Shown piece after piece: positions 1-64,000 of a DNA stretch of 64,000 nucleotides (position 1 is the stretch's first letter; every line of letters begins with the position of its first letter). A program made the translations under genes and the position numbers. Source of the DNA: Cryptosporangium minutisporangium (GTDB lineage Bacteria > Actinomycetota > Actinomycetes > Mycobacteriales > Cryptosporangiaceae); assembly GCF_039536245.1 (NCBI RefSeq), contig NZ_BAAAYN010000009.1:1-64000 (forward strand), read 5' to 3'. The notes under the pieces are model-generated. The model saw only the letters and a program-made list of their open reading frames with translations. It did no database searches and was not told the origin of the DNA.

Positions 1-204
1 CTGCGCGTTGGCTTCTCGGCAATCCGGTGGCGGTGGTCGGGGCGCGCGCCTGAACCTTCCGATCGTTCGACCCGTGACTGATGCGGGGCAGGACTACGAT
101 CCGCTTCATTGCGTGTGCGGAGCGTCTCGTTTCGGCCCCACCTGGGGTCCGCGCCGCTACGGTGATGGGCCGATCACCGTACGCCACTCCCGGGGGAGGC
201 GTTG
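1..204. other. Left-edge region upstream of the first whole gene
   Basis: No gene can be supported here. A reading frame open from base 1 stops at 79-81 and could be the tail of a gene that begins outside the window, but the 26 residues are not recognisable. A purine-rich GGGGGAGG at 192-199 lies just before the ATG at 205 and is the ribosome binding site of the next gene. Confidence 0.3.
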
Positions 205-507
205 ATGGGTACGCGGGTCAATCCCGTCGCTCTGCTCACGGCGGCGGGTGTTGCCGGCCGGTTCGCAGACGTCGTCCGGCAGGAAGCGACGAGCCTCGAG
301 ACCGACACCGACGCTGCTGTCCGGGCGCTGCCGGGGTTTCGCACCAGGGAGGTGTTGGATCGGCTGCAGTTCGGCTGGGTCGATGCGTTGGGGCGTCATC
401 GGGACTATCTCGATCGTCTCGGTGATGCACTGTCCGGTGCGGCCCAGGGATACCTGCAGTCGGACGCGGAGACGGCGGCCTCCTTCACCGCCTTGGACCG
501 GTTCTAG
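205..507 (+). CDS. WXG100/ESX-like small helical protein with YxxxD motif
   Basis: A 100-residue, predicted all-helical protein with no signal peptide. It carries FGW near residue 57, at the place where a WxG turn sits in WXG100 proteins, and YLQSD near residue 85, matching the YxxxD/E export signal of type VII (ESX) substrates. The TTG at 202 was rejected in favour of ATG 205 because GGGGGAGG (192-199) is well spaced from it. The next gene starts four bases after the stop, so the two are surely cotranscribed, which suggests a partner or helper of the hydrolase. Family placement rests on size, motifs and context, not on strong sequence identity. Confidence 0.6.
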   Translation: MGTRVNPVALLTAAGVAGRFADVVRQEATSLETDTDAAVRALPGFRTREVLDRLQFGWVDALGRHRDYLDRLGDALSGAAQGYLQSDAETAASFTALDRF

Positions 508-511
508 CCCG

Positions 512-2266
512 ATGGTCGAGCTGGATGACCTGCGCGATGCCCGTCTGTCCGCGGTCGAGTCGACGGGTGCTGCCTGGCGGAAGCTCGCTGTACGTTTCAA
601 GGTGGTGGAGGACGACGCGGTCAGCGACTTGATCGGTCCGCTGCACCACCACTCGCGCTGGGAGGGGACTGCGGCGCAGGCGGCTTACCGCCATCTCGAC
701 GGCGTCAACGAGGGCTTTGGTCTGCTGGCCGAGCAGGCGCGGGCGGTCGGCGCGCTGATCGATGCGGCAGCGTCGCGCTTCGCGACCCTTCAACGGCAAC
801 TGGACGACCTCGAGCAGGAGGCCCGCGCGGCCGGAGCGCGTGTCCGCGCCGACGGGAGCGTCGAGCCGCCCTACCTGACCGCTACGGAGTCGGCCGATGA
901 CCTGTCGGCCCTGGCCGCGGCGCGCCGGAACAACGAGACCGCCCAGGCTTTCGCCGACCGGGTCGCGGCTGTCCTGGCCGAAGCGACTCGGCTCGACGAG
1001 GAGTACGCCTCCGCGCTCACCCGGTACATCCATCCGCCCAGCGGGGTGATGAGCCCGTCCGAGGTGCTCAACGCCGCCCGGGATGCGAAGGACAACGCGA
1101 AGCTGCTGGGCGCGGACAAGTCGACGATCCCGGAGGGCAAGTCCGCGTGGACGATCAACGAATGGTGGCAGGGTCTGACGGCCGACCAGCGACAGGCCTA
1201 TCTGACCGCCTACCCCGCCGAGCTCGGACGGCTCAACGGCATCCCGGCGGTCGACCGCAACGCCGCGAACCGGGCTCAGCTGCACCGGCACTTGGCCGAG
1301 GTCGAGCAGAAGGCCACCGAGTTCGGGTCCGCCACCGATCAAGGGTGGCGTGACCGGGTCGCTCATGACCGCCGGACCACCGAGAGGCTCCTCCAGCGGC
1401 TCGAAGAGTCCGAGTACGGAACCGAGGACACGCCCGTTCCGCTCTACCTGCTGGGGTATGCGCCGGGTGCGGTGGGGAATCCGGACGCGGGCCGGGCGAT
1501 CGTCGCGGTGGGTAACCCCGACACCGCCACCCACGTCACGACGTTCGTGCCGGGTGTCGCCACCGATATGGACGACGTACCGGGCCTCATGCTCAACCGT
1601 GCCATTCCGCTCCAGGTAGAAGCGGACTCCCTCACGCCCAGCGTTCCCGGTGACGTCTCGGTGATCGCGTGGCTGGACTACGACGCGCCGGAGAACTTCC
1701 AGCCCTGGAAGCCGGGTGGAGAAGGCAACCTGTCGCTCGCGGGCCATGAGCGCGCCGATCAGGGCGCGGCCCGGCTCGACGCGTTCCTCAACGGCCTGCA
1801 CGCCACGCACCAGGGGGAGGGCCACTACACCGCTCTGGGGCACAGCTACGGATCCACGGTCGTGGGCACCGCCGCCAGCTCCGGGGACGGCCTGGCCGTC
1901 GACGACATCATCGCCGCTGGCAGCCCCGGCATGCGCGTCGCCGAAGCCGGTGACCTCAATCTCGACCGGAACCATGTTTGGGCCGGAGCCGCACCCGACG
2001 ACCCCATCGTCAACTGGACCGCGGACTCCGCCCACGGCGTGTCACCGGCCAATCCGGAGTTCGGCGCCAACCGGTTTCACGTCGACACCCACGGCCACGG
2101 GAACTACTGGATGGAGGGTTCCACCAGCCTGCGGAACCAAGCCGCTGTCGTCACCGGCCAGTACGACCTCCTGCAGCAGACGCCAGGCGCGCTGGACCAC
2201 ACCTCCGACGAGGGCTGGAATTACCGGCAGGCACGAATTCGCGGCGAATCGGTGGACCCACCATGA
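512..2266 (+). CDS. WXG-domain and DUF1023 alpha/beta-hydrolase protein
   Basis: 584 residues. The first ~110 are helical and contain W50-E51-G52 followed by an alanine-rich helix, as in WXG/ESX proteins. A helical linker follows. The C-terminal ~250 residues match the actinobacterial DUF1023 alpha/beta-hydrolase family, with the nucleophile elbow G-H-S-Y-G (Ser445) and a late His in HVDTHGHGNYW. ATG 512 was chosen because it follows the previous stop by four bases. Family knowledge suggests a serine esterase or lipase exported by a type VII system or acting at the envelope; the substrate is unknown. The stop overlaps the start of the lipoprotein gene (ATGA). Confidence 0.75.
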   Translation: MVELDDLRDARLSAVESTGAAWRKLAVRFKVVEDDAVSDLIGPLHHHSRWEGTAAQAAYRHLDGVNEGFGLLAEQARAVGALIDAAASRFATLQRQLDDLEQEARAAGARVRADGSVEPPYLTATESADDLSALAAARRNNETAQAFADRVAAVLAEATRLDEEYASALTRYIHPPSGVMSPSEVLNAARDAKDNAKLLGADKSTIPEGKSAWTINEWWQGLTADQRQAYLTAYPAELGRLNGIPAVDRNAANRAQLHRHLAEVEQKATEFGSATDQGWRDRVAHDRRTTERLLQRLEESEYGTEDTPVPLYLLGYAPGAVGNPDAGRAIVAVGNPDTATHVTTFVPGVATDMDDVPGLMLNRAIPLQVEADSLTPSVPGDVSVIAWLDYDAPENFQPWKPGGEGNLSLAGHERADQGAARLDAFLNGLHATHQGEGHYTALGHSYGSTVVGTAASSGDGLAVDDIIAAGSPGMRVAEAGDLNLDRNHVWAGAAPDDPIVNWTADSAHGVSPANPEFGANRFHVDTHGHGNYWMEGSTSLRNQAAVVTGQYDLLQQTPGALDHTSDEGWNYRQARIRGESVDPP

Positions 2267-2802
2267 CCCTGCTCCTCGAGCTTGCGACCCGGCGCCGACC
2301 TGCCCGTCCGTGGTGGGTCGTGATCGCGCTGAGCCTCGCCGCGGTGCTCGCGGCCTGTTCCCATTCCCCTGATCCGGCCGAGGAGCACCCCTTGCCCACG
2401 CGTGACCCCGCCGACGCCAGGGTGGCCATCGCCGCGCTCGCCGGCGAACTGCACCAGCAGATCGCGCCGACCGGAAAGTTCACCAAGGTCGGCGTCAGCG
2501 AAATCTGGTGTGAGGATCCGCAGGGCAACGCCTCGGAAGAGGGCCCGTACTCCATCCGCGGCGTCTACCAGGTGTTCCTCCCCGCCGACCAGCACCGCAG
2601 CGTCCTCACCCGGCTCGGCCAGGAATGGAAAGCTGCCGGGTGGACCGACGTCACCTACTCGACCTTCGGCGCCGAGGGCGTCAAGGCGAACCTGAAAGGC
2701 ACCCGTCCCAGCGACGAGGTCACCGTCACCCTCACCTCCGGCGACCCTCCGATCGCATTCGCGCTGGGGATCAGCACGCCCTGCTACGAACGACCCCAGT
2801 AG
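2263..2802 (+). CDS. Small secreted lipoprotein
   Basis: 179 residues. Arg-rich N-terminus, a hydrophobic segment (about residues 18-31) and a lipobox L-A-A-C, so a lipid-anchored extracytoplasmic protein is expected. The mature part has two further cysteines (in EIWCED and STPCYE) that may pair. It overlaps the hydrolase gene by ATGA and is therefore translationally coupled to it. No enzyme motif is visible. Many ESX-type toxin or hydrolase genes have a neighbouring lipoprotein serving as immunity or anchoring partner; that role is only an inference here. Confidence 0.7.
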   Translation: MTLLLELATRRRPARPWWVVIALSLAAVLAACSHSPDPAEEHPLPTRDPADARVAIAALAGELHQQIAPTGKFTKVGVSEIWCEDPQGNASEEGPYSIRGVYQVFLPADQHRSVLTRLGQEWKAAGWTDVTYSTFGAEGVKANLKGTRPSDEVTVTLTSGDPPIAFALGISTPCYERPQ

Positions 2803-2828
2803 GCCGGGCGCTGAGTCTCCGGCGGACG

Positions 2829-3059
2829 TCACGCCACCGGGCGGCGCCGCCCGGCTTTGAACAGCGCCCACAGGGTCTCCAGCCCGCCGATGACCATCAG
2901 GATGATGCCCAGCTTCGAGGGGGTGAAGAGGACGACATGGTTGTCGGAGCCGAACAGCCACAGCACAAGACCGACCGCGAACGTGGCCAGGCCGCTGATC
3001 AACGTCTTCTTCTCGGTGAGCAGCGCGTTCCGGAGTCCACTGTGCTTCTGAGCGTCCAT
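2829..3059 (-). CDS. Small two-helix membrane protein (DUF5708-like)
   Basis: 76 residues with two hydrophobic segments (about 20-37 and 47-66) and a basic C-terminal tail, so a small inner-membrane hairpin protein. ATG at 3059 is used because the upstream extension is not protein-like. It converges on the lipoprotein gene with a 26-base gap. The sequence resembles the small DUF5708 membrane proteins of streptomycetes as I remember them, which cannot be confirmed here. Function unknown. Confidence 0.6.
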   Translation of the reverse strand: MDAQKHSGLRNALLTEKKTLISGLATFAVGLVLWLFGSDNHVVLFTPSKLGIILMVIGGLETLWALFKAGRRRPVA

Positions 3060-3179
3060 GCGTCTCACGGTAGGTGCCGCTCGGCGGTCGCACGTCCTGC
3101 GCGCTGACGAAGCCGGATTACATCTTTCGGAGCATGCCGCGAGGGCTCTGTCGCCGCTCGCCGGCGGGTGGTCGCGCGC

Positions 3180-3263
3180 GGTTGCCAACCTTCGGCCGAG
3201 ACCGGCGGGAAGGTTGACGCAACCGATTGGCTGCTATAGCTTCAATAGCAACCAGGTGGTTGC
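3180..3263 (+). promoter_or_regulatory. Three GGTTG/CAACC inverted repeats (operator array)
   Basis: Three inverted repeats of one pentamer occur in 84 bases: GGTTGcCAACC (3180-3190), GGTTGacgCAACC (3213-3225) and GCAACCaggtGGTTGC (3248-3263), with centres about 34-37 bp apart. In the last one the half-sites point outwards. A possible promoter, TTGACG (3214-3219) and TATAGC (3235-3240), lies between the second and third sites, although its 15-base spacer is short. The array sits upstream of the membrane protein/DUF899 operon, so repression or cooperative control of that operon is likely. The binding protein is unknown. Confidence 0.55.
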
Positions 3264-3319
3264 AATATCTGCCAATCGACACCCCAGCGCGATCGGGCTC
3301 ACATCGAAGGGTCACCCCC

Positions 3320-3787
3320 ATGAGCACGCAGGCCGCTCTGACGTCCGACACCACTGGTCGCCCACGCCCGTGGCGAGCCAGGATCACGGCGGGACTCCGT
3401 TTCGCCCGCCACTACCTGGAGATGGTGGCGGCCATGCTCGTCGGGATGGTCGTTCTGGGTTGGCTGGAGTCCCTACTGGCGTCGGCCATCGGCCACCCGC
3501 GTGCCCTGGACGGCGCGACGGTGTCGGCGTTGCTGATGGCCGCCAACATGTCGGTAGCGGTGGCCGCTTGGATGTCCGTGCGGCGTCACCGCCTCCCGCT
3601 CATCGGCGAAATGGTCGCCGGTATGAGCGTGGGTTTCGTGGCGCTGGTGCCGCTCTGGATGGGTGGGACCGGCCATCACCACGCGGCGACGATGGCCGGG
3701 CACGAGTGGATGTACCTCGGCATGCTCGTCGCCATGCTCGGCCGCAGGCAGTACTACTCCGATGAACAGGGGAATACTCATGGCTGA
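3320..3787 (+). CDS. Integral membrane protein, Met/His-rich (paralogue of 7193-7615)
   Basis: 155 residues from ATG 3320, preceded by GAAGGG (3306-3311). After a ~40-residue polar N-terminus it has the block RHYLEMVAAMLVGMVVLGW and then three or four further membrane helices, with a GTGHHHAATMAGH loop near the end. The same core pattern (LRF.RH..EM..AM..GM.VLG) is found in the protein at 7193-7615, so the two are paralogues on either side of a LuxR-ATPase gene. It overlaps the DUF899 gene by 8 bases. Family function is unknown; the Met and His content would suit metal handling, but this is inference. Confidence 0.65.
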   Translation: MSTQAALTSDTTGRPRPWRARITAGLRFARHYLEMVAAMLVGMVVLGWLESLLASAIGHPRALDGATVSALLMAANMSVAVAAWMSVRRHRLPLIGEMVAGMSVGFVALVPLWMGGTGHHHAATMAGHEWMYLGMLVAMLGRRQYYSDEQGNTHG

Positions 3788-4511
3788 CCAATCGATGCCC
3801 ACCGTCGTCGATCGAGCGACGTTCCAGTCCGAACTGGACCGTCTGCGGGTTCGGGAGAAGGCGCACACGCACGAAGGTGACGCGATCGCCGCGGCGCGGC
3901 GGCGGCTGCCGATGGTGGAGATCGACGCCACCATCGAGGTCATCGGCCCTTCCGGACCGATCCCGTTCCTGGACGTCTTCGAAGGCCGGAAGCAGCTGAT
4001 CGGGTACTTCCATGCCTGGTGGCCCGGCCGCCCGGCCGCGGAGCAGTGCGAGGGGTGCACGTTCTTCAACAGCCAGGTCCGCGAGCTGTCCTACGTCCAC
4101 TCCCGGGACATCACGTACGCGACGCTCTGCAAGGGCCCGTACGAGGAGAGCATCCGCTACCGGGACTTCCTCGGCTTGGACATGCCGTGGTACTCCGTCG
4201 AGAAGACGGCGCCGCAACTCCTGGAGGGCCGCGACTGGCAACGCCACCACCTGGTCTGCTACGTCCGCGACGGCGAGCGAGTGTTCGAGACCTACTACAC
4301 CGGCGGTCGCGGCGTCGAGATCATGGCCCCCACCCACGGGCTCCTGGACATGACCGTCTACGGACGGCAGGAGACGTGGGAGGACTCTCCCGAAGGCTGG
4401 CCCCAGCCCTGGGGTGACGCGCAGAACCCCGAGGTCTGGCGAACGAACGGACGCCCCATCGTGCAGTGGGCCCGCCTGGCGGCCGGACATTCGGACGACC
4501 TCGGCACCTGA
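3780..4511 (+). CDS. DUF899 family thioredoxin-like protein
   Basis: 243 residues. DUF899 proteins have a thioredoxin-like fold; the expected core is present: AAARRRLPMVEID near residue 40, LIGYFHAWWPG near 73-83, a C-E-G-C pair (Cys90, Cys93), then the YATLCKGP block and VFETYYTGGRG. The start at 3780 follows AGGGG at 3768-3772; the in-frame ATG at 3762 lies before that site. It overlaps the upstream membrane-protein gene, implying one transcript. Members are described only as redox or dithiol-disulfide-isomerase-like proteins, so the substrate is unknown. Confidence 0.8.
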   Translation: MADQSMPTVVDRATFQSELDRLRVREKAHTHEGDAIAAARRRLPMVEIDATIEVIGPSGPIPFLDVFEGRKQLIGYFHAWWPGRPAAEQCEGCTFFNSQVRELSYVHSRDITYATLCKGPYEESIRYRDFLGLDMPWYSVEKTAPQLLEGRDWQRHHLVCYVRDGERVFETYYTGGRGVEIMAPTHGLLDMTVYGRQETWEDSPEGWPQPWGDAQNPEVWRTNGRPIVQWARLAAGHSDDLGT

Positions 4512-4518
4512 GCGTCGC

Positions 4519-4524
4519 TACGCT
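4519..4524 (+). promoter_or_regulatory. Putative -10 element for a leaderless transcript
   Basis: TACGCT fits the actinobacterial TANNNT -10 pattern and lies 8 bases before the ATG at 4533. No ribosome binding site is visible in that gap, which suggests that the LuxR-type gene is read from a leaderless mRNA. Confidence 0.4.
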
Positions 4525-4532
4525 GAACCGCC

Positions 4533-7130
4533 ATGGAAGGCTCCGGCCCGACACTCCGCCCGAACACGATGAGGGCGACCGTGGTCCGGCGCGCCCGCCT
4601 AGCCGAGCGGCTGGACCCGGGAGCCGGTCGCCGGCTCACCGTCGTCGCGGCTCCGGCCGGCTACGGGAAGACGACGCTGCTCGGCACGTGGGCCGGAACC
4701 CGGGAACGGGTCGGTTGGCTGACGCTGGACGAGCGCGACAACGACCCGACCCGGTTCCTGTCCTCGCTGATCGGTGCGTTGCGGCAGGGCTCCGGCGAGG
4801 GCGAACTGGGGCAGGGCGTGCTGGCCGCGCTCCGCTCGCCGGACGTCCGTCACCCGGACGCGCTGATCGGCGCGCTGGTCAACGAGCTCGCACGGCGGCC
4901 GAGCACGGTCGACGTCGTCCTCGACGACTACCACGTCATCACCGGCGACGCGGTGCACCGGGTATGCGCCTTCCTGGTCGAACGCGCGCCGGAGCAGTTG
5001 CACGTGGTTCTGTCCGGCCGGGTCGATCCACCGCTGCCGCTGGCCCGGTGGCGGGTCCGCAACGAGCTGGTCCGGCTGGGAGCTGCCGACCTGGCGTTCA
5101 CGGCGTCGGAAGCCGCGGCGTTCGTGCGGGACGTGATGCGGCTGGACCTGCCGCGGCCGGACCTGATGAGGCTGCACGAGAAGACCGAAGGCTGGGCTGC
5201 CGGTCTGCAGATCGCGGCGCTCTCGCTGCGCGGCTGCGCCAACTCCGCGGGGTTCGTCGAGTCGTTCTCCGGCCGGCACCGGGACGTCTTCGACTTCCTC
5301 GGTGAGGAGGTCCTCGACCGGCAGCCCGCCGACGCGCGGCGGTTCCTCGTCGAGACGTCGATCCTCGACCACCTGAGCGGACCGCTGTGCGACGCGGTCA
5401 CCGGCCGGTCCGACGGGCAGGAGACGCTGGAGCGGCTGGAGCGGGAGAACCTGTTCGTCGTCGCTCTGGACGACGAACGCCGGTGGTACCGGTACCACCA
5501 TCTCTTCGCGGACTTCCTGCGTGCCCGGCTGGGCCCCGAGCGCGGCGAACTCCACGTCCGCGCGTCCCGCTGGTGCGAGGCGAACGGCGCCCTGCCGGAC
5601 GCGATCGGACACGCGATCGCGGCGGCCGACCACGACCGCGCGGTCGACCTGATCCAGCGGGGCACGGACGACGCCTGGAGCCGCGGCGAGGTGCCGACCG
5701 TGCTCGGCTGGATCGAGGCGTTGCCCGCCGACGTGGTGCGCGATCAGCCCACGCTCGTGCTCCAGCAAGCGCTGGCCCTGGCGCTGACCGGGAAGCCGGA
5801 CCGGGCGGAGCGGCTCGCCGCGTCCGTCGGCTGCGAGGAATCCGTGCCGGCGGGGTTCTCGGCCGCCGTCCGGTCCTGGTGCGCCCGGCTCCGCGGCGAT
5901 CTGCCCTCCGCGATCGACCTCGCCCGGCAGGCGCTCGCACTCCTGCCCGCGGACCGGGGCGGGCTCCGCGTCTTCGCCGCGGACTCCTTGGGCGACGCAC
6001 TGTGGTCACTCGGCGATCTCCCGGCGGCGGAGACGGCCCTCGCCGACGCCGCCGCGATCGGCCGCGACGCCGGCCACGTCTACGGCACGCTCTCGGCGCT
6101 GACACTGCTCGCGCGGGTCCAGTCCGAGCGCGGACGGCTCGGCCGGGCACACGCCACGCTCCTGCGGGCCGAACGGTACGTACTGCAGCAGGACATGGAG
6201 GCGTCCTCGGCCACGGCGGCGATCCACCTGGGGCTGGCGGCGCTGCGGTACGAGCGTGACGATCTGGACGCCGCGGAGGAGGCGTTCCGCACGGGCGTCG
6301 AGTCGGCCGAGCGGACCGGGAACGTCACGGACCTGACCTGGGGTCTGGTCGGCCTCTCCCGGCTCGAACACGCCCGCCACCGAACCGACGCCGCGCTCGG
6401 CACCGCCGCACGGGCGGAGCGGGTCGCCCGGGACTACGGGGCGAACCCGGAGGCCGTGGTCGCCGCGGCCTGGATGGTGCGGCTCCGCCTGCGGCGCAGT
6501 GAACTCCCGGAGGCCGCGGCTGCCGAGCAGACCCTGGCCCGGCACACCGAGGCCGGAACGCCGGGCGCGGAGATCCCCGGCCGGCTGGCCACGGCGAGGC
6601 TGCTGCACGCCCGCGGGCGCTCCCGCGATGCATTGGACCAGCTGCGGCCGCTCCGCGACGCTGCCCAGACGGCCGACCGGGGCCGGGATCTCCTCGAGAT
6701 CCTGGTGTTGCAGGCGCTCGCGCACGCGCAGGCGTCGATGCCGGACGAGGCCGCCGCGACGCTGGCCGACGCGTTCGGGCGAGCGGCGCCGGAGCACTAC
6801 GTCCGGACGTTCGTCGACGAAGGCCCGGCGCTGGCCGCACTGCTCCCGCGGGTCCCGGGCTCCGAGGAACTCCGTGCCGCGTTCGCGCGTCAGGCCGCCC
6901 CACCGCAGGCGGCGCTCGTCGAGCCGATGACCGATCGGGAGTCGGACGTCCTGCGGTTGCTCGCGGTGGGCAAGAACAACCGGGAGATCGCGGCGGAGCT
7001 GTTCGTCAGCGTCGGCACCGTCAAGACGCACCTGAACAACCTGTACCGCAAGCTCGGCGCGCACAGCCGGACGCAGGCGGTCGCGCGGGCCAGGGCGCTG
7101 AATCTGCCGTCGATCTCTACCTTTCGGTAG
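4533..7130 (+). CDS. LuxR family regulator with MalT-like ATPase (LAL type)
   Basis: 865 residues. An N-terminal P-loop ATPase has Walker A A-P-A-G-Y-G-K-T-T (residues 40-48) and Walker B-like VDVVLDDYHVI. A long helical TPR-like sensor region follows. The C-terminal ~65 residues are a GerE/LuxR helix-turn-helix (LTxRE-like start MTDRESDVLRLLA, then REIAAELFVSVGTVKTHLNNLYRKL). This is the domain order of MalT-like STAND activators, which bind ATP and an inducer, oligomerise and activate promoters. It lies between two operons holding paralogous membrane proteins, so either may be its target. The start is supported by the candidate -10 at 4519, not by a ribosome site. Confidence 0.88.
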   Translation: MEGSGPTLRPNTMRATVVRRARLAERLDPGAGRRLTVVAAPAGYGKTTLLGTWAGTRERVGWLTLDERDNDPTRFLSSLIGALRQGSGEGELGQGVLAALRSPDVRHPDALIGALVNELARRPSTVDVVLDDYHVITGDAVHRVCAFLVERAPEQLHVVLSGRVDPPLPLARWRVRNELVRLGAADLAFTASEAAAFVRDVMRLDLPRPDLMRLHEKTEGWAAGLQIAALSLRGCANSAGFVESFSGRHRDVFDFLGEEVLDRQPADARRFLVETSILDHLSGPLCDAVTGRSDGQETLERLERENLFVVALDDERRWYRYHHLFADFLRARLGPERGELHVRASRWCEANGALPDAIGHAIAAADHDRAVDLIQRGTDDAWSRGEVPTVLGWIEALPADVVRDQPTLVLQQALALALTGKPDRAERLAASVGCEESVPAGFSAAVRSWCARLRGDLPSAIDLARQALALLPADRGGLRVFAADSLGDALWSLGDLPAAETALADAAAIGRDAGHVYGTLSALTLLARVQSERGRLGRAHATLLRAERYVLQQDMEASSATAAIHLGLAALRYERDDLDAAEEAFRTGVESAERTGNVTDLTWGLVGLSRLEHARHRTDAALGTAARAERVARDYGANPEAVVAAAWMVRLRLRRSELPEAAAAEQTLARHTEAGTPGAEIPGRLATARLLHARGRSRDALDQLRPLRDAAQTADRGRDLLEILVLQALAHAQASMPDEAAATLADAFGRAAPEHYVRTFVDEGPALAALLPRVPGSEELRAAFARQAAPPQAALVEPMTDRESDVLRLLAVGKNNREIAAELFVSVGTVKTHLNNLYRKLGAHSRTQAVARARALNLPSISTFR

Positions 7131-7160
7131 AGCCGTCGGGGGGACGCTGATCGATAGCTT

Positions 7161-7180
7161 CCTGGCGATCGTCCGCCAGG
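7161..7180 (+). promoter_or_regulatory. Hairpin overlapping the ribosome binding site of the 7193 gene
   Basis: CCTGGCG (7161-7167) and CGCCAGG (7174-7180) form a 7-bp stem. The right arm includes the first bases of the AGGAGGGAG ribosome binding site (7178-7186) of the GTG start at 7193. It may modulate translation, or partly end transcription from the regulator gene upstream; there is no U-run. Confidence 0.35.
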
Positions 7181-7192
7181 AGGGAGAACGAC

Positions 7193-7615
7193 GTGCTGCG
7201 GTTCCTGCGCCACCTCGTCGAGATGCTGCTCGCGATGGGTGTCGGCATGGCCGTCCTCGGGATCGGCCTGATGGTCGTCGGTGAGCCGCCCGGGTACGAG
7301 GGCCCGCTGGTCACCTACGGCGCCATGGGTGTCGCGATGGCGGTCCCGATGGTCGCGTGGATGCGCTACCGCGGCCACTCCTGGTCCGACGGCGGGCAGA
7401 TGACCGCGGCGATGCTCGTGCCGATGTTCGTCCTGGTGATTCCGGTCGTGCTGGACGTCGCCCCGGCCTGGCTCGCGGCCGAGGGCACGCTGATGGTGCT
7501 GACCCACGTGGCGATGGTCGGCGGCATGGTCGCGTACATGCTCGTCCGCCGTGACCAGTACACCCAGGGTCATCACCGGCACTCGGCGCCGCAGCCCGAC
7601 AGCGCCCTCGGCTGA
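7193..7615 (+). CDS. Met-rich four-helix membrane protein
   Basis: 140 residues, GTG start with a strong AGGAGGGAG ribosome site. About four membrane helices, unusually rich in methionine (for example EMLLAMGVGMAVLG and THVAMVGGMVAYM), and a His-containing tail QGHHRHSAPQ. It is a paralogue of the protein at 3320-3787. It heads a run of three genes ending in a multicopper oxidase (5- and -4-base spacings), so one operon is very likely. Methionine and histidine ligands facing a membrane channel would suit copper(I), but no characterised family can be named. Confidence 0.65.
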   Translation: MLRFLRHLVEMLLAMGVGMAVLGIGLMVVGEPPGYEGPLVTYGAMGVAMAVPMVAWMRYRGHSWSDGGQMTAAMLVPMFVLVIPVVLDVAPAWLAAEGTLMVLTHVAMVGGMVAYMLVRRDQYTQGHHRHSAPQPDSALG

Positions 7616-7620
7616 CGGGC

Positions 7621-8961
7621 ATGAGCCGGATCCTCACGCGGATTGCCCGGGTCGCCGTCTACCTGATCGCGTTCGTCGTACCACCGGTCCTGATCAGCGT
7701 CTTCGGGGTGCGGGCCGCGCAGGCCGACCGCTACGAACCACCGCCCGCCGAGCGGAGCGCCCAGGTGACGCCGCCCGCCCACGACCCGGCGAAGCCGACC
7801 GCGGTCGTGCTGCTCAACCACGGTGGAACCGAGGTCACCGACGCCCTGGCCCCGTTCCAGGTCTTCGTGGAGTCCGGAGCGTTCAACGTCTACCTGGCGG
7901 CGCCCACGAAGCGGCGGGCGACGCTCAGCGGCGGACTGGACGTGCTGCCCCAGTTCTCGCTCGCCGACCTGGACCGCCGGCTCGGCGGCCGGTCGCCGGA
8001 CGTCGTCGTCGTGCCCGCGATGTGGCGGGTCGGGTCCGACGGACAGCGGCCGGTCGCCGACTGGCTGCGGAAACACGCCTCGGGCATCGGCACGCTGATG
8101 TCGGTCTGCGACGGCGCCGAGGTCCTCGCCGACGCCGGGCTGCTGGACGGACGGCGCGCGACCGCGAGCTGGGCCAACCTGCCGAAGTGGAAGAAGCGGT
8201 ACCCGGACACGCAGTGGGTGCAGGGCAGCCGCTACGTCCAGGACGGCACCGTTCTCACCAGCGCCGGTGTCACGTCCGGTGTCGTCGCCGCGCTGCACGT
8301 CGTCCGGGAACGGCTGGGCGAACCGGCCGCGACCGCGCTGAGCGAGCGCATCGGCTACCCCGACACCCGGCTCGGTGACGAGCCCCGGATCCCGGTCGAC
8401 ACCCTGAGCCCCGCCGATCGCGCCCTCTACGTGCTGCGCGCCGCCTGGACCCCGAACAAGCCGAGGATCGGGGTGGTGGTCACCGAGGGCGCGTCGGAGA
8501 TCGAACTCGCCTCCGCGTTCGACGCCTATCCGGGGCCGTCGTTCACGTCGCGGACCACGTCGCTGGGGTCCTCGCCGGTGCGGTCCGCGCACGGCCTCAC
8601 GTTCGTTCCGCGCTACACCGTCGAGAACGCTCCGGAACTCGACCGTCTCGTGGTGCCCGGCCGCGAGGTACCGCCCGACGTGCGCGCGTGGGCCGAGGAC
8701 AGCGGCGTTCGGCCGCACTACGTGCACGTGGGCACGACCGGGTTCCCGTTCGACGCGACGCTGCGCGACCTGGCCGAACACGAGAACGTGCCGCTCGCCC
8801 GCTTCAACGCTCGGCTGCTCGAGTACCCGACCGGCCACCTGTCGTTCACCGGCCCGGGCTGGCCGGTGCTACCGCTGGTCGCGCTGGTGGCCGTCGGGCT
8901 ACTGGGGCTCGGGACCGTCGGCGCGCTCGACGTCGTCATCCGGAGGAGGAGAAAGCAGTGA
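7621..8961 (+). CDS. Membrane-anchored DJ-1/PfpI (GlxA-like) domain protein
   Basis: 446 residues. A signal or anchor helix at 10-30, a first DJ-1/PfpI glutamine-amidotransferase-like domain with an S-V-C-D-G elbow (Cys163) and the ATASWANL and LTSAGVTSG blocks typical of GlxA/AraC-type regulators, a second degenerate copy starting near residue 280 (IGVVVTEGASEIELASAF), and a final membrane helix (about 415-438) followed by RRRRK. No helix-turn-helix is present, unlike in GlxA regulators. The two membrane ends place the domains outside the cytoplasm. The gene starts five bases after the previous stop and overlaps the oxidase gene (GTGA). Confidence 0.7.
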   Translation: MSRILTRIARVAVYLIAFVVPPVLISVFGVRAAQADRYEPPPAERSAQVTPPAHDPAKPTAVVLLNHGGTEVTDALAPFQVFVESGAFNVYLAAPTKRRATLSGGLDVLPQFSLADLDRRLGGRSPDVVVVPAMWRVGSDGQRPVADWLRKHASGIGTLMSVCDGAEVLADAGLLDGRRATASWANLPKWKKRYPDTQWVQGSRYVQDGTVLTSAGVTSGVVAALHVVRERLGEPAATALSERIGYPDTRLGDEPRIPVDTLSPADRALYVLRAAWTPNKPRIGVVVTEGASEIELASAFDAYPGPSFTSRTTSLGSSPVRSAHGLTFVPRYTVENAPELDRLVVPGREVPPDVRAWAEDSGVRPHYVHVGTTGFPFDATLRDLAEHENVPLARFNARLLEYPTGHLSFTGPGWPVLPLVALVAVGLLGLGTVGALDVVIRRRRKQ

Positions 8962-10391
8962 CGCAGACCGTCAGCCTGGAACCGGAGGACGAGTTCGACC
9001 TGCACATCGGACCGATTCGCAAGCGAATCGGCGGGGACGAGATCCCGATGCTCGCCTACAACGGCTCCGTTCCCGGCCCGACGCTACGCGTGCGCCAGGG
9101 CTCGGAGGTCACGGTGCACGTCACCAACGACAGCGACGCCGACACGACCGTGCACTGGCACGGCCTCCGGCTGGAGAACCGGTTCGACGGCGTGCCGGGG
9201 CAGACCCAGCCGCCGATACCACCGGGCGGGACGTTCGCGTACCGCCTGCGCTTCGGAGATCCGGGCCTGTACTGGTACCACCCGCACCTCCGCGAGGACT
9301 ACGGCCAGGAGATGGGGCTGTACGCGCCGATCGTGGTCGAGCCGGCGAACGCCGCGTACTGGCCGCCGGTCGACCGGGACCTGACGATCACGCTCGACGA
9401 CGTGCTGCTGGAGGACGGGCAGATGGTGCCGTTCGACCGCTCCGGGCCGAACTTCGCCGCGATGGGACGCTTCGGCAACGTGCTGCTCACCAACGGCGAG
9501 ACGACGTTCACCGCGCGGGCGGCGGTGGGGGAGGTGGTCCGGCTGTATCTGGTGAACACCGCGAACACCCGGATCTTCCGCGTCGCGCTGCCGGGGGCAC
9601 GGATGAAGCTCGTCGGTAGCGACTCCGGCCGCTACGAGCAGGAGGCGTTCGTGTCGTCGGTGCTGCTCGCGCCGTCGGAGCGGGCCGTCGTCGACGTGCG
9701 GTTCGACAGCCCGGGGCAGGTCGGGCTGGAGCACCGGACGCCCGAGCGGGTCTACGAGCTCGGATCCTTCTCCGTCGCGGGTGCGGCCGCGTCGTTCGCG
9801 TCGTTCGAGTCGTTGCGCACGGACCCGGAGCTGACCGAGATCCGTCGCGGTCTCGGACCGCAGCTGGAGCGGGAGCCGGACAAGACGCTGACGTTCGTCG
9901 CCGAGATGCCGGGGATGCATCATCACCACCACCATCACGACCACGACGCCGGGGACGGCATCGAGTGGGAAGACACGATGCCGGAGATGAACCGCGCCTC
10001 CGACCCGTCGAACACGGTGTGGAAGCTCGTCGACGCGGACACCGGTGCGGAGAACCACCAGATCGCGTGGACCTTCACCGCGGGCGACACGGTCAAGATC
10101 CGGCTGGTCAACACCCGGGAGTCCGACCACCCGATGCACCACCCGTTCCACGTGCACGGTGCCGGTCGGTTCCTCGTGCTGGCCAGGGACGGCGTCATCG
10201 AGCCCAACCTGGCCTGGAAGGACACGGTCCTGCTGCGAACCGGCGAGACCGTCGACATCTTGCTGCACGTCACGAATCCCGGGCGATGGATGGCGCACTG
10301 CCACATCGCCGAGCATCACGAGAGCGGGATGATGTTCAGCTTCGACGTGAGAGGAGCGTCGTTCAGCGAAGTTCCTCGACCAGCCCGATGA
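8958..10391 (+). CDS. Multicopper oxidase with internal heptahistidine run
   Basis: 477 residues, GTG start overlapping the previous stop. All copper-site blocks are present: H66-W-H68-G, H108-P-H110, H-P-F-H-V-H-G (residues 395-401) and A-H447-C448-H449-I-A-E-H453 followed by Met residues that could serve as axial ligand, so type 1 and trinuclear copper centres should form. A run of seven histidines (321-327) followed by D-H-D lies in the linker between the second and third cupredoxin domains. There is no Sec or Tat signal peptide, which is unusual because laccase/CueO-type enzymes normally act outside the cell. Likely role: copper(I) or phenol oxidation together with the two upstream proteins. 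The 3' end overlaps the convergent VOC gene. Confidence 0.9.
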   Translation: MTQTVSLEPEDEFDLHIGPIRKRIGGDEIPMLAYNGSVPGPTLRVRQGSEVTVHVTNDSDADTTVHWHGLRLENRFDGVPGQTQPPIPPGGTFAYRLRFGDPGLYWYHPHLREDYGQEMGLYAPIVVEPANAAYWPPVDRDLTITLDDVLLEDGQMVPFDRSGPNFAAMGRFGNVLLTNGETTFTARAAVGEVVRLYLVNTANTRIFRVALPGARMKLVGSDSGRYEQEAFVSSVLLAPSERAVVDVRFDSPGQVGLEHRTPERVYELGSFSVAGAAASFASFESLRTDPELTEIRRGLGPQLEREPDKTLTFVAEMPGMHHHHHHHDHDAGDGIEWEDTMPEMNRASDPSNTVWKLVDADTGAENHQIAWTFTAGDTVKIRLVNTRESDHPMHHPFHVHGAGRFLVLARDGVIEPNLAWKDTVLLRTGETVDILLHVTNPGRWMAHCHIAEHHESGMMFSFDVRGASFSEVPRPAR

Positions 10392-10800
10392 TGACGCCGG
10401 CGGGGCCGCGGACGTAGCAGTACCGGTAGTGGTCCTCGTACTGCGCCAGTTCGCCCACGAGCTCGGCGCCGTGACCGCGCAGCCGGTCGACGACGTCCTC
10501 GACCGCATCGACGACGAAGGTGAGCCGAGGGATGCCCGGGGTGTTCACCGGCTCCCACGGCGCACGGCCGGTGGCCACCGGCCGATGGAACGTCGACAGC
10601 TCGACCCGGCTCTGGCCGTCCGGGGTCCGCAGGAAAGCAAGGTCCGAACGCACGTCATTCAGCCCGACGAGCTGGTCCACCCAGGCGCCCTCGACCGTGG
10701 TCTCGCCCTCCAACTCCAAGCCCAGTTCGACGAAGAATCCGATCGCCGCCGCGAGATCCTCCACCACGAAGCCGACGTGATCCATCCGGTGAATCGCCAT
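10363..10800 (-). CDS. VOC (glyoxalase/bleomycin-resistance) family protein
   Basis: 145 residues from ATG 10800, preceded on its strand by GAGGAGATC. Two betaalphabetabetabeta modules are visible: the first begins IHRMDHVGFVVEDLAAAIGFF, the second IPRLTFVVDAVEDVVDRLRGHG, ending in YCYVRGPAGVIIGLVEEL, where the last Glu is the usual metal ligand. Typical length for a single-chain VOC dimer unit. The family includes lyases, dioxygenases and antibiotic-binding proteins; nothing here decides between them. It overlaps the oxidase gene tail to tail by 29 bases. The hydrolase gene lies upstream on the same strand. Confidence 0.8.
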   Translation of the reverse strand: MAIHRMDHVGFVVEDLAAAIGFFVELGLELEGETTVEGAWVDQLVGLNDVRSDLAFLRTPDGQSRVELSTFHRPVATGRAPWEPVNTPGIPRLTFVVDAVEDVVDRLRGHGAELVGELAQYEDHYRYCYVRGPAGVIIGLVEELR

Positions 10801-10852
10801 GATCTCCTCCTCGTCGTACGGCCGCCGCTCGTGGCCGCGGCATGGATGTGCG

Positions 10853-11725
10853 TTAGGCGCCCAGTACGTGCCTGTGCAGCTGCGGTAGGACCACATCCCA
10901 CACGGCGGGCGGCGGGATTTCGTGACCCACTCCCGCGAGGCGTACGAGCCGGGCCCCCGGGATCACTCGCGCGAGCGCCTCCCCGTGCGGGAGCGGAAAC
11001 ATCGGGTCGTCGGCGCTGTGCAGGACGAGGGTCGGCACCCGGATCTCGGCCGGGTCCACCGCGGTTCCGGAGCCGGCGACGAAGTGGTTCATCATCGACG
11101 ACGCCATGTCGCGGCTGCGGCGCACTTCGAGGGTCGCCAGGGCGCGCACCCGCGGCTCGTCGAGCCCGAGCGGGCCGGCGAACGGGCGCTCCACGTCGAC
11201 ACGGTAGTCGATGACCCTGTTCTCATCGGTCCAGTCGATCTCCGGCTCGGGTTCCTCCCAGGTCGCGGCCACCGCGCGGCTCGGCGGCGGCAGTTCCCCG
11301 TGGTCGCCACCTGCGGGGCTGGTCTCGACGAGCGTCAGGGACCGCACCCGCTCGCGGTTGCGCACCGCGATGTTCTGCGCGATGCCGCCCCCCATCGACA
11401 TGCCGACGAGATGCGCTTCGTCGATGCCGAGCGCATCGAGGATGCGGAGTGGATCGTCCGCGAGGTCATCGCCGGTGTAATCGGGCCGTCCCGGCGGGGA
11501 CGCGCTCGATTGACCGGTATCCCGGTGGTCGTACCGGATCACTTGCAACTGGCCGGCGCCGAGCAGGTCGCAGAATTCGGGGGTCCACCAGTCCATCGAC
11601 TGGGCGCCGCCGGCGAGAAGCAGCAGCGCGGGTGCGCCGGTGGGGCCGCGGCGCTCGATCGCCAACTCGACGCCGTCGAGTTCGAGGATTTCGGTGTCGG
11701 CAGTGGATGCACGGTAGGTAGTCAT
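10853..11725 (-). CDS. Alpha/beta-fold hydrolase
   Basis: 290 residues. Classic alpha/beta-hydrolase layout: oxyanion region LLLLAGGAQSMDWW, RYDHRDTGQS, nucleophile G-M-S-M-G-G, acid in LHSADDPMFP and histidine in LAGVGHEIPP. It resembles the pimeloyl-ester/aclacinomycin-methylesterase (RdmC-like) group. ATG 11725 is chosen over an upstream extension because the divergent operator at 11761-11789 would otherwise be inside the gene. It is divergent from a LysR gene that probably controls it. Confidence 0.85.
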   Translation of the reverse strand: MTTYRASTADTEILELDGVELAIERRGPTGAPALLLLAGGAQSMDWWTPEFCDLLGAGQLQVIRYDHRDTGQSSASPPGRPDYTGDDLADDPLRILDALGIDEAHLVGMSMGGGIAQNIAVRNRERVRSLTLVETSPAGGDHGELPPPSRAVAATWEEPEPEIDWTDENRVIDYRVDVERPFAGPLGLDEPRVRALATLEVRRSRDMASSMMNHFVAGSGTAVDPAEIRVPTLVLHSADDPMFPLPHGEALARVIPGARLVRLAGVGHEIPPPAVWDVVLPQLHRHVLGA

Positions 11726-11760
11726 GCCGATGACCGTAGATTCGCCGAGACATCGAGAAA

Positions 11761-11789
11761 AGCGATTGTCAACGATCAAATCAATCGCT
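11761..11789. promoter_or_regulatory. LysR operator: AGCGATTG-N13-CAATCGCT
   Basis: A perfect 8-bp inverted repeat, AGCGATTG (11761-11768) and CAATCGCT (11782-11789), lies in the 84-base gap between the hydrolase and LysR genes. The size and position fit a LysR recognition site for divergent control. Its right arm ends 6 bases before the candidate -10 (TATGCT, 11796-11801) of the LysR gene, so autoregulation is expected. Confidence 0.7.
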
Positions 11790-11795
11790 AGCCGT

Positions 11796-11801
11796 TATGC
11801 T
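11796..11801 (+). promoter_or_regulatory. Putative -10 element, leaderless LysR transcript
   Basis: TATGCT lies 8 bases before ATG 11810 with no ribosome binding site between them, the pattern of a leaderless actinobacterial transcript. Confidence 0.4.
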
Positions 11802-11809
11802 CTGCCGTC

Positions 11810-12703
11810 ATGGCCGACGTCGAGCTGCGCCACCTGCGGACCCTGGCAGCCATCGCCGAGGAGGGCACGTTCGGCCGGGCAGCCGATCGGCTCGGTTACA
11901 CCCAATCGTCGGTGAGCCAGCAGATCGCCGCGCTGGAGAAGGCCGTCGGTGGAGCCGTCTTCGACCGTCCCGGAGGTCCGCGGCCGGTACGGATCACTCC
12001 CCTTGGCGAGGTGGTCTTGGGCCATGGACGCGACCTGCTCACGAAGGCGGAGGCACTGGCCGACGCCGTTGATCGCTTCCGGGCGGGTCACGGCCGGATC
12101 GACATCGGCACCTTCCCGGGGGTGTCGAACCTGATCCTGCCGACCGTCGTGCGCCGCCTGCTGGACGAGCACCCCGGCTGCGACATCAGGCTGTCCGAGG
12201 TGGAACCGGAGGATCCGCAGCTCGGCGACCTCGATCTGCTGTTCCACGACGGCCGGATCGAGGGCGACGTCGAGCACGTCAAGCTGTTCGACGAGCAGTA
12301 CCTCCTGGTGGCGGGCGCCGACGCGTTCCCTCCGGGTCCCGTGCCGGTGAAGCTGCTCAACGACGTTCCGATGGTCGCCTGGCCTCCGACCTATCACCAG
12401 CGATGGTTGGAGCGTGCGCTCGCTACCGGCGGCGCGCGGCCACGGATCGTGTTCCGGACCGCCGGACACGAAACCATCCTCTCGATGGTGCGGGCAGGCA
12501 TCGGCTCGGCGGTGCTGCCGTGGCTCGCGCTCCACGGCTCCGACGCCTGGTCCGACGATCGGTTGGGCATCCACCAGCTGCGGCCCTCGCCCGCCCGCGA
12601 GATGTACCTGCACTGGCCGGCCGAGCGCACCCAATCGCCGCTCGTGAGCCGAGCCATCGACATCGCCGTCGACGTCGCCGGCGACCTGGCCGGCCAGATG
12701 TGA
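11810..12703 (+). CDS. LysR family transcriptional regulator
   Basis: 297 residues, usual LysR length. N-terminal winged helix: LRHLRTLAAIAEEGTFGRAADRLGYTQSSVSQQIAALEKAVGGAVFDR, followed by a periplasmic-binding-like effector domain with the common IDIGTFPG start and a C-terminal GIGSAVLP block. It is divergent from the hydrolase gene and the shared gap holds an 8-bp inverted repeat. The stop (TGA 12701-12703) touches the next gene region, but that gene has its own candidate promoter. Confidence 0.9.
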   Translation: MADVELRHLRTLAAIAEEGTFGRAADRLGYTQSSVSQQIAALEKAVGGAVFDRPGGPRPVRITPLGEVVLGHGRDLLTKAEALADAVDRFRAGHGRIDIGTFPGVSNLILPTVVRRLLDEHPGCDIRLSEVEPEDPQLGDLDLLFHDGRIEGDVEHVKLFDEQYLLVAGADAFPPGPVPVKLLNDVPMVAWPPTYHQRWLERALATGGARPRIVFRTAGHETILSMVRAGIGSAVLPWLALHGSDAWSDDRLGIHQLRPSPAREMYLHWPAERTQSPLVSRAIDIAVDVAGDLAGQM

Positions 12704-12729
12704 TGACGCGTGGCTCTACAGTTCGACCA

Positions 12730-13932
12730 GTGACAGCATCCGATCGGTCGGCAACCGCTGAACGTCGCGTCGTCGCCGACCAGGACGCGTGGTGTGCGAC
12801 TCGAACAGCGCTCAACGCCCATCGGCCCGAGCTGACCCGCCTCGCCGCTCAGCTCTACCCGCCCGACTGGCGAGTGGCCGACGCGGACCTGCTCGCCGCA
12901 CCCGGCTGGATTCCGCCGACGCCGATTCCGCTGGCACGGGTGGCGCTCTCCTACCGCGAGGACGTACCGCCACCGGCGGTGACAGGGGCGGAGCCGGTCG
13001 CCGAGGAGACCCGTCCACTGGCGGACGTCGACCGCCGCTACCCGCGGTACAGCGAGGCGATGGCCGACCTGGCGCGTCCCCGACTGTTCGACGACCGCGA
13101 GTCGTATCGCCTGGTGCACGTCGACCTCGACCCGGCCCGCCCACGCCTGGAGCTCGGCCGCACCAGCTACTTCGAGCAGCTGGACGTCGTCGAGCCGCTG
13201 GCACACGAGCTCGCTCGGGCGAACCGCGGCCCCGACGGCGGCACGGGCCGACCGAACTGGGCGCGCGTGCCGTTTCGACGCCTGCTCGGCGACCCCTTCG
13301 ACCTGGCTCGCCGGGCGCTCCTGCCGTCGATCGACACCCTGACCATCCGCTGGGATCGCCGCCAGGACAGCCGCACTTTCCTGCTGCACCACCGCGATCC
13401 GCAAAAGGTGGCCGTCGCCGGCGGCACCACCCACGTCATGCCCTGCGGGGTCTTCCAGCCGTCCAGCTCCGATCCGGCTGCCCGCGTCGCAGACTTCGAT
13501 CTCTGGCGCTGCCTGATGCGCGAGTATGCCGAGGAGTTCCTCGGCCACACCGAGTACGGCGCCGACGGCAGGCTCGTCGACTACACCGACGAGCCGTTCC
13601 GGTCCCTCGATGAGGCGTACCGCGCCGGGCGACTGCGCGTCTTCGTTCTCGGGCTGGCGCTCGACGCGCTGACGCTCGTCGGGGAGATCCTCACCGTCTG
13701 CGTGCTCGACGCAGACGTGTACGACGACGTCTTCGCCGACGTGGCGGCCGCCAACGCCGAAGGCCGGTCGGAGTCCGCCTTGCCGTTCGCGCAGGACGTC
13801 ATGGATCGGCAGCTGGGCGAGGGTCGGATGGCGCCGGGCGGTGCCGGCTGTCTGCGCCTTGCGTGGGAGCACCGGGCGATCCTGTTCGAGCCGGGCGGGC
13901 CGGATGGCCGCGTCAGTCGTCCGGGACGGTGA
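12730..13932 (+). CDS. Nudix-like protein of unknown function
   Basis: 400 residues from GTG 12730; TACAGT at 12717-12722, 7 bases upstream, could be the -10 of a leaderless transcript. An ATG at 12703 is the alternative start. The central part contains HVMPCGVFQPSS, then a degenerate Nudix-type box ending L-M-R-E-Y-A-E-E-F-L-G, where the REx2EExG core is recognisable but the upstream glycine/glutamate spacing is not standard. Similar proteins in actinomycetes are often annotated as transcriptional regulators, though no DNA-binding motif is visible here. It converges on a broken hydrolase gene with a 20-base overlap. Confidence 0.5.
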   Translation: MTASDRSATAERRVVADQDAWCATRTALNAHRPELTRLAAQLYPPDWRVADADLLAAPGWIPPTPIPLARVALSYREDVPPPAVTGAEPVAEETRPLADVDRRYPRYSEAMADLARPRLFDDRESYRLVHVDLDPARPRLELGRTSYFEQLDVVEPLAHELARANRGPDGGTGRPNWARVPFRRLLGDPFDLARRALLPSIDTLTIRWDRRQDSRTFLLHHRDPQKVAVAGGTTHVMPCGVFQPSSSDPAARVADFDLWRCLMREYAEEFLGHTEYGADGRLVDYTDEPFRSLDEAYRAGRLRVFVLGLALDALTLVGEILTVCVLDADVYDDVFADVAAANAEGRSESALPFAQDVMDRQLGEGRMAPGGAGCLRLAWEHRAILFEPGGPDGRVSRPGR

Positions 13933-14458
13933 GCAGCTGCATGAGCGCCGCGGTGCGTTCCGGGGTCCATCCAGGTGGTGGCGCGATCTCGGCCCAGGCG
14001 GCCGTCGGCAGGGTGCCGAAGCTCTCGCCGAAGACGAGCAGCTTCGGACGCTCGGTCCGTGGCAGCCGGGACCAGACCGCGTACACCTGGTCGAAGAGGT
14101 CACGCGCGGCTTCCCTGGCCCGTTCCTCGTCCGTGAGGAAGGAGATCGGGCTCGGGAGATAGGAGTACTGCATCGCGGCCAGGGCGGTATCGCCCCGGTA
14201 CATGTACTCCAGTGGGTCCACGGCCTGCGGGTTGACCCAGCCGGTGCCGGTGGTGGTGACCAGGCAGAGCGTCTCCCGGTGGAAGGCGCCGGTGCGCTGG
14301 AGTTCCCGCACCGCCAACGCGGCCCGTTCCCGTGAGGTCGGCGCCGTGTCGAGACCCACGTAGACCCGGATCGGCGGACGCACGCCGGGCCCGGAGAACC
14401 GTTGCAGGTCGACGGCGTTGGGTCGCCCGGTGGCGCTTCGCCGCTGCGTGGACTCATC
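13913..14458 (-). pseudogene. Remnant of a membrane alpha/beta-hydrolase (Abhydrolase_9 family)
   Basis: The reading frame from about 14458 gives DESTQRR and DLQRFSGPGVRPPIRVYVG, then blocks typical of the DUF2319/Abhydrolase_9 catalytic domain (TTTGTGWVNP, YMYRGDTALAAMQYSYLPS, LLVFGESFG with the nucleophile elbow). The family has four or more N-terminal membrane helices and ~100 more C-terminal residues. Here an in-frame stop (14507-14509) precedes the remnant, there is no membrane domain, and the sequence diverges right after the elbow and stops. A GTG at 14383 could open a 156-residue product, but without the missing parts it would not be active. Confidence 0.7.
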
Positions 14459-14694
14459 GGACTCCGATCGCCGTCCCCGCCGAGCACGAGCGTGCCGACG
14501 ACGTGGCTACGCCACCTCATCCGCACCGGCTGAACTTCCACCGCGCCGACACCGCGGACAGCGCACGACGGCGCACCTCACCCGCCGCGAATGAGGTGGC
14601 CGCCACCGTCCGATCCGTACGGTCCTTTTGAGCTGCGGCAGAGCGCGGCAGCCGGGCGGCCTACTCGCTCGAGCCACGGCAGACGGAGGTACCC
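14459..14694. other. Non-coding gap after the hydrolase remnant
   Basis: No gene is supported. It probably holds the decayed 5' part of the broken hydrolase gene and the promoter of the arc operon. A weak inverted repeat, ACCGT (14605-14609) and ACGGT (14619-14623), is the only visible structure. GACGGAGG at 14681-14688 is the ribosome site for the ATG at 14695. Confidence 0.35.
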
Positions 14695-14874
14695 ATGTCC
14701 GACCTGATCATCATCGGATACGACGATCACGACACCGCGGCGTACGCGAAGGTCATCGAGCTCCAGCGCGACCACGTCGTCGAGGCGCTGCGGCCGTTCG
14801 GCGGCGAGGTTCTCCAGACGTCGCTGTCGCACGCGCAGGAGAAGGAACTGGCCGAGGAACTCGGCGTGGCCTGA
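14695..14874 (+). CDS. Short DUF1269-like protein, internally shortened
   Basis: 59 residues. The start MSDLIIIGYDDHDTA and the end GGEVLQTSLSHAQEKELAEELG match the two ends of DUF1269-type proteins, which are normally about 160 residues long. The middle, including the glycine-rich hydrophobic segment, is missing, as if deleted in frame. GACGGAGG precedes the ATG with good spacing, and the next gene (arcD) starts one base after the stop, so it is translated and probably cotranscribed with the arginine genes. Whether it is functional or a coupled leader is unknown. Confidence 0.65.
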   Translation: MSDLIIIGYDDHDTAAYAKVIELQRDHVVEALRPFGGEVLQTSLSHAQEKELAEELGVA

Positions 14875-14875
14875 C

Positions 14876-16321
14876 ATGGCCGGGACCGAGACTGCACCGC
14901 GCCCGTCCACCGTCCAGAAGTTGTCGTTCCTGACGATGACCTCGATGGTGGTCGGGTCGATGATCGGCGCCGGCGTGTTCTCGCTGCCGCGCCGCTTCGC
15001 GCAGGAGACCGGGATCTACGGTGCGCTGATCGCGTGGTCGATCGCGGGTGCGGGCATGCTCATGCTCGCCTTCGTCTTCCAGACGCTGGCCGTGCGCAAA
15101 CCGGAGCTCGACGCCGGGGTCTACGCGTACGCGAAGGCGGGATTCGGCGAGTACCTGGGGTTCTTCTCCGCCTTCGGTTACTGGGCCAGCGCGTGCGTGG
15201 GCAACGTGACGTACTGGGTGCTCATCATGTCGACGATCGGCGCGGTGGTACCGGCGCTCGGTGACGGCGACACCGTGTTGTCGATCGTGCTGTCGACGAT
15301 CGGCGTCTGGGTGTTCTTCTACCTGATCCAGCGGGGCGTGAAGGACGCAGCGGTCCTCAACCGCATCGTCACGATCGCGAAGATCGTTCCGATCCTGGTG
15401 TTCGTCCTGCTCGCGCTGTTCGCGCTGGATCCGGGCGTCTTCGTCGACAATCTGCGCGGCGGCGCGCAGACGGAATCGCTGTTCGAGCAGGTCAAGGGCA
15501 CGATGCTGATCACCGTCTTCGTGTTCCTCGGCGTGGAGGGCGCCAGCGTCTACTCCCGCCACGCCGAACGGCGCGAGGACGTCGGGCGAGCCACCGTGCT
15601 GGGGTTCCTCGCGGTCTTCGCCGTGTTCGCCTCGGTGACGATCGTGTCCTACGGCATCCTGCCGAGCAGTGAGATCGCCGAGCTGCGGCAGCCGTCGATG
15701 GGCGGTGTGCTGGAGGCAGCCGTCGGCGAGTGGGGCATGGTCCTGGTCAGCGTCGGGCTCGTCGTCTCGGTACTCGGTGCCTATCTGGCCTGGACGCTGA
15801 TGGCCGCCGAGGTGCTCTACGTCGCGGCCAAGGACGGCGACATGCCGCGGTTCCTGCGGCGTACCACGGCCGGCGACGTGCCGTTCGCGGCGCTGCTGCT
15901 GACCACGATCCTGATCCAGATCGTCCTGGTCGTCACGTACTTCTCCGAGGACGCGTTCAACTTCGCGCTCGACCTGACCAGCGCGTTGAGCCTCATTCCG
16001 TTCCTGCTCGCGGCGGCGTACGCGTTGAAGCTCGGCGTGACCAGGGAGACCTACACCGAGCAGCCGCAGGGATGGCGGCGGGAACTGACCGTGGGCGTGC
16101 TGGCCGTCGTGTACACGATCTTCCTGCTCGTCGCCGCCGGCCCGAAGTTCGTCCTCGTGTCGTTCATCCTCTACGCCCCGGCCACGATCCTGTTCGTCAT
16201 GGCCCGCCGGGAGCAGGGCCGGCAGCTGTTCTCCGGCCGCGAAGCCGTCATCTGTGTCATCTCGGTCCTCGGAGCGCTCGTCGGCATCGGCGCGCTGGCC
16301 GCGGGCTGGATCTCCATCTGA
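14876..16321 (+). CDS. arcD: Arginine/ornithine antiporter (APC family, ArcD-like)
   Basis: 481 residues with about 12-13 membrane helices. It starts with the APC signature VVGSMIGAGVFSLPRRFA and continues with PELDAGVYAYAKAGFGEYLGF, both typical of the basic amino acid/polyamine antiporter (ArcD/YdgI-like) branch. The direct linkage to arginine deiminase (18-base gap) supports arginine uptake in exchange for ornithine or citrulline across the cell membrane. No carbamate kinase or ornithine carbamoyltransferase gene lies nearby. Confidence 0.85.
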   Translation: MAGTETAPRPSTVQKLSFLTMTSMVVGSMIGAGVFSLPRRFAQETGIYGALIAWSIAGAGMLMLAFVFQTLAVRKPELDAGVYAYAKAGFGEYLGFFSAFGYWASACVGNVTYWVLIMSTIGAVVPALGDGDTVLSIVLSTIGVWVFFYLIQRGVKDAAVLNRIVTIAKIVPILVFVLLALFALDPGVFVDNLRGGAQTESLFEQVKGTMLITVFVFLGVEGASVYSRHAERREDVGRATVLGFLAVFAVFASVTIVSYGILPSSEIAELRQPSMGGVLEAAVGEWGMVLVSVGLVVSVLGAYLAWTLMAAEVLYVAAKDGDMPRFLRRTTAGDVPFAALLLTTILIQIVLVVTYFSEDAFNFALDLTSALSLIPFLLAAAYALKLGVTRETYTEQPQGWRRELTVGVLAVVYTIFLLVAAGPKFVLVSFILYAPATILFVMARREQGRQLFSGREAVICVISVLGALVGIGALAAGWISI

Positions 16322-16339
16322 CCCACCTGGAGGTAAGTC

Positions 16340-17602
16340 ATGGTCAGCAACAACGGAGCCAGCGCTGCAACCCTCGGCGTGCACTCGGAGGTGGGCCGGC
16401 TGCGCAAGGTTCTGGTGTGCGCTCCCGGGCTCGCCCATCGGCGGCTCACCCCCAGCAACGCCGACGACCTGCTCTTCGACGACGTGATGTGGGTCGAGAA
16501 CGCGCAGCGCGACCACGCCGACTTCGTCAACAAGCTCCGCGGGCGCGGCGTGGAGGTCGTCGAGCTCCACCAACTGCTCGCCGACACGATGGCCATCCCC
16601 GAGGCGAAGACGTGGCTGCTCGACCGCAAGATCGTCCCGAACGAAGTCGGGATCGGCCTGATCAGCGATACCAGGGCGTTCCTCGAGGAGCTCAAGCCGC
16701 GCGAGCTCGCGGACTTCCTCATCGGCGGCCTGGCCACCGCGGACCTGCCCAGCGACTTCCGCTCCGGCTACGTCGCCCTCGCCCGCGAGGCCACCGGCGT
16801 CCGCGAGTACCTCATGCCGCCGCTACCGAACACGCTCTACACCCGCGACACGACGTGCTGGCTGTACGGCGGCGTGACGCTGAACCCGCTCTACTGGCCC
16901 GCCCGTCACGACGAGACCCTGCTGATGAAGGCCGTCTACCAGTTCCACCCCGACTTCATCGGCTCGCCGGTCTGGTGGGGTGACCCCGAGCAGGACTGGG
17001 GACTGTCGACGTTCGAGGGCGGCGACGTCATGCCGATCGGCAACGGCGTCGTCTTGACCGGAATGAGTGAGCGCACGTCGCGGCAGGCCATCACCCAGGT
17101 GGCCGCGGCGCTGTTCGCCGCGGGCGCCGCCGAGCGTGTCGTGGTCGCCGGCATGCCCAAGCTGCGCGCCGCGATGCACCTCGACACGATCTTCACGTTC
17201 GCCGACCGCGACATCGTCACGCTGTACCCGACGATCGTGGACGGCATCCACACGTTCTCGCTGCGCCCCAGCGACCGTGCGCCGGGCGTCGAGGTGGTCG
17301 ACGAGGGCGACCGCGCCTTCGTCGACGTGGTCGCCGAATCCCTCGGGCTGAAGGAACTACGGGTCATCGAGACCGGCGGCGACGTGTACGCCTCCGAGCG
17401 GCAGCAGTGGGATAGCGGCAACAACGCGGTCGCCGTCGAGCCGGGAGTCGTCTTCACCTACGACCGCAACACCCAGACCAACACGCTGCTCCGCCGGGCC
17501 GGGGTCGAGGTCATCACGATCGTGGGCGCCGAGCTGGGCCGCGGTCGCGGCGGCGGTCACTGCATGACCTGCCCGCTCATCCGCGACGCCGTCGACTTCT
17601 GA
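16340..17602 (+). CDS. arcA: Arginine deiminase
   Basis: 420 residues, the usual length. The enzyme hydrolyses L-arginine to citrulline and ammonia in the cytoplasm. Key blocks: [18 protein letters not shown] at 13-30, [20 protein letters not shown] (catalytic Glu/Asp loop), HLDTIFTF with the catalytic His, and GGGHCMTCP with the nucleophile Cys408. GGAGG at 16329-16333 precedes the ATG. It sits directly behind the ArcD-like antiporter, making a two-gene arginine-degradation unit for acid stress or oxygen limitation; the ATP-yielding steps must be encoded elsewhere or be absent. Confidence 0.95.
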
Positions 17603-17646
17603 GGAGTCGACAGCCCGCGGCCCACCCGTTCGGAGCGGAGGAACCG

Positions 17647-18315
17647 GTGTCGTTCGACCATGACGCTCTGGTGCTGTTCCTGGCACTGTTCGCGCTCTAC
17701 AGCCCAGTCGCTGCGCTCTCGTCCTACCTGCCGATCGTCCGCCCGTACACCCACCCACAGCAGTTGCGCCTCGCCGTGGGGCTGGTCGTCAACGTCGCGG
17801 CGTTCGTCCTGCTGGCGATCTGGGTGGGGGAGCCGCTGCTGGAACTCCTCGGCATCAGCACCGCGGCGCTGACCGCAACCGGCGGCATCGCACTCCTGTT
17901 CGCCGCGATCCCGCTCATGCGCGGTACCTCCGAAACGCCACCGCCGGCCTCGGACGACACCGGGGCCGGGCCGGAACCGGCTGCACCGGCCGCACCGGCG
18001 GCGGCACGATCGGTGCTGTTCTCGCCGATCACGTTCCCGTTGACGGTCGGAGGCACCACGTTCGCGTTCGGCGTCGCGGCCTCCGCAGACGTGGGGGGCG
18101 TCACCGGCCGGCTGTGGCTCTCGGTCGCCGCAGCGGCCTACGCGGTGGTCACCGGCGTGACCCTGTACCTCTCCGGGCACGTCGAGCGGCGCATCTCCGA
18201 CGCGGCGTCGGCCGTCCTCGACCGCGTCGCGGGGGTCCTGCTCACCAGCATCGCCGTCGTCCTGCTCACCAACGGCTTCACCGAGCTCGTCCTCGCCGCG
18301 GTGGATCGCAGCTGA
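17647..18315 (+). CDS. MarC-like integral membrane protein
   Basis: 222 residues, GTG start behind GGAGCGGAGGA. Six membrane helices are likely. The pattern LALFALYSPVAALSSYLPI, then GEPLLELLGISTAALTATGGIALLFAAIPLM and, after a Pro/Ala-rich loop, ITFPLTVGGTT follows the two-repeat layout of MarC/YchE/YhgN proteins. The cytoplasmic loop (about 97-118) is proline- and alanine-rich and longer than usual. MarC proteins have no settled substrate. A 44-base gap from arcA makes cotranscription possible. Confidence 0.7.
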   Translation: MSFDHDALVLFLALFALYSPVAALSSYLPIVRPYTHPQQLRLAVGLVVNVAAFVLLAIWVGEPLLELLGISTAALTATGGIALLFAAIPLMRGTSETPPPASDDTGAGPEPAAPAAPAAARSVLFSPITFPLTVGGTTFAFGVAASADVGGVTGRLWLSVAAAAYAVVTGVTLYLSGHVERRISDAASAVLDRVAGVLLTSIAVVLLTNGFTELVLAAVDRS

Positions 18316-18319
18316 TGGC

Positions 18320-18859
18320 TCACCCGTCGAGTCCGGTGGCGAGCAGGCGAGTCTTGGCCGTCTGGAATTCCTGTTCGGTCAGAAGCTCGTCGTCGCGGAG
18401 ACGGGCGAGGCCGGCGAGCTGGGTCACCAGGTCGTCGGGGCGGCCGACCGACTCGTCGGGGCCGACGCCGGCCGCGCACTCGATCGTCCGGCCCGTCGCG
18501 GATCGGAGGGCGGTGGCATCGACCGCGCCCCCGTTCTCCGCCATCGTGTGGGCCATCCGGTCCAGCCACGTGTACTCGATCACCGCGACGAGAGCGGACG
18601 TGTCGGACGAGAGCCGGTCCGCGATCGCCGCCAGCTCCGTCGAGGAGACCAGTGAGGGGTCTCCGGCCGAGGACTCCCACGGTCCGGGCGACGTGCGGCG
18701 ATCAGCCTGCACGGATCCGTCGGGCCGACGGGTGAGCACCACGAGGTCGCGGATCGTCGCCGTGCCGCGTGCGACCAGATCGGCCAGTTCGGCCGGGAGC
18801 GCGGGGGCGTCCTGCCCGCCCGGGAAGGTGAGGACGAGGAGCTCCAAGGGCGTGATCAT
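18320..18859 (-). CDS. DUF6325-type protein with C-terminal SHOCT motif
   Basis: 179 residues. The N-terminal ~140 residues have the betaalphabeta-like pattern of DUF6325 proteins (ELLVLTFPGG, then LVARGTATIRDLVVLTRRPDGSV and ALVAVIEYTWLDRMAHTM). The last ~35 residues form a SHOCT motif (LAGLARLRDDELLTEQEFQTAKTRLL), a short helical oligomerisation or targeting domain. It converges on the MarC-like gene with a 4-base gap. Function unknown; family members often sit near stress or gas-vesicle genes. Confidence 0.65.
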   Translation of the reverse strand: MITPLELLVLTFPGGQDAPALPAELADLVARGTATIRDLVVLTRRPDGSVQADRRTSPGPWESSAGDPSLVSSTELAAIADRLSSDTSALVAVIEYTWLDRMAHTMAENGGAVDATALRSATGRTIECAAGVGPDESVGRPDDLVTQLAGLARLRDDELLTEQEFQTAKTRLLATGLDG

Positions 18860-18953
18860 GGATGCCGTCCTCTCGACGTCTTCCGGGGACGGCGTCGAGC
18901 GTGCCTCGTCCAGGAGGCGACCACCTCATCCCGATCGGATGATCCGAGCGAGG

Positions 18954-21803
18954 TCAGAGCAGGCCGATGGTGCGGGCCCGCTGCAGGGCCTCGGCGCGGC
19001 GCCGCGATCCCAGCTTGCGGTAGAGGGCCGCGACGTGGGTCTTCACGGTGTTCTCGCTGACGAACAACGTCTGGCCGATGTCGATGTACGAGCCACCGAG
19101 GGCCAGCTCGGCCAGGACGTCGGCCTCGCGGCGGGTCAGCTCGACGCCGCCGGCGCGCCGCCGGACGATGCGACTCCGCACGCTGGAGTTCTGCTGCAGT
19201 GACCGTCCGGCGCTGGACAGCGGCGGCAGCGGGGCGAGCTGCTCGACGTTCGGGTGGTCGGCGCGGTGGGCTGCGAGCGTCGCCCGGGCTTCGCCGACGA
19301 ACGACGGGGCGTCCGGCTCGGCCGCGAGCTCGTCCAGCAGCCCGGCGAAGGCAGGCGCCGCCGCGAGCCAGAGGAACAGGGGATACACCAGCCGTTCGGG
19401 GGCGCAGCGCAGAAGGGTGTCACGGAGCGCATCCCGGGCCGCTTCGCGGTCGCCCAGGTCGAGCAGAGCGCGCGTTCGACCGGCTGCGGCCTCGATCGGT
19501 ACGTAGAGCCATCGGGTCCGCTGGGGCTGGTTCAGGACCTCGGTGAAGGTCGCCAGCGCACGGTTCCCGTCGCCCCGGTGCAGCGCCACCCAGCCGGCCA
19601 ACGCGGTCGGCGTGTCTTCCGGGAACTCCTCGGCGAGCACCTGCTGCGCGGCGACGGGATCCGAGCCCGAGAGGAGCGCGAGCCGGCCGCGGACACCGGT
19701 AACTCGTCGCTCGAGGAACGACTGCGGGTCGCCGGAATCGACCAGGGTTCGACCCAGCTGGTCCCGAGCCGCCTCCAGGCCGCCGGCCGTGACGGCGAGG
19801 CCGATGTCGAGGGTGGTCGCGAGGCTCTCCACCATCGGGTCCGTCTCGGTGGCTTGCAACTGTTCCACGTGTTCGCGGTTCCGGGCAGCGGCGTCGAGGT
19901 CCAGCCGGTGCAGCCCGGAGGCCGCCAACCCGAGGTAGGCGCGGGCCAGGACGGGCACACCGGGCAGGCCGGCGTTGGTCGCGATCTCGAGCGTCTCTTC
20001 GGCGAGCACACCGGCGGTGCGCCCGGCGCCGACCGTCACCGCCATGACGCACTGGTACGACAGGATCGTTGCGGTCATCGCCCGGTGGCCGAGGGCCCTG
20101 GCGATAGCGACCGCTTCGCCGAGGTGGGCACTCGCGCCGTCGAGGTCGCCGGTGGCCAGTTCGGCTCCGCCCACCTCGGTCATCAGCCACGTCTTGCGCG
20201 CCAGCGACAGTGCCCAACGGGAGGCGAGTCCGCCGTTGCTCGACGCGTGGTCGTGGCCGGCCGACGGCGGATCCGCCGCGGCCGCGCAGCCGAGGAGAGC
20301 GCGGGCGTTCTCCAGCGCGGCGTGCGGATCGGACCACCCCGCGCGAGCGAGCCAGAGGCGCAGGATCGCGGCGTCAGCGACGAGTGCCCCGCCGTGGGCG
20401 TCGCCGCTCACCGCGTCCGACGGGGCGTCGATCGTCCGGGCCGCTTCCTGCAGGATCAGTGGCGCCAGCCGGGTCGCGGCCTCGAAGTCCCGGTCGGCGC
20501 ACCGGTGCAGGGCGACCACGGCGGCGAGCGCCGGATGCCCGGTACGCAGAGCGGTAGGGACGATGTCCAGCGCGGAGCCGAGCAGCTGGTGATGGCCGGT
20601 GGCGAGGAGCGTGGTGCCGTGCTCGACCAGGAGATCGACGAGCCGGGGCACGTACGCGGCGCGGACGGCGTGCTCGACCGCCGCGGCGACCGCGCCGTGA
20701 GCGAGGTAGTACGCCGCACCTCGTAACTGCGCGGCGGCGTAGAGAGGACGCTCGCCGCCACCGGGACCGACGTGTCGCCGCAGCAACTCGCGCAGGAGGG
20801 GGTGGTACGTCCAGACGGCGTCCTCGAGCGAGGCGCGACCCCGCACCGTCACCAACAAGCCGGCCTGAGCGAGGTCGGCCAGCAGCTTCGGCGCCTCCGG
20901 CTCGCCCGAGAGCACGACCGCCTGCTCCGCGGTGACGCTCTCGTTGGCGCCGGTACACAGCAGCACGTGACGGACGCGGGCCGGCAGAGTGGTGAAGACC
21001 TCGCCGAGCAGGTAGTCGAGGATGGGCTGGTTGGTGCCGAGCAGGGTGGCCCGTGCGGTGACCGGATCGCTCGCGCCGGCCAGTGCGTGGGCGCCGAGGA
21101 CGAGTGCGGCAGCCCATCCGCGCGATCGGGTGATGAGAGCGTCGCGGTCGTCCTCCCCGGTGACGCCGTGCGCGGACACCAGCGCGGACGCTTCGGATCG
21201 CGTGAACGTCAGGTGATGCCCCCGGATCACCTGAACCGACCCGGCAAGTTCGAGATCGACGATCGGCAGCGCCAGGTCGTGACGTGTCGCCAGGACGATC
21301 CGCACCGCGTCCGGGTGGGCGCGCAGGACGCCGTCGAGCAGGTTGAGCAGGTCGTGGTGGAGCAGGTGGGCGTCGTCGACGACCAGGATCTGCGGCGTGG
21401 CGTTTCCTCCGTACAGGCGCCGGAGCACCTCACGCCGCACCTGCTCCGGCGTCCGCGCCCTGCCGTCCCGGGCCTCCGGCAGCGCGCGCTGTCCGGCGGT
21501 GACCAGAATGGCCGACGCGAAGCGGTCCGCCCGGAGCCCTGGCCGGGCGACCAGCCACCGTACCGGTGGTGTCGGCGCCGAATCGGCGTTCCCTCTTTCG
21601 CTCCATCCGGCCAGAGCCGCGGTCTTGCCCGAGCCGGCGGGCGCCACCAGAACCGTGAGCGACCGGTGCCCCGCGTCGGCCAGCAAGGCGTCGACGCGCG
21701 GCCGGTCGATCCATCGCCCCGGACGCCGCGGCGCGGTCTGGAAGACGTGGCTGTCCACTGTGGTGTCGTGAGCGGTACCGCTTCCCGGTGACGGTAACTC
21801 CAT
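18954..21803 (-). CDS. LuxR family regulator with MalT-like ATPase (LAL type)
   Basis: 949 residues. Walker A V-A-P-A-G-S-G-K-T (about 53-61) and Walker B QILVVDDAHLL in the N-terminal ATPase, a long TPR-like middle, and a C-terminal GerE helix-turn-helix (LTRREADVLAELALGGSYIDIGQTLFVSENTVKTHVAALYRKLG). ATG 21803 is preferred over a GTG at 21854 because AGGGGGTGG is correctly spaced upstream on the minus strand. It faces away from the 68-residue protein at 22027, which may be its target or share its promoter region. The inducer is unknown. Confidence 0.87.
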   Translation of the reverse strand: MELPSPGSGTAHDTTVDSHVFQTAPRRPGRWIDRPRVDALLADAGHRSLTVLVAPAGSGKTAALAGWSERGNADSAPTPPVRWLVARPGLRADRFASAILVTAGQRALPEARDGRARTPEQVRREVLRRLYGGNATPQILVVDDAHLLHHDLLNLLDGVLRAHPDAVRIVLATRHDLALPIVDLELAGSVQVIRGHHLTFTRSEASALVSAHGVTGEDDRDALITRSRGWAAALVLGAHALAGASDPVTARATLLGTNQPILDYLLGEVFTTLPARVRHVLLCTGANESVTAEQAVVLSGEPEAPKLLADLAQAGLLVTVRGRASLEDAVWTYHPLLRELLRRHVGPGGGERPLYAAAQLRGAAYYLAHGAVAAAVEHAVRAAYVPRLVDLLVEHGTTLLATGHHQLLGSALDIVPTALRTGHPALAAVVALHRCADRDFEAATRLAPLILQEAARTIDAPSDAVSGDAHGGALVADAAILRLWLARAGWSDPHAALENARALLGCAAAADPPSAGHDHASSNGGLASRWALSLARKTWLMTEVGGAELATGDLDGASAHLGEAVAIARALGHRAMTATILSYQCVMAVTVGAGRTAGVLAEETLEIATNAGLPGVPVLARAYLGLAASGLHRLDLDAAARNREHVEQLQATETDPMVESLATTLDIGLAVTAGGLEAARDQLGRTLVDSGDPQSFLERRVTGVRGRLALLSGSDPVAAQQVLAEEFPEDTPTALAGWVALHRGDGNRALATFTEVLNQPQRTRWLYVPIEAAAGRTRALLDLGDREAARDALRDTLLRCAPERLVYPLFLWLAAAPAFAGLLDELAAEPDAPSFVGEARATLAAHRADHPNVEQLAPLPPLSSAGRSLQQNSSVRSRIVRRRAGGVELTRREADVLAELALGGSYIDIGQTLFVSENTVKTHVAALYRKLGSRRRAEALQRARTIGLL

Positions 21804-22026
21804 GCGTATCCACCCCCTGGACGCGCGCGCGAACCGAGTGTTCTCCACGGCCACGCCGCGGGCAACTACTAAGGGGAGCTATTCGCCTCGAAGTAACCAC
21901 TGCGCGGATAGTCGCTTTCGTTTGCGCGCTATTGACGGAGCCGACACGCATTTAGTCCGCCGCGGAGGATGTGCGCGTCGTGCTCGCCCCGCATGCTGGG
22001 ATTTCCCCACAGGTAAGAGGGTGGTC
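21804..22026. promoter_or_regulatory. Divergent promoter region, relatively AT-rich
   Basis: This 223-base gap between the divergent LuxR-ATPase gene and the 68-residue protein gene is less GC-rich than its surroundings. It contains CTATTCGCC and GCTATTGACGG blocks but no confident -35/-10 pair. A GTAAGAGGGTGG run just before ATG 22027 is the likely ribosome site of the small gene. Confidence 0.35.
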
Positions 22027-22233
22027 ATGCGCTACTTGGTGCGCGTTCATGGTCATCTGTCCCGTGATCTGGTCAGCGCGTTTCCGCAAATGGTTCCGGC
22101 CGAAGGACCGGCGGAAACGGTGCTGCGGGGAGAACTTCCGGACCAGAGCGCGCTGATGGGAATCCTGCACCACCTCGACGAAATGGGCGTCGCGATCGCC
22201 GCAGTGATCGAGCTACCGGACGGTGAGGAATAG
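22027..22233 (+). CDS. Small conserved actinobacterial protein, 68 residues
   Basis: The pattern MRYLVRVHGHLS..LVSAFP, then ETVLRGELPDQSALMGILHHLDEMGVAIAAVIELP is a compact betaalphabetabetaalphabeta fold that I recognise as a common small actinobacterial protein type with no assigned function. The start has AGAGGGTGG upstream. It lies between two divergent and convergent LuxR-ATPase genes; such small proteins are often found beside regulators of this kind, so a cofactor or effector role is conceivable but not shown. Confidence 0.65.
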   Translation: MRYLVRVHGHLSRDLVSAFPQMVPAEGPAETVLRGELPDQSALMGILHHLDEMGVAIAAVIELPDGEE

Positions 22234-22295
22234 GTATTCCAGCGGTTTCGGCGGCGCGGTCACCGACGCTCGGCTGCGCGGCGCACCGACGATCC

Positions 22296-24953
22296 TCAGT
22301 TCGCAAGCCCGGCCGGCGTGAGCAATCCCAGCTCGCCCGCCCGCCGGATGGCCTCGTGGCGGCGCTTGACCCGGAGTTTGCGCAGGATGCTGCGCACATG
22401 GGTCTTCACGGTGTTGACCGACACGAACATCGCCTGAGCGATCTCCTCCGTCGTCAGCAGGGCCGTCAGGTGACTCAGGACCTCGGTTTCCCGCGCGGTG
22501 AGCGGCTCGAGGACGGCGAGAGGTGCGTCCGGCGCCGGGTCCGGCAGGGCGTGCCCGCCGCCGACGAGACCGAGCCAGTCGTGGTGCGCCAGCAGAGCAC
22601 CCTCCCGGCGAAGGATGCGGCGGAGGAGCACGGGTGCTTCCAGGAACGGGCGGCGAATGTGTTCCGGAGCGGCCAGCGTCAGCGCGCGCTCCAACGACGT
22701 CCGGGCCCGCTCGTAGCGTGCGTCGACGGCGTCCGCCGCCGCCGCCACCATCCAGCCGTCGACCCGCGCGGCCAGCGGCGCGTCCCGCAACTCTCCGGTC
22801 CGGACGGCGAGCGAACGAGCGGTTCTCGCGTCACCGCCGGCCAACGCCTCAGCCGCCCGGAGCAGGGTGCCGTGGACCGTCGGAATCGTCTCCGCGGTCG
22901 CGATCCCGCGCTCGGCATGCCCCTGGACGTCCGCCTCGGCCCTGCACAACAGCTGGGTCAACCAGGTGGGCGTCGGTGCTTCCTGGGTGCGTGCCAGGGT
23001 CAGCGCTGCCGTGGCTCGGGACACCTCACCGCGCGCTCGGTAGATCCGGGCTCGGGCCAGCGCCAGCAGCCCCGCGGTGATCGTGTCTCCGCCCTGCCCG
23101 AGTTGGGTTCCGGCCCGGTCGGCGTGCGCTCTGGCTGAGCGCAGGTCGTACTCCTCGGTGCGGACCCAGGCCAACGCGGTGGAGATCTCCGGTGGCATCC
23201 GGTCGGTGACCGTCCCGAGCCGGTCGGCGACCCGCTGCGCGCGCCGCGCTGTCTCGGTGGCCCGGCGCAGCTGTCCGCACAGAGCCTCGACGAGCGCGAG
23301 CCGTCCGAGGCGCTTCGCCTCCAGCGCGCCGGATCGGCCCGGCTGCTCGACGATCGAGCTGAGGGCCTGCTGGGCGCCGGCCGTGTCGCCGCGCCACAGG
23401 GAATGGTCCGCGACCGCGAGGCCGACCATCGCCAGCAGCTCCGCAGGGACCGGCAGCCGTTCCGCCACGGCGGCGGCCAGCGCATCGCCGGCGGCGGCGA
23501 CCACGTCGGCGTGGACCGGTGGCCCGCATGCCTGGGCGCGCGCGAGCGCGACAACGGCGATGGTCAACCGCAGCGCCGCCCCGTGGCCGTCCGGTCCGTC
23601 GCCGGTCAACTCGCCCGCCCGGAGCAGCTGCTCGGCGCAGGCGTCCGGGCCGCCCCGGTGCAGCGCCAGGGCTGCCGCGACCACGGCGCTCTCCGGCGTA
23701 GCCGCCTCGAGGCCGGTGCCGCCGAACGTTCGACGGTGTTCCGCCGCGCCCGGCTCGATCAGCAACCGTCCGATCGCGAGGCCGTGCACCACCATCGCGG
23801 ACGCCAGTTCCCCGTCCCCGGCGGCGAGGGCATGCGGTATCGCGTCGGCTGGGCGCCGATGAGTGGCGTACCACTCGGCCGCCGTTCGATGCAGGTGCGC
23901 CGTCCACTCCGGACGACTTCGGTCGAGCTCCGTGAGGAGAGCCCGCCGGACGATCGGGAAGTACTGATAACTCGTGGCGACTCCGAGCGAGGGAGTGAGG
24001 AACATGTTCTCGGCCGCGAGCCGATCGAGTAGGGCTCGGGCATCCCGTCGACCCGTCAGCGCGACGGCGAGACCGGGCCGGATCTCGTCCACGATCGCGG
24101 TCTTGACCAGGAACTCGTGCTCTGCCGGGCGGTGGTGCCCGAAAACCTCTGCCCGCAGGTAGTCGAGCAGGACCGAGGACGGCGGACAGTCGTTCGGCGC
24201 CGCGCGCTTCCTCGCCTCCAGACGTAGCCCGGTGGCCCAGCCCTTCGTCTCGCCGACCAGGGCCTCGACGTCGTCAGGCGGCAGATGCAGACCGTGGGCC
24301 GACAGCAGCGCGTCGGTCTCCGCGACGGTGAACGCGAGATCGGGGTAGCGGATCTCGGAGACCGAACCGGCGACGCGGTAGCGGTGCAGCGGCAACAGGG
24401 GATCGTGTCGTCCGATGACCACCACGCTGAGTCGGCCGCCGGCGTGCTGGATCACGAAGTCCAGGGCAGTGGTGACCGAGGGCTCCACCAGTTCGTGCGC
24501 GTCGTCCAGCACCAGGACCACGGGGGCCGGGGCGGCGGCGAGTTCGACCGCCAGGCGGACGAGCAGCGAGCGAGGCACGCCGTCCGGGCGGTCAGGGGCC
24601 GGATCGACCGTCACGGCGACGCCTGCTCGGGCCAGGCCGGCGAGGACGTAGGACCAGAAGACGCCGGGCTGGGAGTCCTCCGGTTCGAGGCTCAGCCAGG
24701 CCACGGTACTCGTCGCGGAGATGGCGCCGGCCCAATCCGCGACCAGGGTGGACTTCCCGGACCCGGCCGGTCCGACGACGAGCGTCAGCGGATTCGTGAC
24801 AGCGGACGAGAGCTGGGCGAGCAGTCGGCTCCGGCGCACCCACCAGGACGGCAAGGCCGGGGGCGCGAACTTCGAGATCATGATCGGGTCGCCCGACGAG
24901 TTCGTCGTCAGTTCGTCGGTCGTCAGTTCTCTCGGCATCGCCCTGGCCCCCAT
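22296..24953 (-). CDS. LuxR family regulator with MalT-like ATPase (LAL type)
   Basis: About 885 residues if started at ATG 24953. MISKFAPPALP (near residue 25) is the usual opening of MalT-like proteins, so ATG 24881 is a real alternative start, and ATG 24938 another. Walker A V-G-P-A-G-S-G-K-S (60-68), Walker B PVVLVLDDAHEL, a TPR-like middle, and the C-terminal GerE domain (LTARETEVLSHLTALLTTEEIAQAMFVSVNTVKTHVRSILRKLRVKRRHEAIRRAGELGLL). Second member of this class within 6 kb; its stop lies 62 bases from the convergent end of the 68-residue protein gene. Confidence 0.85.
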   Translation of the reverse strand: MGARAMPRELTTDELTTNSSGDPIMISKFAPPALPSWWVRRSRLLAQLSSAVTNPLTLVVGPAGSGKSTLVADWAGAISATSTVAWLSLEPEDSQPGVFWSYVLAGLARAGVAVTVDPAPDRPDGVPRSLLVRLAVELAAAPAPVVLVLDDAHELVEPSVTTALDFVIQHAGGRLSVVVIGRHDPLLPLHRYRVAGSVSEIRYPDLAFTVAETDALLSAHGLHLPPDDVEALVGETKGWATGLRLEARKRAAPNDCPPSSVLLDYLRAEVFGHHRPAEHEFLVKTAIVDEIRPGLAVALTGRRDARALLDRLAAENMFLTPSLGVATSYQYFPIVRRALLTELDRSRPEWTAHLHRTAAEWYATHRRPADAIPHALAAGDGELASAMVVHGLAIGRLLIEPGAAEHRRTFGGTGLEAATPESAVVAAALALHRGGPDACAEQLLRAGELTGDGPDGHGAALRLTIAVVALARAQACGPPVHADVVAAAGDALAAAVAERLPVPAELLAMVGLAVADHSLWRGDTAGAQQALSSIVEQPGRSGALEAKRLGRLALVEALCGQLRRATETARRAQRVADRLGTVTDRMPPEISTALAWVRTEEYDLRSARAHADRAGTQLGQGGDTITAGLLALARARIYRARGEVSRATAALTLARTQEAPTPTWLTQLLCRAEADVQGHAERGIATAETIPTVHGTLLRAAEALAGGDARTARSLAVRTGELRDAPLAARVDGWMVAAAADAVDARYERARTSLERALTLAAPEHIRRPFLEAPVLLRRILRREGALLAHHDWLGLVGGGHALPDPAPDAPLAVLEPLTARETEVLSHLTALLTTEEIAQAMFVSVNTVKTHVRSILRKLRVKRRHEAIRRAGELGLLTPAGLAN

Positions 24954-25106
24954 GATCGAGCACCCTGCGTTACCCATCCGTGGCGAGACACGCCGACGGA
25001 TGGCGGCTGACGGGATCAAGAATCCCGTTTCATGGTGGGGCGTTGCGGCCGCGAGGCGCCTCGCCTGTTTTGGGTGAGGTTTCGTGCGCTTGCGCTCGTC
25101 TGCTTA

Positions 25107-25138
25107 GGAGGACGTCAGCGCGGGGCATACGGTCCTCC
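25107..25138 (+). promoter_or_regulatory. Inverted repeat in the leader of the sigma factor gene
   Basis: GGAGGAC (25107-25113) and GTCCTCC (25132-25138) form a 7-bp inverted repeat with an 18-base spacer, ending 7 bases before ATG 25146. It could be a protein-binding site or an mRNA hairpin acting on translation of the sigma factor. Confidence 0.35.
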
Positions 25139-25145
25139 GAGAATC

Positions 25146-26015
25146 ATGGGGACCATGGACCAGCACGAGCAGTCCTTCGCTCAGCACCGCCCACTGTTGT
25201 TCGCCATCGCCTACCGCATGCTCAGCAGTGTCAGCGAAGCCGAAGACATCGTGCAGGACGCCTGGCTGCGGTGGAGCCGCGTCGACTCCAGCGGCGTCAC
25301 GGACGCCGAGGGCTACCTGGTCCGGGTGACGACCCGGCTGGCGATCGACCACCTGCGCAGCGCCCGCGTGCGGCGGGAGTCCTACGTCGGCCCGTGGCTG
25401 CCCGAGCCCCTTCTCACCCGTCCGGACGTCGCCGAGGACGTGATCCGGGGCGAGTCGGTCTCCACCGCGCTGCTGCTGATCCTGGAGACGCTGTCGCCCT
25501 TGGAACGCGCGGTGTTCGTGCTCAACGAGGTGTTCGGCTACCGGCACGCCGAGATCGCCGAAGCGCTCGGGCGAGCGGAGCCGACCGTGCGGCAGTTGGC
25601 GCACCGGGCCAGGAAGGCGGTGGAGAGCCGCAACCGCCGGTACGACACCGACCCTGCTCTTCGGCAGCGGGTGACCGAACGGTTCCTGGCCGCGTGCGTG
25701 GGCGGGGACGTCACCGCGTTGCTCGAGGTGCTGGCGCCGGAGGTGACGTTGGTGAGCGACGGCGGTGGCCTGACCGGTGCGCCCCGCAAGCCGATCCACG
25801 GTGGGGAGCTGGTGGCCCGCGCGTTCGTGGTCCTGTCGCGGCAGCAGCCAGCCGGTTCGATCGCTGACGTCGTCGAGTTCAACGGCGGGCCGGGAGTCGT
25901 CGTGCGGTCCGGCGGTACACCGGTGCTGGCGGTGGCCCTGCACCTGGTGGACGGCGCCGTCCGGACCGTGCACGTCGTCAGCAACCCGCGGAAACTGACC
26001 GGTCTGGCGCCGTGA
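25146..26015 (+). CDS. ECF sigma factor, SigJ-like (ECF41 group)
   Basis: 289 residues; ATG 25155 is an equally possible start. Region 2: FAQHRPLLFAIAYRMLSSVSEAEDIVQDAWLRW; region 4: LSPLERAVFVLNEVFGYRHAEIAEALGRAEPTVRQLAHRARKAV. A ~100-residue C-terminal SnoaL-like extension follows, as in SigJ/ECF41 factors, where it modulates sigma activity in place of an anti-sigma factor. ECF41 genes are typically linked to a carboxymuconolactone decarboxylase, oxidoreductase or DoxX gene; here a DoxX-like gene follows 79 bases downstream. Confidence 0.88.
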   Translation: MGTMDQHEQSFAQHRPLLFAIAYRMLSSVSEAEDIVQDAWLRWSRVDSSGVTDAEGYLVRVTTRLAIDHLRSARVRRESYVGPWLPEPLLTRPDVAEDVIRGESVSTALLLILETLSPLERAVFVLNEVFGYRHAEIAEALGRAEPTVRQLAHRARKAVESRNRRYDTDPALRQRVTERFLAACVGGDVTALLEVLAPEVTLVSDGGGLTGAPRKPIHGGELVARAFVVLSRQQPAGSIADVVEFNGGPGVVVRSGGTPVLAVALHLVDGAVRTVHVVSNPRKLTGLAP

Positions 26016-26094
26016 CCAGCGCCATGTCACGTCCCGCGGGGCGACCTCGTCCGGAGAGGCGACCGATCAACCGTCGCTTTCCCGGAGATCATCG

Positions 26095-26442
26095 ATGTTC
26101 GCTACCTACGTTGTCGTGACCCTGTTCGCCTCGACGCTCAACGGTTCGGCCGCCGTCGCCAACCTTATCGGCCACACCTATCCGAAGACCCAGGCGGACC
26201 TGAACCGCGTGCCGCGATCGTGGGTGCGGCCGCTGGGGATCCTGCTCGGCGCGGGGGCGGTCGGCTTGCTCGCCGGGTTCGTGGTGCCGGTGCTGGGGGT
26301 GCTGGCGGCGATCGGCTTGGTCGGGTACTTCCTCGGTGCCCTCGGCGCCCATGTACGGGCGGGCAACTACCGGCTGGTCGCCTGGGCCCTGTACTTCGGA
26401 GCGGCGCTCGCCGCGCTCGTCGTCGCCCTCTGGCGTTACTAG
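26095..26442 (+). CDS. DoxX-like membrane protein
   Basis: 115 residues with four hydrophobic helices. VVTLFASTLNGSAAVANLIGHTYPKTQADLNRVPRSWVRPLGILLGAGAVGLLAG follows the DoxX_2 pattern (conserved early helix with polar residues, a short loop, then LGxLLGAGAxGLL). DoxX-family proteins are quinone-linked or redox-associated membrane proteins. Downstream of an ECF41-type sigma factor it is the usual regulated target. Confidence 0.75.
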   Translation: MFATYVVVTLFASTLNGSAAVANLIGHTYPKTQADLNRVPRSWVRPLGILLGAGAVGLLAGFVVPVLGVLAAIGLVGYFLGALGAHVRAGNYRLVAWALYFGAALAALVVALWRY

Positions 26443-26510
26443 GGCCGCCGCATGACCGGGGGAGCCGGGAGCGCATCGCTCCCGGCCCACCGGTGGGTGC
26501 GCCCACCCGG

Positions 26511-26651
26511 TTACAGGCGCAGTTGCCGACGTACGGCACGGGCGGAGACCGACAGCAAGAGGGCCGGCGCCAGCGCGGCGAGCGCTAACTGGACAGCGAG
26601 CGCAGCCGTCGTCACCGGCATGCCTCCCACCTGCACGACCCAGATCGGCAT
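26511..26651 (-). CDS. Possible 46-residue single-helix membrane protein
   Basis: A short frame from ATG 26651 (or an inner ATG at 26621) encodes a strongly hydrophobic stretch (about residues 11-36, AALAVQLALAALAPALLL in its core) followed by a basic tail RAVRRQLRL. The ribosome site is weak. It lies 34 bases downstream of the HD-domain gene on the same strand, so it could be its cotranscribed partner. Without conservation data it could also be chance in this GC-rich DNA. Confidence 0.3.
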   Translation of the reverse strand: MPIWVVQVGGMPVTTAALAVQLALAALAPALLLSVSARAVRRQLRL

Positions 26652-26685
26652 GGTGATGGCCTGGAACTGGCCTACGCGTGAGGGT

Positions 26686-27276
26686 TCAAACCAGCGCGTG
26701 GCCGTAGTGGTCGATCAGCGGCGCGAGGTCGGGCTCGCCGAACGTCTCCCGCAGCGCCGCGAAGCGGGCGACCTTGTCCGCCCCGAACCGCCGCACTCGG
26801 GCCGCGTAGGTGTCGGCCGACACGAAGACCGGTGGCGTGGTCTTGCTGTGGAACTTGTCGGCGTACATGACCAGCTCTTCCTCGGCGGTCTCGGCCAGGT
26901 AGTCGGCCACCGGCAGGGGGAGCCGCTGGGTGGTCACGTCGTCGCGGCTCAAGCCCACGCCCGTGTGGTGCGAGCAGAACCGCGCGAGCCGGTCCGGCCA
27001 GCCCGCCTCGCGCAGGAGCTGATCGCCCAGCACACCGTGGCGGAGGTAGTGGTCCTGGCCGAGCCGGTACACGCCGACGTCGTGCAGCAGGCATCCGGCG
27101 CGCACCAGGTCGGCGTCGAGGGAGTGAGCGCGGCGCCGGAGCAGCTGCTCGGCGATGGCGCAGACGATCCGGCAGTGCGTGTAGACCAGTTCGAACGCCT
27201 CCGGCGTGGGCGCGTGCTGCCGGTGGAGGGCGAGGATCTGCGCGTCGGTGGGGACGCGACCAGGTTCGGGGCTCAC
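26686..27276 (-). CDS. HD-domain phosphohydrolase-like protein
   Basis: 196 residues. The metal-binding pattern of HD proteins is present: VYTHCRIVCAIAEQLL, then VRAGCLLHDVGVYRLG (the HD pair), HGVLGDQLLREAG and FCSHHTGVG. A later YADKFHSK block matches the uncharacterised HDIG-type proteins of actinomycetes and archaea. Probably a cytoplasmic phosphohydrolase acting on a nucleotide or similar substrate, unknown. It is divergent from the methyltransferase gene; the 176-base gap holds no clear palindrome. Confidence 0.75.
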   Translation of the reverse strand: MSPEPGRVPTDAQILALHRQHAPTPEAFELVYTHCRIVCAIAEQLLRRRAHSLDADLVRAGCLLHDVGVYRLGQDHYLRHGVLGDQLLREAGWPDRLARFCSHHTGVGLSRDDVTTQRLPLPVADYLAETAEEELVMYADKFHSKTTPPVFVSADTYAARVRRFGADKVARFAALRETFGEPDLAPLIDHYGHALV

Positions 27277-27452
27277 CTGGTCGTCGTACCCGTACGCCCG
27301 GGACCGGCCTCAGCGGGTGCCGCACCGGCCGCCGACACCTCCGTGCCGAGTACGGAGCCGAACAATCCGTGCTCACCACGGATGTGCCCGGCGGCGCCCG
27401 ACCCGAGGCTTCCCTTACGCGGATCGTCCGCGGCGACGAGGGGAGAAGCACG

Positions 27453-28514
27453 ATGAGCGAGATCGACCAGGCGAGGTTGGAGCAGTTCGTCGGCCAGGCG
27501 GTCGGCGACATGGCGGCCGCGATCTCCGGGCTGTTGCTGCACATCGGCGACCGCCTCGGCCTCTACCAGGCCATGGCCGGTGCCGGGCCGCTCACGCCGG
27601 AGGAACTCGCCGAGCGCACCGGGACGGCGCCGCGGTACATCCGTGAGTGGCTGAGCAACCAGGCGGCCGGCGGCTACGTCGTCTACCGGCCCGACGACGG
27701 CACGTTCGAGCTGCCGGCCGAGCACGCGGCCGTGGTTGCCGACGAGAACAGTCCGGTGTTCCTCGGAGGGGCGTTCGAGGCGATCGCCTCCTGCTACAGC
27801 GACCACGACCGGCTGGTGGACGCTGTCGTGACCGGAGCCGGGGTGGGGTGGGATCAGCACGACGAACGGCTCTTCTCCGGCGTCCACCGGCTGTTTCGGC
27901 CGGGTTACGCCGCGCACCTGGCCACCGAGTGGATCCCGGCGCTCGACGGCGTGGACGAGAAGCTGCGGTCCGGCGCGAGCGTGGCCGACGTGGGCTGCGG
28001 CCTGGGCGCCGCCACGATGATCCTGGCCGAGGCGTATCCGCACTCGACGTTCGTCGGGTACGACTACCACCAGCCGTCCACCGAGACCGCGCGGAAGGCT
28101 GCCGCCGAGGCCGGGTTGGAGCGCCGGGTGCGGTTCGAGACCGAGAGCGCGACCGAGTTCCCGGGGACCGGCTTCGACCTGATCTGCCTGTTCGACTGCC
28201 TGCACGACATGGGCGATCCGCTCGGTGCCGCTCGCCACATCCGGCGTGCGCTGGCGAGCGACGGCACCGTGCTCCTGGTCGAGCCGTTCGCCGGGGACGG
28301 CCTGGCCGAGAATCTGAATCCGGTGAGCCGGGCGTACTACGGCTTCTCGACGGTGATCTGTACCCCGGCGTCGCTGGCCCAGCCGGTCGGGCTCGGCCTG
28401 GGTGCCCAGGCCGGAGAGGCGCGGCTCACCGAGATTCTCACCGAAGCCGGGTTCACCCGGGTGCGGCGGGCCGCCGAGACCCCGTTCAACCTGATACTGG
28501 AAGCTCGTCCGTAA
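27453..28514 (+). CDS. Class I SAM-dependent methyltransferase with winged-helix N-terminus
   Basis: 353 residues from ATG 27453 behind GAGGGGAG. Residues ~1-100 form a winged-helix dimerisation-like domain (LTPEELAERTGTAPRYIREWLSNQAAGGYV), as in Rv2258c-type and O-methyltransferase-like proteins. The Rossmann domain has motif I VADVGCGLGAATMILAEAYP near residue 178, then GYDYHQPS, FETESATEFPG and DLICLFDCLHDMGDP. The methyl acceptor is unknown. Converges on the LuxR-type gene with a 30-base gap. Confidence 0.85.
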   Translation: MSEIDQARLEQFVGQAVGDMAAAISGLLLHIGDRLGLYQAMAGAGPLTPEELAERTGTAPRYIREWLSNQAAGGYVVYRPDDGTFELPAEHAAVVADENSPVFLGGAFEAIASCYSDHDRLVDAVVTGAGVGWDQHDERLFSGVHRLFRPGYAAHLATEWIPALDGVDEKLRSGASVADVGCGLGAATMILAEAYPHSTFVGYDYHQPSTETARKAAAEAGLERRVRFETESATEFPGTGFDLICLFDCLHDMGDPLGAARHIRRALASDGTVLLVEPFAGDGLAENLNPVSRAYYGFSTVICTPASLAQPVGLGLGAQAGEARLTEILTEAGFTRVRRAAETPFNLILEARP

Positions 28515-28544
28515 GGCCGCAGCGCGGTGCGGTCCGGCGACCCA

Positions 28545-31379
28545 TCACTCGCCGGGCCCCGCCGCACTCCCCATCGGGGTCGCCCCCATCGCGGCGAGCT
28601 CGGCGTCACCTCGGCTCCGCTCCGGTCCACCGGCGAGGACCAGCGTGCGCGCCCACTGGTACCGGCAGCCGGCGGCGCGCAGACGTTCGGCGGCGGCCAG
28701 GACACCGTCCCGGTCATCGGCGGCGAGCGCGGCCGACCGGTCCACGATGGCCAGCGCGATCGGGTTGTCCTCTGCCGACCGCCGGGCCCTGACCAGCCGG
28801 TCGGGGGCCTCGGGGTGGCGTCCGAGCACGGCGCTCTCGGCCCACAGCGCCGCGTACCAGGGCCGCCAGAGCCCGCTGTACCAGGTGCGGAACTCCTCCG
28901 GCGGGGTCTCCAGCCGCGCCACCGCGTCGTGGGGCCGGCCGCGGTGGAGCAGCAGCATGGCGTCGAAGAACTCCCCGTGGTGGATCACGAGCGCGGGCCT
29001 GCCCGGCGTGCTCAGCCCTTCGGCGACGCGGAGCCACGCCGCGCGCGCCGGGTCGTCGCCGCGCAGTCCGTACACGGTCGCGAGCGCGTACGGCCCGCGG
29101 CTCAGGTTGCCGGCCCGTGGGCGACCGGCCCGCTCCCAGCCCTCGCGGAACCGCGCGCCGAGTGCGACGGCCTCGTCCCAGTCGCCGGTCAGCGCGGTGA
29201 CGACGAGCAGCCGCGCGGTCGCCAGGTGGCCCTCTTCCCGGTGGAACGGGAGGTCTCTGGCCTGCTCGGCGAGCCGGCGGGCGATCCCCAGGTCACCGGC
29301 CGCGATGACGGTCTCGGTCGCCATCGCGTACGCGTCCGAGAGTTCGAGCCCGCTGGTGTCGGCGCGTAACGGCAGCGGCGTCAGCAGCTCGATCCGGCGC
29401 AGCGCGCTCGCCGCCGCCGCGCGGATCTCACCGCGGACCAGGTGGACGGAGGTCACCTGGTCCAGCGCCGCGCTCTCGCCCAGTGGGTCACCGGCCGCCC
29501 GACTCCCCGCGACCGCCTGTTCGAGGTACTCGGTGGTCGCCGGATCGAGCTCGTCGCCGGCGAATGCGCGCGCGGTGAGCAGCCGGGCGCGCGCCGCCGG
29601 ATCGTCGCCGACGAGCGCCGCGGCTTCGGCGAGCGTCCGCTCCACCTCGCCGGCCGGTACGGGCCGGGACATGATGCCGGGGCCACGGTTGATCAGTTCG
29701 GCGAGCTGCGCGAGGTCGTACGCCGCCGCAGCGCGGTCACCGGCGCGCAGCGCAGCCTCCGCCGCGGCGCGGTGCAGGCGAAGCCCGTCGGTGCCGAAGT
29801 GCCGCGCCTTCGCCGCCTCCGCCGCGCAGTGCAGGACGCCTGCGGCCTGGCGGTCGTCCGCTGCGAGCCGGGCGGCCTGCTCGTACCGCCGCTGCGTCTC
29901 GCTTGGCAGGCCACGCAGGAAACACAGCTCGGCGAGGTGGACGGCCAGCCGGTACGCGTCCGCGCGGCGATCCGGCCCGGCGTCGGCTTCGTCCGGGGAG
30001 CCGGAAACCTCGTCCAGCGACGTCACCGCCCAGTCCAGCGCGGCGCGCAACTCGTCGACCGCTCGATCGAATCGGGTGCGCCACCCGGCGGCGTCCCGCG
30101 CGAACGACGCGTCCAGTGCGTCCGCAGTGGACAGGCACCACCGCAGGTGGCGTTCGCGGGCCTCGGTCAGTTCGCCGGCCGTGCGGAGGTGGCCGACGCC
30201 GTACTGGCGGATCGTCTCCAGGACGCGGTATCGGGTGCCGTCCGGATCGGCGTGGGCGATCAGCAAACTCTGGTCCGCGAGGGTGGCCAGCGCGGCGGCC
30301 GCCTCCGCCGCCTCGATCGGTGGCCACTCGGCCAGCAGCGTCGTCGCGTCGCGCACGGTGAACGGCGTGGCGAACACCGACGTCCGGCGCAGGATCGCGC
30401 GCTGCGGCTCGGTCAGCAGCGCATGGCTCCAGTCGAGTGCCGAGCGGAGCGACCGGTGCCGGTCGTCGGCCCGCCGGCCACCGGTGAGCAGCCCCAGCCG
30501 GTCGTCGAGGCCGGCCTCCAGCCCGTCCAGGCCGAGCGTGGGCAGCCGCGCGGCGGCCAGCTCGATCGCCAGCGCCATTCCGTCCAGGCTCCGGCAGATC
30601 GCCGCCACCCGGGGCCGGTCGACGGTCGTCACCGCACCACCGCTCGCGGCGGCACGGGCGAGGAACAGCTCCACCGCGTCGCCGGTGTCCCCGTCGACCG
30701 CGAGACCCGGCACCAGGAACACCCGCTCGAACGGGACCAGCAGCCGGGCGCGGCCGGCCGCGAGCACCCGTACCCGCGGGCAGTGGGTCAGCAGCCGTTC
30801 GAGCAGCACCACGACCCCGTCGACCAGGTGCTCGCAGTTGTCCAGGACGAGCAGCGCCTCGCGGTCGGCCAGCCAGGTCAGCACCGTCTCCTCGGCCGAG
30901 CGGCCCGGCTGCTCACCCAGGCCGAGCAGGTAGGCCATGGCCGGGGCGACCATCGTGTGGTCGGTGACCGGCACCAGGTCGACGTACCAGGCGTCGTCGG
31001 GGAATCCGTCGGCCAGCTCGGCGGCGACCGCCAGAGCCAGCCGGGTCTTGCCGATCCCGCCCGGCCCGACGGCGGTGACCAGCCGATGCTCCTGCAGCGC
31101 GGCCACGATCGCGGCTCGTTCGGCGGCCCGCCCGACCAGCGGCGTCAGCGAGGACGGCAGCACGGTGCCCCGGCGCCTCGGTGACGAAGCGGCGAGCTCT
31201 CGGCGGTCACCCGCGCCGAGCTTGCGCAGCAGCGAGGAGACGTGGCTCTCCACGGTGCGCACCGAGATGTGCAGGCGCGCCGCGATCTCGGCGTTGGTCA
31301 GGTGCTCCCCGACGCCGGCGAGCACCTCCGCCTCGCGGGCCGAGACGCCCGCGAGGGAAGGTGGCGCTCGACCGTCCAT
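28545..31379 (-). CDS. Regulator with N-terminal LuxR HTH followed by NB-ARC-like ATPase and TPR-like region
   Basis: 944 residues. The GerE helix-turn-helix is at the N-terminus (SAREAEVLAGVGEHLTNAEIAARLHISVRTVESHVSSLLRKLG, about 13-55). An AfsR/NB-ARC-like ATPase follows with Walker A G-P-G-G-I-G-K-T (105-112), Walker B EALLVLDNCEHL and GLPLAI-like DGMALAIELAAARLPTL. The rest is helical TPR-like. This domain order is the reverse of the three other large LuxR regulators in the window and matches the group often annotated as ATPase-LuxR regulators. Target unknown. Confidence 0.85.
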   Translation of the reverse strand: MDGRAPPSLAGVSAREAEVLAGVGEHLTNAEIAARLHISVRTVESHVSSLLRKLGAGDRRELAASSPRRRGTVLPSSLTPLVGRAAERAAIVAALQEHRLVTAVGPGGIGKTRLALAVAAELADGFPDDAWYVDLVPVTDHTMVAPAMAYLLGLGEQPGRSAEETVLTWLADREALLVLDNCEHLVDGVVVLLERLLTHCPRVRVLAAGRARLLVPFERVFLVPGLAVDGDTGDAVELFLARAAASGGAVTTVDRPRVAAICRSLDGMALAIELAAARLPTLGLDGLEAGLDDRLGLLTGGRRADDRHRSLRSALDWSHALLTEPQRAILRRTSVFATPFTVRDATTLLAEWPPIEAAEAAAALATLADQSLLIAHADPDGTRYRVLETIRQYGVGHLRTAGELTEARERHLRWCLSTADALDASFARDAAGWRTRFDRAVDELRAALDWAVTSLDEVSGSPDEADAGPDRRADAYRLAVHLAELCFLRGLPSETQRRYEQAARLAADDRQAAGVLHCAAEAAKARHFGTDGLRLHRAAAEAALRAGDRAAAAYDLAQLAELINRGPGIMSRPVPAGEVERTLAEAAALVGDDPAARARLLTARAFAGDELDPATTEYLEQAVAGSRAAGDPLGESAALDQVTSVHLVRGEIRAAAASALRRIELLTPLPLRADTSGLELSDAYAMATETVIAAGDLGIARRLAEQARDLPFHREEGHLATARLLVVTALTGDWDEAVALGARFREGWERAGRPRAGNLSRGPYALATVYGLRGDDPARAAWLRVAEGLSTPGRPALVIHHGEFFDAMLLLHRGRPHDAVARLETPPEEFRTWYSGLWRPWYAALWAESAVLGRHPEAPDRLVRARRSAEDNPIALAIVDRSAALAADDRDGVLAAAERLRAAGCRYQWARTLVLAGGPERSRGDAELAAMGATPMGSAAGPGE

Positions 31380-31400
31380 GAGGCGATTCTGCGCCAGTTG

Positions 31401-32300
31401 CTAACCCGGGGGACAGACCTGTGCCGCGGAGACGCGCAGCGCGGCCACGCAGGCGGCGATCGCCGGGTGGGCCCCGGACCCGCGTCGGTACGCGATCCGG
31501 GTCCGGCGGTGGATCGGCAATTCCACCAGGCGCACCCCGCTCGGCAGGTGCTCCACGGCCAGCCTCGGCACCAGCGCGACACCCTGGCCCGCAGCCACCA
31601 GCGCCAGCACGGCGGTGAAGTCGTCGGCGTAGTGCCGCACCCGCGGCGCGTAGCCGGCCGCGAGGCAGGCGCGGACGGCCAGCGTGTGGCAGAGCGTTCC
31701 GGGGCTGCCGACGATCCACGCGGCCTGGGCGCACGCGCGGATCGGGTCCGCGTCGTCCTCGCTCCACCCCGCCGGCACCGCGAGGTGGACGCGTTCGTCG
31801 AGCACCGGGACCGACTCCTCGGTGGTGTCCGGCGCCGCCGGGACGAGGTCGTAGTCGTGGACGAGCGCGACGTCGACCTGGCGGGTCCGCAGTGCGGCCG
31901 GTACCTCGACCGGGTCGAGCTCGGTGACGCGGAGGACCAGCGACGGATGCGCGCGCCCCAGACTCACCAAGGCGGCGGGCAGCAGCGTCCGGACCGCGCT
32001 GGGAAACGCGCCGACGCCCAGTGGTCCGGCCAGCCCACTACGCGCGGCCGCCAGCGTCGCGTCCGCCGCCTCGAGTGCGCTCAGCGCGTCCTCGGCGTGG
32101 GCCACCAGGGCCGCGCCCGCGGCCGTCAGCGACACGCCGCGTCCGGTGCGTTCCAGCAGCGGGACACCGGCCTCGCGCTGCAATGCGGCCAGCTGCTGGG
32201 AGACGGCGGAGGCCGTGTAGGAGTGCGCTTCGGCGACCGCGGCGATCGTCCCGAGGTGGGACAGCTCACGGAGCAGGTGCAGACGCCGGACGTCGAGCAT
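31401..32300 (-). CDS. LysR family transcriptional regulator
   Basis: 299 residues. Winged helix: LDVRRLHLLRELSHLGTIAAVAEAHSYTASAVSQQLAALQREAGVPLLERTGRGVSLT, then an effector domain. LysR proteins of this subgroup (MLDVRRLxLLRELxxRGTIAAVA) are common in actinomycetes. It is divergent from the DHDPS-family gene with a 70-base gap that contains GCTT-N11-AAGC. The ATG has no ribosome site; TAAGCT lies 6 bases upstream on its strand, suggesting a leaderless transcript. Confidence 0.9.
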   Translation of the reverse strand: MLDVRRLHLLRELSHLGTIAAVAEAHSYTASAVSQQLAALQREAGVPLLERTGRGVSLTAAGAALVAHAEDALSALEAADATLAAARSGLAGPLGVGAFPSAVRTLLPAALVSLGRAHPSLVLRVTELDPVEVPAALRTRQVDVALVHDYDLVPAAPDTTEESVPVLDERVHLAVPAGWSEDDADPIRACAQAAWIVGSPGTLCHTLAVRACLAAGYAPRVRHYADDFTAVLALVAAGQGVALVPRLAVEHLPSGVRLVELPIHRRTRIAYRRGSGAHPAIAACVAALRVSAAQVCPPG

Positions 32301-32306
32301 CAGCTC

Positions 32307-32326
32307 AGCTTAGGTGTGGGGCAAGC
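32307..32326. promoter_or_regulatory. LysR box GCTT-N11-AAGC overlapping the LysR -10
   Basis: GCTT (32308-32311) and AAGC (32323-32326) give the classic T-N11-A LysR box. The left arm lies inside TAAGCT (minus strand, 32312-32307), the candidate -10 of the LysR gene, 6 bases before its ATG. Binding here would block the LysR promoter and could activate the divergent gene at 32371. Confidence 0.55.
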
Positions 32327-32370
32327 AATCCGACCTGGTCCTTTTCCGGCCGCGGCCGGAAGCTCTGGCC

Positions 32371-33246
32371 ATGACACCGACCGGTTTGTTCGTCCCCCTG
32401 ATCACCCCGTTCGACGCCGCCGGGGCGGTAGCGACCGATGCGCTGGAGGCCCTGTGCCACGACGTGCTCGACGCCGGCGCGACCGGCCTCGTGGCGCTGG
32501 GCACGACGGGGGAGCCGTCCGCGCTCACCGAGGCCGAGCGGTGGACCGTCGTGGACGTGATCGGGGTGGCCTGCCGGGAGCGGGCGGCTCCGCTGCTGGT
32601 GGGCGCCGGTACGGCCGAGGCGCTCGCGACGCTGGGCGGTCGGCCCGAGGTGACCGCGGCGCTCACCCTCGTCCCGCCGTTCGTCCGACCCGGTGAGGCC
32701 GGGGCGATCGCGCACCTCCGGGCACTGGCCGGGAGCAGTCCGGTGCCGCTGATCGTCTACGACGTTCCCCAGCGCACCGGTCAGTACCTCTCGGCGGGGG
32801 CACTGCGCGCGCTGGCGGCCGTCCCGGGCGTCGTCGGCGTGAAGCACGCGCCGGGTGCGGTCACCACCGACACCGTCGCGCTGCTCGCGGACCCGCCGCG
32901 GGACTTCGCGATCCTCGGTGGTGACGACGTGTTCCTCGGGCCGGTGCTCGCGCTCGGGGCGCACGGCAGCGTGCTCGCGAGCGCGCACTGCCAAACCGCG
33001 GCGTACGCGCGTCTGGTGGGGGCCTGGCGGGCCGGGGACCTCGCGACGGCGCAGCCGCTCGGGCGTCGGCTCAGCCGGCTCTCCGCGGCGCTCTTCGCCG
33101 CGCCGAACCCGACGGTGCTCAAGGGCGTGCTGCACGCGGAGGGGCGCATCCCGACGCCGGGCGTCCGCCTGCCACTGCTCCCGGCGGATCCGCAGCTGGT
33201 CAAGGCCGCCCTCGAAGTGCTGCCGTCACTCGACGTGCTGGAGTAA
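32371..33246 (+). CDS. Dihydrodipicolinate synthase/N-acetylneuraminate lyase family aldolase
   Basis: 291 residues, TIM-barrel aldolase. GLFVPLITPFD opening, GTTGEPSALTEAER (the pyruvate-binding GTTGE motif), the proton-relay Tyr in PLIVYDVPQRTG, and the Schiff-base lysine in VVGVKHAPG. It could be a housekeeping DapA, but the divergent LysR partner and the lack of lysine or peptidoglycan genes nearby favour a specialised lyase of the same family. No ribosome site stands out before the ATG. Confidence 0.85.
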   Translation: MTPTGLFVPLITPFDAAGAVATDALEALCHDVLDAGATGLVALGTTGEPSALTEAERWTVVDVIGVACRERAAPLLVGAGTAEALATLGGRPEVTAALTLVPPFVRPGEAGAIAHLRALAGSSPVPLIVYDVPQRTGQYLSAGALRALAAVPGVVGVKHAPGAVTTDTVALLADPPRDFAILGGDDVFLGPVLALGAHGSVLASAHCQTAAYARLVGAWRAGDLATAQPLGRRLSRLSAALFAAPNPTVLKGVLHAEGRIPTPGVRLPLLPADPQLVKAALEVLPSLDVLE

Positions 33247-33567
33247 TCGGGCTCCGGTCGGTCGACGGTTCGTCGCTGCTTCCCGCGGCGCGCGTGCCGA
33301 GGTGACCCGCCGTCGGCGCGTCCGCCGCGGACTCGTTTCTCCTTTCGCGGATCGTCCGACGATCGACCGGAGACCGTTGTTTCCCTCCCGCCGCGGAACT
33401 CGTCACCCCGCCGGCTGCCAGGCGCGAGTAGCACCCGCGACGGATGACGATGCGGAAGCCCCGCGGTAGGCCGAGCCTTGCTGACGCGCACCCGGCGCGC
33501 TTCGGCACCGGAGGCCCAGTTCTGCCGCCGCACCTCACCCTGGCGGAGCAACCCGGCGCGCGGTGGA
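33247..33567. other. Intergenic region with one palindrome
   Basis: No gene is supported in these 321 bases between the convergent aldolase and oxidoreductase genes. GATCGT-CCG-ACGATC at 33350-33364 is a perfect 6-bp inverted repeat. There is no long stem with a T-run, so transcription ends cannot be placed. Confidence 0.35.
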
Positions 33568-34548
33568 TCAGGCGGTGAGCACCACCTTGGCACGGGCGTG
33601 GTCGGTCTCCAGGTAGCGGATGGCGTCGGCCGCCGCGGACAGCGGGTACGTCCGGTCGATGACCGGCGTCAGCTTTCCGGCCTCCGCCAGCTCCCGCAGG
33701 GCGGCGAGGTTCGCGTGGCTCGGCGTCGCGGTCAGCACGACGATGCGCTGCCGGACGAAACGCGCGACGGCCTGCCCGCGGATCACCAGCGCCATCGGCC
33801 CGACGAGCGAGCCGCCGGTGGAGACACCACCGCCGGAGAGCACCAGCGTGCCGCCCGGGGTCAGCGTGCGGCGGAGCGCCCGCAGCGATCGGTTGCCGAC
33901 CAGGTCGAACACGACGTCGTACCGGCGGCCCTGGTCGGTGAAGTCCTCCCGGGTGTAGTCGACGACGCGGCCGGCCCCGAGTGAGCGCACCAGCTCCGCG
34001 TTCCGTGGGCTGCAGACGCCGGTGACGTCCGCGCCGAACTCCGCGGCCAGCTGGGTCGCGAACGTGCCGACGCCGCCGGAAGCACCGTTGATCAGCACCG
34101 ACTGTCCGGGCTGGGCGTCGGCCTCGCGCAGACCCATCAGCGCGGTGTTCGCGGCCAGCGGGAGGGCTGCGGCCTGCTCGAACGTCAGGTTCGCGGGTTT
34201 GACGTCGACGACGTCGGCCGGAGCCAGGACGTACTCGGCGAAGGCTCCCGGAGACTCTCCGAACACCTCGTCGCCGGGGCGTAACCGGGTGACCCCGGAC
34301 CCCACGGCCTCCACCGTGCCGGCGAAGTCGGTGCCGCGGATCGGCTGCCGCGGCGCCCGCAGCCCCAGCTCGGGCGCGAGCAGACGCGCCAGGTACGGGT
34401 CTCCGCGCAGGAGGTGCCAGTCGCGGGCGTTGACGGAGGCGGCGTGCGTGCGCACCACGACCTCACCGGCCCCGGGAGAGGGCGTGTCGACGTCCGCGAA
34501 GCGCAGAACGTCGGGCGAACCGTAGGCGTGGTGGACGACGGCTTTCAT
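33568..34548 (-). CDS. NADP-dependent quinone oxidoreductase-like (zinc-free MDR family)
   Basis: 326 residues. MDR-type fold: N-terminal GroES-like domain (GEVVVRTHAASVNARDWHLLRGDPYLARL), then VLINGASGGVGTFATQLAAEFGADVTGV with the AxxGxxG nucleotide-binding loop. Structural and catalytic zinc cysteines are absent, so it belongs to the quinone oxidoreductase/enoyl reductase branch. It lies directly downstream of a TetR gene on the same strand, with three operators in the 86-base gap; induction by an electrophile or quinone sensed by the TetR protein is likely. Confidence 0.88.
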   Translation of the reverse strand: MKAVVHHAYGSPDVLRFADVDTPSPGAGEVVVRTHAASVNARDWHLLRGDPYLARLLAPELGLRAPRQPIRGTDFAGTVEAVGSGVTRLRPGDEVFGESPGAFAEYVLAPADVVDVKPANLTFEQAAALPLAANTALMGLREADAQPGQSVLINGASGGVGTFATQLAAEFGADVTGVCSPRNAELVRSLGAGRVVDYTREDFTDQGRRYDVVFDLVGNRSLRALRRTLTPGGTLVLSGGGVSTGGSLVGPMALVIRGQAVARFVRQRIVVLTATPSHANLAALRELAEAGKLTPVIDRTYPLSAAADAIRYLETDHARAKVVLTA

Positions 34549-34562
34549 CGGGACTCCCCGTT

Positions 34563-34620
34563 CTTACGCTGTAAGGCTGTCTTACGACGTAAGACTCCCT
34601 TACAACGTAAGAACAGTCAA
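34563..34620 (-). promoter_or_regulatory. Three TetR operators CTTAC-N3-GTAAG at exact 18-bp spacing, with -35
   Basis: CTTACGCTGTAAG (34563-34575), CTTACGACGTAAG (34581-34593) and CTTACAACGTAAG (34599-34611) are 13-bp palindromes that start exactly 18 bp apart. On the minus strand TTGACT (34620-34615), a good -35, lies immediately before the first-read site, so the operators cover the core promoter and leader of the oxidoreductase gene. A ribosome site GGGGAG follows before ATG 34548. Confidence 0.85.
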
Positions 34621-34634
34621 GCGAGGGGCTGCCG

Positions 34635-35324
34635 CTACCGCGCCGCAGTGCGCAGCCGGTCCAGGCCGTCCAGGATCAGATCCAGGCCGAACTCGAATTC
34701 GAACTGGTCATCGCACCAGCCGAGCGTCGAGTCGGGATCGTCGTGCGCGACCTCGGTCAGCATCCCGACGAGGTGCGGCACCTGCTCCGCGAGCTCCGCC
34801 GGGACGCTGCCCGCGGCGGCGCCGTCGCCCGGATCGAACAGCTCCTGGGAGAACCCGAGCGCGCGGCTGCCCAGCGCGTGCAGCGCGTGATGCGCCAGGT
34901 CGTAGGAGAAGCCACCGTCCCGCATCAGCCCGACGAGCCGGTCGTGGTACCGCACCACGGCCAGGCTCACGGTCTTCCGCGTCTCGAACACGTGGGGTGC
35001 CCACGGATGGCGGAGGAAGATCGTCCGCGCGGTGAGGATCCGCAGGCGCGTGGCCTGCTTCCACGCCGCGCCCGCCGACGGCACGCCGAGCTGGTCGACC
35101 GCGTCGTTGATCTCGCTCGCGATCAGCTCGACGACGCCGTCGAGCAGGTCTTCCTTGTTGGCGACGTAGTGGTAGAGGGACATCGCCTCGGCTCCGAGCG
35201 CCTTGGCGAGACGGCGCATGGTGAGCGCCTCGGCGCCCTCCGCGTCGGCGATCTCCACCGCGGCCCGCAGGACGCGCTCCCGGCTCAAGGGGGTGCGTGG
35301 CTGGAGCTGTGTGGTCACCGACAT
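34635..35324 (-). CDS. TetR family regulator (TetR_C1 type)
   Basis: 229 residues from ATG 35324, behind GGAGGACGG. Helix-turn-helix: LSRERVLRAAVEIADAEGAEALTMRRLAKALGAEAMSLYHYVANKEDLLDGV. The C-terminal region (from about residue 90) follows the TetR_C_1 ligand-binding layout seen in TetR and similar drug-sensing repressors. Three 13-bp palindromes lie between it and the oxidoreductase gene, and a related palindrome lies in its own promoter, so it should repress both. Confidence 0.92.
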   Translation of the reverse strand: MSVTTQLQPRTPLSRERVLRAAVEIADAEGAEALTMRRLAKALGAEAMSLYHYVANKEDLLDGVVELIASEINDAVDQLGVPSAGAAWKQATRLRILTARTIFLRHPWAPHVFETRKTVSLAVVRYHDRLVGLMRDGGFSYDLAHHALHALGSRALGFSQELFDPGDGAAAGSVPAELAEQVPHLVGMLTEVAHDDPDSTLGWCDDQFEFEFGLDLILDGLDRLRTAAR

Positions 35325-35346
35325 CCGTCCTCCGGTCGGTTTGGAT

Positions 35347-35359
35347 CGTACAACGTACG
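35347..35359. promoter_or_regulatory. Variant TetR operator CGTAC-AAC-GTACG in the tetR promoter
   Basis: This 13-bp palindrome has the same arm length and AAC centre as the site at 34599-34611 and differs only at the symmetric second and twelfth positions (T/A to G/C). On the minus strand it overlaps TACGAT, a likely -10 about 20 bases before the tetR start. It suggests autoregulation with altered affinity. Confidence 0.6.
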
Positions 35360-35620
35360 TCCGGGGGTCCCGGGGCGCCACCCGGGCGGGTCGGAGAGGG
35401 GTTTCACCGGCCGCCGCAATGGGCCGATCCGGAACGGATCGGGCCATTGTTGCGCGCCTCGGTTAACTGTGGAACTGCGGGGTACCAATTGCCCCGCGCA
35501 CACCACCGCGAATCGGTCGGAGATCACACACCGACTCTCGCGACTCGCTACGAGCGGGGCGTTTCCTATGGAAGTGTCAGCTGTTGACGCTGTCCGTAAA
35601 CCGCGTGCAAAGGAGCATTC

Positions 35621-36961
35621 GTGCCGACCGCTGCCTTACCCGACGAGGAGACAGCGGAAGCGCCGCCGATCCGGCGCGCCGCCCGTCCGGTCCGGAGGCA
35701 GCTCGTCACGGCTTTCTTTGCCTACCTGCTCACGCTCGTCACGGCCGGGTTCGTCGTCGACTGGGACGCCGCGTCGACGAAGCCGCCGGCCGGAGCCACG
35801 CCGTCCCCGACTCGGGCCGCTCCGGTCCAGGCCGCGCCGCAGCGGTCCCCGGCGCCGCCGGTGCGGGACGAGATCCCGTCGATCCCCGAGGTGAGCGACG
35901 TCGTCCAGCTCGACCCGGTCCGTCAGCAGGGCCGGGTGACCGCCCGCGACAACGGGCAGAGCACGCGCTACGGCGACCGGTCGGTGTGGATCTTCGCCGA
36001 CACCGTGCTGAAGTCACCGGACGCGTTCCTCTCGAACACCGCCGCCTCCACCACCGACCTGGACGCCGGTGACGGCATCACGCTGACCGCGGCCGACCTC
36101 GCCGGGACGCCCGGCGAGCTGCACGACGAGTTCCTGCCCTGGAGCGACGCGGAGCGCGCGTTCGAGAGGGCGCACGCGAAAGGCTGCGTCCGCGGCTCCG
36201 ACGAGTACTGCGGCGTGACGTTCGGCCTGTGGCCAGGACCGGTCATCCCCGACCCGGCCCGGCAGCGAGTGCTCGTCTTCTACCACAAGCTCTGCCGGGG
36301 CGGCGCGCCCGAGCAGCCGTGCTCGCAGCGGTACGGGCAGGACCTCGGCACCGGCATCGCGGCCGTGGACATGCGGACGTTCCGGGTGACCCGGCTGACC
36401 CCGGCGAACGCCACGCCGGTGCGCAGCATCGAGGGTCATGACCCGGCGCTGTTCTTCCCGGCCGAGACGATGTTCGCGTCCGCCGCGCTGGTGGCCGGGG
36501 ACGACGTCTACGTCTACGGCGACTGCGCCGAGGACGGCCGGTGCCGGCTGGCGCGGGTGCCGCTGGCGCGGATCGACGATCGATCGGCCTGGCGGTTCTA
36601 CGGCGGCCGCGACGACGACCGCACCGTGCTGTGGGTGACCGATCCGCTGGACGCGGTGCCGACCGTGCGAGCGGGCGCGGCCGGGAACAGCGTGCTGTGG
36701 AACCCCGCGCTGGACGCGTGGATGAACGTCTACATGGAGTTCGGCTCGCACGAGGTGCGGGCGCAGGTGGGCGGTGCGCCGTACGGACCGTGGTCGGATT
36801 CCTTCCCGGTGGCCGAGACCGACCCCGGTGACTACGGGACGAACTACGCCGCGTTCGCCCACCCCGAGTACGCCCAGCAGGGCGGCCTGGTGCAGTACGT
36901 GACCTACTACCAGCAGTCCACCGGCGCGCAGCGCCTCCTCCGGGTCACGCTCAGCCCCTGA
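35621..36961 (+). CDS. Membrane-anchored DUF4185-like protein
   Basis: 446 residues, GTG start with a perfect AAAGGAG ribosome site. A cytoplasmic N-terminus (1-28), one membrane helix (about 29-46), a Pro/Ala/Thr-rich linker to residue 85, and an extracytoplasmic domain with repeating beta-strand blocks such as DRSVWIFADTVL, VLVFYHKLC, and WNPALDAWMNVYMEFG, which resemble the five-bladed propeller DUF4185 family related to glycosidases. The domain has cysteines that may form disulfides. Function unknown; polysaccharide binding or cleavage is an inference from the fold. Confidence 0.55.
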   Translation: MPTAALPDEETAEAPPIRRAARPVRRQLVTAFFAYLLTLVTAGFVVDWDAASTKPPAGATPSPTRAAPVQAAPQRSPAPPVRDEIPSIPEVSDVVQLDPVRQQGRVTARDNGQSTRYGDRSVWIFADTVLKSPDAFLSNTAASTTDLDAGDGITLTAADLAGTPGELHDEFLPWSDAERAFERAHAKGCVRGSDEYCGVTFGLWPGPVIPDPARQRVLVFYHKLCRGGAPEQPCSQRYGQDLGTGIAAVDMRTFRVTRLTPANATPVRSIEGHDPALFFPAETMFASAALVAGDDVYVYGDCAEDGRCRLARVPLARIDDRSAWRFYGGRDDDRTVLWVTDPLDAVPTVRAGAAGNSVLWNPALDAWMNVYMEFGSHEVRAQVGGAPYGPWSDSFPVAETDPGDYGTNYAAFAHPEYAQQGGLVQYVTYYQQSTGAQRLLRVTLSP

Positions 36962-36967
36962 GCCGGG

Positions 36968-37459
36968 TCAGCCGTTGACGGCGGGCTGGGCTTTGACCAC
37001 GGGGTGGGGCCGCGGCGGCGAGGACAGCATCAGGCTGACCGCGCCGGCGTCCCCGGCCACCAGCCGGTGGGTGTGCCCGGGACGCGCGGCCAGCCGACCG
37101 CCGGCGGTCAGCTCCGTGTCGTCCAGGGCGTCCGCGGTGGCGACGGTCTCCCGCAGGCTTCCGCCGAGCACGGTGACGGTCTGGAAGCCGACGGTGTGGG
37201 CGTGCAGGTCGGTCGCGTCGCCGGGCGCCCATCGGACCAGCCAGGCGTCGTAGAGGAAGTTGCCGCGCAGGGCCACCGGCGCGCCGCCGGACGCCGCGAG
37301 CAACGCCTCCGGACCGCCGGCCGCGTCGATCTCCGCGGTGATGATCTCCGCCCGCTCGCGCAGCGCGGTGGGCGTCAGGGACGAGGGCGCGAGCAGCCAC
37401 GGCTCGAGGTGGTCGAGCCCGGAGCTCTGCTGCGTGGGGGTGCTCGTCGTCGCGGCCAT
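36968..37459 (-). CDS. Cysteine dioxygenase-like cupin protein
   Basis: 163 residues. The cupin metal motif is seen in YDAWLVRWAPGDATDLHAHTVGFQTVTVLGGSLRE (two His in HAH plus a later residue) and in GHTHRLVAGDAGAVSLMLSSPP with the third His. The layout matches bacterial cysteine dioxygenase type I proteins, which oxidise a thiol with iron and oxygen. The substrate is not fixed by sequence. The stop faces that of the upstream secreted-protein gene with a 6-base gap. Confidence 0.7.
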   Translation of the reverse strand: MAATTSTPTQQSSGLDHLEPWLLAPSSLTPTALRERAEIITAEIDAAGGPEALLAASGGAPVALRGNFLYDAWLVRWAPGDATDLHAHTVGFQTVTVLGGSLRETVATADALDDTELTAGGRLAARPGHTHRLVAGDAGAVSLMLSSPPRPHPVVKAQPAVNG

Positions 37460-37543
37460 GACGACAGTGAAGCGCCGGACGCGCCCGCGTTCTGTGCCCG
37501 CCGCACCGCCCGAACTGTCGCGTCGCGAACGCTCGTGGCCGCC

Positions 37544-38644
37544 TCAGCCGAGCGTGGCCACGCGGGCCGCCACCTCCGCGGACGCCGGGCGGGCCGCGAG
37601 CTGGTCCTGGATCGTCACGCTCACCCGGCGCAGGCCGTCGTCGGTGATCAGCCGCCGGAGGTGTTCGGCGGCCACCTCCCGGGCCGAGACGCACAGCCCC
37701 GCGCCGATCCGGGCCACCAGCTCCGCGTTGTACCGCCGGTCGCCCGGCCCCGGCACGACCAGCTGCGGCACACCGGCGGCGAACGCGGCCAGGACGGTAC
37801 CGGCCCCACCGTGGTGGACGATGCCGGTACAGGTCGGCAGCACGGCGTCGAGCGAGACCCAGCCGATCGTCCGGACGTTGTCCGGCAGCTCCGCAGGCAA
37901 GCCGGGTTCCGGCCGCACCAGCACGATCTCGGCGTCCACCTCGGCGGCGGCGATCACCAGCGGCCGCATGATGCTCGCGTTGCCCGGCCCGCCGACCGTG
38001 CTCCGGCTGACCAGGATGCGCGGCCGGTTCGGCGTCTCGGCCAGCCAGGACGGGACCGCCGCCGGCGCCGGTGCTTCGTAGCGCATCGGCCACCCGGGGC
38101 GTTCCCCCACGACGCTCGCCGGTAACACCTGGATCACCGCGGCGGGTTCCGGCAGCCGGTCGATCGACAGCTTCCGCAGCACCGGCCCCGCCGCCGCCGC
38201 GGCCAGCTCGGCGCCGTCGAACAGATTCGTCTCGTGCCGCACCGCCGGGACGCCGTAACCCGCCGCGGCGATCAGCCCCGCCACGGCCAGCGGCTCGGCG
38301 ACCACGACCTGTGGCCGGAACTGCTCGGTGACGTCCCGGACCGCGTTCACCAGCCGGGCGTTCACTGCTCCGAACAGCAGGCCGACGCCCCGGGTCCCGC
38401 CGTTGCCGGCCAGCTCGGCCCGGGCGACCAGGGGGTGCCGCAGCATGATGCCGCGGGCCACCGCTCCGAAGTCGAACTCGGGCGCGACGTCCTCGACCGG
38501 GAGGCCGAGCTCCCGCACGGTCGAGGCCGCGTCGGCGGCGGTGGCGACGAGGACGTCGTGGCCGGCGGCGACGAGCGCGCGGCTCAGGGGGACCAGCGGG
38601 AGGACGTGACCGGGCAGCGGGGCCGAAACGACCAGTACACGCAT
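37544..38644 (-). CDS. MGT-type (GT1) glycosyltransferase
   Basis: 366 residues. GT-B fold: [24 protein letters not shown] at the N-terminus and the nucleotide-sugar block [39 protein letters not shown] in the C-terminal half, as in macrolide and glycopeptide/aureolic-acid glycosyltransferases. It may glycosylate a secondary metabolite or inactivate an antibiotic. It is divergent (120-base gap) from a DrrAB-like exporter, a pairing that suggests drug resistance. No biosynthetic cluster is near. Confidence 0.85.
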
Positions 38645-38692
38645 GCGGGGAAGGTTACGGGCACCCACCGCCCGCGGTCCCAAATTCTGTCG

Positions 38693-38717
38693 TACCTGGT
38701 TGGTAGACCCGCAACCA
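38693..38717. promoter_or_regulatory. Overlapping inverted repeats in the glycosyltransferase/exporter promoter region
   Basis: Two candidate sites overlap here: TACC-TGGTT-GGTA (38693-38705) and TGGTTG-N9-CAACCA (38697-38702 and 38712-38717). Either could bind a regulator controlling the divergent resistance-like genes. No regulator gene is adjacent. Confidence 0.4.
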
Positions 38718-38764
38718 TAGGCGATGGCTACCGTGCTGACCCGAATCCGCGAGAGAGGGATTTC

Positions 38765-39781
38765 ATGACGAAAGCCGCTACCGACCTGGCGATCGAAACC
38801 ACTGGCCTGGTCAAAACGTTCGGCGATACCCGCGCGGTGGACGGCGTCGATCTCGCGGTGCCGGCCGGCACGGTCTACGGCGTTCTGGGGCCCAACGGCG
38901 CCGGGAAGACCACCGCGGTTCGCATCCTGGCGACGCTGCTGCGCCCCGACGGCGGTGAGGCTCGGGTCTTCGGCTACGACGTGGTGCGCCAGGCCAACGA
39001 GGTCCGCAGCCGGGTGAGTCTCACCGGGCAGTACGCCTCGGTCGACGAGGACCTCACCGGGCTGGAGAACCTGGTGCTCCTCGGCCGGCTGGTCGGGCAT
39101 CGCAAACGGCCGGCCAGAGCCCGCGCGGACGATCTGCTCGAGGCGTTCGGGCTCACCGCGGCGGCCGACCGCCAGGTGAAGAAGTACAGCGGCGGGATGC
39201 GTCGCCGCCTCGACATCGCGGCGAGCATCCTGAACACGCCGCAGCTGCTGTTCCTCGACGAACCCACGACCGGCCTCGATCCGCGCAGCCGGAGCCAGGT
39301 CTGGGACATCGTGCGTGCGGTGGTCGCCTACGGCACGACCGTGCTGCTCACGACGCAGTACCTCGACGAAGCCGACCGGCTGGCGTCCCGGATCGCGGTC
39401 ATCGACCACGGCAAGGTCATCGCGGAGGGCACCCCTGGCGCGCTGAAGTCGTCGATCGGAGCCGGCACCGTCCACGTGCGGCTACGCGACCCCCAGCGGC
39501 GGGCCGAGGCCTCCGAGCTGCTCTCCCGGGCGCTGAACGCGCCGGTGCTGCAGGAGTCCGATCCGGTGGCGCTGACGATCCGAGTGACCGGCTCCGACCG
39601 CGGCGCCGCCGAGCACGCGTCCCGCGCGCTCGCCGACCTGGCGACGGCCGGCATCGTCGTCGACGACTTCTCGCTCGGCCAGCCCAGCCTCGACGAGGTG
39701 TTCCTCGCCCTCACCGGCCCCTCCGAGCATGCCGAGTCGGCCGCCCCGGCAAGCTCCGCCCAGAAGGAGACCGTCGCATGA
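38765..39781 (+). CDS. ABC transporter ATPase, daunorubicin-resistance (DrrA) type
   Basis: 338 residues. Walker A G-P-N-G-A-G-K-T near residue 44, signature Y-S-G-G-M-R-R-R-L, Walker [17 protein letters not shown] and the H-loop region [16 protein letters not shown]. The ~80-residue C-terminal tail ([17 protein letters not shown] and onward) is characteristic of DrrA-like subunits. It exports hydrophobic compounds with the permease encoded next; the two genes overlap by ATGA. Start ATG 38765 follows GAGAGAGGG. Confidence 0.92.
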
Positions 39782-40626
39782 GCACCGCCACCGATCCGGT
39801 CGAGACGACCGTCTACACGCCGACCGCGGAGAACCTGCGCGCGGTGCTCTCGCCGGCCGGCCGTCCGGCGCCGCCCGGCCCGTTCGCCGCGTCGATCGCG
39901 TTCGGCTGGCGCGCGATGCTGAAGATCAAGCACGTGCCGGAGCAGTTGTTCGACGTCACCGCGTTCCCGATCATCATGACGCTGATGTTCACGTACCTGT
40001 TCGGGGGTGCGCTGGCCGATACCCCGGCGAAGTACCTGCAGTTCTTCCTTCCCGGCATCATGGTGACCAGCGTCGTGATGATCACGATGTACACCGGCGT
40101 CGGCCTGAACACCGACATCGAGAAGGGCGTCTTCGACCGGTTCCGCACGTTGCCGGTCTGGCGTCCGGCCGCGCTGGTCGGGATGATCTTCGGCGACCTG
40201 CTGCGCTATGTGCTCGCGTCGCTGGTGATCCTTGGCGTGGGGCTGGTGCTCGGCTTCCGCCCGGAGGGCGGCGTCCCCGGCGTCCTGGGCAGCATCCTGC
40301 TGCTGGTCGTGTTCTCGTTCGCGTTCTCCTGGGTCTGGACGATGTTCGGACTGCTGTTGCGCAGCGAGAAGTCGGTGATGGGCGTCAGCATGATGATCCT
40401 GTTCCCGCTGACGTTCCTCAGCAACGTGTTCGTGGAGCCGCGGACGATGCCGGGCTGGCTGCAGGCGTTCGTCAACGTCAACCCGATCACGCAGCTGGTG
40501 AACGCGGTCCGGGCCATGATGAGCGGCGAGGACGCGGGCGCCTCGGTGATGTGGACGCTGCTCGCCAGCCTGATCTTCGTGGTGGTCTTCGGCACGCTCA
40601 CCATGCGTCTCTACAACCGGAAGTAG
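39778..40626 (+). CDS. ABC-2 type permease, DrrB-like
   Basis: 282 residues, six membrane helices after a ~65-residue cytoplasmic N-terminus. The conserved ABC-2 permease run [72 protein letters not shown] and [35 protein letters not shown] identify the DrrB group. Forms the membrane part of the exporter with the ATPase encoded at 38765-39781. Confidence 0.92.
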
Positions 40627-40631
40627 GGGAC

Positions 40632-41654
40632 TCAGACGAAGCCACCGGCGCTGTAGCCGCCGCGGCGGTGACGGTTCTCGAAGTCCGAGACCTGCCGCTC
40701 CGCCCGGCGGTAGTGCTCCGCCCACCACCCGTCGAACGCTGCCCCGCCCGCGTTGAGCTGCCGACGGGTGGCCCGCACGGCCGCGTCGTCCCAGACGAGG
40801 TCGAAGATCTGCGGCGCCACCATCAGCCGCTGGTAGAGCAGTTGGGCGAGCCGGTGCGCGAGGTCGGACGGGGTGAGCGGCTCGCCCCACCCCTGTTCGG
40901 CCTTCGGTAGCCGGGTCGTGGGCGTCACGTCGCTGCGCTTGACGTACGCGGTCCGGTCCCGCACCAGCAACCGCCAGACCCGCCGCGCGTCGGCCGTCGC
41001 GGTCGCCTGCCGCCGCTTCGCGTCCTTTCGTGCCCGCTCCCGCTCGATCTCGAGCTGCCGTTGGTAGGCCGCGGCGACGGCGACGGCCACCGCGATGCGG
41101 ACCCGATCGGGTAACTCGCCGACGGCCTCCCGGTAGGTCTCGGCGGCCGTGGCGACCGCTTGCCGGTACCGCCGGCGAGCTCGTTCCCGGAGTCGGTCGG
41201 CGAGGAGCGGGGTTCGCCGCGCGCGGGCCTCCGATCTGGCCAGTGCGGCGTCGGCGGCGTCCACGGCGTCCAGCAGGTCGTCCGCGGCGGCGATCCAGGC
41301 GCGAGCCGCCTGTTCGTCGGCGTCGATCCGAACGCTCTGGCTGACCTCGATGTGCCGGGCCGCGAGGTCGCGCTCCGCTTCGAGCCGGGCCACCGCGTCC
41401 CGCCGGACCTCTTCCGGCTTCGGCGGTGGAGGGGCGGAGGAGAGGCCGGTCAGCATGTAGCCGCCACCGGCGCGGGCGGCGGCCTCCCGTTCGAGTCGGG
41501 CGTGCCGCTCACGCCAGGCGGTGTAGGACGCCGGAGCCGGGCTCCGACCCGGCGCCACCACGAGCGAGTGGCGATCGCCGAGTCGGTCGGTGAAGTGCGC
41601 CAGGCAGCAGTGGAACGTGGGCGGGCTCGACCCGGTCTCCCCAGCGGCGGCCAT
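40632..41654 (-). CDS. Hypothetical cytoplasmic coiled-coil protein
   Basis: 340 residues, no signal peptide or membrane helix. The middle (about 80-230) is a long charged Arg/Ala/Glu-rich coiled coil; the ends are compact (TFHCCLAHFTDRLGDRHSLVVAPG at the start, FDGWWAEHYRRAERQVSDFENRHRRGG at the end). The normal third-position GC bias and a clean ATG support a real gene. It converges on the permease gene with a 5-base gap. I do not recognise the family. Confidence 0.6.
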   Translation of the reverse strand: MAAAGETGSSPPTFHCCLAHFTDRLGDRHSLVVAPGRSPAPASYTAWRERHARLEREAAARAGGGYMLTGLSSAPPPPKPEEVRRDAVARLEAERDLAARHIEVSQSVRIDADEQAARAWIAAADDLLDAVDAADAALARSEARARRTPLLADRLRERARRRYRQAVATAAETYREAVGELPDRVRIAVAVAVAAAYQRQLEIERERARKDAKRRQATATADARRVWRLLVRDRTAYVKRSDVTPTTRLPKAEQGWGEPLTPSDLAHRLAQLLYQRLMVAPQIFDLVWDDAAVRATRRQLNAGGAAFDGWWAEHYRRAERQVSDFENRHRRGGYSAGGFV

Positions 41655-41943
41655 CGTCCCAGCGTAATCCGGCGGCTATTCGCTCGCACTTTCCGCGGTG
41701 CCGGCAGCTCATTGATCACTTCCGTCACAGCAGTAACACCGCAGCTATTCGCCGCGGTCATTGTTGTGCAGCGCCACATTAGGCCGAAATTAAGTATCCC
41801 CGAAATTGCGCTATTCGGTGAACCGCGCGACCAGGCGCTCCATTCCGTGGGCGGATTAAAACTACTTAATTCCCTTTCCGGGGCCATGAATGGTTCCGGC
41901 GGCGACGTACAGTCCGGAACAGATTTTCGCCCGGAGAAGGAAA
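41655..41943 (+). promoter_or_regulatory. AT-rich leader of the cell-wall hydrolase candidate
   Basis: The gap is markedly AT-rich for this genome. It contains ATTAA-AACTAC-TTAAT (41855-41870), a 5-bp inverted repeat, and CACATTAGGCC/GAAATTAAG stretches. GGAGAAGG at 41933-41940 is the ribosome site. Cell-wall hydrolase genes in actinomycetes sometimes carry a c-di-AMP riboswitch, but its conserved cores are not visible here. Confidence 0.4.
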
Positions 41944-43077
41944 GTGCTCGTGACGTTCGTTGCCCCGACAGCCCGCTTCCGCGTCGTCCTCGCGCTGGTC
42001 GCCGTCCTAGCCGCGCTGGGTCTCCTGTTCGGCGGTGTACCCGGTCCGGCGGTCGCGGCGCCCAGCACGGCCGAGGACGACGAGGGCGGCACCGCGTCGT
42101 TACGCCAGAAACTCGACGAGGCGGCGAGCGGTTACAACAACGCGCGAGCCAAGGCCCAGGCGTCCGAACGTCGCCGCGCCGCGTTGATCCAGAAGATCGC
42201 CGCTGCCGAGAAGCGCATCTCCGCACTCGACCGGGAAGTCCAGGAGCTGAGCGCAGCCGCCTACCGCGGCGGCCTGCCCGACCCGGCCACCGCGATGGCC
42301 AACTCGCGGTCGCTGCCGGACATGATCGGCGACGTGGGGCTGATCGAAAGCCTCTCCCAGCGCAGGCAGCAGACCCTCGACGAGCTCCGGAACTCCCGGA
42401 AGGATCTCGCGGCCGCCCAGCGCGAGGTCGACGAGCAGCTGGCGAAGCAGCGCGCCGAGCAGCGCACGATGGACAAACGGCGCCGGGACGCGGAGAAAGC
42501 ACTGGCCGCGGCGGACGTCGGTGGTGAGCGCACCGGTGGTTTCTCGACCGACGGTGACAACACCGACCAGCCGGCAGCGTCGTCCGGGGGTGACCGCAGC
42601 TCGGCCGAGGCGCCGCAGGCGACCACGCCGAAGAAGCGGAAGAAGACGCGGCGTGCGGCGGCGGCTCCGCGTCGCTCGGACGGCACGTGGGCGTCGCAGG
42701 GCTGCTCGCAGGACGATCCGACGTCCGGCGGGTGCCTGACCGGCCGCACCCTGCACGCGCTGCGGCAGACGAAGGCCGCCGGCTTCACCCGCTACGTCCA
42801 CTGCTTCCGGCAGGCGTCGTTCGGCGAGCACCCCAAGGGCCGGGCGTGCGACTTCGCGGCGTCGCGGAGCGGCTTCGGCGGGGCCGCGACCGGCGGCGAC
42901 CGGACCTACGGAAACCGCTTGGCGGCGTGGCTGGTGGAGAACGCCGACCGGCTCGCCGTCCTCTACGTCATCTGGTACCGGCAGATCTGGCTACCTGGCT
43001 CCGGCTGGCGGGCGTACCAGAGCGGCGGCGACCCCTCGTCCGCCCATACGAACCACGTCCACCTATCGATCCAGTAA
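41944..43077 (+). CDS. Secreted coiled-coil protein with LAS-type metallopeptidase-like C-terminal domain
   Basis: 377 residues from GTG 41944; GTG 41950 is equally possible. Signal peptide (RFRVVLALVAVLAALGLLFGG, cleavage near AVAA), an Arg/Glu-rich coiled coil (about 45-190) like the N-terminal regulators of NlpC/P60 hydrolases, a Lys/Arg-rich linker, and a C-terminal domain with paired cysteines, H-P-K-G-R-A-C-D-F and S-A-H-T-N-H-V-H-L. The HxxxxxxD plus HxH arrangement fits a zinc site of LAS/M15-like peptidases (the ARB_07466/VldE-type domain). Probably acts on peptidoglycan. Its 3' end overlaps the phosphotransferase gene by 15 bases. Confidence 0.7.
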   Translation: MLVTFVAPTARFRVVLALVAVLAALGLLFGGVPGPAVAAPSTAEDDEGGTASLRQKLDEAASGYNNARAKAQASERRRAALIQKIAAAEKRISALDREVQELSAAAYRGGLPDPATAMANSRSLPDMIGDVGLIESLSQRRQQTLDELRNSRKDLAAAQREVDEQLAKQRAEQRTMDKRRRDAEKALAAADVGGERTGGFSTDGDNTDQPAASSGGDRSSAEAPQATTPKKRKKTRRAAAAPRRSDGTWASQGCSQDDPTSGGCLTGRTLHALRQTKAAGFTRYVHCFRQASFGEHPKGRACDFAASRSGFGGAATGGDRTYGNRLAAWLVENADRLAVLYVIWYRQIWLPGSGWRAYQSGGDPSSAHTNHVHLSIQ

Positions 43078-44079
43078 GCCGGCGAGCGCGCGCTCGGCCA
43101 GCATCGGCACCGCTCGCCCGGCCGCCGCGTAGCCGTCGCCGACGGTGCCACCGGCCAGGTAGCGGGCGTGCACTCCCTCCAGGATCACCGCGAGCTTGAA
43201 CTCGGCGAACGCCCGATAGAGCGGCAGCAGGTCCAGCTCCCGGCCGGTCCGGGTCGCGTAGGCCGCGGCGAACTCGTCCGCGGTCGGGAAGCCGGGATGC
43301 CCGGTGACGCCGCCCGCGGACGAGACCGAGCCGTCGTCCGCCCAGTAGAGGAGCGTCAGCGCCAGGTCGGCCAGCGGGTCGCCGAGCGTCGAGAGCTCCC
43401 AGTCGACGACGGCCGCGACGTCGGTGCCCCGGATGATCATGTTGTCGAGGCGGTAGTCGCCGTGCACGAGCGTGGTCTCGCTGTCCGTCGGCAGGTCCGT
43501 GCCGAGCCGGGTCAGCAACTCCTCCATGACCGGCAGGTCGCGCGTCTTGGACGCCGCCCACTGCCGCCCCCACCGGCGTACCTGCCGCTGCAGGTAGCCG
43601 GTCGGCGGGCCGAACTCGGAGAGACCGGTCTCCACCAGATCGACCTCGTGGATCCGGGCCAGCGCCTCGACCACGCTCGCACCGATCGCGCCCCGGTCGT
43701 CGGGCGCGAGTGCCGCGGTCTGCTCCGGCCTGCGGTAGACCTCGCCGACGACGTCCTCGACCAGGTAGAACGGTGCACCGAGGACGTCCGGGCCCGGCTC
43801 GAACGCGGCTGTGCGAGCCACCGGGACCGCGCTCTGCTGGAGGCCGGAGAGCACCCGGTACTCGCGCCCCATGTCGTGTGCGCTGGGCAGTACCGGCCCG
43901 CGCGGCGGCCGCCGCAGGATCAGGGAGCTCGCCTCGAACACGACTCGGAACGTGAGGTTCGAGAGGCCGCCGGAGATCAGCGTGGCGCTCTGGACCGTCC
44001 CCTGCTCGGGGAGGTGGACGGACGCCCACGCGGCGAGGGCGTCGAGGTCGAGCCCGGGTAACGAGGATTCTGGGGCCAC
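43063..44079 (-). CDS. Phosphotransferase family protein (APH/ACAD10-like kinase)
   Basis: 338 residues from GTG 44079, behind GGAGGTAAG. Kinase-like fold of the APH superfamily: LISGGLSNLTFRV, FYLVEDVVGEV, catalytic loop L-V-H-G-D-Y-R-L-D-N-M and the metal Asp in VAAVVDWELSTLGDPLADLA. The DWELSTLGDPLADL block is typical of the group related to the kinase part of ACAD10/11, which phosphorylates hydroxyacyl-CoAs, rather than of drug kinases. No acyl-CoA gene is next to it, so the substrate is uncertain. Confidence 0.85.
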   Translation of the reverse strand: MAPESSLPGLDLDALAAWASVHLPEQGTVQSATLISGGLSNLTFRVVFEASSLILRRPPRGPVLPSAHDMGREYRVLSGLQQSAVPVARTAAFEPGPDVLGAPFYLVEDVVGEVYRRPEQTAALAPDDRGAIGASVVEALARIHEVDLVETGLSEFGPPTGYLQRQVRRWGRQWAASKTRDLPVMEELLTRLGTDLPTDSETTLVHGDYRLDNMIIRGTDVAAVVDWELSTLGDPLADLALTLLYWADDGSVSSAGGVTGHPGFPTADEFAAAYATRTGRELDLLPLYRAFAEFKLAVILEGVHARYLAGGTVGDGYAAAGRAVPMLAERALAGLLDR

Positions 44080-44335
44080 GTTGCTTACCTCCGTGAACCG
44101 ACAATGCGGTCGAGTTGGACGCTCTAGTCTGGCAGCGCCCGCCCGATGGCTCCACCCCAGAGTATTTGTCTGGTGCATGGTCGGTATGGTGAGAATTGAT
44201 TTCCTTCATGTGACCGGGATCTCGCATAGTGAGGCGTTCCGGCGCCCGGTAACTCCTCGGTAATCACCCGGCCCCGCCGCCGCTACACCTGTGCCGCCCG
44301 ACGCCGCCCCGCGGCCCGATTCGGAGAACGATGTC

Positions 44336-45466
44336 ATGCCTGCTGTCCAGAACGTCCTGGTCGTCGGCGGCGGTGCGGCGGGCGCCGCATCCGCCATCCT
44401 CCTCGCCGAGCAGGGTGTCGCCGTCGAGGTCGCGGAGGCGAACCCGGACGTCACGACGCTCGGCTCCGGCATCACCCTCCAGGGCAACGCGCTGCGCGTC
44501 CTTCGCCGGCTCGGGGTCTGGGAGCAGGTGAGCGCGAAGGGTTACGCCTTCAACGACCTCGGGATCCGCGCTCCCGATCCACATGGCACCGTGGTCGCCG
44601 AGTTCCCGGACGCCCGCACCGGCGGCCCCGAACTGCCGGCGACGCTCGGGATGTACCGCCCCGACCTGGCCGCGATCCTGATGCAGCGCGCCACCGAGCT
44701 GGGGGCGAAGGTCCGGTTCGGCTCGTCGTTCGCCGAGCTGACCCAAGACGACCACGGAGTCGACGTGCGGTTCTCCGACGGCTCGTCCGGCCGGTACGAC
44801 CTGGTGATCGGCGCGGACGGGATCCGGTCGGCCGTGCGGCGCGCGATCGGCGTCGAGCTGGAGACCCGCTCCACCGGCATGGGAATCTGGCGGGTGTTCG
44901 CGCCGCGTCCGGCCAGCGTCACCCGGACCGACCTGATCTACGGCGGCCCGAGCTACATCGCCGGGTACTGCCCGACCGGCGAGGACACGCTCTACGCGTA
45001 CATCGTCGAGAAGGTGCAGGATCGCAGCGGGCTCTCGCCGGCCGAGAAGTTGGCCACGATGGTCGAGCTCTCGCAGGCCTACCACGGGCCGTGGGACGAC
45101 ATCCGCCCCGGCCTGACCGACCCGAGCCGGGTCAACTACACCCGGTTCGAGACGCACCTCCTCGACGCGCCGTGGAACCGCGGCCGGGTCGTGCTGATCG
45201 GCGACGCCGCGCACACCTGCCCGCCCACCCTGGCGCAGGGCGCGGCGATGGCACTGGAGGACGCGGCGGTCCTGGCCGAGTTGCTGACCACGGCGGAGCA
45301 GCTCGACCAGAGCGTGTTCGACGTGTTCACGGTGCGGCGCTACGAGCGCGCCAAGCTCGTGGTCGAGTCGTCGGTGCAGCTCGGGCAGTGGCTGATCGAC
45401 GGTGTCCGCGGGGACGTTCCCGGCTTGATGGGGAAGGTGTCCGCCCTGGTGAGCCAGCCAGCCTGA
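44336..45466 (+). CDS. FAD-dependent aromatic-type monooxygenase (PHBH fold)
   Basis: 376 residues from ATG 44336 behind CGGAGAACG. FAD-binding GxGxxG-like VLVVGGGAAGAASAILLAEQG, the DG motif YDLVIGADGIRSAVR, and the GD motif GRVVLIGDAAHTCPPTLAQGAAMALEDAAVLAE. This is the class A flavoprotein monooxygenase pattern (hydroxylation of an aromatic or polyketide using NAD(P)H and oxygen). Monocistronic, followed by a strong hairpin. Substrate unknown. Confidence 0.9.
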   Translation: MPAVQNVLVVGGGAAGAASAILLAEQGVAVEVAEANPDVTTLGSGITLQGNALRVLRRLGVWEQVSAKGYAFNDLGIRAPDPHGTVVAEFPDARTGGPELPATLGMYRPDLAAILMQRATELGAKVRFGSSFAELTQDDHGVDVRFSDGSSGRYDLVIGADGIRSAVRRAIGVELETRSTGMGIWRVFAPRPASVTRTDLIYGGPSYIAGYCPTGEDTLYAYIVEKVQDRSGLSPAEKLATMVELSQAYHGPWDDIRPGLTDPSRVNYTRFETHLLDAPWNRGRVVLIGDAAHTCPPTLAQGAAMALEDAAVLAELLTTAEQLDQSVFDVFTVRRYERAKLVVESSVQLGQWLIDGVRGDVPGLMGKVSALVSQPA

Positions 45467-45562
45467 GGTCCGGCCCGACCGCCGTCCCGGGTGGCACCCG
45501 CCGCCCGGGGTGGGGCGCGCCGCCCCGGAACTTCCCGACAGACCGCTTCCCCGCTCCCTCCG

Positions 45563-45591
45563 AGAGGTGGTCTTTCCGAAAGACCACCTCT
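45563..45591. terminator. Perfect 14-bp hairpin, likely bidirectional terminator; second partial copy at 45604
   Basis: AGAGGTGGTCTTTC (45563-45576) and GAAAGACCACCTCT (45578-45591) are perfect inverted repeats separated by one base, giving a 12-bp stem with a 5-base loop. It lies between the convergent monooxygenase and HxlR genes. A related single arm, AGAGGTGGCCTTCCCGAAAA, follows at 45604-45623, so this may be a copy of a repeated intergenic element. Confidence 0.6.
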
Positions 45592-45755
45592 GCGCGCCCC
45601 ATGAGAGGTGGCCTTCCCGAAAATCCGCCCGCGCCCGGCGCCGCCCGCCCGCCCGCCCGCATCGCGCCGCGCGCCCGTGCCTCTGTGCCGCGCGCCCGTG
45701 CCACGCGCTGCCTGGAACTCGCCCGGCGCCCGGCGCCCGGGGCCCGCGGGCGAGG

Positions 45756-46430
45756 CTAGACGCGGGGCACAGAGGCGAACGCTGTGGGGCGGAACCACGT
45801 CGGAACCGCGCGCCGCAACGGTTCCGGGCCGTCCAGCGCGACGTCCCCGGTACGCACCGCGTCCCACCAGGACACGTCGCCCCGCCACACCAGCACCATC
45901 CGGCGCAGGTCCGCGGTGACCCGCACCGCCACGTCGTGGCCCGGGTCGACGTCGCACACGTCGACGTCGGGCGGGGTGATCACCATCCACCAGTCCTGCT
46001 TCCGCGGCGCCGCGCCGGGGAAGCGGAACTGGACGACGGTCCGTCCCGCCGGGACCGCGCCGTGGTCGACGTTGCGGTGCAGGTCCCAGAGCAGCAGCTT
46101 GGGGTCGAGGTCGGAGTCGCCGAGCTCGCCGACCCAGCGGACGCCCCACGCACCGAGCGCCGCGACGATCGGCGCCAGCTCCGCACCGGCGGGCGTCAGC
46201 ACGTACTGCACTTCGCGCTCGCCGGGCCGCCGCTCCACGACCCCGGCCGCGACGAGGTGCTGCAGCCGTTTGGACAGCAGCGTCGGGGAGATCCGCGGCA
46301 GCCCGCGCCGCAGGTCGTTGAAGTGCCGGCTGCCGGCGACCAACTCCCGCACCACGAGCATCGTCCACCGCTCGTCGAGCAGTTCCATGGCCTTCGCGAC
46401 CGGGCAGAACTGGTGGTACGTGGCTCCCAT
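45756..46430 (-). CDS. HxlR family regulator with C-terminal SCP2-like domain
   Basis: 224 residues. Winged helix of HxlR type: FCPVAKAMELLDERWTMLVVRELVAGSRHFNDLRRGLPRISPTLLSKRLQHLVAAGVVERRP (about 8-70). HxlR proteins are ~110 residues; the extra ~110 C-terminal residues (VVQFRFPGAAPRKQDWWMVITPPDVDVCDVDPGHDVAVRV and so on) look like a sterol-carrier (SCP2)-type ligand pocket found in some actinobacterial relatives. The gene is divergent from a methyltransferase gene, with a 25-bp palindrome 7 bases before its ATG. Confidence 0.9.
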   Translation of the reverse strand: MGATYHQFCPVAKAMELLDERWTMLVVRELVAGSRHFNDLRRGLPRISPTLLSKRLQHLVAAGVVERRPGEREVQYVLTPAGAELAPIVAALGAWGVRWVGELGDSDLDPKLLLWDLHRNVDHGAVPAGRTVVQFRFPGAAPRKQDWWMVITPPDVDVCDVDPGHDVAVRVTADLRRMVLVWRGDVSWWDAVRTGDVALDGPEPLRRAVPTWFRPTAFASVPRV

Positions 46431-46437
46431 GGGTCAG

Positions 46438-46462
46438 TTCTAGTACAGATCGTGTACTAGAA
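46438..46462. promoter_or_regulatory. HxlR operator TTCTAGTACA-N5-TGTACTAGAA
   Basis: A perfect 10-bp inverted repeat with a 5-base centre (46448-46452), 25 bp in all, sits 7 bases before the HxlR ATG and 72 bases before the methyltransferase ATG. The GTAC cores match known HxlR-type operators. Its closeness to the start codon leaves no room for a ribosome site, so the HxlR mRNA may be leaderless and the operator would cover its -10. Confidence 0.85.
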
Positions 46463-46534
46463 GGGCACCCACCGTTTTCCTACCGTCGTTCCGACGGGCC
46501 GGCACCAGGTCGGCCGAGGACACGGGGGACACCC

Positions 46535-47341
46535 ATGACCACTGACACGGCGTTGAAGGCCAAGCACAGAGCGATGTGGGCGCTGGGTGACTACCCGGCC
46601 GTCGCCACGGACCTGATCAGCTCGCTCGGCCCGATCCTGGTCGCCGCCGCGGGGCTCGGGCCCGGGCGGCGGGTGCTCGACGTCGCGGCGGGTACCGGCA
46701 ACGTCGCGATCCCGGCCGCACTCGCCGGGGCGGACGTCGTCGCCTGCGATCTGACGCCAGAGCTGCTGCGGGTGGGCGAACTCGGTGCCAAGGAGAGCGG
46801 CGCGACGGTCGTCTGGCAGGAGGCCGACGCGGAGAACCTCCCGTACGACACGGGCGAGTTCGACGCGGTCGTCTCCTGCGTGGGCGTCATGTTCGCGCCG
46901 CACCACCAGGCCGCCGCGGACGAGTTCGTCCGGGTCTGCCGGCCCGGCGGCCGCATCGGGTTGATCAGCTGGACGCCCGAGGGCTTCGTCGGGCAGCTCT
47001 TCGCCGCGATGAAGCCGTACGTCGCGCCGCCGCCGCCCGGTGCCCAGCCGCCACCGCTGTGGGGGAGCGAGGCACACCTGAGCACCCTCTTCGGCGACCG
47101 GGTCCGCGGCGTCGCCACCCGCAGGCAGAACGTGCTGGTCGAGGGCTTCGCGACCGGCGCCGAGTTCCGCGACTACTGGAAAGAGATCTACGGTCCGACG
47201 ATCGCGGCCTACCGCGGCCTCGGCGGCGACCCCGACCGCACCGCCGCGCTCGACCGCGACCTGGCCGACCTCGGCGATCGCTACCTCACCGGCGGCGTGA
47301 TGCCGTGGGAGTACCTGCTCTATACGGCTTCGGTGGCCTGA
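46535..47341 (+). CDS. Class I SAM-dependent methyltransferase
   Basis: 268 residues. Motif I LDVAAGTGNVAIPAALAGADVVACDLTPELL, then EADAENLPYDTGEFDAVVSCVGVMFAPHHQAAADEFVRVCRPGGRIGLISWTPEG, which is the UbiE/Methyltransferase_11 pattern. No target is defined. Divergent from the HxlR gene and probably repressed by it through the palindrome at 46438-46462. The 3' end overlaps the convergent amidohydrolase gene by 22 bases. Confidence 0.9.
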   Translation: MTTDTALKAKHRAMWALGDYPAVATDLISSLGPILVAAAGLGPGRRVLDVAAGTGNVAIPAALAGADVVACDLTPELLRVGELGAKESGATVVWQEADAENLPYDTGEFDAVVSCVGVMFAPHHQAAADEFVRVCRPGGRIGLISWTPEGFVGQLFAAMKPYVAPPPPGAQPPPLWGSEAHLSTLFGDRVRGVATRRQNVLVEGFATGAEFRDYWKEIYGPTIAAYRGLGGDPDRTAALDRDLADLGDRYLTGGVMPWEYLLYTASVA

Positions 47342-49191
47342 GCCAGCGAGCCGTTCTCCACCGGCGACCGCTGAGCCCGCTCGACCTCGGAGAAGGCCGG
47401 AGGTCGGACGGGGTTCAGCGGCGCCCGGCTCTCCTCCCGGTAGCGGAGGAAGCGGCCGGTGCGCCGGGAGACGCCGTACTCCGGGCGGAACTCGCCGCCG
47501 GAGAACACCACCTCGCCGCCGATCACGGTCGCGTCCACGGCAGCGTCGTTCCGGTTGACCATCCGGCGCAGGCCGCCGAACTCCGGGAGCGGCTCCTCGT
47601 GGTAGCTCGCGAGGACGTCGGCGTCGAGTCCGGCCGGGTCGACCACCACCAAGTCGGCCCGGTCGCCGACGCGCAGGTGCCCGGCATCCAGACCGAGCCA
47701 GTCGGCCAGCTCTCCGGTGAGCCGGTGCACCGCACGCTCGGTGGTGAGGAACGGCCGGCCGGCTCGCTCGGCGTCCCGCACCCGGCCGAGCAGGCGGAGG
47801 CCGTAGTTGTAGAAGGCCATGTTCCGCAGGTGCGCCCCGGCGTCCGAGAAGCCGTACTGCACGCCGGGTAGCGCCGACAACCGGTCGAGGATCTCCGGGC
47901 GGTCGTTGACGATCGTCGTCTTCCAGCGGAACTTCCGCCCGTGCTCGACCACCAGGTCGAGGAACGCGTCGACGACGTGCACGCCGCGGGCCTCGGCGAC
48001 ATCGGCGACCGACTGTCCCACCAGCGAGGCGTCCGGGCACTCGACGATGTACGCGTCGGCGAAGTCGCGGTGCCAGACCCGGGAGCTGAATCGCTTCTCG
48101 AAATCCCGGCGGAACCACCGCCGGTATCCCTCGTCGCGCAGCAGCCGATCGCGCTCCAGTTCGTCCTGCAGGTGCAGGGCGGCGGCGCCCGCACCGAACT
48201 CCTCGAACACCACCAGGTCGACGCCGTCCGCGTGCACCTCGAACGGCACGGGCAGGTGCTGGAACCGGAAGTTGCCGCGACCGGGCCCGTTCGCCAGCCA
48301 GGAGAGCGGTCCGAAGATGCGCCAGAGCCAGCGGTCGGACTTCGGGTCGGCGGCCGAGAGCAGCGACGTCTTCAGTGCCTTGCGGCCGATCCCGGTGCTC
48401 GTGCCGAGGAAGAACAGCACGTCGTACTTCGTGTTCAGGTTCGGGATGCTCTGCAGGATCGCGCCGCGCTTGCGCAGTAAGCGGTGCAGCGTGCGGTACT
48501 CCGACCAGTGCGCGTAGGTGCTCGGCAGCGACCGGGAGCGGTACCGGTCACCGTCCAGTTTGTCCCAAGGGTTCGTCATCGTCGACAGCCCGATGAAGCC
48601 GGCGTCGAGCGCGTCGGAGAGCAGGTCGGTCATCTGCCGCAGCTCGCCGGCGGCCGGCCGGTGGCTCCGATCGGTGGCTCGGCCGAGCCCCATCACCGTG
48701 GTCCGCAGGTCGGAGTGGCCGAGGAACGAGGCGACGTTCGGCCCGAGCGGGAGTTGCTCGACCGCGGCGGCCCACTCGGACGGCCGGGTCCAGGTGCGTC
48801 CCTCTCCCAGTGCGGTGAGCACGTGCTGGCGGGGGAGCGCTTCGACCCGACTGAACAGATCGGCGGCGTCGACCGGCTCGACGTAGATCGTCGAGAGCGA
48901 GCAGTTGCCGACCACCACCGTCGTGACGCCGTGCCGGACCGACTCCTTCAGCCCGGGGGAGACCAGCACCTCGGCGTCGTAGTGGGTGTGCAGGTCGACC
49001 ATGCCGGGCAGCACCCAGCGTCCGGTCGCGTCGATCACCTCGGTGGCCGGTCCGACCGGCAGCGGGTTGACCGCGCCGTCCGCCACCTCCACCACCAGTC
49101 CGTCGCGGACGCCGAGGTCACGGATCGCGGACGGCGCACCGGTGCCGTCGAACCAGCGGCCACCCCGGATCACGAGGTCGAAGTCGGTCAT
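47320..49191 (-). CDS. N-acyl-D-amino-acid deacylase-like amidohydrolase
   Basis: 623 residues from ATG 49191 with GGGAGGG upstream. Amidohydrolase superfamily: DLVIRGGRWFDGTGAPS opening, metal ligands in VDLHTHYDAE, VVVGNCSLSTIYVEP, SFLGHSDLR, and the late FSDAGAHLRNM with the catalytic Asp, then GDRADLVVVDPAGLD. This matches the D-aminoacylase/dihydroorotase-like group (EC 3.5.1.81-like). Some members of this subgroup act on other amides, so the substrate is open. Confidence 0.85.
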   Translation of the reverse strand: MTDFDLVIRGGRWFDGTGAPSAIRDLGVRDGLVVEVADGAVNPLPVGPATEVIDATGRWVLPGMVDLHTHYDAEVLVSPGLKESVRHGVTTVVVGNCSLSTIYVEPVDAADLFSRVEALPRQHVLTALGEGRTWTRPSEWAAAVEQLPLGPNVASFLGHSDLRTTVMGLGRATDRSHRPAAGELRQMTDLLSDALDAGFIGLSTMTNPWDKLDGDRYRSRSLPSTYAHWSEYRTLHRLLRKRGAILQSIPNLNTKYDVLFFLGTSTGIGRKALKTSLLSAADPKSDRWLWRIFGPLSWLANGPGRGNFRFQHLPVPFEVHADGVDLVVFEEFGAGAAALHLQDELERDRLLRDEGYRRWFRRDFEKRFSSRVWHRDFADAYIVECPDASLVGQSVADVAEARGVHVVDAFLDLVVEHGRKFRWKTTIVNDRPEILDRLSALPGVQYGFSDAGAHLRNMAFYNYGLRLLGRVRDAERAGRPFLTTERAVHRLTGELADWLGLDAGHLRVGDRADLVVVDPAGLDADVLASYHEEPLPEFGGLRRMVNRNDAAVDATVIGGEVVFSGGEFRPEYGVSRRTGRFLRYREESRAPLNPVRPPAFSEVERAQRSPVENGSLAQATEAV

Positions 49192-49281
49192 CGCACACCC
49201 TCCCGGCGTGACGTGCACCACAGATGCGCCCGAGGGTAGCGCGATATCTGATCAACAATCGTCAGAATCCCCGAGTCCGGA

Positions 49282-50061
49282 TCAGACGCGTACGTGCACC
49301 GGGGTTCCTGGCTCGGGATGGTCGAGGACCGCGCTCGCGTTTCCGCCGCGGAGAAGGAGCTCGTACCACCGCACCTCGGATCCGTCCGCCCGGGTCCATC
49401 CCGAGCTGCCCGGCGCGAACGACAGCGACCCGGCGGGGACGTCGAACGTTCCGTCGCTCACCACCGCCTCCGCGCCGACGCCGCCCACCCGCAGCGTCAC
49501 CACCGAGCCCAGCGGCGCCGGCGGCTCCGACCAGCTCGTCTTGAGGTTTCCGTAGCCGTCGACGTAGAGCACCGCCCGCTCCGGCGGCGGTGGGATCCGG
49601 CCGGGGTCGACCGGGCCCACCACGTCGGCCTCTCCGGCCAGCACCCGCGGGAGCAGGGACGGGAACGCGTCCCGGGACCGGAACTGCGACCCCGAGTTCG
49701 GAATCGCCAGTTCCGACAGCGACACGGCCTCGTCCCGCAGGAACGAGAAGACGTGGCCGGCGTCGACCGCGACGACCTGGGTGCCGTCGGGCAGCACAGC
49801 GGCCACCAGCCGTTCGCCTTCGTTGTCCGGCCGGGGCTCGTCGGTGTCGGCGCGCGGCGCCACGTTGCAGTAGATGAGCCGGCCGGGCGGACCCGGGGTG
49901 AGCGCCAGTTGTGCGACGCAGAAGCCGGCGCCGATCGTGTCGAACGGTGGCACCGGCGTGTAGACGACGTCGGCGTCCGGCAGGTAGCGGGCCAGTCGCT
50001 GGCGGACCTCCGCGTAGGCCAGGTCGCCCACGCCGTAGTCGGCTATCAGCTGCAGCAGCAT
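49282..50061 (-). CDS. SAM-hydrolase/fluorinase (DUF62) family-like protein
   Basis: 259 residues from ATG 50061, behind a strong GAGGAGGAG. The order ADYGVGDLAYAEVRQRL, VPPFDTIGAGFCVAQLAL, VLPDGTQVVAVDAGHVFSFL and YVDGYGNLKTSW fits the two-domain SAM hydroxide adenosyltransferase/chlorinase fold, including the NxDGxGN-like block. The DFG.GD start of canonical members is altered to DYGVGD, so catalysis is uncertain. Divergent from the P450 gene. Confidence 0.65.
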   Translation of the reverse strand: MLLQLIADYGVGDLAYAEVRQRLARYLPDADVVYTPVPPFDTIGAGFCVAQLALTPGPPGRLIYCNVAPRADTDEPRPDNEGERLVAAVLPDGTQVVAVDAGHVFSFLRDEAVSLSELAIPNSGSQFRSRDAFPSLLPRVLAGEADVVGPVDPGRIPPPPERAVLYVDGYGNLKTSWSEPPAPLGSVVTLRVGGVGAEAVVSDGTFDVPAGSLSFAPGSSGWTRADGSEVRWYELLLRGGNASAVLDHPEPGTPVHVRV

Positions 50062-50305
50062 GTTCTCCTCCTCGTCGAGTCGATCGGGCATACCCCGGTC
50101 GCCGCCTCCGACGCCCCGCCGGGTACGCGACGACGTCGGTTACCGAGATCACCCGAGGTCCGCGCTGCCGGATGTGCTACCCGGCGTCCGGTTCTAGGAG
50201 CATGTCTGCGGTGTGGCATCCAGTTTGTACCTATTCATGCCCTTAGTTTGGGACGTCAGCGCGCGGGCACAGGTCGGCACGATGCGCATCGACGAGGAGG
50301 GGCCG
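50062..50305. other. Divergent intergenic region before the P450 gene
   Basis: 244 bases with no gene. It holds the promoters of the SAM-hydrolase-like and P450 genes. The only AT-rich part, around 50220-50250, is the best place for the P450 promoter. GAGGAGGGG at 50294-50302 is the P450 ribosome site. No convincing palindrome. Confidence 0.35.
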
Positions 50306-51664
50306 ATGACCGACGTCCAGACGCAACCGACGACCCGGCCGGCGGTCCGGCCGGTCTCGCGAGCCTCCGTGCTCGACACCACCCGCGCGCTGGTCAACCC
50401 GCTCGCGGCCACCGTCGCCATCGGAGTGATCCAGCGGCGCCCGTGGGCGGTGAAGCTGGCCGCGCGACTCGACGCCGACCGCCGCGGCGTGCGGCAACTG
50501 CAGCGGTTGCGCAGTCGCTACGGCGACGGTCTGCTGCGGCTCCGGGTGCCCTTCCGTCCGATCACGCTGGTGCTCTCGCCGGACGACGTCCGCACGGTGC
50601 TGGAGGGTGCTCCGGAACCGTTCACACCCGCCAACCAGGAGAAGGAAGCGGCCCTCGAACGATTCGAACCGGGTGGCGTCCTCATCTCCTCGCCGGGCGA
50701 GCGGCCGGGCAAGCGCGCGCTGAACGAGGCGGTCCTGGACACCGCGGAGCCGGTCCACCGCCACGCGGACGCGATGCTCGCGGCGATCGTGGAAGAGGGC
50801 CGGTCGACGGCGGTCACCGGCAGCCTGGACTGGGACCGGTTCTCGTCCTCGTGGTGGCGCATGGTCCGGCGGATCGTGCTCGGCGACGCGGCGCGCGACG
50901 ACTTCGAGACGACCGACCTGCTGTCCCGCTTGCGCCGGGACGGTAACTGGGGGCCGTTCCACCCGTCGCGTCCGGCCGCCACGGCCGCCTTCCAGCGGCG
51001 GATCCAGGAGTACGTCGCGCGCGCCGAGCCGGGTAGCCTCGCGGCGCTGGCAGCGGCGTCGGCCGCGCGGGACGGCGTCGCTCCGGAACAGCAGATCCCG
51101 CAGTGGCTGTTCGCGTTCGATGCGGCCGGGATCGCGACCTACCGGGTGCTGGCGCTGCTCTCCACCCACCCGGAACAAGCTCGGTGCGCCGACGAAGAGA
51201 TCGGCGGCCGGGACCTGTCGGTCCCGCAGGACCTGCCCTACCTGCGGGCCTGCGTGCACGAGGCGGTCCGGCTCTGGCCGACGACGCCGGCCATCCTCCG
51301 TGACTACGTGGCACCGCAGCCGGGTGGGCACGCGGACTCCGGGCTGGCCGACGGCGAGTTGGTGATGATCTACGCGCCGTTCTTCCACCGGGACAACCAG
51401 CGCCTGCCGTACGCGGACCGGTTCACGCCGGACATCTGGCTCGACGGGCGGGCACGGGAGAGCTGGTCGCTGGTGCCGTTCAGCGGTGGCCCGGCGCAGT
51501 GCCCCGGCCGCAACCTGGTGCTCTACACGACGAGCTCGATGCTGGGGGTACTGCTCCGCGAGCACCGGTTCGAGCTGACGTCGTGCTTGGGACTGGACCC
51601 GCGGCACCGGCTCCCGGGCAGCGTCGACCACGTGAGCATGCGCTTCTCGGTGACCCACCGCTGA
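50306..51664 (+). CDS. Cytochrome P450
   Basis: 452 residues, soluble. Heme-binding loop F-S-G-G-P-A-Q-C-P-G with Cys399; the ExxR of helix K in HEAVRLW; PERF-like DRFTPDIWLDG. Helix I reads F-D-A-A-G-I-A-T-Y, so the acid of the usual AGx(D/E)T is replaced by alanine while the threonine stays. The Arg usually three residues before the Cys in FxxGxRxC is replaced (GGPAQC). Likely a monooxygenase of unknown substrate; no ferredoxin gene is adjacent. The start at 50306 fits GAGGAGGGG. Confidence 0.92.
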   Translation: MTDVQTQPTTRPAVRPVSRASVLDTTRALVNPLAATVAIGVIQRRPWAVKLAARLDADRRGVRQLQRLRSRYGDGLLRLRVPFRPITLVLSPDDVRTVLEGAPEPFTPANQEKEAALERFEPGGVLISSPGERPGKRALNEAVLDTAEPVHRHADAMLAAIVEEGRSTAVTGSLDWDRFSSSWWRMVRRIVLGDAARDDFETTDLLSRLRRDGNWGPFHPSRPAATAAFQRRIQEYVARAEPGSLAALAAASAARDGVAPEQQIPQWLFAFDAAGIATYRVLALLSTHPEQARCADEEIGGRDLSVPQDLPYLRACVHEAVRLWPTTPAILRDYVAPQPGGHADSGLADGELVMIYAPFFHRDNQRLPYADRFTPDIWLDGRARESWSLVPFSGGPAQCPGRNLVLYTTSSMLGVLLREHRFELTSCLGLDPRHRLPGSVDHVSMRFSVTHR

Positions 51665-51669
51665 CCTGA

Positions 51670-51885
51670 CCGCACCTCTGCACCCACGCGGCGCCGGAGG
51701 TGGACGTCCCCGCGCTGCTGCACGGCGCCGCCGCGGGCGGCGTCCGGGTGGAACGCCTGGCCGGTTACGGCGGGTCGGCCGACGGCCTGGTGTTCGGCTT
51801 CGGGCTGATCCCGGTCGAGCGGACCCAGCCCGGTCTGGAGGCGCTGGGCGCGGCGTTGTCCGGGCGCGGTAAACCCGTTCCATGA
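51670..51885 (+). pseudogene. 3' remnant of a MocR-type (GntR-aminotransferase) regulator
   Basis: The frame after an in-frame stop at 51667-51669 reads HLCTHAAPEVDVPALLHGAAAGGVRVERLAGY, then DGLVFGFGLIPVERTQPGLEALGAAL. This is the last ~65 residues of MocR/PdxR-like fusion proteins (the HLVARLPPxVDExAL..AAxxGVRVxPLSxY and GLVLGFGxxPxxxIxxGLxxLAxAL blocks). The helix-turn-helix and the PLP-binding lysine are missing; the P450 gene ends only 6 bases before. It is a dead fragment overlapped by the next start. Confidence 0.7.
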
Positions 51886-52403
51886 CATCTTCGGTGACCC
51901 CGTGGGCGACTTGGGGCTTGTTCGCGGCCTGGCTGGTGCACGACGTCGAGGAGGCGGCGACGATGAGCCGCTGGGCGCAGCGGGCCCGTCCGGAGCTCGC
52001 CGCCCGGTTCCCGGCGGTGCCGGAGCGCGCGTGGCGCGTGCTGGACGTGACGCCTGCCCAGGCCGGGATCGCGATCGGGTCGGTCGGTGTCGTGATGGCC
52101 GCGGCCGCCGCCGACGGAGCCCGGACCGGCGGCCGCAGCGGCTTCTACCAGGCCGCGCTGGTGGGATTCGGGCTGCACGCGCTCTCGCACCTCGGCGCCT
52201 CGGCGGCGGCCCGCGGTTACACGCCGGGCGTCGTCACGACGCCGCTGGTGGTGGCCCCGTTCTCGATCTGGGCGTGGCGGAAGCTCGGCGCGGCGGGTGT
52301 GCCGCGGAAGGGTGGCCCGTCGACGTGGTGGGCCGTCGCCGCGCTTCCGCTCACCGTCGGCGGCGGCCACGCGCTGGCCCGTTGGGTGACCCGCCGCCGC
52401 TGA
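51882..52403 (+). CDS. HXXEE domain membrane protein
   Basis: 173 residues with four to five hydrophobic helices. The defining H20-D-V-E23-E24 appears in the first helix, and GLHALSHLG in the third provides further polar membrane residues, as in the HXXEE family (PF13787). Such membranes with buried His/Glu may bind metal or act as hydroxylase-like proteins; function unknown. The start overlaps the MocR remnant by 4 bases, so the remnant may have supplied its promoter. Confidence 0.75.
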   Translation: MTSSVTPWATWGLFAAWLVHDVEEAATMSRWAQRARPELAARFPAVPERAWRVLDVTPAQAGIAIGSVGVVMAAAAADGARTGGRSGFYQAALVGFGLHALSHLGASAAARGYTPGVVTTPLVVAPFSIWAWRKLGAAGVPRKGGPSTWWAVAALPLTVGGGHALARWVTRRR

Positions 52404-52582
52404 GCCCTCGCCGTGCGCGCGGTCCACCGCGGTTCGATCGGTGCGCACGGCCGAGGCATGCGGCGCGCACAGCCTGCCGCGGCCGGGGCTTCCGCTCGAG
52501 GGCTGGGCCGCAGGGACGGATCCCTCCGACGGGGCCGTCGGCGGGTCGGGAACTGTCGGTGGGGTGGGGAAGGATCTCGGGC

Positions 52583-53770
52583 GTGCGGGAGATCACGACG
52601 GAAGAGCGGCGGCGTCGGCTCGGCGTCCGGCATGCGCTGGCGTCCTCGGCTCGGGTGGCGGACCCGGTCGCGGCGGCTACCGCAGTGGTCGCGCTGCACG
52701 CGACCGACGCGCCCACGGTGTTTCTCGCCGTCCGCGCCCGGGCCGATCCGGCTCCGCCCGCCGTCGTGGAGGACGCGCTGTACGTGCAGCGGTCGCTGGT
52801 CCGCATGCTCGGTATGCGGCGGACGATGTTCGTGGTCCCGAGCCCGATGCTGCCGATCGTCGAGGCGTCGACCATGCAGCGGGTCGCGGCTGCGCAACGC
52901 CGCCTGCTGCTCAAGCATCTGCGCGAAGCGGGGGTACCGGACACCGAACGCTGGCTCACCGACGTCGAAGCCGGCACGCTCGCCGCGCTCGCGGCCCGGG
53001 GCGGCGCCGCCACCGCGAACGAGCTCTCCGCCGACGAACCACGGCTCCGCACGGCGCTGCTGATGGCGCCGGGCAAGCCGTACCAGGCCCGTACCACGAT
53101 CACCACCCGCGTACTCACGGTCCTCGGCGCCGACGGGCGCATCGTCCGTGGCCGGCCGACCGGGTCGTGGCTCTCCCAGCGGTACCGCTGGGCGCTGGCC
53201 GAACAGTGGCTGCCGGTACCGCTCGACCGGCCGTCCGAGACCGAAGCCCGAGCCGTCCTGGCCCGCGAGTGGCTGGCCGCGTACGGGCCGGCGCCCGCGT
53301 CCGACCTCCAGTGGTGGACGGGCTGGACCGGAGCCCAGGTCAAGCGGGCGCTGGCCGACGCCAAGGCCGTGCCGGTGAGGCTGGCCGACGGTGGATCCGC
53401 CGTTGTGCTGCCGGACGATCTCGACCCAACGGCGGATCCGGGCCCGTGGGCGGCGTTCCTGCCCGCGCTCGACCCGACGACGATGGGGTGGGCGGAGCGG
53501 AGCTGGTACCTCGGTTCGTACGGGCCGCTGCTCTTCGACCGTGCGGGCAACGCCGGTCCGACGCTCTGGCTGAACGGCCGGATCGTGGGCGGCTGGGCGC
53601 AGCGGCCGGACGGCGCGGTCGCGGTCCGCCTGTTCGAGGACGTCGGTACCGAGGGAAGGGCGCTGGTCGACGCCGAGGCCGGGCGGCTGACGCGGTGGCT
53701 CGCGGAGGTGGGCGACGTCCGGGTCGTCCCGCGCTTCCGCACGCCGGTGGAGCGGGAACTGTCCACCTGA
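52583..53770 (+). CDS. Winged-helix DNA-binding protein, AlkZ/HTH_42 family
   Basis: 395 residues from GTG 52583, behind AGGA at 52571-52574. Pattern: RRRLGVRHALASSARVADPVAAATAVVALHATDAPTVFLAVRARA, VRMLGMRRTMFVVP, then tandem winged-helix segments and LPALDPTTMGWAERSWYLG with NGRIVGGW near the end. It matches the AlkZ-like DNA glycosylase family (DUF1006/HTH_42), some of which unhook interstrand crosslinks. The catalytic QxQ of AlkZ is not clearly present (here DLQWWTGW), so repair activity is uncertain. Confidence 0.8.
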   Translation: MREITTEERRRRLGVRHALASSARVADPVAAATAVVALHATDAPTVFLAVRARADPAPPAVVEDALYVQRSLVRMLGMRRTMFVVPSPMLPIVEASTMQRVAAAQRRLLLKHLREAGVPDTERWLTDVEAGTLAALAARGGAATANELSADEPRLRTALLMAPGKPYQARTTITTRVLTVLGADGRIVRGRPTGSWLSQRYRWALAEQWLPVPLDRPSETEARAVLAREWLAAYGPAPASDLQWWTGWTGAQVKRALADAKAVPVRLADGGSAVVLPDDLDPTADPGPWAAFLPALDPTTMGWAERSWYLGSYGPLLFDRAGNAGPTLWLNGRIVGGWAQRPDGAVAVRLFEDVGTEGRALVDAEAGRLTRWLAEVGDVRVVPRFRTPVERELST

Positions 53771-53801
53771 TCCGCGCGGTTCGCCGCGGCTCGAGCGGTG
53801 G

Positions 53802-54917
53802 CTACCGGAGGCGGGGCAGCAGTATGCGGGCGACGTCGAACGCGCGGCCGGTCGGCCCGGGGCCGCCCTGCGCCGGTGACGCCCCGGGAATCCGTCCCTC
53901 GGTGTCCCACACCTCGGAGAGCATCGCGACCGCGAAACCCCACGCGGTGATCCGCTCGATCGGCTCGCCGAGCCCGTCCGCGAGCTGTTCCACCCGCGCG
54001 GGAACCAGGGCCAGCAGGGCCTCGTCCCGTCGGTCCGGATCCGGGTTGTAGAGCAGCGCCCCGGCGTCGTAACCGGGGTCGCCGACGACCCCGTGCGGAT
54101 CGATGGCCAGCCAGGGTGCCCGCTCGGCGCGCAGCACGTTGTCGTGGTGCAGGTCGCCGTGGAGCACGACGCGCCGGGTCGCGCTGTCGCACAGCTCGGT
54201 GAAGAGGCGGTCGGCCCGCTCGACGAGCGCGCGGGGGAGCGGACCGTCGTCACCGAACGTCTGCAGGTAGCGCGGGAAGGCTTCGCGCTGCTGCCGCACG
54301 TCCGGTAGGCCGGAGTCGCCCGAACCTGGTGCCGGCTCGGCGCCGGGTGACGGTTCGGGCGTGGCCGTGCCGCCGCTCGCCGGTTCGGGAGTGTGAACGC
54401 GGTCGCGGACCGGTTCGGGGGCGGACACGCGATCGCGCCGCGGTTCGACGGCGGCGCGGTGCAGGCGCGTCGCGACCGCGACGAGTGCGGCGGTGGCCTC
54501 GGCGTCGCGCCCCGCGATGACCTCGTCGCGGAGGAGGGAGCCGGGCCGCACTTGCTCCAGCAGCAGCGCGCCCCGCTGATCGTCCGCGTCGAGCAGCCGG
54601 GCGGCTCCGTGCCCGTCGAACGCACGCAGCGCCGCGGCCTCGTCCTGCAGGTGCCCGAACCCGGGCGGGCCGAGCTTCAGGACCGCCGGCGCGCCGGCGG
54701 CATCGGTCACCTGCGCGACCCAGTGGTACGAGAGACCCGAGTAGGGCGCGCCGATCGTGAGCCCCCACTGCCGGGCCACGGCGTCCACCAGCGCGGGCAA
54801 CGCGTCCAGCCACTGCCGACCTGCGTCGCCCCACACCGCGGTCGCGTTCCGTACCAGCGCCGGCGGCGCGGCGGCGAAGCCATCCGGCCCGGGCCGGACG
54901 TCAGAGGTCCGTGTCAT
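53802..54917 (-). CDS. Aminoglycoside/hydroxyurea-kinase-like protein with Pro-rich insert
   Basis: 371 residues. APH(6)/hydroxyurea phosphotransferase pattern: DAAGAPAVLKLGPP with the ATP lysine, GALLLEQVRPGSLL, catalytic loop VVLHGDLHHDNVL and WLAIDPHGVVGDPGYDAGALLYNP. Between the lobes an insert (about residues 158-203) repeats APEP/TPEP/PEPS units, which is not in typical members (~300 residues). Probably a streptomycin-6-kinase-like or related small-molecule kinase. It starts 5 bases after the rhodanese stop, so they form an operon. Confidence 0.8.
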   Translation of the reverse strand: MTRTSDVRPGPDGFAAAPPALVRNATAVWGDAGRQWLDALPALVDAVARQWGLTIGAPYSGLSYHWVAQVTDAAGAPAVLKLGPPGFGHLQDEAAALRAFDGHGAARLLDADDQRGALLLEQVRPGSLLRDEVIAGRDAEATAALVAVATRLHRAAVEPRRDRVSAPEPVRDRVHTPEPASGGTATPEPSPGAEPAPGSGDSGLPDVRQQREAFPRYLQTFGDDGPLPRALVERADRLFTELCDSATRRVVLHGDLHHDNVLRAERAPWLAIDPHGVVGDPGYDAGALLYNPDPDRRDEALLALVPARVEQLADGLGEPIERITAWGFAVAMLSEVWDTEGRIPGASPAQGGPGPTGRAFDVARILLPRLR

Positions 54918-54922
54918 CCCGA

Positions 54923-55348
54923 TCAACCCCGCATCGGGGCCGGGTCGCCCCCGACCGGCAGCTCGGCGGCCCGCCAGGACCAGAACCCACCGGCCAGGTC
55001 GGTCGCGCGCCAGAGCCCCAACTCGCGCAGCCGCGCCGCGACGACGCTGGACTCCTCCCCGTCCCGGGATACCAGCACCACCTCCACGTCGTAGCTGGTC
55101 ACTTCGGGGATGTGCCCGCCGCTGTGCGGAATCAGCCGCCACTCCAGTACCGACGGCTCGAGCACGATCGCTCCCGGTAGCCAGCCCTGCTCCTTGCGGT
55201 CCACCGTCGACCGGATGTCGATCAGCAGCGCGCCGCGGACGAACGCCGCCACGGTCTCCGCCGGGGTCAGCCGCCACGCGAACGCGCCGGCCCTGGCCGC
55301 GCTCGGATCGTCGCCTCGGCTTTGCTCGTCTGCCGGATCCTGGTGCAC
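54923..55348 (-). CDS. Rhodanese-like domain protein lacking the catalytic cysteine
   Basis: 141 residues from GTG 55348, with GGGGG just upstream. Rhodanese fold: AAFVRGALLIDIRSTVDRKEQGWLPGAIVLEPSVLEWRL, then the active-site loop VVLVSRDGEESS, where Ser94 stands in the place of the sulfur-carrying Cys, and LGLWRATDLAGGFWSWRAAELPVG. Such proteins cannot transfer sulfur by the normal route and often act as binding or regulatory modules. It precedes the kinase-like gene in one operon. Confidence 0.75.
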   Translation of the reverse strand: MHQDPADEQSRGDDPSAARAGAFAWRLTPAETVAAFVRGALLIDIRSTVDRKEQGWLPGAIVLEPSVLEWRLIPHSGGHIPEVTSYDVEVVLVSRDGEESSVVAARLRELGLWRATDLAGGFWSWRAAELPVGGDPAPMRG

Positions 55349-55495
55349 GCCCCCGATTGTGTCCCGCGCGTCGACGTGGCCCACACCGGAGGTCGAGTGG
55401 TTCCCGGGCCCCCCTTTCGCCGGATGCGGTTGCGCGCCGTTTCCGCGGGCATCATGGAGCGACGGCGGAGAACGGGAATCGCCCGGGGAGGTGCA

Positions 55496-56095
55496 GTGGA
55501 CCAGCGGAGCGACGTCGCGACGTCGGCGGCCGAGGCCGGTCGCGTGCGGCCGACCGACGCCGAGGTGCGTTCCGTGCTGCGGACCCTCGGCGAACCGGAG
55601 AACGCCGGTGTGCTGCTCCAGGGCACGGATCGGGCGGCTCGCCACAGCCTGGCCGCAGCGGTGGTGCGTGCGCTCGGCGATCGCGCGGCGCTCGTCGTCC
55701 CGGTCGACGGCCCGACCGACGCCGACGAGATGCTCGAAGCGGTAGCCGACGAGTTGGAGGACGCTGCCCGCGCGAACGGCCACCCGGACGCGCACCCGTG
55801 GCATGCGCTGGCCGTGCCGCTGCGGAACCGGGAGCAGCACTGGACTGCGCGCTTCCAGCTCCTCACCGTTCACGTCCTGCCGCACTGGCCGGTCCTCTTC
55901 CGGTACCAGGACGTCGAGGCCGACCTCACCGCAGCGGGGACGTTCGCCGACCCCGACCTGGGCGCGCTGGTCGCTGCCTGGGTCCACGACCCGGGGCGCG
56001 GTCGCGCAGTGCTCACCAGCGCGGCACCGGTCGCGCTCCCCACGAACCCGGACCGTCCGCTGCGCACGCACCACGTCGGCGCGGCGGCTCGCTGA
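55496..56095 (+). CDS. Hypothetical protein, possibly a degenerate ATPase domain
   Basis: 199 residues from GTG 55496 behind GGGGAGG; ATG 55454 is an alternative. GVLLQGTDRAARHSLAAAVVRALGDRAALVVPVDG resembles the start of a P-loop ATPase in which the glycine/lysine of Walker A are lost, followed by a two-strand region and PVLFRYQDVEADL. No signal peptide or membrane helix. Divergent from the rhodanese gene. Not recognised. Confidence 0.45.
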   Translation: MDQRSDVATSAAEAGRVRPTDAEVRSVLRTLGEPENAGVLLQGTDRAARHSLAAAVVRALGDRAALVVPVDGPTDADEMLEAVADELEDAARANGHPDAHPWHALAVPLRNREQHWTARFQLLTVHVLPHWPVLFRYQDVEADLTAAGTFADPDLGALVAAWVHDPGRGRAVLTSAAPVALPTNPDRPLRTHHVGAAAR

Positions 56096-56150
56096 GCGCC
56101 GGACGCCGCCCGGCGCACCCTCCCGCCGGGCGACGTCCGGTTTCGTCAGG

Positions 56151-56519
56151 TCAGCGAATGCCGACGAGGTCCACGACGAAGATCAGCGTCTCGCCGGGCT
56201 TGATCACGCCGGCAGCGCCACGGTCGCCGTAGCCGAGGTGCGGCGGGATCGTGAGCTTGCGGCGCCCACCGATCTTCATGCCGTTGACCCCCTGGTCCCA
56301 GCCCGCGATGACCTGGCCGGCGCCCACGGTGAACTCGAGCGGCGCGCCGCGGTTGTACGAGGCGTCGAACTCCTTACCGGTGGAGTGGGACACCCCGACG
56401 TAGTGGACCGAGGCGACCTGCCCGGCTCCCACGGTGGCGCCGTCGCCGACGGTCACGTCCTCGACGACCAGGTCGGCCGGGGGTGCACCCTCGATCGGGC
56501 CGACGTCGGGCTTCTGCAT
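56151..56519 (-). CDS. FKBP-type peptidyl-prolyl cis-trans isomerase
   Basis: 122 residues, a minimal single-domain FKBP. VASVHYVG, FDASYNRGAPLEFTVGAGQVIAGWDQGVNGMKIGGRRKLTIPPHLGYGDRGAAGVIKPGETLIFVVDLVGI includes the FK506-pocket residues Y, F, D, F, V-I, W, Y and F. Cytoplasmic prolyl isomerase. AGGAGG on the minus strand precedes ATG 56519. The next-upstream region is the tandem repeat at 56733. Confidence 0.95.
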   Translation of the reverse strand: MQKPDVGPIEGAPPADLVVEDVTVGDGATVGAGQVASVHYVGVSHSTGKEFDASYNRGAPLEFTVGAGQVIAGWDQGVNGMKIGGRRKLTIPPHLGYGDRGAAGVIKPGETLIFVVDLVGIR

Positions 56520-57000
56520 CAGTTGCCTCCTGCATGAGCGGTTAGGGCAACTTGATCGAACCATGGCGCCCCGGACCCGGACGCCCCGGCTCGCCGCGTC
56601 GCAGGTCGGGGGTGCTCGGGCGGCAGTGTCCTAAGCAGAGCTGAGCGGAGCCTTAAAGCGGGTGGCAAGGATGGGCGGGTGATCACCTTTCTGGGTGATC
56701 CTGGTCCAGCCGGCCGGACCACCCCCCCGGGTCCGGCCGGCCCCCCGCCGTTGTAAGGGGGCGGTCGGCGACCACCGCTGCGCCGCCTCCGGGCCGGCTC
56801 CCCGCCGTTGTAGGGGGCGGTCGGCGACCACCGCTGCGCCGCCTCCGGGCCGGCTCCCCGCCGTTGTAGGGGGGCGGTCGGCGACCACCGCTGCGCCGCC
56901 TCCGGGCCGGCTCCCCGCCGTGGTAAGGGGGCGGTCGGCGACCACCACTGCGCCGCCTCCGGGCCGGCCCCCGCCGTTGTCAAGGGGCGGCTTCAGCCGC
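56520..57000. repeat. 56-57 bp tandem repeat, four full copies (core 56733-56991)
   Basis: A unit containing CCCCGCCGTTGTAGGGGGCGG and TCGGCGACCACCGCTGCGCC, followed by GCCTCCGGGCCGGCT, is repeated with GTTGT/GTGGT markers at 56750, 56807, 56863, 56920 and 56976, i.e. spacings of 57, 56, 57 and 56. The alternating lengths break any long frame, so it is non-coding. Each unit can form GC hairpins (for instance CCGCC with GGCGG). It separates the aminotransferase gene end from the FKBP promoter, and may act as a terminator array. Confidence 0.75.
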
Positions 57001-58209
57001 TCAGACGGCCGCTGGGGTCTCGGCGCCGACGGCCAGTGCGGTGGCGAGCCGCCCCATTCCTTCGCGGATCTGGTCCGGCGTGTTCGTGGTGAACGAGAGC
57101 CGGAACGTCGACCGGTCCGGCGTCGCCGCGTAGAACGGGGCACCCGGCACGAACGCGACGTCGTGGGCGAGCGCGGTCGGCAGCAGCTCCGTCGCGTCGA
57201 GGTCTCCCGGCAGCCGCACCCAGGTGAACATCCCGCCGTCCGGCTCGGTCCACCGGCTGCCCGGCGGCAGCGTGCCCGGCAGCGCGGCGATCATCGTGTC
57301 GCGCCGCTCCCGGTAGGCGTCCTGGAGCCGCCGGACGTGCGCGTCGAGGTCGGTGACCGCGAGGTACGCCGCCGCCGCGGCCTGGTCGATCGTGGACGTG
57401 TGCAGGTCGGCGGCTTGTTTCGCGACGACCAGCGCCGGCCGCAGTGCGGCCGGCGTCCGCACCCAACCCAACCGCAGGCCCGGCGCCCCGATCTTGGAGA
57501 AGCTGCCGAGGTAGAGGACGCGGTCCGCGGCGTCCGGCGCGGCGGCGAGCGGCGCCAGTGGGGTGCCGCGGTACCGCAGCTCGCCGTACGGGTCGTCCTC
57601 CACCACCCAGAGGCCGGACTCCGCGGCGACCTGCGCCACCGCGGCTCGGCGCTCGGCCGGTAGCGTCCGCCCGGTCGGGTTGGCGAACGTCGGGACCGTG
57701 TAGAACAGCACCGGGCGGTGGCGTGCGACGACGTCCGCCAGCGCGTCCGGGTCGACGCCGTGTTCGTCGCCGGGCACCGTCACGATCCGCGCGCCGGCCA
57801 GCTGGAAACACTGCAGCGCGGCCAGGTACGTCGGCTCCTCCACGGCGACCACCGCGTCCGGGTCCAGCAGCGCGGTGGCGACCAGCGTCAGCGCCTGCTG
57901 GGAGCCGGTGGTGACCAGCAGGTCGCCGGCGTCCGTCGGCAGCCCGCGCCCGGTGAGCCGGTCGGCGATCAGCGCGCGCAGCTCGGGGTTGCCGTCGGTG
58001 GGCGCGTACTGCAGCGCGAGCCGGGCTCCGGGCCCGGAGAGCACCCGCGCGTAGGCGCCCCGGACGCCGTCGACGTCGAAGAGCTCCGGTGCCGGCAGGC
58101 CGCCGGCGAACGACAGCACTTCCGGACGCTCCAGCAGCGCGAGCAGGTCGCGGACCGGCGAGCTGGCGACGCCGCGCAGCCGGGCGGCGAGTGGGGGCGT
58201 GCGGGACAC
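57001..58209 (-). CDS. PLP-dependent aminotransferase (class I/II, LysN/MocR-like without HTH)
   Basis: 402 residues. Fold-type I aminotransferase: LSFAGGLPAPELF, ALQYAPTDGNPELRALIADRL, LVTTGSQQALTLVA, FYTVPTFANPTGRTL, VVEDDPYGELRY and the PLP lysine in GSFSKIGAPGLRLGW. This is the 2-aminoadipate/aromatic aminotransferase (LysN, AraT) branch. No helix-turn-helix, so an enzyme rather than a MocR regulator. The amino donor is unknown. Followed by the tandem repeat. Confidence 0.9.
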   Translation of the reverse strand: MSRTPPLAARLRGVASSPVRDLLALLERPEVLSFAGGLPAPELFDVDGVRGAYARVLSGPGARLALQYAPTDGNPELRALIADRLTGRGLPTDAGDLLVTTGSQQALTLVATALLDPDAVVAVEEPTYLAALQCFQLAGARIVTVPGDEHGVDPDALADVVARHRPVLFYTVPTFANPTGRTLPAERRAAVAQVAAESGLWVVEDDPYGELRYRGTPLAPLAAAPDAADRVLYLGSFSKIGAPGLRLGWVRTPAALRPALVVAKQAADLHTSTIDQAAAAAYLAVTDLDAHVRRLQDAYRERRDTMIAALPGTLPPGSRWTEPDGGMFTWVRLPGDLDATELLPTALAHDVAFVPGAPFYAATPDRSTFRLSFTTNTPDQIREGMGRLATALAVGAETPAAV

Positions 58210-58329
58210 GGCGGTTACCTCCAGGGCTCGGACGGACGGGCCGAGCTGTGGCGGTGGTGCCGCGTCGCCCGGCCGGGTAGTAGCAGGCCCTGGTCGAGGA
58301 TCCGAATCCCAGCGTAGGTCGGGGTCCTA

Positions 58330-58947
58330 CTATTCGAAATCTGGTTCCCGAATAATGGAATCGCCGCGGTGATGGCCGAGTGTACGCGCGTACCGCTCCA
58401 TCATCCGCACCATGGCCGCGGGTGCGTCCCGGTCGACGCCGAAGACGTAGCCGGGGAAATCGAGGTCCCGCTGGACTTCCCAGATCTCCTCGTGCCGGTC
58501 GGGCGGGAGGATCCGCGCCGGGTCGCCGACCGCGACCCAGCCGATCGGCACCATCGATCCCGGCGGGAGCACCGTCCGCAGATGGACGCACCCGTTCACC
58601 CGCACCTCGCAGCCGTCCCCGATCCGGGCGCCGTTGAAGACGACCGAGCCGGTGGCGAGGAACGTCTCGGTTCCGATCTCCGCCCCGGACACGCTCGCGT
58701 GCGGACCGACCAGGCTGTACGCCCCGATCCGCAGCGGATCCCGCCGCGTGCCGCGCAGCACCGCGTTCTCCATGACGACGACGTGCTCGGCCAGGCGCAC
58801 CGGGCCACCGTCCGCGGTCACCACCGCACCGAACAGGATCCGGCAGTGCGGTCCGATCTCGACGTCACCGGCGAGGACGGCGGTCGGCGCGACGTAGGCG
58901 GACGGATGCACGACCGGCCGGGCGCCGTAGCGTTCGAGCAGCGTCAT
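58330..58947 (-). CDS. Gamma-carbonic-anhydrase-like hexapeptide protein
   Basis: 205 residues. Left-handed beta-helix hexapeptide repeats: ARPVVHPSAYVAPTAVLAGDVEIGPHCRILFGAVVTADGGPVRLAEHVVVMENAVLRG, continuing to GDGCEVRVNGCVHLRTVLPPGSMVPIGW. Conserved zinc-site histidines of true gamma carbonic anhydrases are only partly present, so it may be an acyltransferase-like or inactive member. It overlaps the HIT gene by ATGA, and its downstream neighbour on the same strand is the aminotransferase (120-base gap). Confidence 0.75.
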   Translation of the reverse strand: MTLLERYGARPVVHPSAYVAPTAVLAGDVEIGPHCRILFGAVVTADGGPVRLAEHVVVMENAVLRGTRRDPLRIGAYSLVGPHASVSGAEIGTETFLATGSVVFNGARIGDGCEVRVNGCVHLRTVLPPGSMVPIGWVAVGDPARILPPDRHEEIWEVQRDLDFPGYVFGVDRDAPAAMVRMMERYARTLGHHRGDSIIREPDFE

Positions 58948-59366
58948 CGCGCCTGCGCCGCGTACCCGTTCTTCTCCAGCGTCGCGCGGATCCGTTCGGC
59001 GGCTTCGTCCATGTCCTCGGAGTCCGGCCGCGGGTCGGCGTTGCCGAAGTCGAGGTCGTCCATGTCCCAGGCCGGGTAGGTGTGCAGGTGCAGGTGCGGC
59101 ACCTCGAACCCGGCGATGATCAGCGCCGCCCGGGGTGCGTCCCACGCCTCCTTCACGGCCTGCCCGATCGTCTGCGCGACGGTGGTGAGGTGGGTGAGGA
59201 GCTCGGCTGGGGCGTCGGTCCACTGGTCGATCTCCTGGCGCGGCACGACCAGGGTGTGGCCGGGCCGGATGGGCGCGATGCTCAAGAAACCGACCGCGTG
59301 CTCGTCTTTCCAGACGAACCGCCCGGGAAGCTCACCGTTGATGATCCGCGTGAAGATGGTCGCCAC
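58944..59366 (-). CDS. HIT family nucleotide hydrolase
   Basis: 140 residues from GTG 59366. HINT-type: IFTRIINGELPGRFVWKDEHAVGFLSIAPIRPGHTLVVPRQEIDQW and the catalytic triad motif V-P-H-L-H-L-H-T-Y-P-A-W. It hydrolyses AMP-linked or related nucleotides in the cytoplasm. Translationally coupled to the hexapeptide protein gene (ATGA). The short C-terminal tail rich in Asp/Glu is common in actinobacterial HIT proteins. Confidence 0.92.
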   Translation of the reverse strand: MATIFTRIINGELPGRFVWKDEHAVGFLSIAPIRPGHTLVVPRQEIDQWTDAPAELLTHLTTVAQTIGQAVKEAWDAPRAALIIAGFEVPHLHLHTYPAWDMDDLDFGNADPRPDSEDMDEAAERIRATLEKNGYAAQAR

Positions 59367-59425
59367 GTCGCCAGCATGCCAGAGCCGGGGTCCCGCTTGG
59401 TTGCTCTCCCGCCGTCGTCGGTCGC

Positions 59426-59490
59426 TGTCGGATCCTGCCGCGCAGTGGGTGTCGGATCCTGCACGCCGTGAGGTGCAGGATCCGACACCC
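59426..59490. promoter_or_regulatory. Triple TGTCGGATCCTGC element with 18-bp perfect hairpin
   Basis: TGTCGGATCCTGC occurs at 59426-59438 and, 24 bp on, at 59450-59462, and again inverted at 59475-59487. The second and third copies lie within a perfect 18-bp inverted repeat (59447-59464 and 59473-59490) with an 8-base loop. The element lies in the divergent gap between the HIT and AbiEi-like genes, 71 bases before the latter's GTG. Such inverted repeats are the known target type of AbiEi-like antitoxins. Alternatively it is a repeat element of the genome. Confidence 0.65.
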
Positions 59491-59560
59491 CCGCGGTGCT
59501 GCGTCCACAGATCGCGACCCGCCCCTGTCGAGGGGGGCGGTTCCGCACCACGGTGGCCCC

Positions 59561-60508
59561 GTGGATTCCGATGCAGCCCTCGCGCAGCTGCTCGCCGTAC
59601 AGCAGGGCCTCATTCTGCGGCGGCAGGCGCGCGACCTCGGGCTGACCGACCGGGCGATCGCGTGGCGCATCGCGCAGGGCGACTGGCGACGGGTCTTCCC
59701 GGGGCTCTACGCCACGTTCGCCGGGGCGCCCACGGAGGAACAGCGCCTGATCGCCGCGACGCTCTACGGCGGCCCGGGCACGCAGATCACCGGCGTGGCC
59801 GCACTCCGCTGGCACGGGCTGCGCTACCTGCCCGACGAACCATGGGTCCACGTCTTGAAGCCGGGCGGATGCTGGAAAGATTCCCGCGGATTCGTCGTGG
59901 TCACCCGGACGAAACGGCCGGATTCCTATCCGGTGCTCCGCCCGGCGTTCGAGGTGTGCTCGCTCGCCAGGGCGGGTGCGGACGCCGCCCGCGCCGGATA
60001 CTCCCGCCGGGACGTGCGGGCGTTCCTCGCCGAGATGGTGCAGCGTCGGCGGGTCACGCTCGAGCAACTGGACGCCGAGCTGCGGAATGGCGCCGTGCGC
60101 GGCAGCAAGCTGCTGCGGCGGGTGCTGGACGAGGTGCGGGACGGCGTGGGCTCGGCGCCGGAAGCGGAACTCCGTGAGTTGACCGGACGCAGCCGGATAC
60201 TCCCGCCGATCCGCTGGAATCCGGTGCTCGTCGCCGCCGACGGCACGCCGCTGCCCTCCCCGGACGGCTGGATCGAGGAGGTCGGGCTCGCGCTCGAAAT
60301 GGACTCCGACGAGTTCCACACGTCGTTGGACGATCTGCGCCGGACCCGGGACCGGCACAACCGGCTGGCCACCTGCGGCATCCTCACCCTGCACTTCTCG
60401 CCCTGGGAGATTCGGCACGAGCCGCGACGGGTGCTCGCCACCATCGAGGCCGCCTACCGTGGGCGCCCGGCTGGCTTCACCGGCGTCCTTCTGGCGACGG
60501 CGCTGTAG
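59561..60508 (+). CDS. AbiEi-like antitoxin-family protein with N-terminal winged helix
   Basis: 315 residues from GTG 59561; an upstream start would place the operator inside the gene. N-terminal winged helix like AbiEi_4: LAVQQGLILRRQARDLGLTDRAIAWRIAQGDWRRVFPGLYATF, with the middle part TEEQRLIAATLYGGPGTQITGVAALRWHGL characteristic of type IV antitoxins. The C-terminal half has an endonuclease-like DUF559 pattern (EVGLALEMDSDEFHTSLDDLRRTRDRHNRLATCGILTLHFSPWEI). No AbiEii/nucleotidyltransferase toxin gene follows, so it stands alone. Confidence 0.8.
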   Translation: MDSDAALAQLLAVQQGLILRRQARDLGLTDRAIAWRIAQGDWRRVFPGLYATFAGAPTEEQRLIAATLYGGPGTQITGVAALRWHGLRYLPDEPWVHVLKPGGCWKDSRGFVVVTRTKRPDSYPVLRPAFEVCSLARAGADAARAGYSRRDVRAFLAEMVQRRRVTLEQLDAELRNGAVRGSKLLRRVLDEVRDGVGSAPEAELRELTGRSRILPPIRWNPVLVAADGTPLPSPDGWIEEVGLALEMDSDEFHTSLDDLRRTRDRHNRLATCGILTLHFSPWEIRHEPRRVLATIEAAYRGRPAGFTGVLLATAL

Positions 60509-60543
60509 TGCGAGGCGTCCCGTGCCCCATCGCGCCGCCGCGT

Positions 60544-61566
60544 TCAGCGGGCGCGGAGACGGGGGCCGGAGCCGGTGGAGCCGCGGACCACCAGCTCGGG
60601 CTGGAACACGAACTCCGACTTCGGCCCGGGCACCCCCGCGATCTCGTCCAGCAGCATCTGCACCGCCGCCGTCCCCATCGCCTGCACCGGCTGGCGCACC
60701 GTCGTCAGCGGGGGATCGGTGAACGCCACCAGCGGCGAGTCGTCGAAGCCGATCACCGAGACGTCGCCCGGCACCGAACGGCCGAGGTCACGGATCGCGC
60801 GGATCGCCCCGAGCGCCATCAGGTCACTGCCGCAGATCACCGCCGTGCACCCGCGCGAGACCAGGGCAGCCGCCGCGGCTCGTCCACCCTCCACCGTGAA
60901 GAACGTGTGCTCCACCAGGTCACTGATGTCCGACACTCCGAGCTCGGACCGCAGGCACTGCTCGAAGCTCTCCAGCTTGCGCAACACCGGGACGAACCGG
61001 CGCGGCCCCACTGCCAGGCCGATCCGCTCGTGCCCGAGGCTGACCAGGTGCGTCACCGACTGGCGGATCGCGGCCCGGTCGTCGGTGGAGAGGAACGGCG
61101 CGGCCACCCCGGGCTGGTACCCGTTGATCAGCACGATCGGCAGCCGCCGCGCCGCCAGCCGGTTGTACCGCTCGGTGTCGGCGGTGCTGTCCGCGTGTAA
61201 GCCCGAGACGTACACGATGCCCGCGACACCCCGGTCGACGAGGATCTCGGTGTAGGCGTCCTCGGTCATGCCGCCCGGCACCTGCGTGCAGAGCACCGCG
61301 GTGAACCCCTGCATCGAGAGGCCCTGCTCGATGACCTGTGCGAAAGCCGGGAAGATCGGGTTCTCGAGCTCGGGTGTGATCAGCCCGATCAGACCCGCGC
61401 TGCGCTGCTGCAGCCGCGGCGGCCGCTCGTAGCCGAGGATGTCGAGCGCGGCCAGCACGGCCTGGCGGGTTGCCGGTGAGACCCCCGCCTTGTCGTTGAG
61501 GACCCGGCTGACGGTCGCCTCGCTCACGCCGGCCTTCACGGCCACGTCGGCTAGCCGCGGGGTCAT
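60544..61566 (-). CDS. LacI family regulator, MalR-like
   Basis: 340 residues. Helix-turn-helix PRLADVAVKAGVSEATVSRVLNDKAGVSPATRQAVLAALDILGY, then the periplasmic-binding-like domain and VIGFDDSPLVAFTDPPLTTVRQPVQAMG. Length and order fit the maltose/starch repressors of actinomycetes. The alpha-amylase gene lies upstream on the same strand, with TGCAA-type repeats at its promoter that match such operators. TAGAGT lies 7 bases before the ATG, suggesting a leaderless mRNA. Confidence 0.88.
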   Translation of the reverse strand: MTPRLADVAVKAGVSEATVSRVLNDKAGVSPATRQAVLAALDILGYERPPRLQQRSAGLIGLITPELENPIFPAFAQVIEQGLSMQGFTAVLCTQVPGGMTEDAYTEILVDRGVAGIVYVSGLHADSTADTERYNRLAARRLPIVLINGYQPGVAAPFLSTDDRAAIRQSVTHLVSLGHERIGLAVGPRRFVPVLRKLESFEQCLRSELGVSDISDLVEHTFFTVEGGRAAAAALVSRGCTAVICGSDLMALGAIRAIRDLGRSVPGDVSVIGFDDSPLVAFTDPPLTTVRQPVQAMGTAAVQMLLDEIAGVPGPKSEFVFQPELVVRGSTGSGPRLRAR

Positions 61567-61573
61567 GGTTGGC

Positions 61574-61579
61574 ACTCTA
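61574..61579 (-). promoter_or_regulatory. Putative -10 element for the LacI gene
   Basis: TAGAGT on the minus strand, 7 bases before ATG 61566, fits the TANNNT -10 of a leaderless transcript. No ribosome binding site is present in the gap. Confidence 0.4.
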
Positions 61580-61786
61580 GTCCTGCACTTCCTCGACTCT
61601 CCGGGGCGGATGTGGGCGACCGGACAGGTGACCGCCGACGCGCGGCATCGGCAAGGCGCCGGCGGCGGTTCCGCCGGCGCCCCGCGGTGTCAAGCCGGGG
61701 TGGAGCCCGGCCTCACATCGGGTCGGCGCTGCTCGCGCCGACCCACCGGGTACGCCCCCGCCCGGGGCATGCGTACCCGGAGTTCT

Positions 61787-63232
61787 TCACACCCGGGCCA
61801 GGTGGTGGATCGCGAGCGCCCCCATGGCCGGCACCGACGCCGTGAACTGGCCGTCGGTGCCCACGGTCACGGTGGGGCCGGTGCACGCGCCGTCCCGTAC
61901 CTCGCCGCGCGTGACGTCGCAGTACGTGCCGGCGGGTAGCGACGTCGAGAACGTGCGGGACAGGGCCGCGGGCTCCCGGTTGACCGCCACGTAGCCCTGC
62001 GAGCCACGTCCGAAGGAGATCTGGTTGCCGCCGTTCGTCCACCAGTTCGCGACCGGCGCGGACCCGACCGCGTTCCGAAAGCCGACCATGTTCGCGATCG
62101 GTGTCTGCCGATGCTCGCACACCCAGCCCGAGCCGCAGCTGACGTCATTCGTCCGCCCGTCGGCGGAGGACGGCGGACCGGCCTCCTTGTCGGTGAACGC
62201 GAAGCTGCTCATCACCACCGGCGTGCCGTACGGCCACGCGAGCTGGAACACGTTCGCCAGCGTGTAGAGCGCCCCGTCGTGGTAGGTGAGCGCGGCCTCC
62301 GAGCGCTGGGTGTCGTGGTTGTCGGTAAACACCACCGACGATTCGCCGGGTTCCAAGCCGTTCCCCAGCGAGGATAGCGACGCGAGCGTGCCGCCCTCGA
62401 ACGCCGCACTCAGCTGCTGCCCGTAGCGGAACTCGATCACGTCGCCGTTGCCCCGGTACTGCGACGGCTGCACCGGCTCCCCGGCTCCGTAGACGACCTC
62501 CTGGTAGAGGTACGGATCGCCGCTGAGCCGGGACTTGATCGCCGCGATGTCACCGGGCGGCATGTGCTTGGCGGCGTCCACCCGGAAGCCGTCGACGCCG
62601 AGCGAAATGAGGTCGTTGAGGTAGGCCGCCACCCGGTTCCGGACGTACTCGGTGCCGGTGGCGAGGTCGGCCAGGTCGACGAGCTCGCAGTGGTGCACCT
62701 CCCACGCGTCGTTCCAGTTCACGATGTCGTCGTTGCCGTTGCGGCCACAGTGGTGGAAGTCCTGGGTCTGGTAGATCCCGGGATAGTCGTAGTGCGTGAA
62801 CGACGAACCGGCACTGCCTCGGGTCCCGTCCGGCCAGGTGCCTGCGGTGTGGTTGATCACCGCGTCCGCATAGACTTTGACGCCGGCCGCGTGGCAGGCC
62901 TGCACCATCGCGGCGAACTCGGCGCGGGTACCGCTGCGGCTCTCCAACTGGTAGCTGATCGCCTGGTACCGCTGCCACCACGGGTATCCGCGCGACGGCA
63001 GGACGATGTTCTCCTGCGGCGGAGAGATCTGCACTCCGCCGTAGCCCTTCGGGCCGAGCACGTTCGTGCACTCGGCCGCGACGTCCGTCCACTTCCACTC
63101 GAAGAGCTGGACGATGACCGACCTGCCGTCGTTCCCGGGTGGGGGAGCGGCGGTCGCCACCGGCGAGCCGGGGACGAGGAGGGCGGTGGCGAGTAGCGCG
63201 AGTGTCGCCGACCACCGGGGGATGCTGCGCAC
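61787..63232 (-). CDS. Secreted alpha-amylase (GH13)
   Basis: 481 residues from GTG 63232 with GGAGG upstream. Signal peptide RSIPRWSATLALLATALLVPGSPVATA, cleaved near ATAA. GH13 regions in order: VKVYADAVINH, GFRVDAAKHM (nucleophile Asp), YLYQEVVYG (acid Glu) and VVFTDNHDTQ (third Asp), followed by a short C-terminal beta domain. It matches Streptomyces-type extracellular alpha-amylases hydrolysing starch. Its promoter region holds MalR-like repeats, so it is probably maltose-induced. Confidence 0.95.
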   Translation of the reverse strand: MRSIPRWSATLALLATALLVPGSPVATAAPPPGNDGRSVIVQLFEWKWTDVAAECTNVLGPKGYGGVQISPPQENIVLPSRGYPWWQRYQAISYQLESRSGTRAEFAAMVQACHAAGVKVYADAVINHTAGTWPDGTRGSAGSSFTHYDYPGIYQTQDFHHCGRNGNDDIVNWNDAWEVHHCELVDLADLATGTEYVRNRVAAYLNDLISLGVDGFRVDAAKHMPPGDIAAIKSRLSGDPYLYQEVVYGAGEPVQPSQYRGNGDVIEFRYGQQLSAAFEGGTLASLSSLGNGLEPGESSVVFTDNHDTQRSEAALTYHDGALYTLANVFQLAWPYGTPVVMSSFAFTDKEAGPPSSADGRTNDVSCGSGWVCEHRQTPIANMVGFRNAVGSAPVANWWTNGGNQISFGRGSQGYVAVNREPAALSRTFSTSLPAGTYCDVTRGEVRDGACTGPTVTVGTDGQFTASVPAMGALAIHHLARV

Positions 63233-63282
63233 GGGTACCTCCAGAGAGCGGGGTCGCCTGCACGGACCCCCGTCCGCGGCCG

Positions 63283-63448
63283 CTTGCAACTTCTTTCACA
63301 AGGCCGTGGAATCCGTGTCACCCACGGTTCATGGCGTGGGCGTGGAGCGAAGGATGTCCGCTTCGAACCTCCGGGTCAAGAGGCAGTTCGTCGGTTATGT
63401 GGTGGCTAGGGCCCGCAGTCACTGCAACGTCCTGCAATTCCTTGCAAG
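63283..63448. promoter_or_regulatory. MalR-type operator sites upstream of the amylase gene
   Basis: CTTGCAACTTCTTTCACAAG (63283-63302) lies 51-70 bases before the amylase start. Further out CTGCAA (63422-63427), CTGCAA (63432-63437) and TTGCAA (63442-63447) repeat at exactly 10-bp intervals, with TGCAA-TTCC-TTGCA (63433-63446) forming an inverted repeat. TTGCAA/CTTGCAAG motifs are the recognition elements of actinobacterial maltose repressors. Confidence 0.6.
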
Positions 63449-63501
63449 AGATTACAGAATCGTTATCGACGTTCGGCCGCGGCCCGCCGTCACGAAACGC
63501 C

Positions 63502-63534
63502 GAAGGCCCGGCTCCACACGGGAGCCGGGCCTTC
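63502..63534 (-). terminator. Hairpin terminator
   Basis: GAAGGCCCGGCTC (63502-63514) and GAGCCGGGCCTTC (63522-63534) form a perfect 13-bp GC-rich stem with a 7-base loop, 15 bases after the stop of the minus-strand gene at 63549. No T-run, as usual in actinomycetes. Confidence 0.8.
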
Positions 63535-63548
63535 AGCCGGTCGCTGAC

Positions 63549-64000
63549 TTACTGCGGTGCGGACGGCGGGGGAGCGCTCGGCGGCGGCGGCGGGCTGGAC
63601 GGCGGCGGCCCGTAACCAGTTCCGGGTCCACTGGTCGGCGGCGGGCCGTAGCCGGTGCCCGGGCCGCTGGTCGGCGGGCCGTAGCCGGTACCCGGGCCGC
63701 TGGTCGGCGGGCCGTAGCTACCGGGACCGCCGGGACCACCGGGACCACCCGGCCCGGGGCCGTATCCGCCCGGACCGCCCGGCCCGGGGCCGCCAGGACC
63801 ACGGCGACGGCGCATGTACAGCACGACGGCGATCACGATGATCGCGACGAACAGGAGGCAGCAGATGATGCCGCAGAGGCCGCCGCCGAAGCCACTCCTC
63901 CGTCGGGGTCGCCTGGCTACTTCTATCGCGACGTTGGCGAGCGCCGGATTCTCGGCGGCCCAAGCTTGGACAGGAATCAGCACGGCGAGCGCGGTGGCGA
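63549..64000 (-). CDS. Gly/Pro-rich membrane protein, 5' end outside the window
   Basis: At least 150 residues, partial. The visible N-terminal part reads [18 protein letters not shown], the end of a signal peptide with likely cleavage after AWA, so the true start lies beyond base 64000. Then a short linker, a basic RRPRRR stretch, a membrane helix with cysteines ([21 protein letters not shown]), RRRR stop-transfer residues, and a long Gly/Pro/Tyr-rich tail with three copies of [10 protein letters not shown]. It resembles envelope proteins with low-complexity cytoplasmic tails. Function unknown. Confidence 0.65.

Follow-up and report, generated by a model that had tools for sequence, protein, structure and literature searches.

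Do three closely packed genes of Cryptosporangium minutisporangium, encoding a Met-rich membrane protein, a double DJ-1/PfpI protein, and a multicopper oxidase, belong to one copper-handling system? We analyzed a stretch of 64,000 nucleotides (the window) in which a preliminary description had noted the three genes as overlapping or nearly so and had proposed that they form a module. The arrangement is as described: the trio lies in a row on the + strand, with a 5 bp gap between the first two genes and 4 bp (GTGA) shared by the stop of the second and the GTG start of the third. The oxidase start is preceded by a purine-rich stretch resembling a ribosome site, and three further genes of the same strand lie directly upstream of the trio.

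3320–3787, + strand: second, paralogous Met-rich membrane protein
3780–4511 (start approximate), + strand: DUF899 protein (Pfam E = 6e-46)
4533–7130, + strand: MalT-like LuxR regulator (ATPase-TPR-GerE; Pfam TPR_MalT E = 2e-48, GerE 1e-19)
7161–7180, + strand: inverted repeat CCTGGCG N6 CGCCAGG, immediately 5' of the Met-rich gene
7193–7615, + strand: Met-rich membrane protein (140 aa from a GTG start, 16 of them Met; each of its four predicted helices bears MxxxM stripes)
7621–8961, + strand: double DJ-1/PfpI protein, membrane-anchored (446 aa; nucleophile Cys in domain 1, none in domain 2)
8958–10391, + strand: leaderless three-domain multicopper oxidase with a His7 interdomain linker (477 aa, GTG start)

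Conserved core and optional oxidase

Among 120 genomes of the order, a Met-rich gene adjoins the double DJ-1 gene in 9 of the 10 other double DJ-1 loci, and no oxidase gene was found at any of these 10 loci (20 kb each). The oxidase is also absent, at E ≤ 1e-30, from three genomes of the same genus. A fixed three-gene system was rejected because of these absences. The conserved unit is the LuxR-type regulator, the Met-rich gene, and the double DJ-1 gene, with the oxidase as an optional partner of this core. The combination recurs, wholly or partly, in some other actinobacteria: all three families lie inside ~6 kb in Virgisporangium aurantiacum (L077), and the Met-rich and oxidase genes are ~0.65 kb apart in Jiangella aurantiaca (L083). 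The proposed module is supported in part: the families do recur together in these two species, in the second of them partly, but the oxidase is no constant member.

The MalT-like regulator likely controls the operon. It has an 86% identical copy at the equivalent position in a close relative (G036), and a MalT-type regulator adjoins the Met-rich and double DJ-1 genes in a distant genome (G310). Both arms of the inverted repeat are intact in G036 and its loop differs at a single position, but the two genomes are closely related; the repeat may be an operator, a hairpin, or a chance occurrence. The place of the oxidase after the double DJ-1 gene is occupied in G036 by a DUF899 gene.

The Met-rich and double DJ-1 proteins

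The Met-rich protein matches no Pfam or NCBIfam family above cut-off. Its AlphaFold2 model (mean pLDDT 85) contains four helices; hydropathy at a cut-off of 1.6 marks three of them, and the second helix peaks at 1.58. Met stripes (MxxxM) are present in all four predicted helices. In 41 distinct family members, collected by a profile made from 13 of those members, 11 Met and two His positions hardly vary: M11, M15, and M19 (40/40), M49, M70, M74, and M112 (41/41), M53 and M57 (40/41), M45 (39/41), M108 (38/41), H7 (40/40), and H105 (39/41). His105 is replaced by Cys in two of the 41, and His62 by Asp in four and by Arg in one. Conservation of the 11 Met columns (at least 38 of 40–41) is beyond chance, and the near-invariant Met and His residues, together with the stripes in four predicted helices, suggest a Cu(I) site.

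We regard these proteins as a previously undescribed membrane protein family. A PDB sequence search yielded no match, a Foldseek comparison of the model with the PDB gave 25 rows, none with E ≤ 0.001 (best E = 3.1), and VIA-align gave weak helical rows alone (best Z 6.0); these fold searches do not establish a new fold. Relatives are absent from viral contigs, and 72,556 plasmid records contain matches in Rubrobacter radiotolerans plasmid 1 (58%, annotated as a hypothetical protein) and Nonomuraea gerenzanensis (36%). Ctr1/SLC31 proteins have three membrane helices with MxxxM; they share Met stripes in membrane helices with the Met-rich protein, for which the model shows four helices and hydropathy at the 1.6 cut-off marks three, and for which the PDB sequence and Foldseek searches gave no significant match. 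Copper import in bacteria is poorly known, and a family of small proteins whose four predicted helices keep their MxxxM stripes at set positions is a testable candidate for this function. The importer CcoA (CalT) is an MFS transporter of about 12 helices, whereas the Met-rich protein, at 140 residues, is predicted to have four, each with Met stripes. CcoA is reported likewise to carry MxxxM and HxxxM within membrane helices, and its motifs M233xxxM237 and H261xxxM265 are required for copper import (PMC7558416).

The Pfam DJ-1_PfpI profile matches two stretches of the second protein (E = 3e-21), which has hydrophobic peaks at residues 11–29 and 416–434 and is helical at both ends in its model, confirming the reading of a double DJ-1 protein with a helix at each end. 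The nucleophile Cys of domain 1 is present in 13/13 double DJ-1 proteins and is missing from domain 2, the structure of which is predicted poorly. Foldseek matches include 3mgk (E = 1e-13) and human DJ-1 (1j42, E = 1e-11). Domain 1 shares its fold and nucleophile Cys with isonitrile hydratase and human DJ-1, but here two domains, one of them Cys-less, are joined in a single chain between hydrophobic helices. GlxA/FtrA-type regulators have a C-terminal AraC DNA-binding domain; in contrast, a Pfam scan detected no HTH domain in the double DJ-1 protein, which ends in a hydrophobic helix. No match was obtained when genome contigs were scanned with the DJ-1 protein alone as query, or among the plasmid records at E ≤ 1e-30. 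Human DJ-1 is reported to bind Cu(I) at Cys-106 (Girotto 2014, as cited in PMC9035749), and a DJ-1 link would offer a bacterial genetic model for the copper function of DJ-1, which is debated.

A leaderless oxidase clade and its neighborhoods

Multicopper oxidases bind copper through the motifs HxH, HxH, HxxHxH, and HCHxxxHxxxxM. The corresponding ligands of the window oxidase (H66/H68, H108/H110, H395/H398/H400, and H447/C448/H449/H453/M458) are invariant in 9/9 aligned sequences, and three Pfam models match above cut-off (Cu-oxidase_3, E = 2e-33; Cu-oxidase_2, E = 2e-27; Cu-oxidase, E = 4e-9). The best NCBIfam matches, TIGR01480 and CueO, both fall under cut-off (155.8 bits for the CueO equivalog, cut-off 525), and PDB relatives include 4f7k, the Thermus laccase 2xu9, and CueO. 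The protein has no hydrophobic segment (top 19-residue mean 1.1), and the earlier view of a complete oxidase with a His run and no signal peptide is upheld. Its frame stays open upstream as far as 8379, within the DJ-1 gene; the final 100 residues of this open frame are rich in Arg and lack any hydrophobic stretch, the highest 15-residue mean being 0.25, and we therefore see no export signal there. An upstream Tat or Sec start was accordingly rejected, and the preliminary description, which had made its proposal depend on there being no Tat start, stands on this point.

The absent leader and the histidine run are, however, no peculiarities of the window oxidase; both are traits of its clade. 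CueO carries a Tat export signal. The window oxidase shares domain order and copper ligand motifs with the CueO and CopA(PcoA)-type cuprous oxidases; its clade differs from them in having no visible export signal and a linker with 0–3 inserted heavy-metal-binding domains (HMBDs) and His runs. The seven consecutive His residues of the window protein (EMPGMHHHHHHHDHD) are probably the remnant of a linker that holds 1–3 HMBDs in other clade members. We rejected an artefact as their origin, since the linkers of relatives are His-rich at the same position; the N-terminus of the Jiangella aurantiaca oxidase reads MNTHHHHHH. Plasmid spread was also rejected, as neither the double DJ-1 protein nor the oxidase (at E ≤ 1e-60) has a match in the 72,556 records. 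Such a clade prompts one to ask which function a multicopper oxidase would have in the cytosol.

For neighborhood counts the clade comprised 24 oxidases, leaving out the fragmentary or frame-shifted L046, L071, and L073, near which no DJ-1, double DJ-1, or Met-rich genes were found, and the duplicates L045, L065, and L067. Flanks were of unequal length (3 to 20 kb). With the window excluded, Met-rich genes occur in the flanks of 2/23 clade oxidases, where a rough density predicts ~0.0125, and of 0/63 deeper relatives. DJ-1 genes lie near 6/23 clade oxidases, immediately beside the oxidase in five of these six, and near 0/63 deeper oxidases (Fisher 0.0002), the latter coming mostly from other phyla and related genomes not being independent. 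The enrichment test was prompted by L064 and L065, observed beforehand. Furthermore, the 21-sequence DJ-1 profile includes the window's domain and both DJ-1 genes of L065 (= L094), so that L094 matches by construction; without L064 and L094 the counts are 4/21 and 0/63 (Fisher 0.003). The HMBD insert is missing in 3/3 clade oxidases with a Met-rich neighbor (P = 0.028 including the window, 0.083 excluding it), a weak correlation that would fit membrane partners loading or placing the oxidase. One clade oxidase has CsoR and Cu P-type ATPase genes ~2.4 kb downstream; among the deeper relatives, CopA occurs at 15/63 loci and CsoR at 5/63.

Around Met-rich genes, a scan of 32 loci for a preset list of families found multicopper oxidases at four (the window, L077, L083, and L212). 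In G084 the neighbor of a Met-rich gene is a CopZ-like HMA gene, and in G056 a Met-rich gene has HMA on one side and CopA on the other; these are the only two of the 32 loci with such partners, and both belong to one genus. Regulators (histidine kinase plus NarL-type, or LuxR/MalT-type) are the commonest neighbors sought (25/32), at 2 to 3 kb in L206 and L209; none was found at seven loci, including both CopA/HMA loci, and L208, L210, L211, L213, and L214 have none of the sought partners or regulators. Stretches were enlarged at 20 places, leaving out six of one genus (G028, G047, G055, G090, G097, and G111). A DJ-1 gene adjoining the Met-rich gene in Nonomuraea resembles, by eye, an AraC-type regulator and was left uncounted. 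Among 396 genomes, three besides that of the window contain both a clade oxidase and a Met-rich gene (0.28 expected, P ~0.002), or two without G148 (P ~0.03). This co-occurrence deserves little weight, because G148 contributes a 24-residue fragment and the two genes are on separate contigs in all three genomes.

A candidate copper-handling module

We assign a probability of roughly 0.58 to the reading that the operon is a copper-handling module of new composition at the cytoplasmic membrane. The LuxR-type regulator would turn the operon on under copper or related stress. The Met-rich protein would bind Cu(I) within its helix bundle and relay it through the membrane or along it. With its basic ends inside, the DJ-1 pair would lie outside the membrane and may bind or guard Cu(I) via the nucleophile Cys, as is reported for Cys-106 of human DJ-1. 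The oxidase would be a partner acquired in the window strain and translationally coupled, acting at the inner membrane face to oxidize Cu(I) with O2, and its His7 linker may take up copper. Against a copper module, the membrane would separate the leaderless oxidase from a DJ-1 pair that faces outward. The rarity of HMA or CopA neighbors, the Met-rich loci without any sought partner or regulator, the oxidase-free double DJ-1 loci, the poor prediction of DJ-1 domain 2, and the three rather than four helices marked by hydropathy also count against it.

An unlikely alternative is oxidant defense, in which the Met residues serve as sacrificial or sensing sulfurs for HOCl or peroxide, the DJ-1 pair and DUF899 protein repair or sense carbonyl or thiol damage, and copper is incidental. 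The DJ-1 and DUF899 neighbors and the frequency of regulators would suit such a role, but scavenging requires no fixed positions, whereas the i, i+4 Met stripes are near-invariant, and oxidase, CopA, and HMA neighbors recur. The same regulator genes might indicate that the Met-rich protein is no transporter but the membrane input unit of an adjacent LuxR or two-component regulator; the seven loci without a sought regulator, both CopA/HMA loci among them, speak against this reading, which is somewhat less probable still, and since it is compatible with copper binding, both may hold.

That the oxidase arrived by chance beside an unrelated Met-rich/DJ-1 operon would account for its absence from the same-genus genomes and the other double DJ-1 loci. 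The recurrence of the families in Virgisporangium and partly in Jiangella, the DJ-1 enrichment near clade oxidases, and the 4 bp overlap with its ribosome-site-like stretch speak against such an accident, which we consider improbable. Least probable by far is a haem or other redox membrane protein with His 7, 62, and 105 and Met as haem ligands: conserved His and Met residues in a bundle of helices would suit it, but the Met count far exceeds what haem requires, and His105 and His62 are substituted in some members.

A more specific and rather doubtful version of the copper-handling reading is that the Met-rich protein could be a channel or carrier for Cu(I) so far unrecognized in bacteria, its four helices forming a Met cage, and would be the actinobacterial counterpart of eukaryotic Ctr. 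It would swap copper with the DJ-1 pair, which has a thiol in one domain and none in the other and would act outside the cytoplasm as an envelope copper chaperone, and, with a clade oxidase, it would replace the lost HMBD in metal delivery. As the preliminary description had supposed, our literature search, to which most subscription papers were out of reach, found no description of such a three-part system. The nearest miss (PMC3637587) is the mecA region of Staphylococcus haemolyticus, which has a ThiJ/PfpI gene with copA and a putative multicopper oxidase ~14 kb away.

Gene arrangement and the methionine-rich family

All three genes of the preliminary description were recovered on the + strand, with a 5-bp gap between the Met-rich and double DJ-1 (DJ-1x2) genes and a 4-bp overlap between DJ-1x2 and the oxidase gene. 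A regulator gene lies directly upstream of the set, preceded by a DUF899 gene and a second Met-rich gene.

Features of the window
3320-3787, +, second Met-rich gene
about 3780-4511, +, DUF899 gene
4533-7130, +, MalT-like LuxR regulator
7193-7615, +, Met-rich membrane protein, 140 aa, 16 Met
7621-8961, +, double DJ-1 protein (DJ-1x2), 446 aa
8958-10391, +, multicopper oxidase, 477 aa

A third Met-rich gene elsewhere in the genome (C23) adjoins genes for a histidine kinase, a NarL-type regulator, and the membrane protein MP2. An inverted repeat, CTCTACC-tttc-GGTAGAG (7115-7132), covers the final codons of the MalT-like gene together with its stop; the related genome G036 preserves six of the repeat's seven pairs.

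The Met-rich protein gave no Pfam or NCBIfam match above cut-off and no PDB match by sequence. An alignment of 13 members was followed by one of 41 distinct members, among them the window's copies, drawn from loci already collected by using the profile of the first 13. In the larger alignment, M11, M15, and M19 are conserved in 40/40 members, M49, M70, M74, and M112 in 41/41, M53 and M57 in 40/41, M45 in 39/41, and M108 in 38/41, alongside the non-Met columns H7 (40/40), R60 (41/41), and H105 (39/41). Helix 1 carries MxxxMxxxM, helix 2 MxxxMxxxMxxxM, helix 3 MxxxM, and helix 4 HxxMxxxM. An AlphaFold2 model with four input sequences comprises four helices (mean pLDDT 85.4), for which Foldseek found no PDB match with E ≤ 0.001; three helices pass the hydropathy cut-off of 1.6, and helix 2 peaks at 1.58. 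The family is present in 26 genomes of the order (121 searched) and in 12 of the phylum (396 searched), the window's genome being counted in both; the 12 include short pieces in G148 and G233 and a copy interrupted by a contig end in G486.

Partners of the Met-rich and DJ-1x2 genes

Our survey of 32 Met-rich loci (the window and 31 others) covered only regulators, DJ-1x2, MP2, multicopper oxidase, and HMA/CopA genes. A regulator, either a histidine kinase/NarL pair or LuxR/MalT-type, occurs at 25 loci, lying some 2 to 3 kb from the Met-rich gene at L206 and L209. DJ-1x2 was found at 12/32, MP2 at 9/32, multicopper oxidase at 4/32, and HMA/CopA copper genes at 2/32; none of these families was found at L208, L210, L211, L213, or L214. 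Pfam verified the HMA, E1-E2 ATPase, HisKA_3, Response_reg, and GerE neighbors on example loci. MP2 proteins have an RRWPT-like start, and the one member examined had no Pfam match.

MP2 genes beside Met-rich genes
L083, 5277-5876
L198, 6295-6834
L207, two copies
L212, 416-1039

DUF899 genes accompany Met-rich/DJ-1x2 in two related genomes (window 3780-4511; L031 8558-9142) at differing positions and with only 39% identity over 159 residues.

Of 120 other sampled genomes of the order, 10 encode a full-length DJ-1x2 relative, one at 87% identity (same genus) and nine at 37-44%. A Met-rich gene is immediately upstream in 9 of the 10; none of the 10 has the oxidase gene in the 20 kb read at each locus. 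In the sister genome G036, a DUF899 gene follows DJ-1x2, again with a 4-bp overlap. Domain 1 has the fold of DJ-1, with Foldseek matches to 3mgk (E = 1e-13) and to human DJ-1 (about 1e-11), and its nucleophile-elbow VC is conserved in 13/13 proteins; domain 2 has no such VC. Confidence in the full-length model is low (mean pLDDT 64). As previously described, each terminus bears a hydrophobic helix, and because basic residues flank these helices, the sequence suggests that both DJ-1 domains lie outside the membrane.

Joint conservation of the three families holds in part: all occur at L077 (Virgisporangium aurantiacum) and Met-rich plus oxidase at L083 (Jiangella aurantiaca), but the oxidase is not constant. 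At L077 they lie within 8 kb, in mixed orientations, with regulator, kinase, and soluble DJ-1 genes.

The three families at L077
5069-6544, oxidase
9120-10586, DJ-1x2
about 10911-11297, Met-rich

The succession at L083 is Met-rich, MP2, oxidase; at L212, Met-rich is accompanied by MP2 and a more distant oxidase. The oxidase is an optional partner, since three same-genus genomes lack one of this kind at E ≤ 1e-30.

Around the 23 other oxidases of the window's clade (303 kb of flanks), DJ-1 domains occur at six loci and Met-rich genes at two, where a rough density estimate, 28 genes over 121 genomes of an assumed 5.6 Mb each, predicts 0.0125 Met-rich genes. The 63 deeper oxidases among the matches listed come mostly from other phyla; their 721 kb of flanks contain neither DJ-1 domains nor Met-rich genes, and have CopA at 15 loci and CsoR at 5. 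A Fisher test of the DJ-1 difference gives P = 0.0002, or 0.003 when the two loci that first suggested it are left out. As a control, 512 kb surrounding Met-rich genes, plus the window, contained three DJ-1 genes besides DJ-1x2, at two loci. Oxidase loci L082, L094, and L108 each pair a Cys-bearing with a Cys-less DJ-1 domain, resembling the two halves of the window's DJ-1x2; a Cys-less domain also occurs at L064 and L144, and the soluble DJ-1 of L077 has the Cys. An active/inactive partnership of these domains is possible.

Proposed copper handling and precedents

What the analysis shows directly is the sequence features, their conservation, and the gene neighborhoods. For the mechanism of the module, we infer copper as ligand, membrane sidedness, regulation, transport direction, and the oxidase's site of action. 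The nearest precedent for the Met-rich protein is CcoA, whose copper import needs the intrahelical motifs MxxxM and HxxxM according to PMC7558416; for the DJ-1 part, it is the Cu(I) site reported for Cys-106 of DJ-1, as cited by PMC9035749. The oxidase and DJ-1 parts are members of known superfamilies. In keeping with the earlier view that no described system has these parts, the operon composition was not found in the literature searched, nor was a description of the Met-rich family. The locus would be classed among copper-handling operons, with the Met-rich family and gene composition as the elements for which no description was found.

The oxidase clade and its linker

The oxidase, previously described as full, indeed has a complete copper ligand set. 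A profile search supplied 80 named relatives, the best 80 among the matches listed, and the resulting tree of 87 oxidases places the window's in a clade of 24 (support 1.0) comprising actinobacteria plus one assembly labeled Sphaerobacter and one labeled Anaerolineae. The 23 others show no leader just 5' of the homologous part (best 15-residue hydropathy ≤1.3), except that L079 reaches 1.9 (1.6 in another measurement) ahead of its likely start. Upstream hydropathy is at least 2.0 in 28 of 63 deeper oxidases, the stretch read being too short to judge in the other 35.

Between domains 2 and 3, 16 of the 24 carry one to three copies of CPMHPEV..CPKCGMKL. This motif is the HMBD of Pfam, as confirmed for L066 (E = 6e-38). 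The bearers of this variable metal-binding cassette include L066, L072, L094, L108, L129, L148, and ten more; the window, L064, L077, L078, L080, L081, L082, and L083 are without it. The linker 3' of the insert is His-rich in most clade oxidases. Because its six nearest tree relatives all carry the insert (support 0.996), the His7 run of the window oxidase is probably a remnant of a linker that once had one; instead of a loss in the window, HMBD inserts may have been gained separately. All three oxidases with a Met-rich neighbor (window, L077, L083) lack the insert, an association that is only a hint given its hypergeometric P of 0.028, or 0.083 without the window. The Jiangella aurantiaca oxidase (L083, 5893) starts with MNTHHHHHH, a natural hexahistidine run.
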